Virus record (IMG/VR): IMGVR_UViG_3300000576_000011 | Coordinates: 1-33,169 of that record | Length of the DNA: 33,169 nucleotides | Strand: one strand, 5' to 3' | Source: a virus | Shown here: piece by piece, positions 1 to 33,169 of the stretch | Layout: every line of letters starts with the position of its first letter | Numbering within the stretch: position 1 is the stretch's first letter | Program-made: the position numbers and the translations under genes | Notes under the pieces: generated by a model | What the model saw: only the letters and a program-made list of their open reading frames with translations | The model's database searches: none | Told to the model about the DNA's origin: nothing

Positions 1-140
1 TCTTGGACTCGGCCTAGGAGAATATCTCGACCAGCAGGAAGAAAAACGGATTTGTAGTCCAAATCAGATTGTGGAGTGTCGGTCCCGTAAAGATGGGAAC
101 CGAATTTCATTGTCAGGATTGTTCTTTCTGGATACATCAT
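1..140 (-). CDS. Predicted nucleotidyltransferase, N-terminal part (cut by window edge)
   Basis: The minus strand reads from an ATG at 140 (a second ATG follows at 137) and runs off the window start after about 46 codons. The fragment contains KFGSHLYGT and SDLDYKSVFLP. These match the GSxxYG...SDxD signature of the COG3541/YcgL-like branch of the polymerase-beta nucleotidyltransferase superfamily, where the SDxD aspartates bind metal. Such proteins are common in large phages, but their substrate is not established. The upstream gap on this strand holds a sigma70-like promoter (202..175). The family call is fairly firm; the function is unknown. Confidence 0.7.
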   Translation of the reverse strand, partial: MMYPERTILTMKFGSHLYGTDTPQSDLDYKSVFLPAGRDILLGRVQ

Positions 141-174
141 ATTTTACTTTCAGTCAAAGAAAACCGATAGACTA

Positions 175-202
175 TTCTTATCATATTTCTTTTTATTGTC
201 AA
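175..202 (-). promoter_or_regulatory. Probable sigma70-type promoter for the nucleotidyltransferase gene
   Basis: On the minus strand TTGACA (202..197) is followed after 16-17 nt by a weak -10 (TAAGAA/AAGAAT, 180..174). It lies about 35 nt upstream of the ATG at 140, in the only gap between the two minus-strand genes here. The -35 is a perfect match and the -10 is poor. Confidence 0.4.
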
Positions 203-223
203 TAGTCGTTTTGAAATATTTTA

Positions 224-1387
224 TTATTCAAAATAGTTTAACAAAGTCTGTTTATTTTTATCATACTTTTTTATAGTATAATCAAGAAGATTTTGTAAAT
301 TAACTTTATATTTTTCTAATGAATTGTGTTGTTTTGTCAATTCTACCAATTCTTTTCTATCATCTATTGTCAATGTTTTAAAATATTCCACGGCCTGTAA
401 AAATTCGTTTTTTGTTTGTATTAATCTAACATATTTCTCTTTCATTTTATCATCACACATTTCTAAAGCAGGATGAACAAATTCTTTATTTGTTCCTAAT
501 ATTAGAGGTACACCCCTTGAAAGTGATTCTAAAGAAGTTATAGTATAAGTATCTGTTCCTAAAGCAACAAATGAACAAACAGATTTAGATAAGGAATTCA
601 TTATTTCACTATGTTTCCTATCAAATCGTATTTTATCTAAATATTTTTTAATATTTTTATCTGCATAATTTTTGATGATATCATTTGACTTTTGTAAATG
701 TTTTATTGTTGTAAATACTTCGTGATTTATATTAGTCTCTTCTAAATATGAACATATACCAAATGTCTTTTTATTAGGATTTAATGCTGAAATATGTCTG
801 ACATATCCATCTGTTTCAGTGGCTTCAAAAATTTGATCTACATAAGTTGGTGGGCAAATATAATCTACGTCAAGCGATTTAAAATTCCATAATTCTTTTT
901 TACGTGAAAAATATTTTTCAAAGACTTTTTTGTGATGATTAGTTACACAAACTATAGTATGTTGTTTTGACATTTCACTTAATAAATTACCTGTATTTAA
1001 AAATTGAAATGAACCAGGAGTTTCATGACAATGATAAATGATAGGAATATTAAGTGAAATTAATTGTTTATATAAACCTGTATTAATTTCATATGATGAA
1101 AATATAATATCTGGTTTATATGTTATAATATCTTTAATCAAATTTGTATATATTTGTTTTCTATTTTCTATAAAATATTTTCTAGTCATTTCTTGTTCAA
1201 GTTTAGGTTTTTCGATATGAACATTTGAAATAGTTTCTACTTCACCACTTAGTAAAAACAATCTTGTTTCATGGTTCATTTCATTTAAAACTTTATTAAT
1301 TTTAATAATAGATAAATCTATACCACTTATAATAGTAGTTTCAGAAAAATAAGTTTTAAATGTATACGGTAAAATATAAATTTTCAT
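224..1387 (-). CDS. Glycosyltransferase, GT-B fold, group 1-like
   Basis: This 387-residue protein has a GT-B layout. The C-terminal half carries a [15 protein letters not shown] segment followed by a further acidic stretch, which resembles the E-x7-E sugar-nucleotide donor site of group 1 (GT4-like) transferases. The N-terminal half has a typical acceptor-domain strand and helix pattern ([10 protein letters not shown]). It likely transfers a sugar from a nucleotide sugar. In T4-like phages the acceptor could be a modified DNA base or a surface glycan, but nothing here decides which. The start overlaps the stop of the GapR-like gene, with AGGTATGG as ribosome binding site. The gene is visibly more AT-rich than its neighbours, which suggests separate acquisition. 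Confidence 0.7.
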
Positions 1388-1626
1388 GCCATACCTAGTG
1401 CATTTTTGTAGAGATCAAGAATTTCTTCTTCCTCTTGTAGTTCAGCTCTATCCTTCTTACGAAGTTTCACGATTTGCCGGACAATTTTGGAGTCATACCC
1501 TCTATCTTTTAATTCAGAATAAACTTCCTTGATATCATCCTGAATATTACTCTTTTCTTCTTCTAGTCGTTCAATTCGTTCTACGAACTGTTGGAGTTCT
1601 TCACCGGCAACTGTTTGTTCTGACAT
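1384..1626 (-). CDS. GapR-like DNA-binding protein (DUF2312 family)
   Basis: The 80 residues match the small DUF2312/GapR family along their whole length. The match covers the N-terminal [14 protein letters not shown] coiled-coil helix, the DIKEVYSE segment, the basic [15 protein letters not shown] helix and the [15 protein letters not shown]-terminus. GapR of Caulobacter is a nucleoid-associated protein that clamps overtwisted DNA and stimulates type II topoisomerases. The family is characteristic of alphaproteobacteria and some of their phages. A phage copy might help resolve supercoils ahead of replication forks or transcription, but that role is inferred. The start has AAAGGATA upstream at good spacing, and the stop overlaps the glycosyltransferase start. 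Confidence 0.82.
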
Positions 1627-1629
1627 AAT

Positions 1630-2295
1630 TTATCCTTTCGCTCTGGTATATTCTAGTGTTTCCATATTTAGATCAATATATTCAAGTTCATCTAGTGTAA
1701 CAAAACGTGTACCTTCCATATCATAATCCAATGAATGGTGCCAATGACCGTGGATCCAAAGTTTTGGTTTATGGTTGTGGAACATAGTTTCTAGTGCTTG
1801 TCGTGTGGCAGATGGATCTTGAATTTTTACTTTATTAAAATAGCAGAGAATTACATCTGCATACGACTGAGGTGCTTCATGAGTGACTACAATATCAGGT
1901 TTCACTTCAGTGTAATAATCAATTGCCTTCTGAAGTTCAGTATACGATAGTTCTTCATCTGACCAATAGTCAATACCCTCTGTACGGTAATCTTTGTCGA
2001 TAGATGTTGCACCACCCAGACAAAAAATTCCTTGATAGAGTGTTCCGTCTGGAACCCAGTATTTATGTCTCTTGCACACATTCGGATTATCATGATTCCC
2101 CCGCAAAAAATGATGTGAACCTTCTGACATAGCATCAAATGGAGGGTTTCTAGAAGGAACCAGACCATCTGGTGTAGAACGATAAAATCCCACACCCATA
2201 TCACCAACCTGAAGGGAATTATCATTTCCTTTGATGATTCGCTTGTATCGATCAAAGAGACCGTGAACGTCACCAATAATTCTAATATTAGACAT
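1630..2295 (-). CDS. Calcineurin-like metallophosphoesterase
   Basis: The protein starts at MSNIRIIGDVHG (ATG at 2295), chosen because GGAAAG lies 4 nt upstream; an earlier in-frame ATG at 2331 lacks that support. All metal-binding motifs are visible: GDVHG, VGDMG, GNHD, THEAP and GHWHH. This makes it an intact binuclear metallophosphoesterase of about 221 residues. It overlaps the preceding small gene by 8 nt and lies in one operon with a kinase and a Thg1-like enzyme. The bacterial Pnkp repair enzyme joins a kinase, a metallophosphoesterase and a ligase in one chain. This protein could therefore supply the phosphatase step missing from the nearby kinase, but that is inference; it could equally act on nucleotides or proteins. 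Confidence 0.78.
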   Translation of the reverse strand: MSNIRIIGDVHGLFDRYKRIIKGNDNSLQVGDMGVGFYRSTPDGLVPSRNPPFDAMSEGSHHFLRGNHDNPNVCKRHKYWVPDGTLYQGIFCLGGATSIDKDYRTEGIDYWSDEELSYTELQKAIDYYTEVKPDIVVTHEAPQSYADVILCYFNKVKIQDPSATRQALETMFHNHKPKLWIHGHWHHSLDYDMEGTRFVTLDELEYIDLNMETLEYTRAKG

Positions 2296-2596
2296 ATGCT
2301 TTCCAGTGATAAGTTGAATTTTTCGTTTCAAATACTACATTGGAAGCACCTTCAGTGTCAACCCATTCTTTCACAATTTTAGTGATAAGTGTGGTCTGCC
2401 ACCAATCTTGATTCTGTATAGTTCTTGCATAGAGTGAACCAACTCGCATGGCAACACCAATCCGTGGACGGGCATTATTTTCAGTCTGAATATTACCGTC
2501 ATCATCCGGATACAGTGCCATAGACATAGTACCTGAATCACCTTTATGATTCACTATAGTTTTATCTGGCCGAATAGCATACATCCAGTATTTCAT
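2288..2596 (-). CDS. Hypothetical protein, 102 residues
   Basis: I do not recognise a family. The protein is Trp- and Tyr-rich with no membrane segment or signal. It starts MKYWMYAIRPDKTIVNHKG and has a central VAMRVGSLYARTI strand-like segment. It sits between the Thg1-like gene, whose stop its start overlaps (ATGA), and the metallophosphoesterase, whose start it overlaps by 8 nt. It is therefore co-transcribed and probably translationally coupled with the RNA-processing genes of this operon. Confidence 0.6.
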   Translation of the reverse strand: MKYWMYAIRPDKTIVNHKGDSGTMSMALYPDDDGNIQTENNARPRIGVAMRVGSLYARTIQNQDWWQTTLITKIVKEWVDTEGASNVVFETKNSTYHWKAYV

Positions 2597-3339
2597 TCAA
2601 TAATCTCCAAAATAGGAATTTCACCTCGAAAAATCACATCTTCACGATTTTGAATTTTAACAAAATCGCTTAAGACAAGTTGAAATCCATCTTTGTTTAG
2701 ATAATAACCATATAAATGTTCAACTGGAAAATCTGTAAGTTCAACACCCTTTTCGGATAGCATGGCAATCATATCTTCACGTTTTTTGCCCTGGAGTTCC
2801 TTATGAGAAAAATTCGCCTGGGCAATCATCGAAACCGCATTCCGATACGAATCTTTCACACGCCAAATCAAACAATTAGAGGCCTCAGTTTCCGAGGGAA
2901 CATTGAAAATTCGGCAATCAAAATGTGGCGTCTTTTCTTTATCTGCATTAGGAAAAAACACGTCAAGAAGCCGCACGAATTTTGCCGATGCATATCCTGC
3001 CATTACGGAATTCAGTTTTTGAATCTTTCCGCCAAAAACATTCTGTTGACCATTTTCATAATCAATGGCAGGGAAAATCAAAGTTATTTCATCGCTTTGC
3101 GAATAAGAGAAAGACGTATTGAATTCATCCTTCAGACTTTTTGCAAGAGATAACATGAGTAACCGAAAACTCACATCAAATGGCTTGGCCAAACCAAGTT
3201 GTTTTGTGTATCTAGAAAATGATCGACCATCTAGCCTTGCTATCCATGGCTTAAGCGGGTTAACGGAATGAATCCAGTTTCCTTCTTCTTCATATCCTTT
3301 CATACGATCACCAAGTGAATCTTTGCTTTCCATAATCAT
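2593..3339 (-). CDS. Thg1-like tRNA(His) guanylyltransferase / 3'-5' RNA polymerase
   Basis: The 248 residues carry the Thg1 catalytic signature: RLDGRSFSRYTK (metal-binding Asp about residue 37), SYSQSDEITLIF (Asp-Glu about residues 83-84), and downstream HFDCRIFNVPS, NCLIWR and NFSHKELQGKK. Thg1 enzymes add nucleotides in the 3'-5' direction. Eukaryotic Thg1 adds G-1 to tRNA(His), while bacterial and phage Thg1-like proteins repair truncated tRNA 5' ends from a template. The start overlaps the kinase stop (ATGA), and the next gene overlaps its own stop. With the kinase, phosphoesterase and RNA ligase 1, it suggests defence against host tRNA damage. Family is secure; substrate is inferred. 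Confidence 0.88.
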   Translation of the reverse strand: MIMESKDSLGDRMKGYEEEGNWIHSVNPLKPWIARLDGRSFSRYTKQLGLAKPFDVSFRLLMLSLAKSLKDEFNTSFSYSQSDEITLIFPAIDYENGQQNVFGGKIQKLNSVMAGYASAKFVRLLDVFFPNADKEKTPHFDCRIFNVPSETEASNCLIWRVKDSYRNAVSMIAQANFSHKELQGKKREDMIAMLSEKGVELTDFPVEHLYGYYLNKDGFQLVLSDFVKIQNREDVIFRGEIPILEIIE

Positions 3340-3806
3340 TCTTTCACCATGATGATTTCATCAAAACCTTCTTCCAGAGTAGGAATTTCGAAAGTCTTCC
3401 GCATCGACTCCATGACGTGATCCGGAACATACTTATCAGGACGTGAAGCAATCCGTTCTCTGTGCAGTTCCTCTGGAATATCAAAACAGACAGCGATGAC
3501 ATGATATCCATCGAGATCACGGATAAGATTTTTCCGCTTCTTGGCAGTCAAATTAGTCTGATCATGCACAAAAGAACGACGCTTATCAAGAATTATTTTC
3601 TTAAGTGCATTCATAGCCGCAATGGCATTATCAATACTATCAGAGAACACTTCAGAATAAGTTTTACCTTGCACTTCGGCTTGATCTTCAATGAACTTAT
3701 CAGAAGACACAATCGGAATACCGGAAAGGTTCTCCCGAATCCAAGTGGACTTCCCAGAATAGGGAAGCCCGACCATGATCATGCAAATAGGTTTATCATT
3801 CCTCAT
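3336..3806 (-). CDS. P-loop polynucleotide kinase-like protein (no phosphatase domain)
   Basis: The open frame extends further upstream, but the start is placed at MRNDKPICMIMVG (ATG 3806), preceded by GGGGAAAA. This gives 157 residues beginning just before the P-loop GLPYSGKST (residues 13-21). The lid and base region contains DQTNLTAKKRK, matching the D-x-TN-L motif of T4 polynucleotide kinase relatives (AAA_33-like), and RIASRPDKY follows. It is about the size of the kinase half of T4 PseT/Pnk, and the C-terminal HAD phosphatase is absent. It overlaps the Thg1-like gene (ATGA). It probably phosphorylates 5'-OH RNA ends ahead of RNA ligase 1. A generic small-molecule kinase cannot be excluded. 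Confidence 0.68.
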   Translation of the reverse strand: MRNDKPICMIMVGLPYSGKSTWIRENLSGIPIVSSDKFIEDQAEVQGKTYSEVFSDSIDNAIAAMNALKKIILDKRRSFVHDQTNLTAKKRKNLIRDLDGYHVIAVCFDIPEELHRERIASRPDKYVPDHVMESMRKTFEIPTLEEGFDEIIMVKE

Positions 3807-4011
3807 CGATATTTTCCCCGATAAATTCCGCAATCTTAAGAGCTTCTGAACGTGTGAAGTGAATTTCCATTTCTTCACCTTTATCATTCCTGATATAAAA
3901 AACAACACGATCCTCTTCGAATGGCCGAATATCAATTTCCATTTCTTCTTCGCCATCATGATATGGCTTGGAAGCAACAGTCAACTTGGAAGAAGTTTGA
4001 AACTTATGCAT
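3796..4011 (-). CDS. Hypothetical acidic protein, 71 residues
   Basis: The start is set at MHKFQTSSKLTV (ATG 4011) with AGAGAAG upstream; a longer upstream frame is probably not translated. The product is rich in Glu and Asp, has a beta-strand pattern around RVVFYIRNDKGEEMEIHF, and ends in a helix (SEALKIAEFIGENIDEE). I recognise no family. Its last codons overlap the start of the kinase gene, implying coupling. Confidence 0.55.
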   Translation of the reverse strand: MHKFQTSSKLTVASKPYHDGEEEMEIDIRPFEEDRVVFYIRNDKGEEMEIHFTRSEALKIAEFIGENIDEE

Positions 4012-4036
4012 GATTTTTCTTCTCTTTAAATTATAA

Positions 4037-4270
4037 TCAACCAACTCGCCAAATACGGACGCCATCCTTGACTGTCCGAAGTGTATAGACCGTACCATAC
4101 TTACGCTGATAATATGCTGCCGTTGCAGACATATCCTTAGTGGTTTTTCCTGGTACAAGAAAAGAATCCTTGATCTTCATCTTGCGGAAAGGATACTTAG
4201 GCTGTCGACCTTTACTAGATTCAGTGAGTGAGGGCATGGGGATATTCTTTTCAATTTTATAGGCTGACAT
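4037..4270 (-). CDS. Small basic conserved phage protein, 77 residues
   Basis: The start is ATG 4270 (MSAYKIEKNIPMP) because AGGAGA precedes it; the upstream frame extension overlaps the promoter region. The sequence pattern is IEKNIPMPS, GRQPKYPFRKMKIKDSF and AAYYQRKYGTVYTLRTV. It resembles short basic proteins seen repeatedly in T4-like phages and looks like a nucleic-acid-binding module, but no function is established. It is the first gene of the leftward operon. Confidence 0.6.
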   Translation of the reverse strand: MSAYKIEKNIPMPSLTESSKGRQPKYPFRKMKIKDSFLVPGKTTKDMSATAAYYQRKYGTVYTLRTVKDGVRIWRVG

Positions 4271-4309
4271 GTTGAATTTTCTCCTGTGTTTGTGTTCAAC
4301 AGGAATAGT

Positions 4310-4336
4310 ACTATACCGCCAGAAAGTAAAAATCAA
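4310..4336 (-). promoter_or_regulatory. Candidate leftward promoter of the 4270-224 operon
   Basis: On the minus strand TTGATT (4336..4331) and TATAGT (4315..4310) are separated by 15 nt, about 40 nt upstream of the first leftward gene. The spacing is one to two bases short, so this is a candidate only. It would be divergent from the strong promoter at 4371. Confidence 0.35.
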
Positions 4337-4370
4337 CTAAAAAATCACTATTTTTTCACATTTTTGGGGG

Positions 4371-4425
4371 TTGACAAAATTACCAATCCCTTTATAATAG
4401 CTAGTGCCCATTGAAATACAATAGG
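4371..4425 (+). promoter_or_regulatory. Strong sigma70-type promoter with dyad at the start region
   Basis: TTGACA (4371-4376), 16 nt, then TATAAT (4393-4398) gives a consensus promoter. A 7-bp inverted repeat with one mismatch follows (arms 4407-4413 and 4419-4425, 5-nt loop). Comparable dyads accompany the polymerase, helicase and primase promoters. Confidence 0.75.
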
Positions 4426-4447
4426 TTAACACTATAGGAGTCTAGGT

Positions 4448-4621
4448 ATGATCAATGACAAATTCCATTGGGATGATGATAATGAAAACAAGCGTATTGA
4501 AATGGAGAAATCCATTGATAGATATCTGATTGAATGTGAGAAATATCTTTATAATGAGGCTCCTGAATTCCTTAGGAACGAAGCTGAAAAATTCAAAAAG
4601 GACTATTTCAATGCCTCGTGA
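4448..4621 (+). CDS. Hypothetical acidic protein, 57 residues
   Basis: The ATG at 4448 follows TAGGAG at correct spacing and lies directly downstream of the strong promoter at 4371. The product (MINDKFHWDDDNENKRIEM...) is highly charged and helical with no recognised family. Its promoter and position suggest an early gene. It overlaps the next small frame, which starts at 4611. Confidence 0.55.
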   Translation: MINDKFHWDDDNENKRIEMEKSIDRYLIECEKYLYNEAPEFLRNEAEKFKKDYFNAS

Positions 4622-4703
4622 TATTTATAAGGAAGTAGAGCGGTTAAAGAAAAAACATGGTAAGGACCGATCTCTGATCCGAACATTTCCTTCCTGTCAA
4701 TAA
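4611..4703 (+). pseudogene. Probable N-terminal fragment of a small gene split by the TnpB element
   Basis: A frame starting at ATG 4611 (MPRDIYKEVERLKKKHGKD...) overlaps the end of the previous gene. It stops at 4703, exactly where the right-end hairpin of the IS605-family element begins. On the other side of the element an open frame with similar basic, hydrophilic character runs to 6161. The simplest reading is one ~75-residue gene interrupted by insertion, with the last residues before 4703 supplied by the element. An independent 30-residue gene cannot be excluded. Confidence 0.4.
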
Positions 4704-5975
4704 CGACCATTTTTGATCGTTTAAGTTCCAGTGAACTCATATTCCTGCTTCACTGAAGTCTGCCTGTCGGATTCTACGAATCCTTTAGGTCTTACATCTC
4801 CTCCACAGGCAAATCCCGTCGTTGCAACGGTTCTTTTATATTCATTTAACAAATTATTAGCAGCATTAGCATCTCGGTCCATGATAGAATCACAATTATC
4901 ACAACTAAATACTCGGTCAACTAGAGTCAAATCTTTCTTGATCCAACCACAACACGAGCAAGTTTTGGAAGATGGATACCAGCGAGATACTTTATGGACG
5001 ACAGAAACTTTTCTTGATAATGCTTGGACAAAACCGCACCATGATAACTTCTGTATAGCGCCTGATAATTTTCTGTTCTTTTTCATACCTTGAATATTCA
5101 GATCTTCCACTGAAACAACATCATACTGCTTGGCTATCGCTGATGATGTAGTTTCTATGAAGTTTTTATTTATCCTTCGGATCTTTCTATATTGTCTAGC
5201 AACTTTAATGCGAGCTTTATTTCGATTAGAACTTCCTTTCTGTTTTCTGGCATGTCTCTTCTGTAGTGTTTTTAATTTCTTGTATTCTTTACTTAAATCG
5301 GGTGATAAAATGCATTCACCATCACTTGTCACTGCAAATGTCTTGATGCCTAAGTCAATACCAACAGCATTATTTGCATCATAGTGAATTTCTTTTTCTG
5401 GTAACTCACAAAGAATAGACACGTACCAGCGATCTACGTCTTTACTTATAGTGAGTGACTTAACTTTACCTTCTAGCTTCCTGTGCATCTTACATGAAAC
5501 CCAACCTATTTTTGGTAACTTGATTTGGTTGGGTCTAATGATGAAGTGTTGCGGTACATTAAAGGATGGGCTAGAAGATCTTTTTGATTTGAACTTTGGA
5601 AATCCAGCCTGTTTCTTCCTGTTTTTACAAAATCTATTTTTGAAAGCAGCAGCAAGATTCATAGCTGATTGTTGGAGGGATTGGCTATTAATTTCTTTAA
5701 GGAAAGGGTATACATTTTTAAGTTCAACTAATTTATTAGTCAATGAATATCCAAGAATGAATTTACCAGAACTTTCATATTCTGCAATACTTGCTTCTAG
5801 TAGTTTATTATACACAAATCTGCAACATCCGACAGACTTTTCGAAGAATTCCTCTTGTTCTTCTGTAGGGTATAGTCTGAATTTAAACGCTTTATAAATA
5901 TTATTGCTGGACATTTGCTTTCTTTGTCTAGAGGTAATGGAGGTTAGGAGCTCGCGATTACCGTTTCATTTATAA
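4700..5975 (-). mobile_element. IS200/IS605-family element carrying only tnpB (boundaries approximate)
   Basis: The element consists of tnpB (5914..4721) and short ends. At the tnpB 3' side (right end) a 6-bp hairpin with an AAAAAT loop lies at 4703-4720. Upstream of tnpB (left end) GGTAAT/ATTACC arms at 5933-5938 and 5957-5962 form a subterminal hairpin, as IS605 left ends do. No tnpA is present, so it belongs to the IS1341-like, non-autonomous type. In this family an omega (re) RNA is made from the tnpB 3' end through the right end, with its guide taken from the flank. Here the guide would read the phage sequence just below 4700. The exact ends cannot be fixed without an empty site. Confidence 0.65.
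4721..5914 (-). CDS. tnpB: TnpB RNA-guided nuclease (IS605 OrfB)
   Basis: The 397 residues have the full TnpB layout. An N-terminal OrfB helix-turn-helix region (KAFKFRLYPTEEQ, VYNKLLEA) is followed by the RuvC parts GIDLGIKTFAV (D187), VSVEDLNIQGM (E270) and DRDANAANNLL (D346/D348). A zinc ribbon has CSCC at 319-322 and CDNC at 338-341. All three catalytic acids and four cysteines are present, so the nuclease is probably active. TnpB cuts DNA guided by omegaRNA next to a short motif matching the element's left flank, which favours retention and spread of the element. Plus-strand frames inside this gene are shadows. Confidence 0.92.
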   Translation of the reverse strand: MSSNNIYKAFKFRLYPTEEQEEFFEKSVGCCRFVYNKLLEASIAEYESSGKFILGYSLTNKLVELKNVYPFLKEINSQSLQQSAMNLAAAFKNRFCKNRKKQAGFPKFKSKRSSSPSFNVPQHFIIRPNQIKLPKIGWVSCKMHRKLEGKVKSLTISKDVDRWYVSILCELPEKEIHYDANNAVGIDLGIKTFAVTSDGECILSPDLSKEYKKLKTLQKRHARKQKGSSNRNKARIKVARQYRKIRRINKNFIETTSSAIAKQYDVVSVEDLNIQGMKKNRKLSGAIQKLSWCGFVQALSRKVSVVHKVSRWYPSSKTCSCCGWIKKDLTLVDRVFSCDNCDSIMDRDANAANNLLNEYKRTVATTGFACGGDVRPKGFVESDRQTSVKQEYEFTGT

Positions 5976-6161
5976 GTGTATTTATATTTTTTGAAATTTG
6001 TGAGCGAAATTTTTAACCTTCTCCAAAAAATTGGTGGCCATGCACCAAGGCGGAGGGAAAATAAATCACCAGAGCATCTTATTGTTGATATTCTTCATAA
6101 ACAAGGACCTATGGTAATTTCCCGGGAAGATCTTAAGTACTCAGGTGGTAAAAAAGTTTGA
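5976..6161 (+). pseudogene. Probable C-terminal fragment of the gene split by the TnpB element
   Basis: This frame has no convincing start: its GTG lies at the element boundary with no ribosome binding site. From about 6013 onwards it reads FNLLQKIGGHAPRRR, then HLIVDILHKQGPMVIS, ending at 6161. The content is basic and protein-like and could continue the fragment that begins at 4611. The pairing is a hypothesis based on position, size and composition. Confidence 0.4.
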
Positions 6162-6185
6162 CAGTAGTTTTAGTCCGTATAGAAT
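6158..6185 (+). promoter_or_regulatory. Sigma70-type promoter for the small-gene cluster
   Basis: TTGACA (6158-6163), a 16-nt spacer and TAGAAT (6180-6185) lie 33 nt upstream of the ATG at 6218. The -35 overlaps the stop codon of the preceding gene fragment. The 16-nt spacing is shared by several promoters in the window. Confidence 0.65.
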
Positions 6186-6217
6186 AGTAAAAGAAAAACC
6201 TAAGAGGGGTAGAAACT

Positions 6218-6775
6218 ATGTATGACAGAAACGGACTTGAACTAACTGAAAGTAATAGAGAATCATATAATTCATATAAATTTACTGCAGTGGATTTTAA
6301 TACCAAACGATTTTCGGCCTATGCCGCATCAGACAAATATAATTCTCATCATTTTTGTATGCACACTATCAAACAATATAAAGACCCCAGAGATGCTGCA
6401 TATGTAGCACAGTGTTTTAAAGAACTATATAATAAACAACAAATTTCAGAAATGATTTCATCAGGTTCATTCCGTCAAATAGTCAATGAATTTCTAGAAA
6501 GTATTAAAATTCCAGAGTGGAAATACCCACCAGAAGGGTTGACTATCGAAGAACTTCTTGGTGAAGATACTATTAAGTATAATAAAAATTATGTCGATAA
6601 TCCAAAAGATGCTCTCCGAGAAGCAATTACTATTTTTGAAATTTCTAAGATTCCATCTATTCCTGTAGTGAATATTCTCCTTGACAGAGTCGAAGAACAT
6701 TATAGTGAGGGAATGACATACCGACAAGCGGCAGCACAGGTAGTGACTGAAATGAAAGAATTTGGATATGCTTAA
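6218..6775 (+). CDS. Hypothetical protein, 185 residues
   Basis: This gene follows the promoter at 6158 directly, with AAGAGGGG as ribosome binding site. The soluble product has an N-terminal region rich in Tyr, Ser and His, a helix around DPRDAAYVAQCFKELYN, and a C-terminal pair of helices (AITIFEISKIPSIPVVNILLDR, about residues 136-157). I do not recognise a domain. A weak likeness to AP2-type DNA-binding modules around the DAAYVAQ helix is not strong enough to call. It leads a run of small accessory genes that overlap by ATGA-type junctions. Confidence 0.6.
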   Translation: MYDRNGLELTESNRESYNSYKFTAVDFNTKRFSAYAASDKYNSHHFCMHTIKQYKDPRDAAYVAQCFKELYNKQQISEMISSGSFRQIVNEFLESIKIPEWKYPPEGLTIEELLGEDTIKYNKNYVDNPKDALREAITIFEISKIPSIPVVNILLDRVEEHYSEGMTYRQAAAQVVTEMKEFGYA

Positions 6776-6941
6776 GTTAAAAGCAATAAAAAGACGACAA
6801 CGTGCTAATTTACATTTATTACTTATTAAAGGTGTCAATACAGATTTTTATCCAAATAGCACAGCACTTGAATTACTTCAGATAAGTAAACTTAATTCTT
6901 TGAAAACTAATATTTTTGATTTAAAAATGGAATTTACATGA
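6768..6941 (+). CDS. Hypothetical basic protein, 57 residues
   Basis: The ATG at 6768 overlaps the end of the 185-residue gene, and the stop overlaps the next start (ATGA at 6938). The product MLKLKAIKRRQRANLH... is Lys/Arg-rich at the N-terminus and Leu-rich after it, with no known family. The tight overlaps on both sides are the main evidence that it is translated. Confidence 0.5.
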   Translation: MLKLKAIKRRQRANLHLLLIKGVNTDFYPNSTALELLQISKLNSLKTNIFDLKMEFT

Positions 6942-7141
6942 AACTCCAACCCTTGAATAAATTCAGAAATCAATATAGAACTTATGGATTATATGATGAT
7001 TATGTCTTACCTTTTTATTGGGGTCGGGGACTCTGCGCTAAACGTATAATATTTCATACAGAGAAAGTAGAAGAGGTCAGATTGATGTTCATAAAAGATA
7101 GATCTTGGAGGCGTATACATGGAACTACAAGCCGTAGATAA
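6938..7141 (+). CDS. Tandem small-protein family, copy A (67 residues)
   Basis: This is the first of four consecutive diverged copies of one short protein. The shared pattern is M-K/E-L-x-x-L/V-D/N-K/R near the start, then Y-R-T-Y-G-L-Y-x-x-Y, a variable middle, and (R)VFIK-like residues before a basic tail. Copy A has YRTYGLYDDYVLPFYW and ends with a WRR motif. The WRR codons (TGGAGGCGT) also form the ribosome binding site of copy B. Function is unknown. A small repeated anti-host protein is possible but unproven. Confidence 0.6.
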   Translation: MKLQPLNKFRNQYRTYGLYDDYVLPFYWGRGLCAKRIIFHTEKVEEVRLMFIKDRSWRRIHGTTSRR

Positions 7142-7304
7142 AAGCATAATTCATATATACAGAACTTATGGGCTCTATCAGTTCTATAGATCAATTTATG
7201 GGAATAACTCATTAAAAGATTTTAATTTTATTTTTAGCAAAACAAGAAGAAAAATTAACAATACAAGAGTTTTTATTAAATTTCATGATAGGTATTTGAA
7301 ATGA
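7119..7304 (+). CDS. Tandem small-protein family, copy B (61 residues)
   Basis: Copy B starts inside the last codons of copy A (23-nt overlap), with GGAGG at ideal spacing upstream. It opens MELQAVDKSIIHIYRTYGLY and keeps the TRVFIKF segment near its end, aligning with copy A in length and motif order. It ends with ATGA overlapping copy C. Function is unknown. Confidence 0.6.
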   Translation: MELQAVDKSIIHIYRTYGLYQFYRSIYGNNSLKDFNFIFSKTRRKINNTRVFIKFHDRYLK

Positions 7305-7492
7305 AACTGAAACGACTAGATAGAAAAATAATCGAATCGTTTAGGTCATATGGAATGTATTTCGATTATTTATTACCTTTGCATAATGATTCGGCGCTTT
7401 ATGCTGATGATATTATTAATAATACTATAAAAATAGAAAGTGCTAGAATATTCATAACTACTGACTATTGGAGACGGAGACGGAGACTTTGA
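7301..7492 (+). CDS. Tandem small-protein family, copy C (63 residues)
   Basis: Copy C opens MKLKRLDRKIIESFRSYGMY. Its FDYLLPL stretch mirrors DDYVLPF in copy A, and its ARIFITTDYWRRRRRL tail extends the WRR motif. The tail is coded by three GGAGAC repeats (7470-7487), which also supply the ribosome binding site for copy D. It overlaps copy B by ATGA and copy D by TTGA. Function is unknown. Confidence 0.6.
   Translation: MKLKRLDRKIIESFRSYGMYFDYLLPLHNDSALYADDIINNTIKIESARIFITTDYWRRRRRL
7470..7487 (+). repeat. Three tandem GGAGAC units
   Basis: GGAGAC occurs at 7470-7475, 7476-7481 and 7482-7487. The repeat encodes the Arg run at the end of copy C and offers Shine-Dalgarno cores for copy D; the middle unit lies about 8 nt before its TTG. 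It looks like a small slippage-prone repeat. Confidence 0.8.
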
Positions 7493-7683
7493 AACTGAAA
7501 AAACTAGATAGAAATATTATAACTATGTATAAAAATAACGGATTACACCATAGCTATATTACTTCTTATAATAAGATTATGTCTCATAAAGTATATGATA
7601 GTATTGTCACTATAATTCTCAGTAATACATTAGTAGATCACGCAAAAGTCAATATCAGAAAACAAATTTATATTGAAAGATGA
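7489..7683 (+). CDS. Tandem small-protein family, copy D (TTG start, 64 residues)
   Basis: The frame is open from a TTG at 7468, but the start that matches the paralogues is the TTG at 7489. It gives (M)KLKKLDRNIITMYKNNGLHHSY, aligning with KLKRLDRKII of copy C. The TTGA overlap replaces the ATGA seen at the other junctions. This copy is the most diverged: GLY has become GLH. The stop at 7681-7683 lies just before the RNA ligase start. Confidence 0.55.
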   Translation: MKLKKLDRNIITMYKNNGLHHSYITSYNKIMSHKVYDSIVTIILSNTLVDHAKVNIRKQIYIER

Positions 7684-7687
7684 AAAA

Positions 7688-8854
7688 ATGCGTTATAATT
7701 TTCCAGTAATTGAACATATAGATCAAGTTCTTCCTGCTATCAAAGACAAACCCGAATTCATCGTGGCAGAGCGTGAAGGTTACAAAGTAGTTAACTACAA
7801 GGTCAAAAAAGAAGACACATTTGACATGGAAGGGCCAGATGATAAATTTGGAGCCATCCGTAGAGAGTGCCGTGGTATCATCTTTTCTGATACTGGTGAA
7901 ATATTGTCTAGGCGTTACCACAAATTCTTCAATGTTTCAGAGCGTCCAGAAACGTCACCTTTCAAAGTCGACCTATCAAACCATCACCATGTTTTATCCA
8001 AAGAAGATGGAACTATGATCACACCCTTGATCTTGAATGATCGTGTATTCTGGGCTACTAAAATGGGAATCACAGATATTTCATACCAAGTCCAATCATG
8101 GGTAGAAACAAATATTCAGTATCAAAAATTCGCTCGATATTGTCATAGTTGGGGTTATACTCCTATCTTTGAATGGTGTTCACTAGATAATCGAGTGGTC
8201 CTGAAACATGATACACCCAAACTTGTTTTGACTGGAATGCGTCATACTGTTACGGGTAGTTATCTGACATATGAAGATATGGTTTCTAACGGCAATGAAT
8301 TCAATATCGGTGTTGTCCAAGCTTTCGATAAGACTTCTGATATACTTGCTCTTATGACAGAAACCAAAGCCTTAGAAGGTGAAGAAGGATATGTGATTCG
8401 CTTCTCGGATGGGCATATGGCAAAACTTAAATCTGACTGGTATGTCGCCATTCATCGCACGAAAGAACTATTTGCCCATCCTCGCCATATCATCAATCTA
8501 TTCTATGAAGAAATTCTTGATGACACACTTCCACTAATGACAGAAGAAGATCAGCAGAGAACTCACGTGATTTTGTCAGTGTTTCATGACTACATGTCAG
8601 GAATAAACGAATATTTGATTGAAATCTATGAAAAATATGCTAATCAAAAAGACGCAAACAAAGTATTTGCTCTTTCGGAAGACAATAAAAAGACCAAAGA
8701 GTTTTCGTCTGTAATTCACAAAGCAATACGTGAAATATACGGTGTTGCACTAAAGGATGTATACGATATACCAAGAAAGCATATGAATTCGAATATCAAC
8801 TTCGACAGGTTTGCCAAAACTTGGTTTCCTGAATTTTATGAAAGGATTGAATAA
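7688..8854 (+). CDS. rnlA: RNA ligase 1 (T4 Rnl1 / gp63-like)
   Basis: The start is set at ATG 7688 (MRYNFPVIEH) with GAAAG 8 nt upstream; a TTG 15 nt earlier is less likely. The 388 residues are close to T4 Rnl1 (374). Covalent nucleotidyltransferase motifs are visible: KEDGT (K105 as the adenylated lysine), IFEWCS, EGYVIRFSDG and MAKLKSDWY. RNA ligase 1 seals 5'-phosphate and 3'-OH RNA ends, classically repairing tRNA cut by host anticodon nucleases. In T4 the protein also promotes tail-fibre attachment. The kinase and phosphoesterase needed to prepare ends are encoded on the opposite strand at 3336-3806 and 1630-2295. Confidence 0.9.
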   Translation: MRYNFPVIEHIDQVLPAIKDKPEFIVAEREGYKVVNYKVKKEDTFDMEGPDDKFGAIRRECRGIIFSDTGEILSRRYHKFFNVSERPETSPFKVDLSNHHHVLSKEDGTMITPLILNDRVFWATKMGITDISYQVQSWVETNIQYQKFARYCHSWGYTPIFEWCSLDNRVVLKHDTPKLVLTGMRHTVTGSYLTYEDMVSNGNEFNIGVVQAFDKTSDILALMTETKALEGEEGYVIRFSDGHMAKLKSDWYVAIHRTKELFAHPRHIINLFYEEILDDTLPLMTEEDQQRTHVILSVFHDYMSGINEYLIEIYEKYANQKDANKVFALSEDNKKTKEFSSVIHKAIREIYGVALKDVYDIPRKHMNSNINFDRFAKTWFPEFYERIE

Positions 8855-8961
8855 TGTGGTATAATTCACTTGAAAAAGACTGTAAAATCGCTGAATTAGA
8901 AGAACAACTTCTTTCTGCACAGGATACTATAACTAGACTAGAAGACAGAGAGTTGACTTAA
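8854..8961 (+). CDS. Small coiled-coil protein, 35 residues
   Basis: The ATG at 8854 overlaps the ligase stop (TAATG), with AAAGGATTG upstream. The product MWYNSLEKDCKIAELEEQL... has a heptad-like Leu/Ile pattern (IAELEEQLL, TITRLEDREL). It is too short for a family call. The overlap and good ribosome binding site support it. Confidence 0.5.
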   Translation: MWYNSLEKDCKIAELEEQLLSAQDTITRLEDRELT

Positions 8962-8981
8962 GTACTATTGTAGTGTAGAAT
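8953..8981 (+). promoter_or_regulatory. Sigma70-type promoter upstream of the 9013 gene cluster
   Basis: TTGACT (8953-8958), a 17-nt spacer and TAGAAT (8976-8981) lie about 30 nt before the ATG at 9013. The -35 lies inside the end of the preceding small gene. Confidence 0.6.
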
Positions 8982-9012
8982 ATATAATTATATAATAATA
9001 GTGAGGTGAGTC

Positions 9013-9189
9013 ATGACAAGTACTACAGTAGTTTTCGAAAAGAAATTAGTCAAAGAACATCCAAATTCATTAACTGAATTAAAAAAGATAGTATTCCCTC
9101 ACCGCAAAGAAGCTGAAGAATGGGTTCGTGCTATTAAATCTGTAGACAGAGAAATTCAATATATCAACTTCAAAATGAAAGAACAGTAA
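9013..9189 (+). CDS. Hypothetical protein, 58 residues
   Basis: The ATG at 9013 follows a GAGGTGAG ribosome binding site and the promoter at 8953. The product MTSTTVVFEKKLVKEHPNS... looks like a small alpha/beta protein, with an EAEEWVRAIKSVDREIQY helix at the C-terminus. No family is recognised. The next gene starts one base after its stop. Confidence 0.6.
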   Translation: MTSTTVVFEKKLVKEHPNSLTELKKIVFPHRKEAEEWVRAIKSVDREIQYINFKMKEQ

Positions 9190-9190
9190 T

Positions 9191-9433
9191 ATGAATAATA
9201 TAGACGTTCTTTATGATAACTCATATTACAAAATAGTCCGAAATGGATATGATTATACTCTATACAGTCGGGAATATCCCGGTGGTAGAAATTGGAAAGC
9301 AGTTAAAACTTCTTTTTATAAAGAAGAACTGTATTTGGTTATTGAAGATGATGTCCGGAAACGTAAAGAATTAATAGAAGAGTCTAATACTGAATATTTT
9401 GACCGAATGGGAGAGAAAGTCTGGATACCATGA
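9191..9433 (+). CDS. Hypothetical protein, 80 residues
   Basis: The protein is Tyr-rich and predicted soluble, with a beta pattern in the first half (YYKIVRNGYDYTLYSREYPGG) and a charged helix in the second (EDDVRKRKELIEESN). The stop overlaps the next ATG (ATGA at 9430). Family unknown. Confidence 0.6.
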   Translation: MNNIDVLYDNSYYKIVRNGYDYTLYSREYPGGRNWKAVKTSFYKEELYLVIEDDVRKRKELIEESNTEYFDRMGEKVWIP

Positions 9434-9576
9434 AAAAAGCAGAAAAAGAAAAATTCTTGAAGGAACGTAAATGGGTGCAATGGTTTGGTAATACTTGGAT
9501 CAAGAAATTTCGAGTCTACAAAGGTGTGCCCAAGGGTTATAGTCTAAATGAAGCAGTGAAGATGGAACAATCTTAA
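9430..9576 (+). CDS. Hypothetical basic protein, 48 residues
   Basis: The ATG at 9430 overlaps the previous stop, and the frame closes at 9576, three bases before the DHFR start. The product MKKAEKEKFLKERKWVQWF... is Lys- and Trp-rich. It contains GTP/ATP-like motifs of no known fold and no recognised domain. Confidence 0.55.
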   Translation: MKKAEKEKFLKERKWVQWFGNTWIKKFRVYKGVPKGYSLNEAVKMEQS

Positions 9577-9579
9577 TAT

Positions 9580-10056
9580 ATGATCAAAGCAATTCTAGCA
9601 TGTGACTCTAATTATGGTATTGGTAGATATGGCACTCTTCCATGGCCACATGATCGTGAAGACCTAAAATGGTTTCAAAATGTGACTCTTGGTTCGGTTG
9701 TCGTCATGGGTAGGAATACTTGGGAAAGTCCGGATATGCCCAAACCCTTGACAAGACGAATAAATGTGGTAGTATCATCTAGACGAGATTTGAAACCTAG
9801 ACCTCATGTGATCACTTCATGGGAAAATCTAGAAAAAACACTCTATAATTGTAGCGTCAAATTCGGTGATGTTTGGATTATTGGCGGTGCAGCATTATTG
9901 AATTCTTGTTTAGATTTGATTGACGAAGTTCACCTAAACAGATTTCATGAAGTTTATGATTGTGATACGTTCCTAAACATAGAGCAGATTGAAGAGAAAT
10001 TCGATAGGAATGGTGATTATGGGAAGATTAGTTTCAGCAAAAAAAGTCGAATATAG
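9580..10056 (+). CDS. frd: Dihydrofolate reductase
   Basis: This 158-residue protein has the DHFR core: AILACDSNYGIGRYGTLPW (N-terminal strand, Met20-like loop and folate site), an acidic residue in HDREDLKWF, VVMGRNTWES (NADPH site), VVVSSR and WIIGGAALL. It regenerates tetrahydrofolate used up by thymidylate synthase, which is encoded downstream at 10754. In T4, DHFR is also reported as a baseplate component. Length and motifs are normal for the family. Confidence 0.93.
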   Translation: MIKAILACDSNYGIGRYGTLPWPHDREDLKWFQNVTLGSVVVMGRNTWESPDMPKPLTRRINVVVSSRRDLKPRPHVITSWENLEKTLYNCSVKFGDVWIIGGAALLNSCLDLIDEVHLNRFHEVYDCDTFLNIEQIEEKFDRNGDYGKISFSKKSRI

Positions 10057-10183
10057 ATCGAAAGGATCACTAGCACAGGTAATATTCAATAAAACAAATT
10101 CAGAATCTAGAACATTGGTTGATATAAAATTTATCAGATTAAATATGTTTAATAATATAATTGCACAGGATTTTAGACAATGA
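10019..10183 (+). CDS. Hypothetical basic protein, 54 residues
   Basis: The start is placed at ATG 10019 (MGRLVSAKKVEYRSKG...), overlapping the DHFR end by 38 nt, with TAGGA about 10 nt upstream. In-frame ATGs exist earlier (9989, 10010) but lie deeper inside DHFR. The product is basic with a beta pattern and no known family. It ends by ATGA overlap with the next gene. Confidence 0.45.
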   Translation: MGRLVSAKKVEYRSKGSLAQVIFNKTNSESRTLVDIKFIRLNMFNNIIAQDFRQ

Positions 10184-10362
10184 CTAAATTAGTCTCTGTA
10201 ACTGATAAATTAATTGAGTCCGAACATAAATTCGTCACACCTTCGTGGAATAGTATACCATATACTGTAGAAGATATTATTAATATGGGGTTTTCACGAC
10301 TTAGTATTCTAGAAGCAATGAGGTTATATCATGAAATCAATCAGACCTATAATATTAGATGA
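10180..10362 (+). CDS. Hypothetical protein, 60 residues
   Basis: The start overlaps the previous stop (ATGA). The C-terminal half (TVEDIINMGFSRLSILEAMRLYHEI) looks like two short helices separated by a turn, possibly a small helix-turn-helix. No family match is certain. It overlaps the following gene by 32 nt. Confidence 0.5.
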   Translation: MTKLVSVTDKLIESEHKFVTPSWNSIPYTVEDIINMGFSRLSILEAMRLYHEINQTYNIR

Positions 10363-10564
10363 ATTTGTTATTGTGATATCCAAACTTGAAGAAGTAAATA
10401 AGAATATACCTTTCTCTGTATTCTCAAGTAGTTTTAGAACATATATCATAGAACAGAAATTTAACATGATACCGTTTCAAACCCTTGGTAGTTTTGATAA
10501 AAGATATGATATACATCAAACAGATCGTATAATAAGACTAGTTGTTAATGGGATAAAAAAATGA
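10331..10564 (+). CDS. Hypothetical protein, 77 residues
   Basis: The ATG at 10331 has AGGTT upstream. The product begins MKSIRPIILDEF and is Phe- and Ile-rich without a clear membrane span. The next gene begins MKSVRIEVFDSI. The similar openings hint at a distant duplication, but the rest does not align by eye. The stop overlaps the next ATG. Confidence 0.5.
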   Translation: MKSIRPIILDEFVIVISKLEEVNKNIPFSVFSSSFRTYIIEQKFNMIPFQTLGSFDKRYDIHQTDRIIRLVVNGIKK

Positions 10565-10764
10565 AATCCGTAAGAATTGAAGTGTTTGATTCTATAAAAA
10601 GAACAACTAAAATATGGGATTATCGTTATCTTTATCCTTTTGATGATCGTGTTATAGCATTAAGGGACAGAGATTTTAATGAGACGATTTATAGTTTTAG
10701 ACAATTAAATAGTAATTTATCAGCATTGTTAGAACCAGTAGCAGGAATGAAATATGAACTATAA
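10561..10764 (+). CDS. Hypothetical protein, 67 residues
   Basis: The ATG at 10561 overlaps the previous stop. The sequence alternates charged and aromatic residues (IWDYRYLYPFDDRVIALRD) in a beta-rich pattern. It overlaps the start of thymidylate synthase by 11 nt, and its codons provide the GCAGGAATG ribosome binding site of that gene. Family unknown. Confidence 0.5.
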   Translation: MKSVRIEVFDSIKRTTKIWDYRYLYPFDDRVIALRDRDFNETIYSFRQLNSNLSALLEPVAGMKYEL

Positions 10765-11632
10765 CGAACAAGAATACCTAACACTACTAGAATATGTTCT
10801 GGAAAATGGACAAGAAGTCTCTGACCGAACAGGTATAGGGACTAAAAGTGTATTTGGTCAGCAACTCCGATTTGACTTGAAAGAAGGATTTCCGGCACTC
10901 ACAACCAAGAAACTTGCTTGGAAATTTTTAGTGGGTGAATTACTCTGGTTTCTGGAAGGATCGACTGATGAACGAAGGTTGGCAGAAATCATATACGGAA
11001 AGCCAAGACAAGAACTGATCACTAAACGCACTATTTGGACAGATAATGCTGATAATCAAGGCGTTGCTCTAGGCTATGAGCATAATGATTTATATAAAGG
11101 TTTAGGGCCAGTTTATGGTTCACAGTGGAGAGATTTTTATGGTGTAGATCAAGTAAAAGATGTGATAAGTGAAATCAAAAATAATCCTAATTCCAGACGA
11201 TTATTAGTTTCGGCATGGAATCCTTCGGATATGCCAGCTATGGCTCTTCCGCCATGCCATTTTGCATTTCAATTCAAAGTATATGGTGATCAGCTTTCTT
11301 GTATGATGACACAACGCAGTGCAGATATAGGCCTTGGAATTCCGTTTAATATAGCATCTTACGCTTTACTAACACATATCATCGCTCGTGAATGTAGACT
11401 TAAACCAAATGAGTTGATCATTAATCTAGGTGATGCACACGTTTACTTGAATCATGTCGAAGCACTGAAGAAACAACTTGAACGTGAACCTTATCCGGCC
11501 CCAGAACTAGAAATTGATCCTGAATTCGATCTACAAAATGTGCTTGACGGTAAGTCTTTCTCTGATACTGACATGTTCAAGTTAAAGAATTATCAATATC
11601 ACCCAACAATTAAAATGGAAATGGCTATTTAG
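10754..11632 (+). CDS. td: Thymidylate synthase (ThyA type)
   Basis: The 292-residue enzyme converts dUMP to dTMP with methylene-tetrahydrofolate. Visible features are SDRTGIGTKSVFG, the catalytic Cys168 in LPPCHF, QRSADIGLG with PFNIASY, and HVYLNH. Asn199 in PFNIASY is the residue that selects dUMP. dCMP hydroxymethylases have Asp there, so this is a true thymidylate synthase, and hydroxymethylcytosine synthesis is not indicated. No intron interrupts it, unlike T4 td. It works with DHFR (9580) and ribonucleotide reductase (28167-31096) in dNTP supply. Confidence 0.95.
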   Translation: MNYNEQEYLTLLEYVLENGQEVSDRTGIGTKSVFGQQLRFDLKEGFPALTTKKLAWKFLVGELLWFLEGSTDERRLAEIIYGKPRQELITKRTIWTDNADNQGVALGYEHNDLYKGLGPVYGSQWRDFYGVDQVKDVISEIKNNPNSRRLLVSAWNPSDMPAMALPPCHFAFQFKVYGDQLSCMMTQRSADIGLGIPFNIASYALLTHIIARECRLKPNELIINLGDAHVYLNHVEALKKQLEREPYPAPELEIDPEFDLQNVLDGKSFSDTDMFKLKNYQYHPTIKMEMAI

Positions 11633-12003
11633 TTACCACCAAAACCTTCGGGTGGTTTCTCATTAATACTATCCATGTCTTGTCGGTATCCTCTCCGGGC
11701 TCTTTCTACTTTTTCTTGACCTCGTGTCCAAGATGCTAGACCAAGAATAGCACCGATAGCCAAGTGAAACATTCCGCCCTGCCCTAGTGTCAAGGATTCC
11801 CATACAACCAATGGGTTTCCTGTCATTGCGGCAAATGCAGTGAATAAAATAGCTCCGAAAATAAAATCGAACAAGATTATTGCAACGTATGAATATGCGA
11901 CGATCGGGCGCCAATGCGAAGTCATAAAATCTTCATATTCACGTTGTATTGATTTTTGTGTAGTTGTGGTAATTATCTTACCATCTTTTTTTTGTTCTGG
12001 CAT
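11629..12003 (-). CDS. Holin-like membrane protein, two transmembrane segments
   Basis: This 124-residue protein faces the plus-strand genes and converges on the thymidylate synthase stop. Hydrophobic segments lie at about residues 33-60 (HWRPIVAYSYVAIILFDFIF...) and 76-92 (GGMFHLAIGAILGLASW), followed by a charged tail (TRGQEKVERARRGYRQD). The WRP motif before the first segment and the overall layout resemble the GTA/3TM holin family. It could form the lysis pore, but holins vary too much for certainty. A possible late promoter on this strand lies at 12056..12049. Confidence 0.5.
   Translation of the reverse strand: MPEQKKDGKIITTTTQKSIQREYEDFMTSHWRPIVAYSYVAIILFDFIFGAILFTAFAAMTGNPLVVWESLTLGQGGMFHLAIGAILGLASWTRGQEKVERARRGYRQDMDSINEKPPEGFGGN
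11635..11656. terminator. Possible bidirectional terminator hairpin between convergent genes
   Basis: ACCACC (11635-11640) and GGTGGT (11651-11656) form a 6-bp stem between the convergent stops of thymidylate synthase and the holin-like gene. The T-tract on the plus side is short. The sequence also codes the Gly-rich end of the holin-like protein, so this may be coincidence. Confidence 0.3.
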
Positions 12004-12048
12004 ATTGAAAATCCAAACTTCTTGAATAAATAGTCTTTGTATTATGCT

Positions 12049-12056
12049 TATTTATT
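12049..12056 (-). promoter_or_regulatory. Possible late promoter for the holin-like gene
   Basis: AATAAATA on the minus strand, about 46 nt upstream of the ATG at 12003, matches the late element seen before structural genes. A plus-strand AATAAATA at 12025-12032 could serve hsp20. Both matches are short and AT-rich. Confidence 0.3.
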
Positions 12057-12097
12057 AGGTAGTACAAGAAAAACTCGCTTAATAAAGGAGAAAAACT

Positions 12098-12511
12098 ATG
12101 CCAAACTTAGATAAACTATTCAATAACTCAATCGGTTTTGATTCTATTTTTAATCGTCTATATGACGAACCGATTAATTATCCTCCATATAATATCGTCC
12201 AAGAATCAGATACTGAATACACTATTACTCTTGCTCTGGCAGGGTTTACGGAAGATGATGTTTCTATTGAACAAAGAAAAAATCGTCTGGTCGTAAAAGG
12301 TTCGGTGTCTACCGAAACCAAGACTTATATTCACCGAGGTATTGGAAAGCGTTCCTTCGAAAGAACATTCTTTATTTCTGATCATGTAGAAGTTACTAGT
12401 GCTTCTATGGAGAATGGACTGTTGAATATTTCATTAGTCAAAAACATTCCAGAAGAACTTCAACCAAAACGAATAGAGATACAGAGAAAACGACATCTTT
12501 TAGTTGAATAA
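12098..12511 (+). CDS. hsp20: Small heat shock protein, Hsp20/IbpA-like
   Basis: The 137 residues have the alpha-crystallin domain of the IbpA type. YPPYNIVQESDTEYTITLAL and AGFTEDDVSIEQ are followed by VVKGS, YIHRGIGKRSFERTF and ENGLLNISLVKNIPE. It is an ATP-independent holdase that would keep unfolded proteins soluble during infection. Hsp20 genes are known from cyanophages and from a T4-like Pelagibacter phage. It has AAAGGAG as ribosome binding site and is separated from the polymerase gene by a promoter. Confidence 0.9.
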   Translation: MPNLDKLFNNSIGFDSIFNRLYDEPINYPPYNIVQESDTEYTITLALAGFTEDDVSIEQRKNRLVVKGSVSTETKTYIHRGIGKRSFERTFFISDHVEVTSASMENGLLNISLVKNIPEELQPKRIEIQRKRHLLVE

Positions 12512-12562
12512 GCTTGGTGACTATTGATATAATAGGTGGGTATTAAATAATAATGCCCACCT
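12504..12562 (+). promoter_or_regulatory. Promoter and start-site dyad of the DNA polymerase gene
   Basis: TTGAAT (12504-12509), an 18-nt spacer and TATAAT (12528-12533) are followed at once by an 11-bp inverted repeat (12534-12544 and 12552-12562, one G-T pair, 7-nt loop). The arms overlap the expected start site near 12540. The element could be an operator or, in read-through RNA, a 5' stem-loop. Confidence 0.6.
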
Positions 12563-12585
12563 GAATAGTATTAGAATAGGAAATC

Positions 12586-15147
12586 ATGACAAGTAAAGCA
12601 TTTCAGTACAGCAACTTTGAAATTCATCGATCGGATATTCTACTCCGCGGTTATGACAAGACTAGAAATAAAAAATTCCAAATCAAAGAACCCCTAAAAC
12701 CTAAGCTCTACGTTCCTTCTAAAAATAGTTCTGAATATGAAAATATTCATGGTGAACCTATGGAGCAGATGGAATTTGAATCTCCACGAGCTGCACGGGA
12801 TTTCCAGAAGAAATATGCAGATGTGGCTGGTTTTGAAGTCCACGGGTTTAATAACTTTCATTATACCTATATCAATGAACTATTCGGTATGGATATGGAT
12901 TATGATCCGTCATTAGTCCATGTCATGAACTTTGACGTTGAGGTCGCTGCCGATGAAGGATTTCCTTCAATTGAATTGGCCAACAAAGAAGTCACGGCTA
13001 TCACCTGTGAAAGTTCAGGTGTCTATACTGTATTTGGTACTAAGGAGTTTGATGACTCTGATCTGGATAATGTCACCTTCATTCAGTGTCGGGATGAAAA
13101 AGATCTATTAATTAAGTTCATTGAATTTTGGTCTAATGATTATCCTGATGTAATTACTGGTTGGAATATTGAATATTTTGATATACCGTATATGGTTCAT
13201 CGTATTGACAGAATACTTGGTAATGAATGGGTCAAGAAACTCTCACCTTGGAGTTATGTATCACGGAGGGAAACTCGTTTAGGTAATAAAATCAATGTTA
13301 CTTATGATATTTCCGGTATCGCTAATCTGGACTATCTTCATCTGTATAAAAAATTCGTGATGAAACCCCGTGATAGTTATAAGCTTGATAATATTGCCCA
13401 TGTAGAATTAAAAGAAAAGAAAATTGACTACTCGGAATATGAATCACTCCTTGATCTATACAAGAAAGATTATAGAAAATTCATTCTCTATAATATCAAA
13501 GATACTGAACTTATCCGGCGTCTTGATGACAAGCTAAAACTTCTAGAACTTGTTTATGCTATTGCTTATTCTATTGGTGTGAACTATGTGGATGTTCTTA
13601 CTACTGTTCGTCTGTGGGATGTTCTTATTCATAACTATTTGATCAGTCAAAAGATTGTAGTACCTTATGAAAAACATGGTATTGCAGCTGCATCTATTCC
13701 TGGTGGATATGTCAAAACACCAAATGTCGGTATGTACGAATGGGAAGTGACTGTTGACTTGGCTTCACTGTATCCTCATTTGATCATGCAATATAATATT
13801 TCACCAGAAACCATTCGTGAACATATCGGACATAATCTTGGTTCAGAAGAAGTCATTAATGAACTTGTAAAATCCAAGCTAGAAACTGGTGTATTCCTAG
13901 AACAACTACAGGAACATAATCTGGCACTTGCCGGTTCTGGATGGACTTTCTCTCGTGACAAGCAGGGGTTCCTTCCAGCCATCATGGAGAAATATTTCAA
14001 TAAGCGTTCTGAATACAAGAAGAAAATGCTAGACTTTGAAACAAAAGTTCAAGAAAATATTAAATCAGGTTCATCTGATACTGAAATCACTGAACTAAAA
14101 AATAAAGTTTCACAGTTTGATACTCTCCAAATGGCCATGAAAGTGGGTATTCTGAACTCCGGTTATGGTGCTTTACTGAATCAATATTTCAGGTGGTTTG
14201 ATACTCGTCTAGGCTCATCAGTAACACTCTCCGGACAGATGGTCATTAAATGGACCGAGAAAGTAATTAATGAATATCTGAATAAAACACTAAAGACTAA
14301 AGGAGAAGATTATGTCATTACGATCGATACGGATTCTTGTATCATTACGCTTAAGCCTTTGGTCGACAAAATTGTCCCTGAAGGTACTGAAAAATCAGAA
14401 ATTGTCAGTCTCTTGGATAAGGTTTGTAAAGATAGAATTCTACCTACTATTCATAGTGCTTATGACGAACTTGGCAGACTTACTAATGCCTTCGAACAAA
14501 AAATGAAAATTGACCGAGAAGTGATTGCCGATCGTGGTATTCACCTTGGTAAAAAACACTACATTCTGAATATGCTGGCCAAGGAAACAACAGTCTATGC
14601 AGAACCAGAATTGAAGATGATGGGTATTTCTGCCATCAAGTCTTCTACACCAGAACCTTGTAGAGATGCACTAAAAGAAATCCTCAAGATTATCATGTCT
14701 GGTACTGAAAAAGATGTTCAGACTTATATTGGAAAATTCCGAAAAGAATTCTATTCGATGAACTTCGAAGATGTGTCATTCCCTCGTGGTGTAAACGGTC
14801 TTGACAAATATCAGGATGCAGTTCTGATATATTCTAAAGGTACACCTATTCACGTCCGTGGTTCACTTCTCTATAACTCATTTCTAAAGAAAATGAACCT
14901 TACTGAAAAGTACCAGAAAATTCAAGAGGGTGACAAAATCAAGTTCTGTTATCTCCAAACACCAAATCCGTTGAAGGAAAATGTCATTGCAGTGCCTGAC
15001 ATGCTTCCTCGACAGTTTGGTCTACACGAATATATTGACTATGAACTACAATTTGAAAAAGGATTCCTAGATCCACTGAAAGATATTCTTGTTGTGGTCG
15101 GTTGGGATATTGAAAAAAGAAATAAAATTGACGACTTTTTCTCATAA
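12586..15147 (+). CDS. 43: DNA polymerase, family B (T4 gp43-like)
   Basis: This is the replicative polymerase, 853 residues against about 898 in T4. Proofreading motifs are FDVEV (D117, E119), GWNIEYFD (about 192-199) and YNIKD (302-306). Polymerase motifs are VDLASLYPHL (motif A, D391), KVGILNSGYG (motif B, about 519-528) and IDTDS (motif C, D581/D583), with GKKHYIL after that. All catalytic acids are present and no intein or intron interrupts the gene. Start at ATG 12586 with AATAGGAAA upstream. The C-terminus (DDFFS) is short and polar with an FF pair, compatible with a sliding-clamp-binding tail. The clamp and loader genes are outside the window. Confidence 0.96.
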   Translation: MTSKAFQYSNFEIHRSDILLRGYDKTRNKKFQIKEPLKPKLYVPSKNSSEYENIHGEPMEQMEFESPRAARDFQKKYADVAGFEVHGFNNFHYTYINELFGMDMDYDPSLVHVMNFDVEVAADEGFPSIELANKEVTAITCESSGVYTVFGTKEFDDSDLDNVTFIQCRDEKDLLIKFIEFWSNDYPDVITGWNIEYFDIPYMVHRIDRILGNEWVKKLSPWSYVSRRETRLGNKINVTYDISGIANLDYLHLYKKFVMKPRDSYKLDNIAHVELKEKKIDYSEYESLLDLYKKDYRKFILYNIKDTELIRRLDDKLKLLELVYAIAYSIGVNYVDVLTTVRLWDVLIHNYLISQKIVVPYEKHGIAAASIPGGYVKTPNVGMYEWEVTVDLASLYPHLIMQYNISPETIREHIGHNLGSEEVINELVKSKLETGVFLEQLQEHNLALAGSGWTFSRDKQGFLPAIMEKYFNKRSEYKKKMLDFETKVQENIKSGSSDTEITELKNKVSQFDTLQMAMKVGILNSGYGALLNQYFRWFDTRLGSSVTLSGQMVIKWTEKVINEYLNKTLKTKGEDYVITIDTDSCIITLKPLVDKIVPEGTEKSEIVSLLDKVCKDRILPTIHSAYDELGRLTNAFEQKMKIDREVIADRGIHLGKKHYILNMLAKETTVYAEPELKMMGISAIKSSTPEPCRDALKEILKIIMSGTEKDVQTYIGKFRKEFYSMNFEDVSFPRGVNGLDKYQDAVLIYSKGTPIHVRGSLLYNSFLKKMNLTEKYQKIQEGDKIKFCYLQTPNPLKENVIAVPDMLPRQFGLHEYIDYELQFEKGFLDPLKDILVVVGWDIEKRNKIDDFFS

Positions 15148-15161
15148 CAAAGGAGTATAAT

Positions 15162-15629
15162 ATGGCAGATTCAACAGTAGTTACACGGAAACATATCCGG
15201 AGAGTTCAAGAACTTCTTCATGATACAGCAATTGTAGAACTTATGAAGAGATCACGACTACATGATCTATCTAAGTTTGAAGATGTAGAACGAGTTCCTC
15301 TGGATAAAATGCAAGAACTTATTGAAAAAGAAGGTCAAGCACAATTCGGTACACCGGAATACAAGAAAAGAACTGATCTACTTGGTGAAATGATCACACA
15401 TCACAGAGCTAATAATTCCCATCATCCTGAATACTATGAAGACGGTGTGAATGGTATGGACTTATTTGACGTCATGGAAATGTTTTTTGATTGGAAGGCC
15501 GCATCAGAACGTGGTGAAGACTCTTGTATGAGACTTGGTGCTGCATGTGACAAATATGAAATCGATCCACAACTTAGAAAGATCCTCTATAATACAGCTG
15601 AAAGACTAGGTTACAAGGCTGATGAATAA
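15162..15629 (+). CDS. DUF5662-like phage protein, HD-like His motif
   Basis: The 155 residues contain RSRLHDLSKF, EMITHHRANNSHHPEYYE and DVMEMFFDWKAASERGED. This pattern is typical of the DUF5662 proteins found in many phages and resembles a metal-binding HD-type helical fold. The conserved His and Asp residues suggest a hydrolase or metal site, but no activity is established. It lies 14 nt after the polymerase and is translated from AAAGGAG, so it is probably co-transcribed with the polymerase and uvsX. Confidence 0.68.
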   Translation: MADSTVVTRKHIRRVQELLHDTAIVELMKRSRLHDLSKFEDVERVPLDKMQELIEKEGQAQFGTPEYKKRTDLLGEMITHHRANNSHHPEYYEDGVNGMDLFDVMEMFFDWKAASERGEDSCMRLGAACDKYEIDPQLRKILYNTAERLGYKADE

Positions 15630-15686
15630 ATAGTACCGTGGAGTAGCTCTCTACATAAAATCAAACAGCAATAAAAAGGAAAATAA

Positions 15687-16601
15687 ATGTCCGCACTACT
15701 AGACAAACTAAAGAAGTCTGGGTCTATCAAACACGCATCTATCGTTGAAGATTCAGCATTTTTCAATTCCACAGAAAATGTAAAGACCGATTTACCTATT
15801 TTGAATTTAGCCTTTTCGGGTGATTTCAATAAAGGGTTTTCACCTGGTCTCACTTTCTTGGCCGGTGAATCAAAAAGCTTCAAGACACTTCTAGGTCTTT
15901 ACTGTATGAAAGCTTACCTTGACAAATATCCAGAAGGTATTTGTCTGTTCTATGATTCTGAATATGGCACGACTCCTGATTATCTAAAAACTAATGGTAT
16001 TGATACTTCTCGTGTCCTTCACGTTCCTATTGAGCATGTAGAGCAGTTGAAATTTGATATCGTGAAAAGACTTAAAGATCTAGAACGTGGTGATAAAGTA
16101 TTCATCTTCATTGATTCAATCGGTAACTTAGCATCAGTAAAAGAAGTTGAAGATGCTGAAAATGAAAAATCAGTTGCCGATATGTCTCGTGCTAAGGCAC
16201 TTAAATCTCTATTCAGAATTATTACTCCTTCACTCACAGCTAAAGAACTACCTTGTATAGCAATTAACCACATCTATAAAGAAATGGGTCTTTATCCAAA
16301 ATCTATCATGGGTGGCGGTTGTTTGGTAGAAAATACTGAAGTGCAAATGTATGACGGTAGTATGAAATTTATTCAAGATATTAAAGTTGGCGATTTAGTA
16401 AAAACTTTAGAAGGACCTAAATCTGTAGAACATACTTGGAATCCAGAAACTTTAGAAATTGGCGAACCAGAATGTTTTGAAATAGAATTTGAAGATGGTT
16501 ATACTGTAACTTGTTCTGATAATCACCCCTTTCTGACAGATAAAGGATGGGTTAAAGCTAAGGATCTCACAATAGATATGAATATTGTTTCAGCAGAGTA
16601 A
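15687..16601 (+). CDS. uvsX: UvsX recombinase N-half fused to split-intein N-fragment
   Basis: Residues 1-211 are the N-terminal part of a RecA/UvsX-type recombinase, with Walker A GESKSFKT (60-67, very close to T4 UvsX), Walker B VFIFIDSIG (138-146) and INHIYKEMG. After SIMGGG the protein runs into an intein N-fragment at Cys212 (TGT at 16320). This has block A CLVENTEVQMYDGSMKF and VGDLVKT, and block B CSDNHPFLT then GWVKAKDL, and stops after 93 intein residues. The break falls in the GG-(S/T)-G-MYSA motif equivalent to the RecA L2 DNA-binding loop, so the half is inactive alone. It needs the C-part at 17601 and trans-splicing. Confidence 0.92.
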   Translation: MSALLDKLKKSGSIKHASIVEDSAFFNSTENVKTDLPILNLAFSGDFNKGFSPGLTFLAGESKSFKTLLGLYCMKAYLDKYPEGICLFYDSEYGTTPDYLKTNGIDTSRVLHVPIEHVEQLKFDIVKRLKDLERGDKVFIFIDSIGNLASVKEVEDAENEKSVADMSRAKALKSLFRIITPSLTAKELPCIAINHIYKEMGLYPKSIMGGGCLVENTEVQMYDGSMKFIQDIKVGDLVKTLEGPKSVEHTWNPETLEIGEPECFEIEFEDGYTVTCSDNHPFLTDKGWVKAKDLTIDMNIVSAE

Positions 16602-16628
16602 ATAGTACCATAGTCAAAGTGCATTTTT

Positions 16629-16658
16629 AATAAATAATCCTATACTAAACTATAGGAG
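16629..16658 (+). promoter_or_regulatory. Late promoter plus RBS-hiding hairpin before the homing endonuclease
   Basis: AATAAATA (16629-16636) matches the late-promoter element. A 7-bp stem (16638-16644 with 16651-16657, 6-nt loop) pairs most of the AGGAG ribosome binding site (16654-16658) of the gene starting at 16666. By T4 late-promoter spacing transcription would begin near 16642. This removes the 5' arm and frees the ribosome binding site. Confidence 0.6.
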
Positions 16659-16665
16659 TTTAAAA

Positions 16666-17610
16666 ATGCACGTAGTCTATTTTATAACGTTTATTGATAG
16701 AAAAGATAATAACATCCAACCTTATTATTATATTGGATCAAAATCCAACTGCACTTTTGATGGATATAATATATTAGATAAAAAAGGTAAAATATATTAT
16801 GGTTCTAGTAACAGAAATGACTATCAAAAAATTGTTAGATCAGAAAAAATAAAAGTAGATATTTTATATGAAACAGAAAATTATGACGATTGTTTAAACC
16901 AAGAAAGAAATATACAACTACAAAATGACGTCGTAGTTGATACTCGTTTCTTTAATGCATCTTTGGCACTAGAAAATAATTTTCATAAACCTAATTATGG
17001 TACTTATAGACATATTGAAACTGGAAAGAAAGTACGATTAGAGAAAAATCATCCTAAAGTTTTAGATGGTACTTATATTAATATTAATAAAGGATATAAA
17101 ACATATAATAACGGCACTATACAAAAACAGTTTTTGAATGAAACAGATGTTCCTGAAGGTTGGACAAAAGGTGTTTTAGAAAAAAATAAACTTAAAGGTG
17201 AAAATAATCCATTTTATGGTAAAAAACATACTGAAAAAAGCAAAAAGAAAAATCGTGAGGGACAAGAAAATTTTAAAAAAAATAATCCTGAACTTTATGA
17301 TGAAATGATAGAAAAAAGACGTAAAAGAACTTCATTGACTTTTAAGGGTGTGCCTAAATCAGAAGAATCTAATAGAAAAAGAATTAGACGTAATTTAATA
17401 ATGTTAAAAAATATTCATACAGGTGAATGTGTGCGTGTAGATAAAAAATTCAAAGACGATTATGATTCTAATGTTTGGAAAAACCCTTATGCAGCAAAAA
17501 AACACCAAATGATAAAATGCCCTCATTGTGGTAAAATTAATGAATATAATTCATCTTTCAAAAGATGGCATTTTGATAAATGTAAAAAAAGGAAAATTGA
17601 ATGCGAATAA
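16666..17610 (+). CDS. GIY-YIG homing endonuclease inside the fractured uvsX gene
   Basis: The 314-residue protein has an N-terminal GIY-YIG nuclease domain (VVYFI at 3-7, PYYYIGSK at 19-26, KIYYGSS, and a Glu in NQERNIQLQ). It continues with NUMOD3-type DNA-binding repeats (NPFYGKKHTEKSKKK about residue 183, then a second KGVPKSEESNRKR) and a C-terminal CPHCGK...HFDKC zinc finger. The gene is much more AT-rich than uvsX. It is free-standing: the N-intein stops 64 nt before it, and it overlaps the C-intein start by 10 nt. It probably cuts intein-less uvsX alleles so that the cassette is copied in. No splicing domain is fused to it. Confidence 0.85.
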   Translation: MHVVYFITFIDRKDNNIQPYYYIGSKSNCTFDGYNILDKKGKIYYGSSNRNDYQKIVRSEKIKVDILYETENYDDCLNQERNIQLQNDVVVDTRFFNASLALENNFHKPNYGTYRHIETGKKVRLEKNHPKVLDGTYININKGYKTYNNGTIQKQFLNETDVPEGWTKGVLEKNKLKGENNPFYGKKHTEKSKKKNREGQENFKKNNPELYDEMIEKRRKRTSLTFKGVPKSEESNRKRIRRNLIMLKNIHTGECVRVDKKFKDDYDSNVWKNPYAAKKHQMIKCPHCGKINEYNSSFKRWHFDKCKKRKIECE

Positions 17611-18137
17611 ATTCTATAAAATCAGTAGGTAAAAAACCCGTATATGATATTACCGTGTCAAATATACATCATTATTTTTTAAAAAATGGTGTAGTTACAC
17701 ATAATTCCGGCGGAATGTATTCAGCGAATACTATCTTTTTCATCACTAAAGCACAAGAAAAAGATGGCACTGATCTGGCTGGTTATAAATTCACTATCAA
17801 TATTGAAAAATCACGATATGTCCGTGAAAAATCTAAGTTTCCATTTGTAGTCACTTATGAAAAAGGTATAGACAAATATTCCGGTCTCCTTGATTATGCT
17901 CTACAAGGTGAATTTGTTATTAAACCGTCTATGGGTTGGTACCAGAAAGTCGATCCGGATACTGGTGAAGTACTAGAAGGTAAGTACCGAGAAAAGGATA
18001 CTCACACTAAAGAATTCTGGGATATGTATCTAAGTAGTGATAAATTTCTTGATTATTGTTCATCGAGGGTTAAACTTGGTTCAGTGAAACTAGATAAAGA
18101 AGATCTAGTTGAAGAAACATTAAAAGAACTAGAATAA
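17601..18137 (+). CDS. uvsX: Split-intein C-fragment fused to UvsX recombinase C-half
   Basis: The first 35 residues are an intein C-fragment, with block F VYDITVSNIHHYFLKNG and block G VVTHN. They are followed directly by Ser (TCC at 17706), the +1 nucleophile. The remaining 143 residues continue UvsX: SGGMYSANTIFFITKAQ, KDGTDLAGYKFTINIEKSR and KSKFPFVVTYEKGID, all counterparts of T4 UvsX. Joining residues 1-211 of the first part to these gives a 354-residue recombinase with an intact GGGSGGMYSAN junction. It has its own ribosome binding site (AAAGGAAA, 8 nt upstream of the ATG), as a separately translated half requires. The start overlaps the endonuclease gene by 10 nt. Confidence 0.92.
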   Translation: MRINSIKSVGKKPVYDITVSNIHHYFLKNGVVTHNSGGMYSANTIFFITKAQEKDGTDLAGYKFTINIEKSRYVREKSKFPFVVTYEKGIDKYSGLLDYALQGEFVIKPSMGWYQKVDPDTGEVLEGKYREKDTHTKEFWDMYLSSDKFLDYCSSRVKLGSVKLDKEDLVEETLKELE

Positions 18138-18148
18138 ACCTTCTTTAA

Positions 18149-18187
18149 TTGAAATAACAGTATGGCACTGTGTATAATGGTGCCATA
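18149..18187 (+). promoter_or_regulatory. Promoter and palindrome of the helicase gene
   Basis: TTGAAA (18149-18154), an 18-nt spacer and TATAAT (18173-18178) precede the helicase. A perfect 8-bp inverted repeat TATGGCAC/GTGCCATA (18161-18168, 18180-18187) brackets the -10 box. This is the arrangement expected of a repressor or activator site. Confidence 0.6.
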
Positions 18188-18219
18188 TTAGTCAGTGTAA
18201 TACAATAATTGAGGTATCT

Positions 18220-19611
18220 ATGGAAGACGTTATCATCGGGAATCTGATACATAATGAGGAATATACACGAAAAGTCATACCATTTATTCAAGAAGATTAT
18301 TTTTCAGAACAGTCTAGTAAAATAGTTTATAAGTTAATCGCTTCACATATTGGAAAGTATAATAAACAACCAACTAAGGAAGTTATTCATGTTGAACTAG
18401 AAAATATGGAACTCATTGAACCTGTCTATAATGCATCAGTAGCACTCATATCAAAACTAGAACCAGATAACAAGTCCGATCTGAAATGGCTAATTGACTC
18501 AACAGAGAAGTGGGCACAAGACCGAGCACTATATAATGCTATCATGAGAGCAGTGAAGGTCTATGATGGCTCTGATAAAGATATGGGTCGTGGAACACTT
18601 CCACAGTTAATGTCTGATGCACTTGGTGTGAGTTTTGAGACTTCGATTGGTCATGATTATATTGATGACTGGGAAAAACGTTACGAATTCTATACAGAAA
18701 ACAAACGACGGCTACCTTTTAATATTGAAATTCTGAATAAAATCACTGATGGTGGTCTTTTTGGTAAAACACTAACAGTAATGGTTGCTCCAACTGGTGT
18801 TGGTAAATCTCTAGTACTTTGTGATCTGGCTGCATCATATTATTCTAATGGCAAAAATGTTCTGTATATCACTCTTGAAATGTCCGAGGAAGAAACTTCA
18901 CAGCGAATAGATGCTAATCTTATGGGTATTGATATCGGTATGGTATCGAAAATGCCCAAAGATGTGTTTGAAAAGAAAATCAATAAAATAAGAGAAAAGA
19001 CTGCAGGGAAATTAATCATTGAAGAATTTCCAACAGCCGCCGGTAATGTGAATCATTTCCGACATCTTTTGAATGAACTAGCACTGAAGAAAAAATTTAG
19101 ACCTGACGTTATTTTCATTGACTATATCAATATTTGTTCTTCGGCTAGACTGAAAAATGGAGGAAATCATAATTCGTATACGATCGTGAAATCAATCGCA
19201 GAGGAAATTCGTGGTCTGGCAATTGAATATGATGTTCCAATTTTGACTGCCACACAGACTAATCGTTCTGGTGCAACCGATTCTGATTATGAAATCGATC
19301 AAATTGCTGAGAGCTTCGGAATTGCGCATACTGCGGACCTCGTGCTTGGTATCATCAGAACTGAGGAACTTGATAATCTAGATCAGGTACTTTTTAAGCA
19401 ATTGAAAAATCGATATAATGATCTGAATTATTATCGGCGATTTGTCGTGGGTATTGACCGAGCCAAAATGAGACTTTTTGATACAGATAATTCAGCTCAA
19501 GACAAGGTCTCTAATGAAACAAGCCCAGACAATCCGGTCTTTGATAAGGGCAAATTCTCTGAAGATGGGAAAAATGACCGTAAGAAAAAATTGAAAAATT
19601 TGTCGGTCTGA
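18220..19611 (+). CDS. 41: Replicative DNA helicase, DnaB family (T4 gp41-like)
   Basis: The 463 residues comprise a helical N-terminal domain (1-140), a linker and a RecA-like ATPase with Walker A APTGVGKS (190-197), EMSEEE, Walker B DVIFIDYINI, and the ATQTNRSG and VVGIDRAKMR sensor region. It unwinds the lagging-strand template as a hexamer and pairs with the primase encoded at 27115. It follows uvsX as in T4-like gene order. No intein is present here, although gp41 is a known split-intein host in other phages. The C-terminal tail is Lys- and Asp-rich and probably flexible. Confidence 0.94.
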   Translation: MEDVIIGNLIHNEEYTRKVIPFIQEDYFSEQSSKIVYKLIASHIGKYNKQPTKEVIHVELENMELIEPVYNASVALISKLEPDNKSDLKWLIDSTEKWAQDRALYNAIMRAVKVYDGSDKDMGRGTLPQLMSDALGVSFETSIGHDYIDDWEKRYEFYTENKRRLPFNIEILNKITDGGLFGKTLTVMVAPTGVGKSLVLCDLAASYYSNGKNVLYITLEMSEEETSQRIDANLMGIDIGMVSKMPKDVFEKKINKIREKTAGKLIIEEFPTAAGNVNHFRHLLNELALKKKFRPDVIFIDYINICSSARLKNGGNHNSYTIVKSIAEEIRGLAIEYDVPILTATQTNRSGATDSDYEIDQIAESFGIAHTADLVLGIIRTEELDNLDQVLFKQLKNRYNDLNYYRRFVVGIDRAKMRLFDTDNSAQDKVSNETSPDNPVFDKGKFSEDGKNDRKKKLKNLSV

Positions 19612-19612
19612 T

Positions 19613-19655
19613 GGTTGACATATGGTTCTAATGGTGTAGTATCTGAATATCAACT
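19613..19655 (+). repeat. Promoter-leader repeat, copy 1
   Basis: These 43 bases recur at 20094-20136 with a single difference. They contain a whole promoter and part of the leader. Both copies are followed by a similar GAGGAGAAACAC ribosome binding region and a small gene. Confidence 0.9.
19615..19642 (+). promoter_or_regulatory. Sigma70-type promoter (copy 1)
   Basis: TTGACA (19615-19620), a 16-nt spacer and TAGTAT (19637-19642) lie upstream of the small gene at 19676 and the tRNA region. This promoter is duplicated at 20096. Confidence 0.7.
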
Positions 19656-19675
19656 CAAAAGAGGAGAAACACACT

Positions 19676-19849
19676 ATGAACTTTCGTCAAATGTCTGTGA
19701 AACAACTCGCATTGATTATCACAGGCCTTCGATCCATCTATATTGAAGATTCTGAAAAAGAACGTCAGAAAATGATCGAAGCTTGTGAAACAGAGCTATC
19801 CACACGAGGATATTCTATGTCATTTTCTGACGTTCCGGTACCAACTTGA
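19676..19849 (+). CDS. Hypothetical protein, 57 residues
   Basis: The ATG at 19676 follows a strong AGAGGAGAA ribosome binding site and the duplicated promoter. The product MNFRQMSVKQLALIITGLRS... has an N-terminal helix and a second charged helix (EKERQKMIEACETEL). No family is recognised. Its stop lies inside a hairpin (19836-19858, nine pairs with one mismatch) at the entry to the tRNA region. Confidence 0.6.
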   Translation: MNFRQMSVKQLALIITGLRSIYIEDSEKERQKMIEACETELSTRGYSMSFSDVPVPT

Positions 19850-19873
19850 TTGGCACCGACAAGAAATGAAACA

Positions 19874-19906
19874 GGGCTAAAGAGATCTTGAAAGTCTCTT
19901 TGGCCC
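19874..19906 (+). ncRNA. Strong 12-bp hairpin upstream of the tRNA genes
   Basis: GGGCTAAAGAGA (19874-19885) pairs with TCTCTTTGGCCC (19895-19906) with one G-T pair and a 9-nt loop. No T-tract follows, so it is not a standard terminator. It directly abuts the tRNA-like segment at 19907 and may be a processing signal or a small structured RNA. Confidence 0.45.
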
Positions 19907-19975
19907 GGCCCTGCAAATGGATATAGGAAATTTTCAAGGTTTTCTATGTGGGATCGTTCCCCACCAGGGTCAACA
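19907..19975 (+). other. tRNA-like relic lacking a proper D-arm
   Basis: GGCCCTG (19907-19913) pairs with CAGGGTC (19965-19971) as a 7-bp acceptor-like stem. GTGGG/CCCAC (19948-19952, 19960-19964) forms a T-arm-like stem with a 7-nt loop. Between them a weak stem (19927-19931 with 19939-19943) presents a 7-nt loop TTTCAAG, whose middle triplet would be TCA. Only 13 nt remain for the D-arm, the T-loop consensus is broken, and the 3' end reads AACA, not NCCA. It is probably a decayed tRNA, and function is doubtful. Confidence 0.35.
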
Positions 19976-19978
19976 ATT

Positions 19979-20068
19979 GGGTGTGCGCCGGAGTTGGAGA
20001 GCCGGGCTTGGCTGTAAACCAGGTGCCTTTGTAGGGCTGAGTAGGTTCGACTCCTACCACACTCACCA
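19979..20068 (+). tRNA. tRNA-Tyr (anticodon GTA)
   Basis: The acceptor GGGTGTG (19979-19985) pairs with CACACTC (20058-20064). The D-arm is CCGG...CCGG, and the anticodon stem CTTGG/CCAGG holds the loop CTGTAAA (anticodon GTA). A long variable arm, expected for bacterial tRNA-Tyr, is followed by the T-arm GTAGG-TTCGACT-CCTAC. CCA is encoded (20066-20068). All arms are intact. Confidence 0.9.
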
Positions 20069-20093
20069 AATTTTCAAAAAAAATCAAAAATGC

Positions 20094-20136
20094 GGTTGAC
20101 ATATGGTTCTAATGGTGTAGTATCTAAATATCAACT
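20094..20136 (+). repeat. Promoter-leader repeat, copy 2
   Basis: This is the second copy of the 43-base segment at 19613-19655, with one G-to-A difference, again ahead of a small gene. The segment between the copies (about 480 nt) holds a small gene and the tRNA-Tyr region. Confidence 0.9.
20096..20123 (+). promoter_or_regulatory. Sigma70-type promoter (copy 2)
   Basis: TTGACA (20096-20101), a 16-nt spacer and TAGTAT (20118-20123) are identical to the promoter at 19615. It would transcribe the small gene at 20169 and tRNA-Arg. Confidence 0.7.
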
Positions 20137-20168
20137 GACCGATTGAGGTCACATAGAGGAGAAACACT

Positions 20169-20399
20169 ATGGATATCACAACTGTAACCATTGAACATCT
20201 TAATCATTTCGCGAAAATTCGTGAAATTTTTGAAGGTCACGGACTGGAAGTCAGAACCATTCATGGTGATCTTACCAATGCTGAAGCTACTTTCGGTAAA
20301 TATGATATCTGTACAAGATCCAATGCTACGGGAAAACTCAAAATGTACAAGATCAATCTTTATGGTGATGCAGTTCCTGAAGAAGGAATGTACTACTGA
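20169..20399 (+). CDS. Hypothetical protein, 76 residues
   Basis: The ATG at 20169 follows AGAGGAGAAACACT. The predicted alpha/beta product begins MDITTVTIEHLNHFAKIREI and has a GLEVRTIHGDL strand. No family is recognised. It lies between the second promoter copy and tRNA-Arg and shares its leader type with the 57-residue gene at 19676, although the proteins do not resemble each other. Confidence 0.6.
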   Translation: MDITTVTIEHLNHFAKIREIFEGHGLEVRTIHGDLTNAEATFGKYDICTRSNATGKLKMYKINLYGDAVPEEGMYY

Positions 20400-20410
20400 T
20401 AAATTTTAAT

Positions 20411-20487
20411 ACCCACATAGCTCAACTGAATAGAGCAGCGGATTTCTACTCCGCAGGTTGTAGGTTTGAGTCCTACTGTGGGTGCCA
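20411..20487 (+). tRNA. tRNA-Arg (anticodon TCT)
   Basis: The acceptor ACCCACA (20411-20417) pairs with TGTGGGT (20477-20483). The D-arm is GCTC...GAGC, and the anticodon stem GCGGA/TCCGC holds the loop TTTCTAC (anticodon TCT). The T-arm is GTAGG-TTTGAGT-CCTAC, with discriminator G and encoded CCA. It reads AGA, which is frequent in these AT-rich phage genes. Confidence 0.93.
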
Positions 20488-20490
20488 ATT

Positions 20491-20567
20491 CTGGACCAGC
20501 TTCTCCTCCTTCTGTGTAATGGTCTAGTGCCAGTGGGTCTGATACACCGCGACTGGCAACTTATTTT
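20491..20567 (+). terminator. Two stem-loops after tRNA-Arg; the second is terminator-like
   Basis: The first stem pairs CTGGACC (20491-20497) with GGTCTAG (20521-20527). Its 23-nt loop is pyrimidine-rich and contains TCTCCTCCTTCT, which resembles the anti-Shine-Dalgarno end of 16S rRNA. The second pairs TGCCAGT (20528-20534) with ACTGGCA (20552-20558) and is followed by CTTATTTTT, fitting a Rho-independent terminator with a long loop. Confidence 0.4.
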
Positions 20568-20585
20568 TGATCACGGAGTGATAAA

Positions 20586-20771
20586 ATGACTGAAACTATG
20601 TATGAAATTGCGTTTTTGAAAAATATTCAAGTTGATAAAATTTTTTGGCTTGACGGTATCATCGAGACTATCAATGATCGTGATTTCTTTGATGATTATA
20701 TCATTCCTATTTTTGATGGTGAAAATATCATGAAAGTATGGAAATGTTCGCTGAAGCGCCTGATTATGTAA
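20586..20771 (+). CDS. Hypothetical acidic protein, 61 residues
   Basis: The ATG at 20586 has CGGAGTG upstream. The product is rich in Ile, Phe and Asp (IIETINDRDFFDDYIIPIFDG) and looks like a small soluble alpha/beta protein. No family is recognised. It overlaps the next frame by 34 nt, so one of the two starts may be further downstream. Confidence 0.5.
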   Translation: MTETMYEIAFLKNIQVDKIFWLDGIIETINDRDFFDDYIIPIFDGENIMKVWKCSLKRLIM

Positions 20772-21022
20772 AAGAAGGTAACGAAGAAACATTTATTGAA
20801 TGGTTTCAGGATGAACGTATCACAGGTTTCATTGTGATCCTTTCTACACCTGTTCCAGAATTCATGGACGATTCAGAAACGATGCATTCATATACGTGGG
20901 GACGATATTGGACTATTGCAATTTATGTCACTAATCTTGAACAAGTACCGGAAATGGCTATAGAATGGCGTGATAAAATGCATCATGAAGAATATCTCCG
21001 ACAGAAAGAAATGAAACTATGA
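20738..21022 (+). CDS. Hypothetical acidic protein, 94 residues
   Basis: ATG 20738 (or ATG 20744) starts an acidic protein with a central hydrophobic strand (ITGFIVILSTPVPEF) and a WGRYWTIAIYV strand followed by a charged C-terminal helix. It overlaps the previous gene and is joined to the PTH2-like gene by an ATGA junction. No family is recognised. Confidence 0.55.
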   Translation: MEMFAEAPDYVKEGNEETFIEWFQDERITGFIVILSTPVPEFMDDSETMHSYTWGRYWTIAIYVTNLEQVPEMAIEWRDKMHHEEYLRQKEMKL

Positions 21023-21429
21023 CTGAACCGATTCTTTATATTTTGATGCGAAATGATCTAGCATCACTCAATCCCGGTAAGGCATGTGCTCAAGCGGCAC
21101 ATGCTGCAAACGATGCACAAACTATTCTTGGATTAGGTCATGATCGTAGTCGCCCTGAATTACAAGAACTATTTTATGAGTGGAAACATTCTGCTAATAG
21201 AAACTTCGGTACGACAATTGTTCTGGAAGCGCCATGGGACGAAATCAAAAATACTATTGATCATATCCAGAATATTTCTTCAGGATACACCAATAATATT
21301 CATGATCCCACTTATCCGATTCGTGATGGTGAAGTCACTCATCTCATTCCCTTGAATACATGCGCTTGGGTGTTCGGTGATAGGAATGAACTTAGTCCCT
21401 ATCTGGAACATTTGGAGCTTATGAAGTGA
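21019..21429 (+). CDS. Peptidyl-tRNA hydrolase PTH2-like protein
   Basis: The N-terminus ILYILMRNDLASLNPGKACA with QAAHAAND matches the PTH2 signature (strand, R-x-DL, GK-xx-AQ-xxHA), which forms the active site of type II peptidyl-tRNA hydrolases. At 136 residues it is near normal size. PTH2 frees tRNA from stalled peptidyl-tRNA. A phage copy could recycle tRNAs during heavy translation and fits beside the phage tRNA genes. The C-terminal half is less conserved, so the activity is likely but not certain. Confidence 0.65.
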   Translation: MTEPILYILMRNDLASLNPGKACAQAAHAANDAQTILGLGHDRSRPELQELFYEWKHSANRNFGTTIVLEAPWDEIKNTIDHIQNISSGYTNNIHDPTYPIRDGEVTHLIPLNTCAWVFGDRNELSPYLEHLELMK

Positions 21430-21668
21430 TTGCTGGTATTGTAACATTCGTCTTTGCGTTATATTTGTATCGTGTTTATTTCAAAACTATTGTACCAAAA
21501 CAAAAACTAACCAAACTAAGGGTAGTAAGTCAATTCACTTCTGAGGTATTTTGGGGCACGGTAGTAACATTGATTGCATCTATTATATTTTCAACTGGTG
21601 TGTTCACTGCTGGTATCGGTTGGCTCTTTGCTATTCTAGTGAATATTAGGAAAATTGAACAATTGTGA
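21426..21668 (+). CDS. Small membrane protein, two hydrophobic segments
   Basis: The 80 residues have a hydrophobic N-terminus (about 1-20) and a second long hydrophobic stretch (about 43-72, VTLIASIIFSTGVFTAGIGW), separated by a basic loop (PKQKLTKLR). The start overlaps the previous stop (ATGA). It is probably an inner-membrane protein. A lysis or superinfection role is possible, but nothing specific supports it. Confidence 0.6.
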   Translation: MIAGIVTFVFALYLYRVYFKTIVPKQKLTKLRVVSQFTSEVFWGTVVTLIASIIFSTGVFTAGIGWLFAILVNIRKIEQL

Positions 21669-21672
21669 AACA

Positions 21673-22242
21673 ATGAAAGTAAATATTATTAATACTAAAA
21701 ATTTAAGTGAAGAAACAGTCAAAGAAATTTTTTCATTTACATATTTCGTCCTAGAAAAATATTTCAGGAAACCTCGGAGAAATAAAATCGAGGTCGATAT
21801 CGTTTTCGTTGATAATCTAGAAAAGGATACTGGAATGACTGCCTCGTGTATATGGGAAGATACACACTACAGACCTAATGAATTCACCATTGAAATTGAT
21901 ACAGGATTATCATTCATTTCACTTATCAATGCACTTGGTCATGAACTCACTCACGTGAAACAGTGGGGACTTGGTCATTTCTATGAGATGGTCTCTAAGT
22001 CTAAAGGTCATAATAAGATTTATAAGTTCTGTTCGAAGGAATATGAATATAACAAGAAAAAATATTTAGATCTACCATGGGAAATTGAAGCTATAGCAAA
22101 TTCTATTACACTGCCTCTGGAGTACTGTCATGCCAGAGGATTAAATACTTATGACTATTTACCCTTTGAATTATTGTCTCTGGAGGAACAAGAAAAACAT
22201 GGATATATCGCCTATAGAAACCAGGTTGAAAGAACGCATTGA
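21673..22242 (+). CDS. Zinc metallopeptidase-like protein (HExxH)
   Basis: The start is taken at ATG 21673 (MKVNIINTKN); a TTG 18 nt upstream is open but overlaps the preceding gene. The 189 residues include ALGHELTHVKQW, a canonical HExxH zinc site in a helix, followed by PWEIEAIANS, which may give the third ligand. The N-terminal half is an alpha/beta region with EVDIVFVD. This resembles SprT-like or other small zincins found in phages. The substrate is unknown and may be a host protein or a virion maturation target. Confidence 0.55.
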   Translation: MKVNIINTKNLSEETVKEIFSFTYFVLEKYFRKPRRNKIEVDIVFVDNLEKDTGMTASCIWEDTHYRPNEFTIEIDTGLSFISLINALGHELTHVKQWGLGHFYEMVSKSKGHNKIYKFCSKEYEYNKKKYLDLPWEIEAIANSITLPLEYCHARGLNTYDYLPFELLSLEEQEKHGYIAYRNQVERTH

Positions 22243-22363
22243 AGAATATTTTGAATTTAGAAAAGGTCGAGACTTCAGACAACGAGAAGTAGATTTACTT
22301 CGAGAAGCAGTACATACTATCAAAAAATTAAGAGAGCAAGTGAAAGAGGGACCTCAGAAATGA
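22199..22363 (+). CDS. Hypothetical coiled-coil protein, 54 residues
   Basis: The start is ATG 22199 (MDISPIETRLKERIEEYFEF), preceded by GGAGG at about 11 nt. The product is strongly charged and helical (REVDLLREAVHTIKKLREQV). It overlaps the metallopeptidase-like gene by 44 nt, and its stop falls in the loop of the terminator at 22347. Confidence 0.5.
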   Translation: MDISPIETRLKERIEEYFEFRKGRDFRQREVDLLREAVHTIKKLREQVKEGPQK

Positions 22364-22376
22364 GAGTCCCTTTATT
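22347..22376 (+). terminator. Rho-independent terminator with GAAA tetraloop
   Basis: AGGGACCTCA (22347-22356), loop GAAA and TGAG-a-GTCCCT (22361-22371) form a 10-bp stem with one bulged A, followed by TTATT. It ends the middle gene block just before the late promoter at 22377. Confidence 0.7.
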
Positions 22377-22384
22377 CATAAATA
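22377..22384 (+). promoter_or_regulatory. Late promoter element CATAAATA
   Basis: CATAAATA lies 24 nt before the ATG at 22408 and directly after a terminator. It matches the T4-type late element recognised by the phage sigma gp55. Confidence 0.6.
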
Positions 22385-22407
22385 ATTGAAAAACAGGACT
22401 CTCCAAT

Positions 22408-22815
22408 ATGCTATCATTTAAAGATTATCTATTTGAAAAAGAATGTCAACAAGTTACCAAGGCTGAATTAGCAAAATTCGAAGGAATAGTAGACCAACTA
22501 TTCAAAAAATTTGATATCAACTTTGATTTCACTAAACACTTTCATGAACGAATGTCTCATTCTCGGAATAACCCTTGCATTGAACTAAAAGAAATTGGTA
22601 AGATGATCACGAAGATCTATAAAGAGAAGTTGAAGGGTAAACACCGAATCAGTGATATGAAGGGTCTGGAAGCAGTTCTCCATGATGTGAATTCTAAGAT
22701 CAATATTCCTGTGGCAATTGAGTATGATAAACGAAATGATGAATTGAGAATAGCGATGAAGACGATAATGAGAAAGAAGGACTTTAAGTCACCTGATCCC
22801 ATATTGAGATATTAA
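22408..22815 (+). CDS. Conserved T4-like phage protein, 135 residues
   Basis: The protein opens MLSFKDYLFEKECQQVTKAE and contains FTKHFHERMSHSRNNPCIEL, NIPVAIEYDK and a C-terminal TIMRKKDFKSPDP. This pattern recurs in proteins encoded near structural genes of T4-like phages, but no function is known to me. It lies under a late promoter, so it is probably made with virion components. Confidence 0.6.
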   Translation: MLSFKDYLFEKECQQVTKAELAKFEGIVDQLFKKFDINFDFTKHFHERMSHSRNNPCIELKEIGKMITKIYKEKLKGKHRISDMKGLEAVLHDVNSKINIPVAIEYDKRNDELRIAMKTIMRKKDFKSPDPILRY

Positions 22816-22819
22816 ATAG

Positions 22820-23446
22820 ATGAGTTATGAAAAATTAATTGAAATTAGAAAAGAGTCAGTCTCTGGTGAAAGTGACTGGACATGGATTAAGTCCGATAAA
22901 GGTGCATTCGAAGGTCCTAAGAAAGACTGGGAAGAGCATAATGCTGTTAAGTATTTTAAGTACTTAAAGAAAAAAGAAGTCTGTGTCACTGCCGGTGGTA
23001 ACTGTGGTATGTATGCTCGTCTGTATTCTAAGATTTTTGATTGTGTTATTGCGTTCGAACCAGATCCACTAAATTTTCACTGTCTGGTGAATAATACACA
23101 AACAGATAATGTCGTGAAAATTCAAGCCGCTCTTGGTGAAAAAGCATCATTCGGAAATATTGTTCGGAAAAGTATGACTAATGTAGGTATGCATCGTATG
23201 GAGGGCACAGAAGGCATCATTCCTATCATGACCATTGATAGTTTTAATTTCCCTGATATAGACCTTCTCCAACTAGATGTAGAGGGATTTGAACAAAGAG
23301 TGATTGAAGGTGCTGTAGAAACTTTGAAGAGATGTAATCCAGTGATTGTAGTAGAACGAAATAACTCTGAAAAATTTCTTCAATCACTAGGTTATAGGTT
23401 TGTAGAACAGTCTGGTCATGCCGATAGGATCTATATCCGATCATAA
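22820..23446 (+). CDS. FkbM-type methyltransferase
   Basis: The 208 residues have a class I SAM-dependent methyltransferase fold of the FkbM kind. Motif I is VCVTAGGNCGMYARLYS, the acidic strand end is VIAFEPDPLNFHCL, and MTIDSF and LLQLDVEGFEQRVIEGA follow, all family hallmarks. The protein may methylate a glycan or a small molecule. FkbM genes are frequent in marine T4-like phages. It starts four bases after the previous gene and has no obvious ribosome binding site, so coupling is likely. Confidence 0.8.
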   Translation: MSYEKLIEIRKESVSGESDWTWIKSDKGAFEGPKKDWEEHNAVKYFKYLKKKEVCVTAGGNCGMYARLYSKIFDCVIAFEPDPLNFHCLVNNTQTDNVVKIQAALGEKASFGNIVRKSMTNVGMHRMEGTEGIIPIMTIDSFNFPDIDLLQLDVEGFEQRVIEGAVETLKRCNPVIVVERNNSEKFLQSLGYRFVEQSGHADRIYIRS

Positions 23447-23449
23447 ATA
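23442..23449 (+). promoter_or_regulatory. Late promoter element CATAAATA
   Basis: CATAAATA overlaps the end of the FkbM gene and lies 17 nt before the ATG at 23467, the same arrangement as at 22377. Confidence 0.55.
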
Positions 23450-23466
23450 AACTAAAAGGGAATTAC

Positions 23467-24027
23467 ATGACTGAAGAAAATAAGACAAAAGATAAAGAAA
23501 AGACAAAGAAGTCTGGTAAGACTGACACTGGGCATAAACCTGGTGAAATTGAACTAGAGCCAGAGCTGAAAAACAGAGTAAATGAAGAAGATCTTTCTGA
23601 ACTCTCTGTTCAGCAAAGGCTTAAGCGAAAAGTTCGGATGCGGAGACTACAACCTCGTTTGAGAGTTGGTAGACGTAGAGCCGAAAGACGTGGTGCTACT
23701 CAAGATGTAGTCAAGCGCAGAGCTCAAAGACGTGCTCGTTCGGCCGTGAAAAAGAGATTATCAGGTGGAAGACAGACTACAGGAGCATCTGATAAGAAAC
23801 GTATCGAACGTATGGCCGATAAGCGGAAAGGTGTAATTTCCCGTCTGGCCAGGAGAAAAAGAGTTGATGTTCGGAGGGACGCTTCAAAGAAACGAAGTAC
23901 TCGCCGCGAAGATATTGATGTTCTATTCACTAATTTTCTTCTATCAGAGGAAGTGAATATTCATGATGATCAAGAACTTCTAGAGTCTATTGCTTATGTA
24001 TATGATTTACTTCATGAAGATAACTAA
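23467..24027 (+). CDS. Arg/Lys-rich late protein, 186 residues
   Basis: The middle (about 55-150) is extremely basic, with repeated RRR, RKR and KKR runs such as RMRRLQPRLRVGRRRAERRG. It is flanked by an acidic Lys/Glu N-terminus and an acidic helical C-terminus (DVLFTNFLLSEEV). Similar basic proteins occur among late genes of T4-like phages. It is likely DNA- or RNA-binding, perhaps packaged with the genome, but this is inferred from charge only. It has AAAAGGGA upstream and a late promoter. Confidence 0.6.
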   Translation: MTEENKTKDKEKTKKSGKTDTGHKPGEIELEPELKNRVNEEDLSELSVQQRLKRKVRMRRLQPRLRVGRRRAERRGATQDVVKRRAQRRARSAVKKRLSGGRQTTGASDKKRIERMADKRKGVISRLARRKRVDVRRDASKKRSTRREDIDVLFTNFLLSEEVNIHDDQELLESIAYVYDLLHEDN

Positions 24028-24040
24028 TAAGGATAATTAA

Positions 24041-24298
24041 ATGGTTGACCGTTATAGCAAATTCTATAATTCACAAGTTACACCACCAACAGATGCATTT
24101 AGTATTACACCTGCTAATACCGATATAGATGTTTTTCCTAAATCGCTTTATATTGGTGGTGCTGGTAATCTGGTAGTTTTAACACTTGAAGATTCTGAAG
24201 TGACATTCGTGTCTGTTCCCGCCGGGACTGTATTGAATATCAGAGTAAAACAGGTTCTCACTTCTACTACGGCTACAGATATTGTTGGTATGATTTAA
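24041..24298 (+). CDS. Head-spike base-like structural protein (Rcc01079 type)
   Basis: The 85 residues follow the pattern of the short spike base proteins named after Rhodobacter capsulatus GTA Rcc01079. It has a PPTDAFSITPANTD start, KSLYIGGAGNLVVLTLEDS, VTFVSVPAGTVLNIRV and a TSTTATDIVGM end. In the GTA this protein anchors capsid spikes that bind host capsule. Here it probably sits on the capsid or tail. The all-beta pattern and its neighbourhood among late structural genes support the call. Confidence 0.65.
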   Translation: MVDRYSKFYNSQVTPPTDAFSITPANTDIDVFPKSLYIGGAGNLVVLTLEDSEVTFVSVPAGTVLNIRVKQVLTSTTATDIVGMI

Positions 24299-24305
24299 TA
24301 GAAAT

Positions 24306-24313
24306 TATAAATA
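24306..24313 (+). promoter_or_regulatory. Late promoter element TATAAATA
   Basis: A perfect copy of the T4 late consensus lies 43 nt before the ATG at 24356. Confidence 0.65.
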
Positions 24314-24355
24314 ATAAAGAGTACCAATACTAGTCAATAATAAAAAGGAATAAAA

Positions 24356-25000
24356 ATGTCTTGGGGAAATACAGACGACGCAGCTAATTCAGTATTCTAT
24401 GCTACTGCTGGATTAAAAACAACTGCTAATTCATCAAATCAAACAGCACTGTTTGGCAATACTACAGCAGATGCATTTATTACAAATGCAACAGTAGGTC
24501 TTTATGGTGTGGATACTACAGAACAACTAGTAGCACGTGAAACGGGATCACCCAAAGGGGCACATGCCGGTTGGAACCTTCGCACTGAAGGAACTGGTGG
24601 TCGTGCTGGTCGTGTTTCTTTTGAAACCCTTGTTGCCATGTCATCAATCACAGGTGATGCTGACGATGATGCAGTGTTTCCTGACCTAGGTATCGTCATC
24701 ACTGAACAACCTGTTTCAGATTCCGGTACTGCCGCAGAGGATGATATCGTCACATTCACAGTCGTTGCCGAATCAGTCCCTGCTGGTGAAACACTTACCT
24801 ATCGTTGGGAAGTTGATGAAACCGGTGTTGGTGATGCCTTTGCTAATGCTGCTGCAGGTGCAACATATTCTGACGTTACAACACCTACACTTTCAGTGGA
24901 AGCAAATACAGCAACCGATGGAACACTTGTCCGTGCTGTTATTACACTGTCCGGTGCAGAAACAGTTACTTCAGACGAGGTTACACTGACTATCGTGTAA
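24356..25000 (+). CDS. Virion decoration protein with C-terminal Ig-like domain
   Basis: The 214 residues split into two parts. The N-terminal part (1-115) reads MSWGNTDDAANSVFYA, LFGNTTADAFI and HAGWNLRTEGTGGRAGRVS, a pattern shared by structural proteins of many marine T4-like phages. The C-terminal part (about 118-214) is an Ig-like beta-sandwich, with EQPVSDSGTAAEDDIVTFTV, TYRWEVDE and SDEVTLTIV. Ig-like domains on phage capsids and tails mediate weak surface adhesion, as with Hoc of T4. The gene has higher GC and simpler codons than the accessory genes, which fits a highly expressed late protein with its own promoter. Confidence 0.72.
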   Translation: MSWGNTDDAANSVFYATAGLKTTANSSNQTALFGNTTADAFITNATVGLYGVDTTEQLVARETGSPKGAHAGWNLRTEGTGGRAGRVSFETLVAMSSITGDADDDAVFPDLGIVITEQPVSDSGTAAEDDIVTFTVVAESVPAGETLTYRWEVDETGVGDAFANAAAGATYSDVTTPTLSVEANTATDGTLVRAVITLSGAETVTSDEVTLTIV

Positions 25001-25015
25001 TAAGTGATTGACAGA

Positions 25016-25408
25016 ATGGAAATTTTGACTGACAGTAACCAAGTTCTTTATGCAGCTAAATATTACGATAATCCTCAGTGCACAAGCACTGAGGAATTTT
25101 ATGAAGATCTGAATAGGTTTCGATATATTCGGAGACTTCTTAGGAAATATCAAAGAAATAAAGTACTAAAAACTTCACTTATATTAAATCATCTCATAGT
25201 AGTCACTAATATGTTTGGTCCTATCCCAGTAGTACGACTTCTCTATTTGACTTGCAAAGATCAATTTGAAGTTCTAGTACCTTTCCTGATTTTCTTGAAT
25301 ATGTTTCCAGAAAAAATAGAAAATGTGACCGATATAAATATAATATATACAGATTCCTTTCCTGTTGATAACTACATAGTACAGGAACTAAGAAAAATAA
25401 GAGGCTAA
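25016..25408 (+). CDS. Conserved T4-like phage protein, about 130 residues
   Basis: ATG 25016 (MEILTDSNQVLYAAKYYDNP) is preferred; a GTG at 25004 would add four residues. Recognisable segments are AAKYYDNPQCTSTEEFYEDL, FRYIRRLLRKYQ and LILNHLIVVTNMFGPIPVVR. They recur in a family of unknown function found in T4-like phages next to structural and neck genes. The product is mostly helical and not a clear membrane protein. It is adjacent to the 303-residue gene at 25410. Confidence 0.6.
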   Translation: MEILTDSNQVLYAAKYYDNPQCTSTEEFYEDLNRFRYIRRLLRKYQRNKVLKTSLILNHLIVVTNMFGPIPVVRLLYLTCKDQFEVLVPFLIFLNMFPEKIENVTDINIIYTDSFPVDNYIVQELRKIRG

Positions 25409-25409
25409 T

Positions 25410-26321
25410 ATGGCTCGCGGTGTCGACCTTTTCATGGTTTACCAGCTCATACGAAAATTGACAACTCCATTTGATGAGACTGAAGCTTATAAACTCGGTA
25501 TCATCAATAAAGATGGCGAGTTCCTGAAAACACGGAGAGAATTACGTACTACTGAGGAACGTAAAGCACTCGGTGTATTTGATGTTTTGGTGTTCAATCT
25601 CAAGAAAATTCTAGCAAGAGTACCTGGTGGGAGAACTCGTCTGGGGACTTATGCTGCTGCTATGTGGCTTATCAAAGAAGGCACTGAAGAGAAAGAACAT
25701 ATCAATTCGGATCAATTACACGAAGAGTTGATGGAATATTATTCAATTCTTGAAGATGGACCCACTGTATCAGCTGGTTCTGGTAATATTGCAGGAATTG
25801 GTATCGGACCAAAGGGTGAACCTGGAGTGACAAGAACACAACAGAGAAAACACCGAAAAAGAAACAAGACTACGGGACCTATAATTTCATCTATCAAACG
25901 TCGTAAAGATATTGAAGAAGCTTTTGATAGACCAGAAAAGTTTACTGTAAAATCATTTTCTGGTAAATATATTGCATCTACTAATATAGATGGAAAAGAG
26001 CTTTATTTTAATGCTGGTGTCCGAAGAGATTTTGATGATGAATATTGGTCAGTTATTTTTTCTTATGATGATTCCATGAGTATCACAGGAACAGGAAATC
26101 AAGTCAAAATATTTTCCACTGTAGTAGCTATGTTTAAAGATTTTGTTGAAAAGAAAAACCCTGACGAAATACAATTCACTGCAGAAAAACAAGGTTCTCG
26201 TGATACACGAACTTCTTTATATGAAAGAATGCTTAAACGATTCGCTAAAAGTCAAGGTTATTCATTCGAAAATAAATCTGTAGGGGTTCAAAATAAATTC
26301 GTCATGAAGAAAGAAGCTTAA
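25410..26321 (+). CDS. Conserved T4-like phage protein, 303 residues
   Basis: The N-terminal domain (about 1-125) opens MARGVDLFMVYQLIRKLTTP and includes ETEAYKLGIINKDGEFLK and LKKILARVPGGRTRLGTYAA. It is a strongly conserved unit among T4-like phages and probably virion-associated. A Gly-rich basic linker (about 125-165) leads to a C-terminal alpha/beta domain (about 170-300) that ends in a conserved-looking SYERMLKRFAKSQGYSFE-like helix. The C-terminal fold has some likeness to acyltransferase-type domains, but I would not call it. The gene starts two bases after the previous stop. Confidence 0.6.
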   Translation: MARGVDLFMVYQLIRKLTTPFDETEAYKLGIINKDGEFLKTRRELRTTEERKALGVFDVLVFNLKKILARVPGGRTRLGTYAAAMWLIKEGTEEKEHINSDQLHEELMEYYSILEDGPTVSAGSGNIAGIGIGPKGEPGVTRTQQRKHRKRNKTTGPIISSIKRRKDIEEAFDRPEKFTVKSFSGKYIASTNIDGKELYFNAGVRRDFDDEYWSVIFSYDDSMSITGTGNQVKIFSTVVAMFKDFVEKKNPDEIQFTAEKQGSRDTRTSLYERMLKRFAKSQGYSFENKSVGVQNKFVMKKEA

Positions 26322-26322
26322 T

Positions 26323-26733
26323 ATGTTTTCTGGTATATGGTCAAAAATAACAATAGGACTAGTAATAGTTCTAATGACAGTTTCTACTGGATTTTACTGG
26401 TACTATACTAATACTCAAAATAGAATAGAAGTTTTCCAAACTAATCAAGCTCGTCTTGAATTGGCTGTGAGCATGCAAGAACAGACTATTGAACGTCAGA
26501 GAATATTCCTAGAAATGCACCAAGAATATTCCAGACAACTTCAGCGTGGACTAGCAGAAGCAGAGACTGCAAGAAGTGAACTAGAAGAAATATTCCAGAG
26601 TCATGATCTGGATGAACTAGCCAGACAACGACCTGGTCTTATAGAAAATAGAATTAACAGAGGAACTCGTGATGTATTCAGACAACTTGAACAAGAAACA
26701 CAAGAATGGTATGATGAAAGTATTTCTCGCTAG
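26323..26733 (+). CDS. Probable inner-membrane spanin (Rz-like)
   Basis: The 136 residues have one N-terminal membrane anchor (about 8-28, KITIGLVIVLMTVSTGFYW) and then a long periplasmic helical or coiled-coil region rich in Gln, Glu and Leu. This is the Rz i-spanin layout. The following gene overlaps its end and encodes a lipoprotein, as in Rz/Rz1 pairs. Together they would fuse inner and outer membranes at lysis. The sequence itself is not diagnostic; layout and neighbour carry the call. Confidence 0.6.
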   Translation: MFSGIWSKITIGLVIVLMTVSTGFYWYYTNTQNRIEVFQTNQARLELAVSMQEQTIERQRIFLEMHQEYSRQLQRGLAEAETARSELEEIFQSHDLDELARQRPGLIENRINRGTRDVFRQLEQETQEWYDESISR

Positions 26734-27052
26734 TATTGTTTCTGCACTAATTCTAATTGGGTGTTCAACAGCTCCTTCTGAAATAGAAATCAGAACAATC
26801 CAAGAAGAACTTAGAATTTCAGCCCCTGATAGACCTCGTCCTCTCCGACTGAATGATATTTCCTTCCGAGTAGTATCTGCATCTAATCTAGAACAATTCA
26901 TCCAAGAATATTCAGACGGTAATGATAGATCCTGGTTTATGATAAGCCCTAGTGACTATGAAAGACTTGCATTGAATATTGCCGAACTAAGAAGATACAT
27001 ACACCAACAAGAACAAATTATAGTTTACTATGAGAACTTAACACAGAATTAG
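26711..27052 (+). CDS. Probable outer-membrane spanin lipoprotein (Rz1-like)
   Basis: ATG 26711 or 26714 starts a signal peptide (MKVFLASIVSALILIGCS) with a lipobox LIGC, so the mature protein would begin at a lipidated Cys. The rest is hydrophilic, with PDRPRPLRLNDISFRVV and a conserved-looking ERLALNIAELRRYIHQQEQI helix found in similar T4-like phage lipoproteins. It overlaps the i-spanin-like gene by 23 nt. The pair is the expected two-component spanin, though this lipoprotein is longer than classical Rz1. Confidence 0.62.
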   Translation: MMKVFLASIVSALILIGCSTAPSEIEIRTIQEELRISAPDRPRPLRLNDISFRVVSASNLEQFIQEYSDGNDRSWFMISPSDYERLALNIAELRRYIHQQEQIIVYYENLTQN

Positions 27053-27095
27053 TTTACACTCTCACTAATCCTTGTATAATAGGTGATGCCTATTA
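27053..27095 (+). promoter_or_regulatory. Promoter and palindrome of the primase gene
   Basis: TTTACA (27053-27058), a 16-nt spacer and TATAAT (27075-27080) are followed by a perfect 7-bp inverted repeat TAATAGG/CCTATTA (27077-27083, 27089-27095; 5-nt spacer). The repeat overlaps the -10 and the start site, as at the polymerase promoter. Confidence 0.65.
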
Positions 27096-27114
27096 AATAA
27101 CAGGAGTGTAATTA

Positions 27115-28152
27115 GTGTCTGTTTGGATCGATCGTAAGTATGCGTCTATATTTGGAAATACATATCTAGAAAAATACACTGTCAAAAAAACCAGCCCATA
27201 TCTAGCGAATTTTCGATGTCCCGTCTGTGGTGACTCACAAAGTAATAAGAATAAAACTCGCGGATATTTCTATGAAATTGATAACAAGCTAAATGCAAAG
27301 TGTCATAACTGTGGATGGTCAACTACATTTTCATCTGCAATCCGACAGTTTGCACCTAATCTCTATGAAGAATATTCACTGGAAAATTTCCGTGAAAAAC
27401 AAGACTCTCCATTAATTTCTTCATATGAATCTGATATATCCAAGACTCCACTGAAGCGAATTGACAAATTTGAACCGTTCAAGAACCTTCAGAAAGTGTC
27501 ACAGCTACCGCATGATCACTATGCAAAAAAGTATATTGTGCAAAGATGCATACCACCGAAAGAACACTTTCGACTTTACTATACAAAAACCTTCTATAAA
27601 TGGGCTAACTCGATAGTCCCTGATAAATTTCCTGAATATTCCCTCAAAAACGATGAAGCCCGAATAGTTTTACCCTTTATCAATGAAAAGGGTTATGTAT
27701 TTGGTTTTTCTGGTCGAGCAATAAATAAGAATACTTCACTACGCTATGTGACAGTGATTTTTAACGAAACAGAGAATAAAATATTTGGACTAGATCGTAT
27801 TGATCGGTCAAAGGATATTATAGTCGTTGAAGGACAATTTGATGCACTATTTATAGACAATGCCGTTGCTCTTGCAGGATCTGATGGTAATCTAGACTAT
27901 ATTGCTAAAAAGAAAGATATGGTTATAGTACTAGATAATCAACCTAGGAACAGAGAATTAGTGTATAAACTAGAGCACTTAGTGTATAATGATTATCGCG
28001 TAGTAATATGGCCAAATACATTTCCATATAAAGATATAAATGAAGCAGTGATGGATAGGATTGAGCCTTTGATGATTGAAAAAATGATAAGAAATAATAC
28101 AGTTTCTGGTCTGGAAGCTCAGATTAGATTTAGTAATTGGAAGAAAATATAA
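27115..28152 (+). CDS. 61: DNA primase (T4 gp61-like), GTG start
   Basis: The GTG at 27115 is the start, with GGAGTG upstream. The 345 residues begin with VWIDRKYAS and a zinc ribbon (CPVC at 35-38, CHNC at 63-66, in the FRCPVCGDSQSNKNKTRGY context). This is almost the T4 gp61 pattern. A TOPRIM-like catalytic region follows (IIVVEGQFDALFID, ALAGSDGN, MVIVLDNQ). It makes RNA primers for lagging-strand synthesis with the helicase at 18220. Here the two genes are about 7.5 kb apart and under separate but similar promoters. Confidence 0.93.
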   Translation: MSVWIDRKYASIFGNTYLEKYTVKKTSPYLANFRCPVCGDSQSNKNKTRGYFYEIDNKLNAKCHNCGWSTTFSSAIRQFAPNLYEEYSLENFREKQDSPLISSYESDISKTPLKRIDKFEPFKNLQKVSQLPHDHYAKKYIVQRCIPPKEHFRLYYTKTFYKWANSIVPDKFPEYSLKNDEARIVLPFINEKGYVFGFSGRAINKNTSLRYVTVIFNETENKIFGLDRIDRSKDIIVVEGQFDALFIDNAVALAGSDGNLDYIAKKKDMVIVLDNQPRNRELVYKLEHLVYNDYRVVIWPNTFPYKDINEAVMDRIEPLMIEKMIRNNTVSGLEAQIRFSNWKKI

Positions 28153-28166
28153 CAGAAGGTATACAA

Positions 28167-29414
28167 ATGCACGCCGTAAAGTTTGTTCTAAAAAGAAATG
28201 GTAATACAGAATATTTTGATCCAGATAAAATCAAAGCTGCTGTTGAAAAAGCAATGCGTTCCACTAAAATCAAAAGTAAATCATTAGCACAAGAAATTAC
28301 ACAAGGTGTTCTAGAAAAACTAGAAGAAAAAAATGAATCTCTAGTAGAAGTAGATAATATTCATAAATTAGTTGAAAATACTATTATGGACATGGGTCTA
28401 CATAATTTGGCTCGTGAATATATTGTTTATCGTTTCTCTAATATGCCAGATATTTTTCGAAAACGGACAAACTTAAAACCATACGAATATCCACAACTTG
28501 TTGAATATGTTGAAGCTATCAGACATTCTTATTGGATACACACCGAATTCAATTATTCATCTGATATTCAGGATATGAAAGTTAGAATGACTCCAGAGGA
28601 AGTAGAAATTGTAAAGAAAGCGATGCTTGCAATTTCACAAATTGAAGTACAAGTAAAAACCTTCTGGGCTAAAATTGGTGATAAACTACAAAAACCAGAA
28701 GTTCAAGCTGTCGGTGTAACTTTTGGAGAATCAGAAGTACGACATGCAGATGCTTATTCTAATCTTATCGAAATCATGGGACTAAACAAAGAATTTGAAG
28801 AATTAGTGGAAGTTCCAGCTATCAAAAAGCGTATAGCATATTTAGAACAAGCAATACAAGCACCAGTAGATAATAAAGATTATTTCCATCGTATCATATT
28901 ATTTTCTATGTTTGTTGAAAATGTATCCTTATTTTCACAGTTTTTAATAATGATGGCTTTTAATAAACATAAAAATATGCTCAAAGGTATTTCTAATGCA
29001 GTAGAAGCGACTTCCAAAGAAGAAGATATTCATGCTAGATTTGGCTTTGATCTAGTTAATATTATCAAAAAAGAAAATCCAGATTGGTGGGATAAAGATA
29101 CTATTACAGAAGTTAACAGGTTATGCCGCGACGCTTACAAAGCAGAAGCTGCTATTGTAGATTGGATTTATGGTGATGCAGACTTAGATTTTTTACCTAA
29201 AGAAACAGTTAAAGATTTTCTTAAACATAGATTCAATCAATCATTACAAGCTATTGATATGAAACCCATCTATGAAGTAAGTGACAAAAGTATTACGGAT
29301 ACTGACTGGTTTGTTGAAGAAATTCTTAGTACTAAGAATATAGACTTTTTTGTAAAAAGAAGTACTGCATATTCAAAGAAAACAAAAGCTTTCACTGAGG
29401 ATGACTTATTTTAG
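28167..29414 (+). CDS. nrdB: Ribonucleotide reductase small subunit NrdB with N-terminal ATP-cone
   Basis: The start is ATG 28167 with AGAAGG upstream; a TTG frame extension is ignored. Residues 1-95 are an ATP-cone (VKFVLKRNGNTEYFDPDKI, VEVDNIHKLVENTIMDMG, AREYIVYRF), normally found on the large subunit. The rest is the R2 ferritin-like domain. Its metal ligands are E160 (SQIEVQVKTFW), E190 and H193 in EVRH, E251 (VENVSLFSQF), and E286 and H289. The radical tyrosine is Y197. It makes the radical for the NrdA encoded next. ATP-cones on NrdB are uncommon and put allosteric activity control on the radical subunit. Confidence 0.92.
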   Translation: MHAVKFVLKRNGNTEYFDPDKIKAAVEKAMRSTKIKSKSLAQEITQGVLEKLEEKNESLVEVDNIHKLVENTIMDMGLHNLAREYIVYRFSNMPDIFRKRTNLKPYEYPQLVEYVEAIRHSYWIHTEFNYSSDIQDMKVRMTPEEVEIVKKAMLAISQIEVQVKTFWAKIGDKLQKPEVQAVGVTFGESEVRHADAYSNLIEIMGLNKEFEELVEVPAIKKRIAYLEQAIQAPVDNKDYFHRIILFSMFVENVSLFSQFLIMMAFNKHKNMLKGISNAVEATSKEEDIHARFGFDLVNIIKKENPDWWDKDTITEVNRLCRDAYKAEAAIVDWIYGDADLDFLPKETVKDFLKHRFNQSLQAIDMKPIYEVSDKSITDTDWFVEEILSTKNIDFFVKRSTAYSKKTKAFTEDDLF

Positions 29415-29431
29415 TAAAAAGGAACACAATA

Positions 29432-31096
29432 ATGGAAAAATTTTACTGGTTGAATGATGAATCACGGAAATTTCTATCTAGAGGATATTTAAATGAAAAT
29501 GAAAAACCTGAAGATAGAATTCGTGAAATTGCTGATACAGCCGAAAAGTATCTTGGTATAGAAGGTTATGGTGATAAATTTTACGAATATGCTAGTCGTG
29601 GTTACTATTCTTTTTCTTCTCCTGTTTGGGCTAATTATGGTAAGGCACGAGGTCTACCAGTATCATGTTTTGGCTCTTATATAGATGATAATATGGAAAG
29701 TATTCTTTATGGTGTTGCCGAAAATGGTATGCTAATGAAAAATGGTGGAGGAACTTCGGGTTATTTTGGCGCTTTAAGAGGCCGAGGAGCAACTATTACT
29801 AATTCAGGTGAATCATCTGGAGCAGCCCATTTTCTTCAACTATATGATACTCTAGCTTCTGTAGTATCACAAGGTTCTGTTCGGAGAGGATTCTTTTCTG
29901 GATATATTGATATCGATCATCCTGATGCAGATGAATTTCTCGATATTGGTACTGAAGGTAATCCCATTCAGGGACTTACTACAGGCATATGTGTTTCAGA
30001 TGAATTCATTAATGATATGAAGAATGGTAACAAAGAAAATCGTAGGTTATGGGCTAAAGTTCTTCAAAGACGTTCAGAAATTGGTTTCCCTTATATACTT
30101 TACACAGGAAATGTGAATAATAATAAACCTAAAGTATATAAAGATCATAATCTTCCTATCTATGCATCGAATATGTGTGCAGAAATAGCACTACCGTCTT
30201 CTAATACTGAAACATTCACTTGTGTTCTATCATCTATTAATGTTCTTCATTGGGATGAAATTATTCAAACTGATGCTATTGAAGTGATGACTCAATTTCT
30301 TGATACCGTTGTTACTGAATTTATTAATAAAACAGAAAATAAACCTTATTTAGAAAGAGCAAGAGAATTTGCTATTAATCACCGTGCAATTGGTGTTGGT
30401 ATTCTCGGTTGGCATTCTTATCTACAATCTAATATGATTGCATTTGAATCATCTGAAGCTGCTATGAAGAATCTTGAAATTAGTAAAATTTTAAGAGAAA
30501 GGACACATAATGCATCAAAAGAACTTGCTGTTACTCATGGTGAACCACCACTGTTGAAGGGTTATGGTATGAGAAACACCACTACTATGGCTATTGCTCC
30601 AACTAAAAGTTCTAGTTTTATTCTTGGCCAAGTAAGCCAGTCAATTGAACCTGAATTTTCTAATTGTTATGTGAAAGATTTGGCTAAGACAAAAGTTACT
30701 ATCAAAAATCCATATTTGATGAAGATTCTTGAACAGAAAGGAAAAAATTCACCAGAAGTGTGGGATTCAATCAAGATGTATGATGGTTCGGTTCAACATC
30801 TTGATTTTCTGGACGAAAAAGAAAAGAATGTTTTCAAGACATTTTTTGAAATCAATCCATATACTATTATTGATCATGCAGCAGTTAGGCAAAAATATAT
30901 TGATCAAGGGCAAAGTCTTAACTTAATGCTTGATCCAGATATGTCTGTTAAAGATATTAATTCATTATATCTATATGCATGGGAAAATGGTGTGAAATCA
31001 CTTTATTACAGTTTTTCAATGTCGAAAGCACAGTCTTTGACTAGAAAGAAATTTGTCGGTGATATGTCAGAAGGGTGTGCTTCATGTGAGGCATAA
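29432..31096 (+). CDS. nrdA: Ribonucleotide reductase large subunit NrdA (no ATP-cone)
   Basis: The 554 residues form a short class I large subunit. Active-site Cys79 (PVSCFGSYI), N247-x-C249-x-E251 in NMCAEIALPS, Cys264 (TFTCVLSSIN) and a Tyr-Tyr pair in KSLYYSFSMS are all present. The C-terminal CASC (549-552) is the redox pair recharged by a glutaredoxin, and one is encoded at 32491. The usual N-terminal ATP-cone is missing and is found instead on NrdB. Gene order is nrdB-nrdA with an 18-nt gap. Activity should be complete. Confidence 0.95.
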   Translation: MEKFYWLNDESRKFLSRGYLNENEKPEDRIREIADTAEKYLGIEGYGDKFYEYASRGYYSFSSPVWANYGKARGLPVSCFGSYIDDNMESILYGVAENGMLMKNGGGTSGYFGALRGRGATITNSGESSGAAHFLQLYDTLASVVSQGSVRRGFFSGYIDIDHPDADEFLDIGTEGNPIQGLTTGICVSDEFINDMKNGNKENRRLWAKVLQRRSEIGFPYILYTGNVNNNKPKVYKDHNLPIYASNMCAEIALPSSNTETFTCVLSSINVLHWDEIIQTDAIEVMTQFLDTVVTEFINKTENKPYLERAREFAINHRAIGVGILGWHSYLQSNMIAFESSEAAMKNLEISKILRERTHNASKELAVTHGEPPLLKGYGMRNTTTMAIAPTKSSSFILGQVSQSIEPEFSNCYVKDLAKTKVTIKNPYLMKILEQKGKNSPEVWDSIKMYDGSVQHLDFLDEKEKNVFKTFFEINPYTIIDHAAVRQKYIDQGQSLNLMLDPDMSVKDINSLYLYAWENGVKSLYYSFSMSKAQSLTRKKFVGDMSEGCASCEA

Positions 31097-31109
31097 AATA
31101 ATCACATAA

Positions 31110-31157
31110 AACCAGGTCATAAATACTCTGTAAAAGGAGTGTTCTATTGACCTGGTT
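31110..31157 (+). promoter_or_regulatory. Late promoter within a 10-bp inverted repeat that covers a start codon
   Basis: AACCAGGTCA (31110-31119) and TGACCTGGTT (31148-31157) are perfect inverted repeats. The 3' arm covers the TTG start (31147-31149) of the GIY-YIG gene. CATAAATA (31118-31125) lies at the 5' arm, so a late transcript starting near 31131 would lack that arm and leave the start codon free. Confidence 0.6.
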
Positions 31158-31575
31158 CTATAATGGAAAAGAATTTACTGAATTACCAGAAGGATATGTG
31201 GGATTTGTCTATATACTGACTCATAAAAAATCCGGCAAATACTACATCGGTAAAAAAATTTTTCATTTCAAAAAGACAAAGCAGGTCAAGGGGAAAAAGA
31301 AGCGCTTTTTGGTTGAATCGGATTGGAAAGTATATTATGGTTCATCTGATGAAGTCGCTTCAGTGATTCAACAAGAGGGAGAAAACTCTTTTGACAGAAA
31401 AATCCTACGACTCTGTAAGAGCAAAGCTGAATTATCCTATTTCGAAGCTAAGTACCAATTCGAAAAAGATGCTTTACTCGATCCTAACAGCTATAATTCT
31501 TGGATTTCTGTTCGGGTGCGTCGTGCTCACTTAGCAAAACTAATAAAGGAGCTGGAGAATGGCATCCCAGAGTAG
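31147..31575 (+). CDS. GIY-YIG nuclease, TTG start
   Basis: The TTG at 31147 has AGGAG 7 nt upstream. The 142-residue protein contains GFVYILTHKKSGKYYIGKK (GIY and YIG elements at about 20-36), a KVYYGSSDEV motif, FDRKIL and a Glu in SYFEAKYQFE. The same KxYYGSS and downstream spacing occur in the uvsX-linked homing endonuclease, so the two nuclease domains belong to one family. This protein lacks NUMOD repeats and a zinc finger. It may be a stand-alone Seg-like homing nuclease or a domesticated one. Confidence 0.75.
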   Translation: MTWFYNGKEFTELPEGYVGFVYILTHKKSGKYYIGKKIFHFKKTKQVKGKKKRFLVESDWKVYYGSSDEVASVIQQEGENSFDRKILRLCKSKAELSYFEAKYQFEKDALLDPNSYNSWISVRVRRAHLAKLIKELENGIPE

Positions 31576-31786
31576 ATCACCACGTTTTGTTATACTTGAA
31601 GCTGGTATACCATGTGTCTATTCGGTATGTTCTAACTGTCAGTCTGGACTAAGGTCTAAGGTGATAACTGAATATCATCATGACGATAATCTCCAAAAAC
31701 AGAAAATCCGCACTAAATGTTTTGTCTGTTCTAGTGAAGAACTCATCTATATTGCAGATCTAGATAATGAAGAGGATTATGAATGA
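31559..31786 (+). CDS. Small zinc-ribbon-like protein, 75 residues
   Basis: Two CxxC pairs (CSNC at about 24-27 and CFVC at about 54-57) are spaced like a zinc ribbon, followed by an acidic tail (ADLDNEEDYE). It may bind nucleic acid or protein. The start ATG 31559 overlaps the end of the nuclease gene (GGAGCTGGAG upstream), and the stop overlaps the next gene (ATGA). No family name can be assigned. Confidence 0.6.
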   Translation: MASQSRSPRFVILEAGIPCVYSVCSNCQSGLRSKVITEYHHDDNLQKQKIRTKCFVCSSEELIYIADLDNEEDYE

Positions 31787-32043
31787 ATAGTTTTTCAGAG
31801 TTAGTGGAAGCTCTTAATCTAAAGACTGAATTTGATGAAGTCTTTTCTGAAATTCCATTTGAAAGTCAGACTAGACTTAAATACAAGAGTCTAACTTCAA
31901 AGAGTGCAAGTTTCTTTGATAAATGGTCACATGGACTTATTCCTATGAATGAGAATCAGAAACTATTATCTATTTCAAGTAAATATCTACAATTAACTAG
32001 AAACATGAAAAAGAACTACAAGTCAGTCATGAATGTTGAATGA
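31783..32043 (+). CDS. Hypothetical protein, 86 residues
   Basis: The helical, soluble product opens MNSFSELVEALNLKTEFDEV and contains SASFFDKWSHGLIPMNENQK. I do not recognise a family. It is embedded in a run of overlapping small genes between the nuclease and glutaredoxin genes. Confidence 0.55.
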   Translation: MNSFSELVEALNLKTEFDEVFSEIPFESQTRLKYKSLTSKSASFFDKWSHGLIPMNENQKLLSISSKYLQLTRNMKKNYKSVMNVE

Positions 32044-32054
32044 AAGGAAATACA

Positions 32055-32282
32055 ATGGCATCAACAGTATCAAAACAAAACAAGAAACTATTCGGTAAGC
32101 GTACTCACAATGAAATTCATAAGTCTAAACTTGATTCGTGGGCACAAGGAAAGAATGTTTATTTCACTGTAGAGAATCCAAATAAAGAACAGACTAATAT
32201 GCGCTTCATCAAAGTCACTGGTAAGCAACTACTTGGTGATTACAAGAAAGCAAATATTCTAGTACCAGGAAAGGGACGATGA
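32055..32282 (+). CDS. Hypothetical basic protein, 75 residues
   Basis: The start is set at ATG 32055 (MASTVSKQNKKLFGKRTHNE) with AAAGGAAA six bases upstream; an ATG at 32040 overlapping the previous stop is possible. The product is basic, with a beta pattern (NVYFTVENPNKEQTNMRFIKV), suggesting a small nucleic-acid-binding fold. Family unknown. The stop overlaps the next start. Confidence 0.55.
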   Translation: MASTVSKQNKKLFGKRTHNEIHKSKLDSWAQGKNVYFTVENPNKEQTNMRFIKVTGKQLLGDYKKANILVPGKGR

Positions 32283-32494
32283 GTAAATACCGAATACTTC
32301 GGAGAGGAACATTATACTATCCACAATTTAGATTCATGTGGATTTTTTGGTTATATTTCACTCATGAAAATGCTTATGATGGTGAACCTTATATTCCACG
32401 TTTCAAAACATCTGAAGAAGCCAAGCAATATTTAATAGAAAATAGACAACGTCCCAGATATAAATTCAAACAAGTAGTGGAGTATTTAGAATGA
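32279..32494 (+). CDS. Hypothetical aromatic-rich protein, 71 residues
   Basis: The central FRFMWIFWLYFTHENAYDG is rich in aromatic residues but too short and polar-flanked for a confident membrane span. A helix with TSEEAKQYLIENRQRPR follows. It overlaps the previous gene and the glutaredoxin start (ATGA). Family unknown. Confidence 0.5.
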   Translation: MSKYRILRRGTLYYPQFRFMWIFWLYFTHENAYDGEPYIPRFKTSEEAKQYLIENRQRPRYKFKQVVEYLE

Positions 32495-32727
32495 AATTAC
32501 GTATCGTTGGTAAAAATGACTGCCCTTGGTGTGTACTGGCCAAGGAACTTGCAGAGAAACATGATCTAGAATATGAGTACCAAACACTATATGAAGATAT
32601 TTCAGTTCAAGATCTACTAGAAGAAGTTCCAAATGCTTCATCAGTACCTGTGATCTTTGTAGACTCTGAACATATTGGCGGATATCAAGCACTAGAAAGA
32701 ATGCTAGAAAGGAATAATAATGGCTGA
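32491..32727 (+). CDS. Glutaredoxin
   Basis: The 78 residues have the thioredoxin fold with active site CPWC (about residues 12-15, in VGKNDCPWCVLAKEL), a cis-Pro segment SVPVIFVDSEHIGG and a C-terminal GGYQALERM helix. Phage glutaredoxins reduce the C-terminal cysteines of NrdA; the CASC tail of the NrdA at 29432 is a fitting partner. Length and motifs are normal. It overlaps both neighbouring genes. Confidence 0.9.
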   Translation: MKLRIVGKNDCPWCVLAKELAEKHDLEYEYQTLYEDISVQDLLEEVPNASSVPVIFVDSEHIGGYQALERMLERNNNG

Positions 32728-33031
32728 CTATCAATTTATGGAAGATATGCTTCATAATACACAGTGTATGGTTGAATTCACTAAGGTAAATGGTGAAGAA
32801 AGATTAATGCTTTGTACTCTACGACAAGATTATATTTCCCAGCATGTACCTGAAGAGACTAAGGAAGTCACTGAAGGAGAAGAGGTAAAAGAAAAGAAAC
32901 CACGACCTGATCATATCATTCCAGTATTTGATATGGAGAAGAATGCATTTAGGTCTATTAGGAAAGAATCAATTACATCTTTCAAATATCTAGACACTTA
33001 TACACTGACTTGGGTGAATGTTGAACTTTAA
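32720..33031 (+). CDS. WYL_2 / Sm-like SH3-fold phage protein
   Basis: The 103 residues open with CMVEFTKVNGEERLMLCTLR, the typical strand pattern of the small T4-like phage proteins assigned to the WYL_2 (Sm-like SH3 beta-barrel) family. They then have a Glu/Lys-rich insert and HIIPVFDMEKNAFRSI, which returns to the barrel (SFKYLDTYTLTW). It is probably a ligand- or RNA-binding module, and its role is unknown. It overlaps glutaredoxin by 8 nt. Confidence 0.65.
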   Translation: MADYQFMEDMLHNTQCMVEFTKVNGEERLMLCTLRQDYISQHVPEETKEVTEGEEVKEKKPRPDHIIPVFDMEKNAFRSIRKESITSFKYLDTYTLTWVNVEL

Positions 33032-33037
33032 TAAATA
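33030..33037 (+). promoter_or_regulatory. Candidate late promoter element AATAAATA
   Basis: AATAAATA lies 34 nt before the ATG at 33072 and directly after the preceding stop codon. It is a one-base variant of the late elements at 22377, 23442, 24306 and 31118. Confidence 0.45.
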
Positions 33038-33071
33038 CTTATATAATTTCATTCAAAAATAAAAATAAGAA

Positions 33072-33169
33072 ATGTCAGAAGATAACGAAAATAATAAACA
33101 ACATCTTACTGATGATGAAATAAAAGTGCTTAAGAATGTGGTAGAAAGAGAAAGAGCTATATCTTGGTT
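33072..33169 (+). CDS. Partial gene at window end, N-terminus only
   Basis: The ATG at 33072 follows a late promoter-like element and a weak AAGAA ribosome binding site. Only 32 residues are visible (MSEDNENNKQHLTDDEIKVL...), acidic and then helical. The family cannot be assigned from this piece. Confidence 0.5.
   Translation, partial: MSEDNENNKQHLTDDEIKVLKNVVERERAISW

What the first reader, a model, noticed from the sequence alone, without database searches (positions are those of the whole stretch)
15687..18137. Fractured uvsX: split intein with a GIY-YIG homing endonuclease between the two halves
UvsX is encoded as two separate polypeptides. The N-half ends in GGG followed by an intein N-fragment (Cys1, block A, block B) that stops after 93 residues. 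About 1 kb later a 35-residue intein C-fragment (blocks F and G, ending HN) is followed by Ser+1 and the C-half. All splicing residues are present, and the joined product restores the GG-S-G-MYSA motif of the DNA-binding L2-like loop, so neither half should work alone. Fractured genes with split inteins are known from environmental phage data (for example gp41-1, NrdJ-1 and IMPDH-1). Here the host protein is the recombinase itself and the linked nuclease is GIY-YIG with NUMOD3 repeats and a zinc finger. The recombinase needed for homing is thus the gene invaded. The 93/35 split is close to gp41-1 (88/37), so it may be an efficient trans-splicer.
Basis: partly seen in the sequence, partly recalled or inferred. 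Interest (0 to 1): 0.92.

Follow-up and report, generated by a model that had tools for sequence, protein, structure and literature searches.

The report
Split-intein fractured phage recombinase gene
This phage makes its DNA-repair protein UvsX in two pieces that self-splicing protein tails should join, with a selfish DNA-cutting gene between them; the same insertion recurs in many phages, including ones that infect laboratory E. coli, so it can be tested directly.

Summary
uvsX is two ORFs: UvsX 1-211 plus a 93-aa intein N-fragment, then a 35-aa intein C-fragment plus 143 aa of UvsX. A 314-aa nuclease gene with its own start lies between. All splicing residues are present. It is not an artefact: 87 distinct inserts occupy exactly the same codon junction in other phages, with Cys1 in 87/87, terminal HN in 85/87 and Thr/Ser+1 in 87/87. 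Cultured T4-family phages carry it, two of them growing on E. coli K-12. Near-isogenic occupied/empty pairs, and nearly identical inserts in genomes only 67-79% identical, show a mobile element. Best reading: trans-splicing rebuilds UvsX while a linked homing endonuclease spreads the insert. "Fractured genes" are a known kind. No held paper reports UvsX, but the founding paper could not be read.

The parts
15687..16319 (+). UvsX N-extein, residues 1-211, ending SIMGGG at the predicted L2 DNA-binding loop
   Evidence: RecA E 1.6e-7; phrog_97 UvsX-like; solved UvsX-type recombinase 3io5 E 3.7e-65, aligned through residue 211.
16320..16598 (+). Intein N-fragment, 93 aa, Cys1 plus blocks A and B (SDNH); stop codon 16599-16601
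   Evidence: TIGR01445; 24-sequence alignment; net charge -13.
16599..16665 (+). Nuclease leader: RNA hairpin burying the Shine-Dalgarno (16654-16658) and the start codon
   Evidence: dG -22.5, z -5.1, no shuffle as good; family median z -4.3.
16629..16636 (+). AATAAATA, one mismatch from the T4-type late promoter element TATAAATA, inside the hairpin
   Evidence: exact TATAAATA in 31 of 48 leaders of the family. For the window itself a single imperfect match proves nothing alone.
16666..17610 (+). Homing-type endonuclease gene, 314 aa, divergent GIY-YIG domain plus NUMOD3 and C-terminal CxxC...H...C tail
   Evidence: (I-TevI DNA-binding domain 1i3j E 4.8e-4).
17179..17595 (+). Part of the nuclease gene encoding the DNA-binding tail shared with HNH nucleases at the same site in other phages
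   Evidence: hhalign 130 columns, 43% identity, probability 99.9.
17601..17705 (+). Intein C-fragment, 35 aa, blocks F and G ending HN; start codon overlaps the end of the nuclease gene
   Evidence: TIGR01443 E 4.3e-7; net charge +4.
17706..18137 (+). UvsX C-extein, 143 aa, starting Ser+1 (SGGMYSAN), with stop codon
   Evidence: T4_UVSX_C E 3e-13; gap of 0 at the same junction in intact alleles.

Best explanation
A mobile split-intein element has fractured uvsX at the L2 DNA-binding loop. UvsX-N::IntN and IntC::UvsX-C are translated separately, the oppositely charged intein halves associate, and Cys1, the penultimate His, Asn35 and Ser+1 carry out protein trans-splicing to restore a 354-aa UvsX (inferred; not assayed). 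The nuclease encoded between the halves is made mainly late (inferred from its leader). It recognises the uninterrupted uvsX junction through a C-terminal tail (inferred), cuts it in co-infecting phages, and is copied in with the intein by recombination that itself uses UvsX. Mobility at this site is shown by comparative genomics; which step the nuclease performs is inferred.
For: Splicing residues: Cys1 87/87, HN 85/87, Thr/Ser+1 87/87. Purifying selection: median dN/dS IntN 0.29, IntC 0.25, nuclease 0.39, extein 0.22. Hint fold: contiguous relative modelled at pLDDT 92.8, best solved match gp41-1 split intein 6qaz. Exact site in every locus, empty alleles with gap 0. Precise mobility: L088 vs L115, 1,396-bp insert with 99.2/98.8% flanks; phage HY03 vs NIC06P2, 97.1/97.6% flanks with about 1.3 kb inserted. 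Horizontal transfer: intein N-parts 97-100% identical between genomes 67-79% identical beside them. Occupancy changes at least 21 times on the uvsX tree, at least 12 forced by well-supported branches. Nuclease-site link: the leader resembles only the segment -6..+30 of the insertion site over 36 loci, p<2.5e-5, in GIY and HNH classes alike. Leader switch; precedent in PMC2988022.
Against: No splicing, cleavage or homing was measured. The window's own leader shows no operator-like match (rank 146 of 149) and only an imperfect late-promoter element. The window is a 33-kb fragment, so an intact uvsX elsewhere in its genome is not excluded. The standard Pfam GIY-YIG model is not hit, and the solved I-TevI catalytic domain is only a weak fold match (E 2.7).
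Confidence: 0.9

Rival explanations
1. The two UvsX halves work as a non-covalent complex, without splicing, as reported for split NrdA of phage Aeh1 and split gene 43 of Aeromonas phage 25.
For: Such split phage enzymes exist (PMC2988022).
Against: The splicing residues would not need to be kept: Cys1 is in 87/87 and HN in 85/87 inserts, intein dN/dS is below 0.3, and the break lies in the predicted DNA-binding loop.
Confidence: 0.05
2. The intein trans-splices, but the nuclease is a passenger that does not target this site; the insert spreads by ordinary homologous recombination between related phages.
For: About 14 of 82 fractured inserts have lost or decayed the nuclease and persist. In the window no operator-like match is seen.
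Against: Nuclease under purifying selection (0.39). Over the family the leader mimics exactly the insertion site. Near-identical inteins sit in genomes too diverged for easy random exchange of just this segment.
Confidence: 0.15
3. RNA-level splicing (group I intron) or ribosome bypassing joins the halves.
For: Homing nucleases of this type also live in group I introns of T4-like phages (PMC2988022).
Against: No intron in the Rfam scan. The flanking coding sequence is a complete, conserved intein with its own stop and start codons, and 51 of 82 fractured inserts are not a multiple of three.
Confidence: 0.02
4. Sequencing or assembly error or a decayed pseudogene.
For: The window is a metagenomic contig fragment.
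Against: Same architecture in many independent contigs and cultured genomes; low dN/dS of all parts.
Confidence: 0.01

Closest known systems
Fractured genes with split inteins (Dassa et al. 2009, NAR 37:2560; cited in PMC10448857 and PMC6892783, text not held)
   Same: An enzyme gene broken by a split intein with a free-standing endonuclease gene between the halves; mainly phage DNA enzymes (from my own knowledge of the abstract).
   Different: Half of those loci carried Vsr-like nucleases (own knowledge). Here the host is UvsX and most nucleases are GIY-YIG-like or HNH; two relatives (L082, L181) carry a restriction-fold-like nuclease. Whether UvsX was among their eight enzyme types could not be checked.
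gp41-1 split intein (PDB 6qaz)
   Same: Closest solved relative by sequence (E 1.9e-13) and fold; similar total length and N/C proportions.
   Different: Only about 24% identical to the modelled relative; different host gene.
PolB split intein with HNH nuclease of Pseudomonas phage MIJ3 (PMC6892783)
   Same: Split intein with a separate homing nuclease ORF in a phage replication gene.
   Different: Other host gene; no family-wide exchange or leader analysis in the passages read.
SegA of phage T4 (PMC2988022)
   Same: GIY-YIG homing enzyme that cuts uvsX; its gene lies beside uvsX.
   Different: Free-standing next to an intact uvsX, no intein; no significant pairwise similarity to the window nuclease and only weak profile similarity (56% probability).
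I-TevI and its early-off hairpin, late promoter and operator (PMC2988022)
   Same: Hairpin hiding the ribosome site, late promoter in the leader, operator resembling the homing site; NUMOD3-region similarity to 1i3j.
   Different: I-TevI lives in a group I intron; here the same logic is seen in a split-intein nuclease and with two unrelated catalytic domains.

Membership tests
Split intein (Hint, class 1) | N-terminal Cys1 with blocks A and B | tested here: met
   Cys1 in 87/87; block B reads SxxH, with Ser66 and His69 invariant in 24 aligned sequences.
Split intein (Hint, class 1) | C-terminal blocks F and G, HN, nucleophile at +1 | tested here: met
   HN then Ser+1 in the window.
Split intein (Hint, class 1) | Hint fold | tested here: met
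   on the contiguous relative L172 (pLDDT 92.8; gp41-1 E 2.2e-9). Not modelled for the window's two fragments.
Split intein (Hint, class 1) | Halves on separate polypeptides with opposite charge | tested here: met
   separate ORFs; IntN -13, IntC +4.
Split intein (Hint, class 1) | Protein trans-splicing activity | not testable with these tools
   Needs co-expression or proteomics.
Fractured gene | Conserved enzyme gene broken at one codon by a split intein, with a separate endonuclease ORF in between | tested here: met
GIY-YIG homing endonuclease | Match to the standard Pfam GIY-YIG domain model | tested here: not met
   the standard model is absent; only one of 14 relatives hits SegE_GIY-YIG (E 3.8e-4). 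The name is therefore used here only as 'GIY-YIG-like'.
GIY-YIG homing endonuclease | Catalytic motif (YIG, Arg, Glu, Asn) and fold shared with Seg enzymes | tested here: met
   Y22, G24, S25, R12, E80, N97 invariant and I23 nearly so; model matches SegG and GIY-YIG phage nucleases (best E 6e-21); solved I-TevI domain only weakly.
GIY-YIG homing endonuclease | Cuts the intein-less allele near the insertion site | not testable with these tools
   Indirect support only: leader mimics the site across the family.
UvsX/RecA recombinase | RecA core and T4 UvsX C-terminal domain across the two halves | tested here: met

The most novel reading that the evidence does not exclude
The uvsX L2-loop site is a long-lived docking site where unrelated nuclease catalytic domains swap onto one DNA-binding tail. 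That tail both finds the empty uvsX site and represses its own late promoter through an operator copied from that site. The fracture is reversible (nuclease deletion re-fuses the intein), and in one lineage it is stacked, so UvsX must be spliced from three polypeptides around an 11-residue middle segment.
Probability: 0.5. Interest if true: 0.78.

Novelty: new variant of a known kind. Interest (0 to 1): 0.64.

Why it matters
The element sits in the gene whose product carries out the recombination that copies it, so a bad insertion or a slow splice would block its own spread. It gives a natural series: empty, fractured with GIY-like, HNH or other nuclease, decayed, re-fused, and stacked. That makes open questions on how split inteins arise and whether they are reversible directly testable. 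Phages ELT1 and SYGD1 carry it and grow on E. coli K-12 MG1655, and close relatives carry intact uvsX, so splicing and homing can be tested in a standard laboratory system. It also adds many natural split inteins as tools and flags a common misannotation: the halves are deposited as two recombinases, as hypothetical proteins, and once as a portal protein.

Tried and rejected
Group I intron between the halves: rejected, no Rfam hit beyond two tRNAs. Frameshifted ordinary intein: rejected, because of separate starts and stops and 51 of 82 fractured inserts not divisible by three. The 11-mer TAAATAGTACC before uvsX and after IntN (15627, 16599): left unexplained. SegA of T4 as direct ancestor of the window nuclease: no pairwise match, weak profile match. 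General enrichment of TATAAATA in the window: none, 6 seen against 4.6 expected, so the promoter claim rests on the family leaders. A first operator test against shuffled leaders was too loose and was replaced by comparisons with other uvsX segments and a circular-shift test. Klebsiella phages that aligned over residues 1-271: the one fetched, ValerieMcCarty04, has an intact uvsX. Dassa et al. 2009 is not in the library, so novelty against it is unresolved.

Full report
1. Observation. The window encodes UvsX in two ORFs. ORF 15687-16601 holds UvsX 1-211, ending SIMGGG, followed without a break by a 93-residue intein N-fragment starting at Cys1. ORF 17601-18137 begins with a 35-residue intein C-fragment ending HN and continues SGGMYSAN..., 143 residues of UvsX. 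Between them, in another frame and with its own ribosome site, ORF 16666-17610 encodes a 314-residue nuclease; its end overlaps the start of the C-fragment. Profile matches agree with each part. The solved recombinase 3io5 aligns through residue 211, so the break lies at the glycine-rich segment before MYSA, taken here as the L2 DNA-binding loop from knowledge of RecA.

2. Not an artefact. Searches of cultured phages and viral contigs found the same arrangement many times. I collected 159 loci with 87 distinct insert sequences, all at the same codon junction; alleles without the intein show a gap of exactly 0 there. Cys1 is present in 87/87, HN in 85/87 (two have SN), Thr or Ser at +1 in 87/87; the window is the only Ser. 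Cultured carriers include Yersinia TG1, Proteus PM2 and Pm5461, Pseudomonas PspYZU05, Shewanella Thanatos-1, Vibrio vB_VmeM-32 and EniLVp02, Enterobacter UFV01, Salmonella CF-SP2 and SEA1, and the T4-genus phages HY03, ELT1 and SYGD1. None of the annotations seen calls it a split intein; one note mentions a HintC domain and one C-half is called a portal protein.

3. What the insert looks like elsewhere. Of 87 distinct inserts, 31 have an HNH nuclease with the shared tail, 32 a GIY-like nuclease, 2 a restriction-fold-like nuclease (L082, L181), 1 a Seg-like nuclease (Thanatos-1), 16 no nuclease recognised by my queries (at least L199, and by its length probably L193, carry other ORFs), and 5 are contiguous in-frame mini-inteins. 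The GIY-like and HNH proteins share a C-terminal tail: 130 columns, 43% identity, hhalign probability 99.9, while their N-terminal catalytic domains do not align. Shuffling of such DNA-binding modules is known in general (own knowledge); here it occurs at one site in one intein family.

4. Mobility. Near-isogenic pairs differ by the insert: L088 and L115 are 99.2% and 98.8% identical on the two sides; HY03 and NIC06P2 97.1% and 97.6%. L330 and L340 are 96.5% identical over 5.1 kb up to the exact insertion point and 83% beyond. Conversely, L186 and L190 have 100% identical intein ends with flanks 78-79% identical, and several pairs resemble this. On a FastTree of uvsX exteins occupancy changes at least 21 times, at least 12 forced by well-supported branches.

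5. The fracture can heal. L172 is contiguous, yet its intein DNA is nearly identical to that of fractured L186, L170, L180 and L184. It lacks exactly the stretch from the IntN stop codon to the IntC ribosome site, which it still carries as in-frame codons (...SVEYEEIMKIKS...). L012 and L168 also keep an internal Met where the C-fragment would start. At least for L172 the direction was fractured to contiguous.

6. Control of the nuclease. In the window the 67-nt leader folds with the start codon and Shine-Dalgarno in stems (dG -22.5 kcal/mol, z -5.1, no shuffle as good), and an AATAAATA lies inside the hairpin. Over 48 distinct leaders, 31 contain exact TATAAATA (1.8 expected) and 41 have fold z below -2; 80 leaders of uvsX itself have median z 0.16 and no TATAAATA. 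This is the arrangement described for I-TevI, SegB and MobE, in which early transcripts hide the ribosome site and late transcripts free it (PMC2988022).

7. What the nuclease targets. I-TevI also represses itself at an operator resembling its homing site (PMC2988022). I compared each leader with 149 segments of its own rejoined uvsX. Averaged over 36 non-redundant loci, the best segment is -6 to +30 around the insertion site (mean z 1.47; best elsewhere 0.49; no circular shift in 40,000 exceeded 0.96; p<2.5e-5). It persists with promoter and ribosome sites masked, and each nuclease class peaks there. The simplest reading is an operator that mimics the homing site. It is not visible in the window (rank 146 of 149), so for the window this is inference from relatives.

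8. Mechanism. Shown: anatomy, conservation of splicing residues, purifying selection, Hint fold of a contiguous relative, exact-site mobility. Inferred: trans-splicing in vivo, cutting of the empty site, late expression, operator function. Since UvsX is the phage recombinase used in homing (PMC2988022), the element parasitises the gene it needs.

9. Known or new. The general kind, fractured genes with split inteins and homing nucleases, is known (Dassa et al. 2009, not held; MIJ3 PolB, PMC6892783). Searches of the held library found no report of a UvsX split intein, but the library is incomplete. I file it as a new variant of that kind because of the host gene, the interchangeable nuclease domains, the T4-type leader switch with site-mimicking operator, and the re-fused and stacked forms.

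Noticed in passing
L139 1900-5868 (same contig as L218 and L330): uvsX is fractured twice: a second, different split intein sits about 11 residues before the window-type site, so the middle polypeptide (3860-4285) is IntC1, an 11-residue extein SMFPTAVISGG, then IntN2. UvsX would have to be spliced from three polypeptides. The one paper search made on this brought up no natural case.
   Followed up: partly
L340 3041-5576: Close relative of the L139 phage with only the first of those two split inteins; the window-type site is empty, giving a stepwise pair.
   Followed up: partly
L330 7073-9617 and L219 1559-4174: In the same phage the gp41 helicase is also fractured: a 16-aa N-fragment (CVHPDTKIRIRKKRRN), an HNH-like nuclease gene on the opposite strand, then a C-fragment of about 131 aa ending HN before the Walker A TGAGKT; a further IntN follows DIDLTNTSE. 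At least four split inteins lie in two adjacent genes.
   Followed up: partly
L172 4001-4420: Contiguous mini-intein that is a healed fracture: the nuclease is deleted and the old ribosome site and Met are kept as codons inside the intein.
   Followed up: yes
L208 1978-3252 and L217: Inteins ending SN instead of HN, the only exceptions among 87; may splice differently or be decaying.
   Followed up: no
L199 4327 onward and L139 2841-3863: Another type of nuclease ORF (TFKLMIKTHNITGLKYLC / MSLPIYRLMIKTHNITGLKYLC) serves at both uvsX intein sites in different phages.
   Followed up: no
window 15627-15637 and 16599-16609: Exact repeat TAAATAGTACC just before uvsX and immediately after the IntN reading frame; unexplained.
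   Followed up: partly
window 4721-5914 (minus strand): Gene matching a phage transposase family (phrog_506, E 4e-115).
   Followed up: no
window 28137-29414: Ribonucleotide reductase small subunit with an N-terminal stretch (15-102) that resembles the N-terminus of the anaerobic NrdD family, perhaps an ATP-cone, next to a short large subunit at 29432-31096.
   Followed up: no
L347 (CAKZJX010000007.1): A relative of this intein sits in a contig binned as an Anaerolineae genome; likely a phage contig in the bin.
   Followed up: no
L126 4981-5935 and L129 4875-5403: In cultured phages TG1 and vB_VmeM-32 the nuclease ORF is broken or truncated while the intein halves remain intact.
   Followed up: partly

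What the first reader, a model, noticed from the sequence alone, without database searches (positions are those of the whole stretch)
16629..16668. I-TevI-like expression switch before the uvsX-linked endonuclease
A 7-bp hairpin (16638-16644 with 16651-16657) hides the AGGAG ribosome binding site of the endonuclease in any transcript coming from uvsX. A late-promoter element AATAAATA (16629-16636) sits just upstream. With T4 late spacing the start would be near 16642, cutting off most of the 5' arm and exposing the ribosome binding site. This is the logic established for T4 intron endonucleases such as I-TevI. Its use for an endonuclease within a split intein gene appears not to be described. 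It would keep the nuclease silent early while uvsX is translated.
Basis: partly seen in the sequence, partly recalled or inferred. Interest (0 to 1): 0.75.

Follow-up and report, generated by a model that had tools for sequence, protein, structure and literature searches.

The report
Late-only switch for a phage endonuclease
A T4-like phage carries a DNA-cutting gene in the middle of its split recombinase gene, with its start signals locked inside an RNA hairpin that only a transcript begun late in infection should escape; many related phages show the same arrangement, which extends a known T4 control trick to genes interrupted by split inteins.

Summary
The 7-bp hairpin (16638-16644/16651-16657) is the inner tier of a two-tier RNA structure. 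The late box AATAAATA (16629-16636) lies between the two 5' arms. A T4-type start at 16642 removes the outer 5' arm and 4 of 7 inner pairs; the predicted cost of opening the ribosome binding site drops from 19.5 to 3.3 kcal/mol. The same anatomy, with unrelated sequences, recurs in most of 44 distinct leaders of split-intein uvsX loci. ATAAATA precedes 31/44 of these starts against 7/120 other gene starts, and is absent from all 23 split loci whose endonuclease is lost or degenerate. The downstream IntC-uvsX-C start is open. Split-intein loci of gp41-1 and NrdJ-1 carry the same device, as does a second GIY-YIG gene in this window (31147). Mechanistically this is the I-TevI/SegB/mobE late switch in a new context: a new variant of a known kind. 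Late initiation and translation are inferred, not measured.

The parts
15687..16601 (+). uvsX N-half (15687-16319) fused to split-intein N fragment IntN (Cys1 codon 16320; stop 16599-16601)
   Evidence: PHROG UvsX-like recombinase 1.6e-65 and RecA Pfam; IntN aligns with 14 relatives, 49-61% identity; junction codons
16619..16630 (+). outer helix, 5' arm (GTGCATTTTTAA)
   Evidence: fold, pairs with 16660-16671
16629..16636 (+). T4-type late promoter box AATAAATA (-13 to -6)
   Evidence: sequence; A(-13) variant at 9 of 50 T4 sites; positional enrichment of ATAAATA
16638..16644 (+). inner helix, 5' arm (TCCTATA)
   Evidence: fold
16642..16642 (+). predicted late transcript start (inferred; any start at 16640 or later opens the RBS fully)
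   Evidence: T4 spacing; start-site scan
16651..16657 (+). inner helix, 3' arm, overlaps the Shine-Dalgarno sequence
   Evidence: fold
16654..16658 (+). Shine-Dalgarno AGGAG of the endonuclease
   Evidence: sequence
16660..16671 (+). outer helix, 3' arm (TTAAAAATGCAC), contains the ATG 16666-16668
   Evidence: fold
16666..17610 (+). GIY-YIG/NUMOD3 homing endonuclease, 314 aa
   Evidence: phrog_7504 homing endonuclease 6e-22, NUMOD3 4.8e-6; 14-member family with invariant YIG and YGS motifs; SegE_GIY-YIG matched by 2 of 14 members
17589..17593 (+). Shine-Dalgarno AAGGA of IntC-uvsX-C, inside the end of the endonuclease ORF, unstructured
   Evidence: opening energy 2.4 kcal/mol
17601..18137 (+). 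split-intein C fragment IntC (17601-17705, ending HN) fused to the uvsX C-half
   Evidence: Pfam T4_UVSX_C 3e-13; PHROG recombinase 5e-62; junction codons
31110..31158 (+). second two-tier switch of the same design: outer 31110-31119/31149-31158, CATAAATA 31118-31125, inner helix over the SD
   Evidence: fold -34.2 kcal/mol, z -6.0; RBS opening 16.2 to 2.1 kcal/mol
31147..31575 (+). free-standing GIY-YIG gene (TTG start) controlled by the second switch
   Evidence: phrog_7363 homing endonuclease 1.9e-13; 24 of 40 relatives have ATAAATA plus a closed RBS

Best explanation
A late-only expression switch of the I-TevI type for a homing endonuclease lodged between the halves of a split-intein uvsX gene. 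In early or middle transcripts reading through from uvsX, the leader folds into a two-tier hairpin: the inner 7 bp lock the Shine-Dalgarno sequence and the outer 12 bp lock the start codon, so the endonuclease is silent, while the open IntC-uvsX-C start lets both UvsX halves be made and spliced. Late in infection, RNA polymerase with the gp55-type sigma starts at AATAAATA; the transcript begins near 16642 without the outer 5' arm and without 4 of 7 inner pairs, so the endonuclease is translated once replication and UvsX-driven recombination are available for homing. Shown here: sequence anatomy, predicted fold, comparative conservation, linkage to presence of the endonuclease. Inferred: late initiation, translational silence, homing activity.
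For: Two-tier fold z -5.8, independent of context. RBS opening 19.5 to 3.3 kcal/mol after a late start. 44 distinct leaders in 27 similarity clusters from split uvsX loci: median opening 11.0 against 4.5 for 120 other gene starts in the same loci (p 4e-16) and 2.5 for the IntC starts downstream (43/44 pairs, p 2e-13). ATAAATA 15-60 nt upstream in 31/44 leaders (16/27 clusters) against 7/120 starts (Fisher p 2e-9 on clusters). Predicted late start lowers closure in 31/31. Own 5' region closes the RBS better than foreign leaders: first in 22/44, top 10% in 37/44. Compensatory changes: 4 of 10 pairs in one subfamily, all cells paired, against 21-50% when slid; in another, the first base of codon 2 (GAC/AAC) covaries with the leader. 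0 of 23 split loci with lost or degenerate endonuclease carry ATAAATA. Same device at gp41-1 (11 variants, 9.7 to 3.7 kcal/mol) and NrdJ-1 loci. Late sigma gp55 homologues in 9 of 12 long contigs that carry such loci.
Against: No transcript, protein or cleavage data. The window fragment lacks gp55, so late transcription in this phage is assumed from its T4-like relatives. The box is AATAAATA, not the perfect TATAAATA. 13 of 44 leaders lack ATAAATA, some leaders are no more closed than shuffles (L015, L106, L109, L120, L163), and some loci lack the device (L098 VmeM-32, L104 Thanatos-1, L163). In L153 and its copies the IntN frame runs through the switch, so ribosomes would melt it.
Confidence: 0.87

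Rival explanations
1. A constitutive damper: the hairpin simply keeps endonuclease translation low at all times and the AT-rich box is not a promoter.
For: No start-site data; the bare ATAAATA count in the window equals chance; several leaders have a hairpin but no canonical box (L030, L115, L172).
Against: The box is placed 25-45 nt before the start in 31/44 leaders, always so that a T4-spaced start frees the RBS; 7/120 at other starts; ATAAATA is strongly positioned before gene starts in the window; a second gene in the window has the same three-part layout.
Confidence: 0.07
2. Translational coupling: ribosomes finishing uvsX-IntN at 16599-16601 melt the hairpin, so the endonuclease is made at a low rate together with UvsX.
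For: Short gap (64 nt) between stop and start; in some relatives the 5' arm begins only 8-10 nt after the stop (L099, L102), and in L153 the upstream frame overlaps the switch.
Against: In the window the outer arm starts 18 nt beyond the last base of the stop codon, outside the usual ribosome footprint (general knowledge); structure with a 19.5 kcal/mol cost would be a poor design for coupling; coupling gives no reason for the late box.
Confidence: 0.04
3. The inverted repeats act at another level: intrinsic terminator, RNase processing site, or DNA operator for autorepression as in I-TevI.
For: I-TevI binds an operator overlapping its late promoter (PMC2988022); AT-rich inverted repeats can serve several roles.
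Against: No terminator-like site at the locus; leader shows no resemblance to the joined uvsX insertion site (best 13/20 against 13.0 in shuffles); what is conserved is complementarity to the RBS and AUG, not sequence.
Confidence: 0.02

Closest known systems
I-TevI, I-TevII, I-TevIII of phage T4 (intron-borne homing endonucleases)
   Same: RBS locked by a hairpin in early/middle read-through RNA; late promoter inside or next to the 5' arm removes the block (PMC2988022 section 12).
   Different: They lie in group I introns spliced at the RNA level; here the ORF lies between split-intein genes joined at the protein level. No operator resemblance was found here.
mobE of Aeromonas phage Aeh1
   Same: Endonuclease gene embedded in, and splitting, a conserved enzyme gene (nrdA), with late promoter and RBS-sequestering hairpin (PMC2988022 sections 12 and 17).
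   Different: Free-standing HNH enzyme; the split enzyme is not described there as rejoined by an intein. Here GIY-YIG, with IntN and IntC on the two halves.
T4 segB and T4 lysozyme gene e leaders
   Same: Late promoter within the sequence encoding the 5' arm of an RBS-sequestering stem (PMC2988022; PMC3014915).
   Different: Not inside a fractured gene.
Fractured genes with split inteins and an inserted endonuclease (gp41-1, NrdJ-1 and others; Dassa et al. 2009, NAR 37:2560, not held, known to me from memory)
   Same: Same gene arrangement; the gp41-1 and NrdJ-1 loci found here also show the late box and stem.
   Different: Host gene uvsX; whether that paper describes this switch could not be checked. 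I recall only that its abstract mentions apparent gene control elements at some loci.

Membership tests
I-TevI-type late translational switch | SD and/or start codon sequestered in a stable stem in read-through RNA | tested here: met
   two-tier fold, z -5.8; AUG paired 1.00, SD 0.85
I-TevI-type late translational switch | T4-type late promoter whose start lies 3' of (most of) the 5' arm | tested here: met
   AATAAATA 16629-16636, start 16642 by T4 spacing; sequence match only
I-TevI-type late translational switch | late 5' end mapped in vivo | not testable with these tools
   no RNA data
I-TevI-type late translational switch | translation repressed from long RNA, active from late RNA | not testable with these tools
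   only predicted opening energies: 19.5 against 3.3 kcal/mol
I-TevI-type late translational switch | autorepressor operator resembling the homing site at the promoter (I-TevI shown, II and III proposed) | tested here: not met
   best 13/20 match to the joined insertion site, shuffles mean 13.0; the operator is an added layer for I-TevI, not shared by all switch members
Split-intein fractured gene with inserted endonuclease | N-half ending in IntN, endonuclease ORF, C-half starting with IntC, with splice-junction residues | tested here: met
   Cys1 at 16320 after MGGG; HN followed by Ser at 17700-17708; UvsX halves by Pfam/PHROG
Split-intein fractured gene with inserted endonuclease | trans-splicing activity | not testable with these tools
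   no assay
GIY-YIG homing endonuclease | GIY-YIG catalytic domain | tested here: inconclusive
   window protein itself matches phrog_7504 homing endonuclease and NUMOD3, not the Pfam GIY-YIG model; 2 of 14 aligned relatives match SegE_GIY-YIG; YIG and YGS motifs invariant
Intrinsic terminator | G+C-rich stem followed by a T run | tested here: not met
   none at the site

The most novel reading that the evidence does not exclude
Late-only expression is a rule for endonucleases inserted between split-intein halves in T4-like phages (uvsX, gp41, NrdJ), maintained across GIY-YIG and HNH-like enzymes, and its main purpose is to protect the host enzyme: ribosomes crossing the endonuclease ORF would run over the IntC start that lies inside its 3' end, so silencing the ORF early secures balanced synthesis of both halves for trans-splicing. 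This would be the protein-splicing counterpart of the finding that delayed I-TevI translation protects intron splicing.
Probability: 0.25. Interest if true: 0.75.

Novelty: new variant of a known kind. Interest (0 to 1): 0.58.

Why it matters
It shows that the timing control known from T4 intron-borne and free-standing homing endonucleases recurs in a third type of niche, the gap between split-intein halves, in essential replication and recombination genes. It includes the loci behind gp41-1 and NrdJ-1, which are widely used as protein-ligation tools. Because culturable E. coli phages (SYGD1, RPN226, HY03) carry it, the question of why homing endonucleases are kept silent early (toxicity, homing timing, or protecting expression of the host gene) can be tested where no intron RNA folding is involved. 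The anatomy also gives a sequence rule for finding late promoters and regulated endonucleases in uncultured T4-like phages.

Tried and rejected
Intrinsic terminator: no site at the locus. Endonuclease operator at the promoter: no resemblance to the joined insertion site. Motif count alone as evidence: rejected, because ATAAATA occurs as often as chance in the window; only its placement is informative. Switch as a fixed companion of this endonuclease family: rejected, because a free-standing relative in E. coli phage Shinka (L240, between gp49 and nrdD) overlaps the upstream stop codon and has no leader. Other split inteins: the gp41-8 query gave one weak, unrelated locus; of five NrdJ-1 hits only the identical one (L235) is a split-intein locus. 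PDB sequence search of the endonuclease: nothing. Reading Dassa 2009 and the two Aeh1 mobE papers: not held. Covariation on the HNH-type subfamily as a whole is weak because the leaders are too similar; it is clear only for one subfamily. No structure prediction was run, since the fold of the endonuclease would not bear on the switch.

Full report
Setting. The window is a 33,169-b virus record from a T4-like phage: DNA polymerase, uvsX, gp41 helicase, primase, nrdA and thymidylate synthase all match T4-type families. uvsX is fractured. The first ORF (15687-16601) holds the UvsX N-half and an intein N fragment, the second (16666-17610) a homing endonuclease, and the third (17601-18137) an intein C fragment and the UvsX C-half. 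The junctions read MGGG/C...HN/S.

Observation. Folding shows more. The 7-bp hairpin is the inner tier; a 12-bp outer helix (16619-16630 with 16660-16671) buries the AUG. The leader folds at -22.5 kcal/mol, z -5.8, whatever the length of flanking RNA, with AUG paired 1.00 and SD 0.85. The late box lies between the two 5' arms. Its first letter is A, as at 9 of 50 listed T4 late promoters, where the box spans -13 to -6 (PMC2988020); this puts the start at 16642. Opening the -14 to +3 region costs 19.5 kcal/mol in the long RNA and 3.3 in the late RNA. Any start at 16640 or later opens it fully, while a start at 16636, which keeps the inner hairpin, leaves 7.5.

Is it chance? Shuffling the 5' region gives 5.5 +/- 1.6 kcal/mol (z 8.6), and no foreign leader closes this RBS as well (0 of 43). 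The bare motif count in the window is at chance, but its placement is not: 9 of 18 occurrences lie 15-75 nt before a gene start against 0.6 expected. Of 31 gene starts on the plus strand the two most closed are the two GIY-YIG genes (16666 and 31147), and both have the box between an outer and an inner arm.

Relatives. Scans of IMG/VR and of phage records gave 84 loci with a split uvsX intein and at least 400 b between the halves. They include cultured phages of E. coli, Salmonella, Klebsiella, Enterobacter, Proteus, Yersinia, Pseudomonas and Vibrio. They reduce to 44 usable distinct leaders in 27 similarity clusters. Start codons were set by hand in six cases. Both GIY-YIG type and HNH-like (MNYxKIY) endonucleases occur. 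Median RBS opening is 11.0 kcal/mol against 4.5 for 120 other gene starts in the same loci. ATAAATA precedes 31 of 44 against 7 of 120. With a late start the median falls from 10.8 to 2.7, lower in all 31. The own 5' region ranks in the top tenth against foreign leaders in 37 of 44. Leader sequences differ freely while pairing is kept: in the SYGD1-type subfamily 4 of 10 pairs show compensatory change and every cell pairs; in the HNH-type subfamily codon 2 (GAC or AAC) covaries with the leader.

Linkage to the endonuclease. In 23 split loci where the endonuclease is deleted or degenerate (some are copies of each other), none has ATAAATA between the halves. L024, a near relative of L023 with a broken endonuclease, keeps the stem but not the box. 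At gp41-1, L187 lost the endonuclease together with the box and the 3' arm. The IntC-uvsX-C start is open (median 2.5 kcal/mol; 43 of 44 pairs lower than the endonuclease start), as needed if both UvsX halves are to be made while the nuclease is silent.

Other genes. The gp41-1 split-intein locus has TATAAATA in the loop of a 12-bp stem before its GIY-YIG ORF, and the NrdJ-1 locus has TATAAATA and a two-tier stem. The free-standing GIY-YIG family of ORF 31147 has ATAAATA in 24 of 40 distinct leaders, median opening 14.4 falling to 4.2. A gp55-type sigma is encoded by 9 of 12 long contigs with such loci.

Interpretation. The device works like the T4 switch for I-TevI, I-TevII, I-TevIII, SegB and Aeh1 mobE (PMC2988022) and gene e (PMC3014915). 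What differs is the niche: the gap between split-intein halves. Late initiation, silence of the long RNA and homing are inferred from these precedents; none was measured. Held literature does not describe the switch in split-intein genes, but Dassa et al. 2009 could not be read, and I recall that its abstract mentions control elements brought in with the endonuclease. I therefore rate this a new variant of a known kind.

Exceptions. L163 has neither box nor closed RBS. VmeM-32 (L098) and Thanatos-1 (L104) have no comparable leader. SEA1 (L095) and EniLVp02 (L106) have stems that do not clearly cover the RBS. L015, L109 and L120 are no more closed than shuffles. In L153 the IntN frame overlaps the switch. 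The statistics treat related leaders as separate except where clusters are named.

Noticed in passing
window 31110-31575: A second two-tier late switch (outer helix over the TTG start, CATAAATA, inner helix over the SD) before a free-standing GIY-YIG gene downstream of nrdA; 24 of 40 relatives of that gene have ATAAATA and a closed RBS.
   Followed up: yes
L184-L232; L235: The gp41-1 and NrdJ-1 split-intein loci carry TATAAATA inside or beside a start-sequestering stem before their inserted endonucleases; the gp41-1 ORF lacks an obvious Shine-Dalgarno sequence.
   Followed up: partly
window 15627-15637 and 16599-16609: Exact 11-nt repeat TAAATAGTACC directly after two stop codons (the gene before uvsX, and uvsX-IntN); meaning unknown.
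   Followed up: no
window 15625-15632: AATAAATA also lies 61 nt before uvsX itself, whose RBS is open (1.7 kcal/mol), suggesting uvsX may also have a late promoter without a lock.
   Followed up: partly
window 22360-22407: CATAAATA before gene 22408 is flanked by GAGAGTCC and GGACTCTC, which could pair near the start but compete with an upstream hairpin.
   Followed up: no
L119, L137, L138, L140, L145, L173 and L025, L043, L131-L133, L143, L181: A series of uvsX inteins: split with endonuclease, split with an eroded endonuclease, split and empty, and continuous without endonuclease; a possible record of loss and re-fusion.
   Followed up: partly
window 4721-5914 (-): A transposase gene (phrog_506, 4e-115) within the T4-like fragment.
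   Followed up: no

Follow-up and report, generated by a model that had tools for sequence, protein, structure and literature searches.

A hairpin overlapping a late-promoter element as a probable translational delay switch at a SegE-type nuclease gene of an uncultured phage

Does the hairpin at the start of a free-standing GIY-YIG nuclease gene behind nrdA keep that gene silent in early phage RNA and release it in late RNA? Timing of this kind has precedents. The ribosome-binding sites (RBSs) of I-TevI, I-TevII and I-TevIII of T4 are sequestered in early/middle RNA, and that of I-TevI is freed in late RNA (PMC2988022); these genes are intron-encoded, whereas the gene considered here is free-standing. 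In Aeromonas phage Aeh1, mobE, a free-standing homing endonuclease gene in the nrd region, combines an RBS hairpin with a late promoter (PMC2988022); mobE is of the HNH type, whereas the present gene is GIY-YIG, and the likeness lies in the switch as described. T4 gene e (lysozyme) has an early RBS hairpin and late promoters that give transcripts without its 5' part (PMC3014915), and T4 soc is among the genes with RBS-hiding structures (PMC2988022); both resemble the present locus in having a hairpin over the RBS, but neither encodes a nuclease.

The stretch examined is the virus record IMGVR_UViG_3300000576_000011 (33,169 nt, about 33 kb), hereafter the window. The features of the locus are as follows.

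29432-31096, + strand: nrdA, the upstream gene and presumed origin of read-through transcripts
31110-31119, + strand: 5' arm of the outer stem, AACCAGGTCA, from sequence and RNA fold
31118-31125, + strand: element CATAAATA of the late promoter, occupying -13 to -6 in T4 numbering and predicting a +1 near 31131
31122-31129, + strand: 5' arm of the inner stem, AATACTCT, also written AAUACUCU, overlapping the late element; predicted fold, position matching the hairpins of relatives
31135-31139, + strand: Shine-Dalgarno (SD) sequence AGGAG, 7 nt 5' of the TTG; predicted to be paired in read-through RNA and more open in late RNA
31136-31143, + strand: 3' arm of the inner stem, GGAGTGTT, also written GGAGUGUU, including the SD GGAG; predicted fold
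31147-31575, + strand: SegE-type GIY-YIG nuclease gene, 142 aa, TTG start (31147-31149); Pfam PF19835 SegE_GIY-YIG, E 2e-33, phrog_447 and homing-endonuclease phrogs
31148-31157, + strand: 3' arm of the outer stem, TGACCTGGTT, spanning the TG of the start codon and codons 2-4

The 142-aa product of 31147-31575 matches the PF19835 profile with 115.6 bits against a gathering cut-off of 25, and contains the GIY and YIG motifs, GFVY and YxGKK being conserved across 55 SegE-type proteins. At this place, most phages with a close nrdA relative have no SegE-type gene; a few have one there or slightly further downstream, and the genes upstream of SegE relatives belong to many different clusters. This patchy presence behind nrdA, together with the varied neighbours, fits the expectation for a mobile gene, and the nuclease is presumably both active and mobile. 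A DNA search in phage isolates returned similarity to nrdA only, and two tRNAs (19979-20065 and 20411-20484) are the sole Rfam matches in the window. The window also carries, at 4721-5914 on the - strand, an IS605 OrfB/TnpB-like gene (PF01385, PF12323, PF07282).

The hairpin at 31110-31157 is confirmed to be real and beyond chance. AACCAGGTCA and TGACCTGGTT are exact 10-bp reverse complements with 28 nt between them, as the preliminary description of this DNA had stated, and the segment folds with -23.7 kcal/mol (z -6.5), a stability equalled by none of 200 shuffles. Perfect 10-mer arms with loops of 3-40 nt occur in 15 overlapping instances in the window, against 2.3 +/- 2.1 in shuffles, and this pair of arms is one of just two among the 15 with at least five G/C bases. 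A scan of the 54 gene starts in the window gave its most extreme value (z -5.8) at the SegE-type start, with a start at 16666 second (z -4.7) and one further start beyond z -4. That description had also placed the RBS in the loop and the TTG in the stem. The first placement does not stand: an 8-bp inner stem within the 28-nt loop pairs the SD GGAG (31136-31139), so that the SD lies in a stem. The second stands for TG, two of the three bases, and fails for the first T. A stable RBS-pairing hairpin, as in a T4-type early-off/late-on switch, is thus predicted in read-through RNA.

The late element CATAAATA does overlap the outer 5' arm, as previously claimed. Since late elements of T4 begin at -13 (PMC2988020), its eight bases would represent -13 to -6 and +1 would be 31131, which falls within the inner loop. 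The base at the strict +1 is T, and likelier starts are G at 31130 and A at 31132. The sequence ATAAATA is present in the window at chance level (18 against 17.8 expected), so its bare count is uninformative and its placement alone carries information: of the 10 copies in the + strand gene region, 8 have a gene start no more than 100 nt downstream, against an expectation of 16% (binomial P 2e-5). The promoter overlaps or adjoins the 5' arm and, by T4 geometry, late RNA starting at about 31131 would lack not one 5' arm, as had been suggested, but both; such loss of the arm is what a late-on switch entails. Homologues of gp55, the late sigma factor, were found in all seven large relatives searched.

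These elements can be combined into a mechanism. Transcription presumably runs on from nrdA, and the read-through transcripts would contain both 5' arms and form the two-tier hairpin, in which the inner stem would pair the SD GGAG and the outer stem part of the start codon and the following codons; because both regions would be paired, we propose that the nuclease is not made early. Once gp55-type late transcription is on, RNA polymerase would initiate at about 31131 from CATAAATA, the downstream half of which would double as part of the inner-stem 5' arm. The late leader of about 16 nt would be without both 5' arms, the hairpin could not form and the SegE-type nuclease would be translated. 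Folding predictions, computed for 37 C, are consistent with these steps: in read-through RNA the probability of an unpaired SD is 0.01 and opening SD and start costs 14.8 kcal/mol, while in RNA starting at 31130-31132 the corresponding values are about 0.45 and 3.3 kcal/mol.

The closest counterpart is T4 segB. Its leader consists of CATAAATACTCT, a short loop, AGGAG and ATG, reading CATAAATACTCTTAGAAATAGGAGATATTTATG; it is nearly identical to the leader in the window, and its first 12 bases are the same. Both leaders have SD and start codon within the stem and the late element within its 5' arm, a layout that the I-TevII leader, on inspection of its sequence, also displays. segB, free-standing and of the GIY-YIG type like the gene here, encodes a homing endonuclease, but it is located in the tRNA region, so that the window presents another GIY-YIG gene at another site; it also begins with ATG, whereas the gene here has TTG and its hairpin a distinct outer stem of 10 bp. 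The site at 31110-31157 very probably delays translation in the manner of T4 segB and I-TevI.

The start ranked second in the scan has a hairpin of its own:

16619-16671, + strand: sister hairpin, with outer stem 16619-16630/16660-16671 and inner stem 16638-16644/16651-16657
16629-16636, + strand: late element of the sister hairpin, AATAAATA
16666-17610, + strand: second GIY-YIG-type ORF (NUMOD3), between the halves of the intein-split uvsX

The preliminary description was right that this hairpin, cited there by position 16638, differs from the one at 31110-31157 in sequence and agrees with it in architecture; the two sequences are unrelated, and both fold in two tiers. Two different GIY-YIG-type genes of one phage thus have this arrangement of hairpin and late element. 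For the sister, opening SD and start is predicted to cost 17.2 kcal/mol in read-through RNA against 3.0 in late RNA (37 C); the relatives found for the 16666 protein were so remote that leaders could not be compared. The surrounding region (15687-18137) holds uvsX, interrupted by an intein and split into two ORFs, with the nuclease gene between them. At 22362-22410 a hairpin whose loop holds CATAAATA (z -4.2) precedes a 135-aa gene of unassigned function starting at 22408. It was rejected as a third switch: the opening cost is alike in read-through and late RNA (2.4 and 2.3, in wider context), and no consistent hairpin was seen in the relatives inspected.

Comparison covered two samples, one of 80 viral relatives plus the window and one of 80 relatives from another branch. 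Most of the first 80 relatives have TAAATA 20-35 nt 5' of an ATG with a short hairpin directly after it. Counting these loci and the window together, 33 of 34 elements at SegE starts have a hairpin after them; among other elements the figure is 0 of 57 for those close to an ATG and about 5% for the rest. Both samples together provide 108 distinct SegE-like start regions, in which the hairpin is present in 45 of the 49 with an element and in 1 of the 59 without; the P value for this association (1.6e-24) overstates independence because the sequences are related, and counts across SegE starts are of related sequences and not of independent events. Viral contigs contain 66 copies of the module in two exact forms, 62 of them 5' of a SegE ORF; the other four are instances of a single case, with inserted sequence between the beginning of a SegE-like frame and a SegE gene. 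In L049 (3320-4001), and likewise in L263, L272, L277 and L292, about 680 bp lie between the module with its short SegE-like frame start and the SegE gene, and the insert seems to encode another nuclease gene on the opposite strand.

The arms themselves offer strong comparative support: they vary among phages, yet match their own partners with compensatory changes. Over 30 distinct segments (29 with arms compared), pairing with the own partner averages -14.1 kcal/mol against -5.1 with foreign arms. In an ungapped set of eight, 72 of 72 cells pair and two-sided changes occur in four of nine pairs, above every slid control. The closest relative found, L082 (NrdA 85%, SegE 54%), keeps CTATAAATACTC and its pairing with GAGTATTT, lengthened, and L106 has an outer stem of different sequence that ends in the start codon. 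The expectation set out beforehand, that relatives would keep the pairing through compensatory changes, is borne out for the inner stem and the family hairpins but not for the outer 10-bp arms, which have no counterpart in L082; taken alone, the outer stem would fail that expectation. By sequence comparison, conservation across the family lies in the SD-pairing inner stem. Not every SegE-like gene has the module or requires it, since many are without element and hairpin: 59 of the 108 distinct starts have no late element, and no such hairpin was found at the folded SegE-like starts of the isolates Melnitz-3, ACP17, RHph_I1_18, phiN3, S-SSM5 (where the annotated start is uncertain), P-SSM2 and S-SRM01.

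Two forms of the hairpin can be distinguished in the relatives. In some the SD is paired or enclosed by the stem, as in TAAATA-T-CCCGAA-GGAGA-TTCGGG-ATG. Others, including L016, L023, L129, L131, L352 and L382, have a stem overlapped by the late element and followed by about 6-8 T directly 5' of the SegE ATG; the L129 site, at 2509-2534, scores as intrinsic-terminator-like. In both forms the predicted start falls beyond most of the 5' arm, so that late RNA would be without it. The second form may stop early transcripts. Whether the SegE family at large carries late promoter and hairpin as one compact cassette, in an RBS-hiding form and in a terminator-like form that would halt early transcripts immediately 5' of the ATG and could not form in late ones, is a reading we regard as evenly poised; under it, the start site would decide whether the hairpin exists, because the downstream bases of the promoter are its 5' arm.

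The T-tract form bears on an alternative, namely that the hairpin at 31110-31157 serves nrdA, by terminating its transcription or stabilising its 3' end, and covers the nuclease start incidentally. The hairpin begins 14 nt beyond the nrdA stop, and the equivalent stem with its T tract in a subgroup of relatives resembles an intrinsic terminator; the window hairpin, however, has neither a T tract nor a terminator-like site, its 3' arm lies within the coding start, and it is coupled to the late element and SegE and not to nrdA, which leaves this explanation improbable. Marginally less credence is due to the idea that the inverted repeat is a DNA operator to which the nuclease binds, repressing its own late promoter. 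Palindrome and late element do overlap, and autorepression through an operator at a late promoter is known for I-TevI (PMC2988022); but the arms vary among relatives with pairing kept and include SD and start region, so RNA pairing fits better than a fixed protein site. Operator and RNA switch are compatible, not mutually exclusive. A chance hairpin with the nuclease expressed through plain read-through, suggested by the many SegE-like genes elsewhere without a hairpin and by an outer stem not common to L082, is the least credible and very improbable in view of the z-scores, the position on the promoter, the compensatory changes and the hairpin-element association (45/49 against 1/59).

The early-off/late-on reading is accordingly the one supported, on the basis of sequence, predicted folding, covariation, the hairpin-element association and gp55 in relatives. 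The mechanism itself is already known from T4 segB, I-TevI/II/III and Aeh1 mobE; judged by the literature searched, the novelty lies in the covariation across the family of SegE-like genes and in the terminator-like form. If that form is what it seems, it would extend the switch to a new variant and offer a second, testable route to the same timing. These observations suggest that the delay switch in the style of segB and I-TevI is not a curiosity of T4 but accompanies widespread free-standing nucleases of uncultured T4-type phages, where it appears in varied genomic surroundings and is kept by compensatory change.
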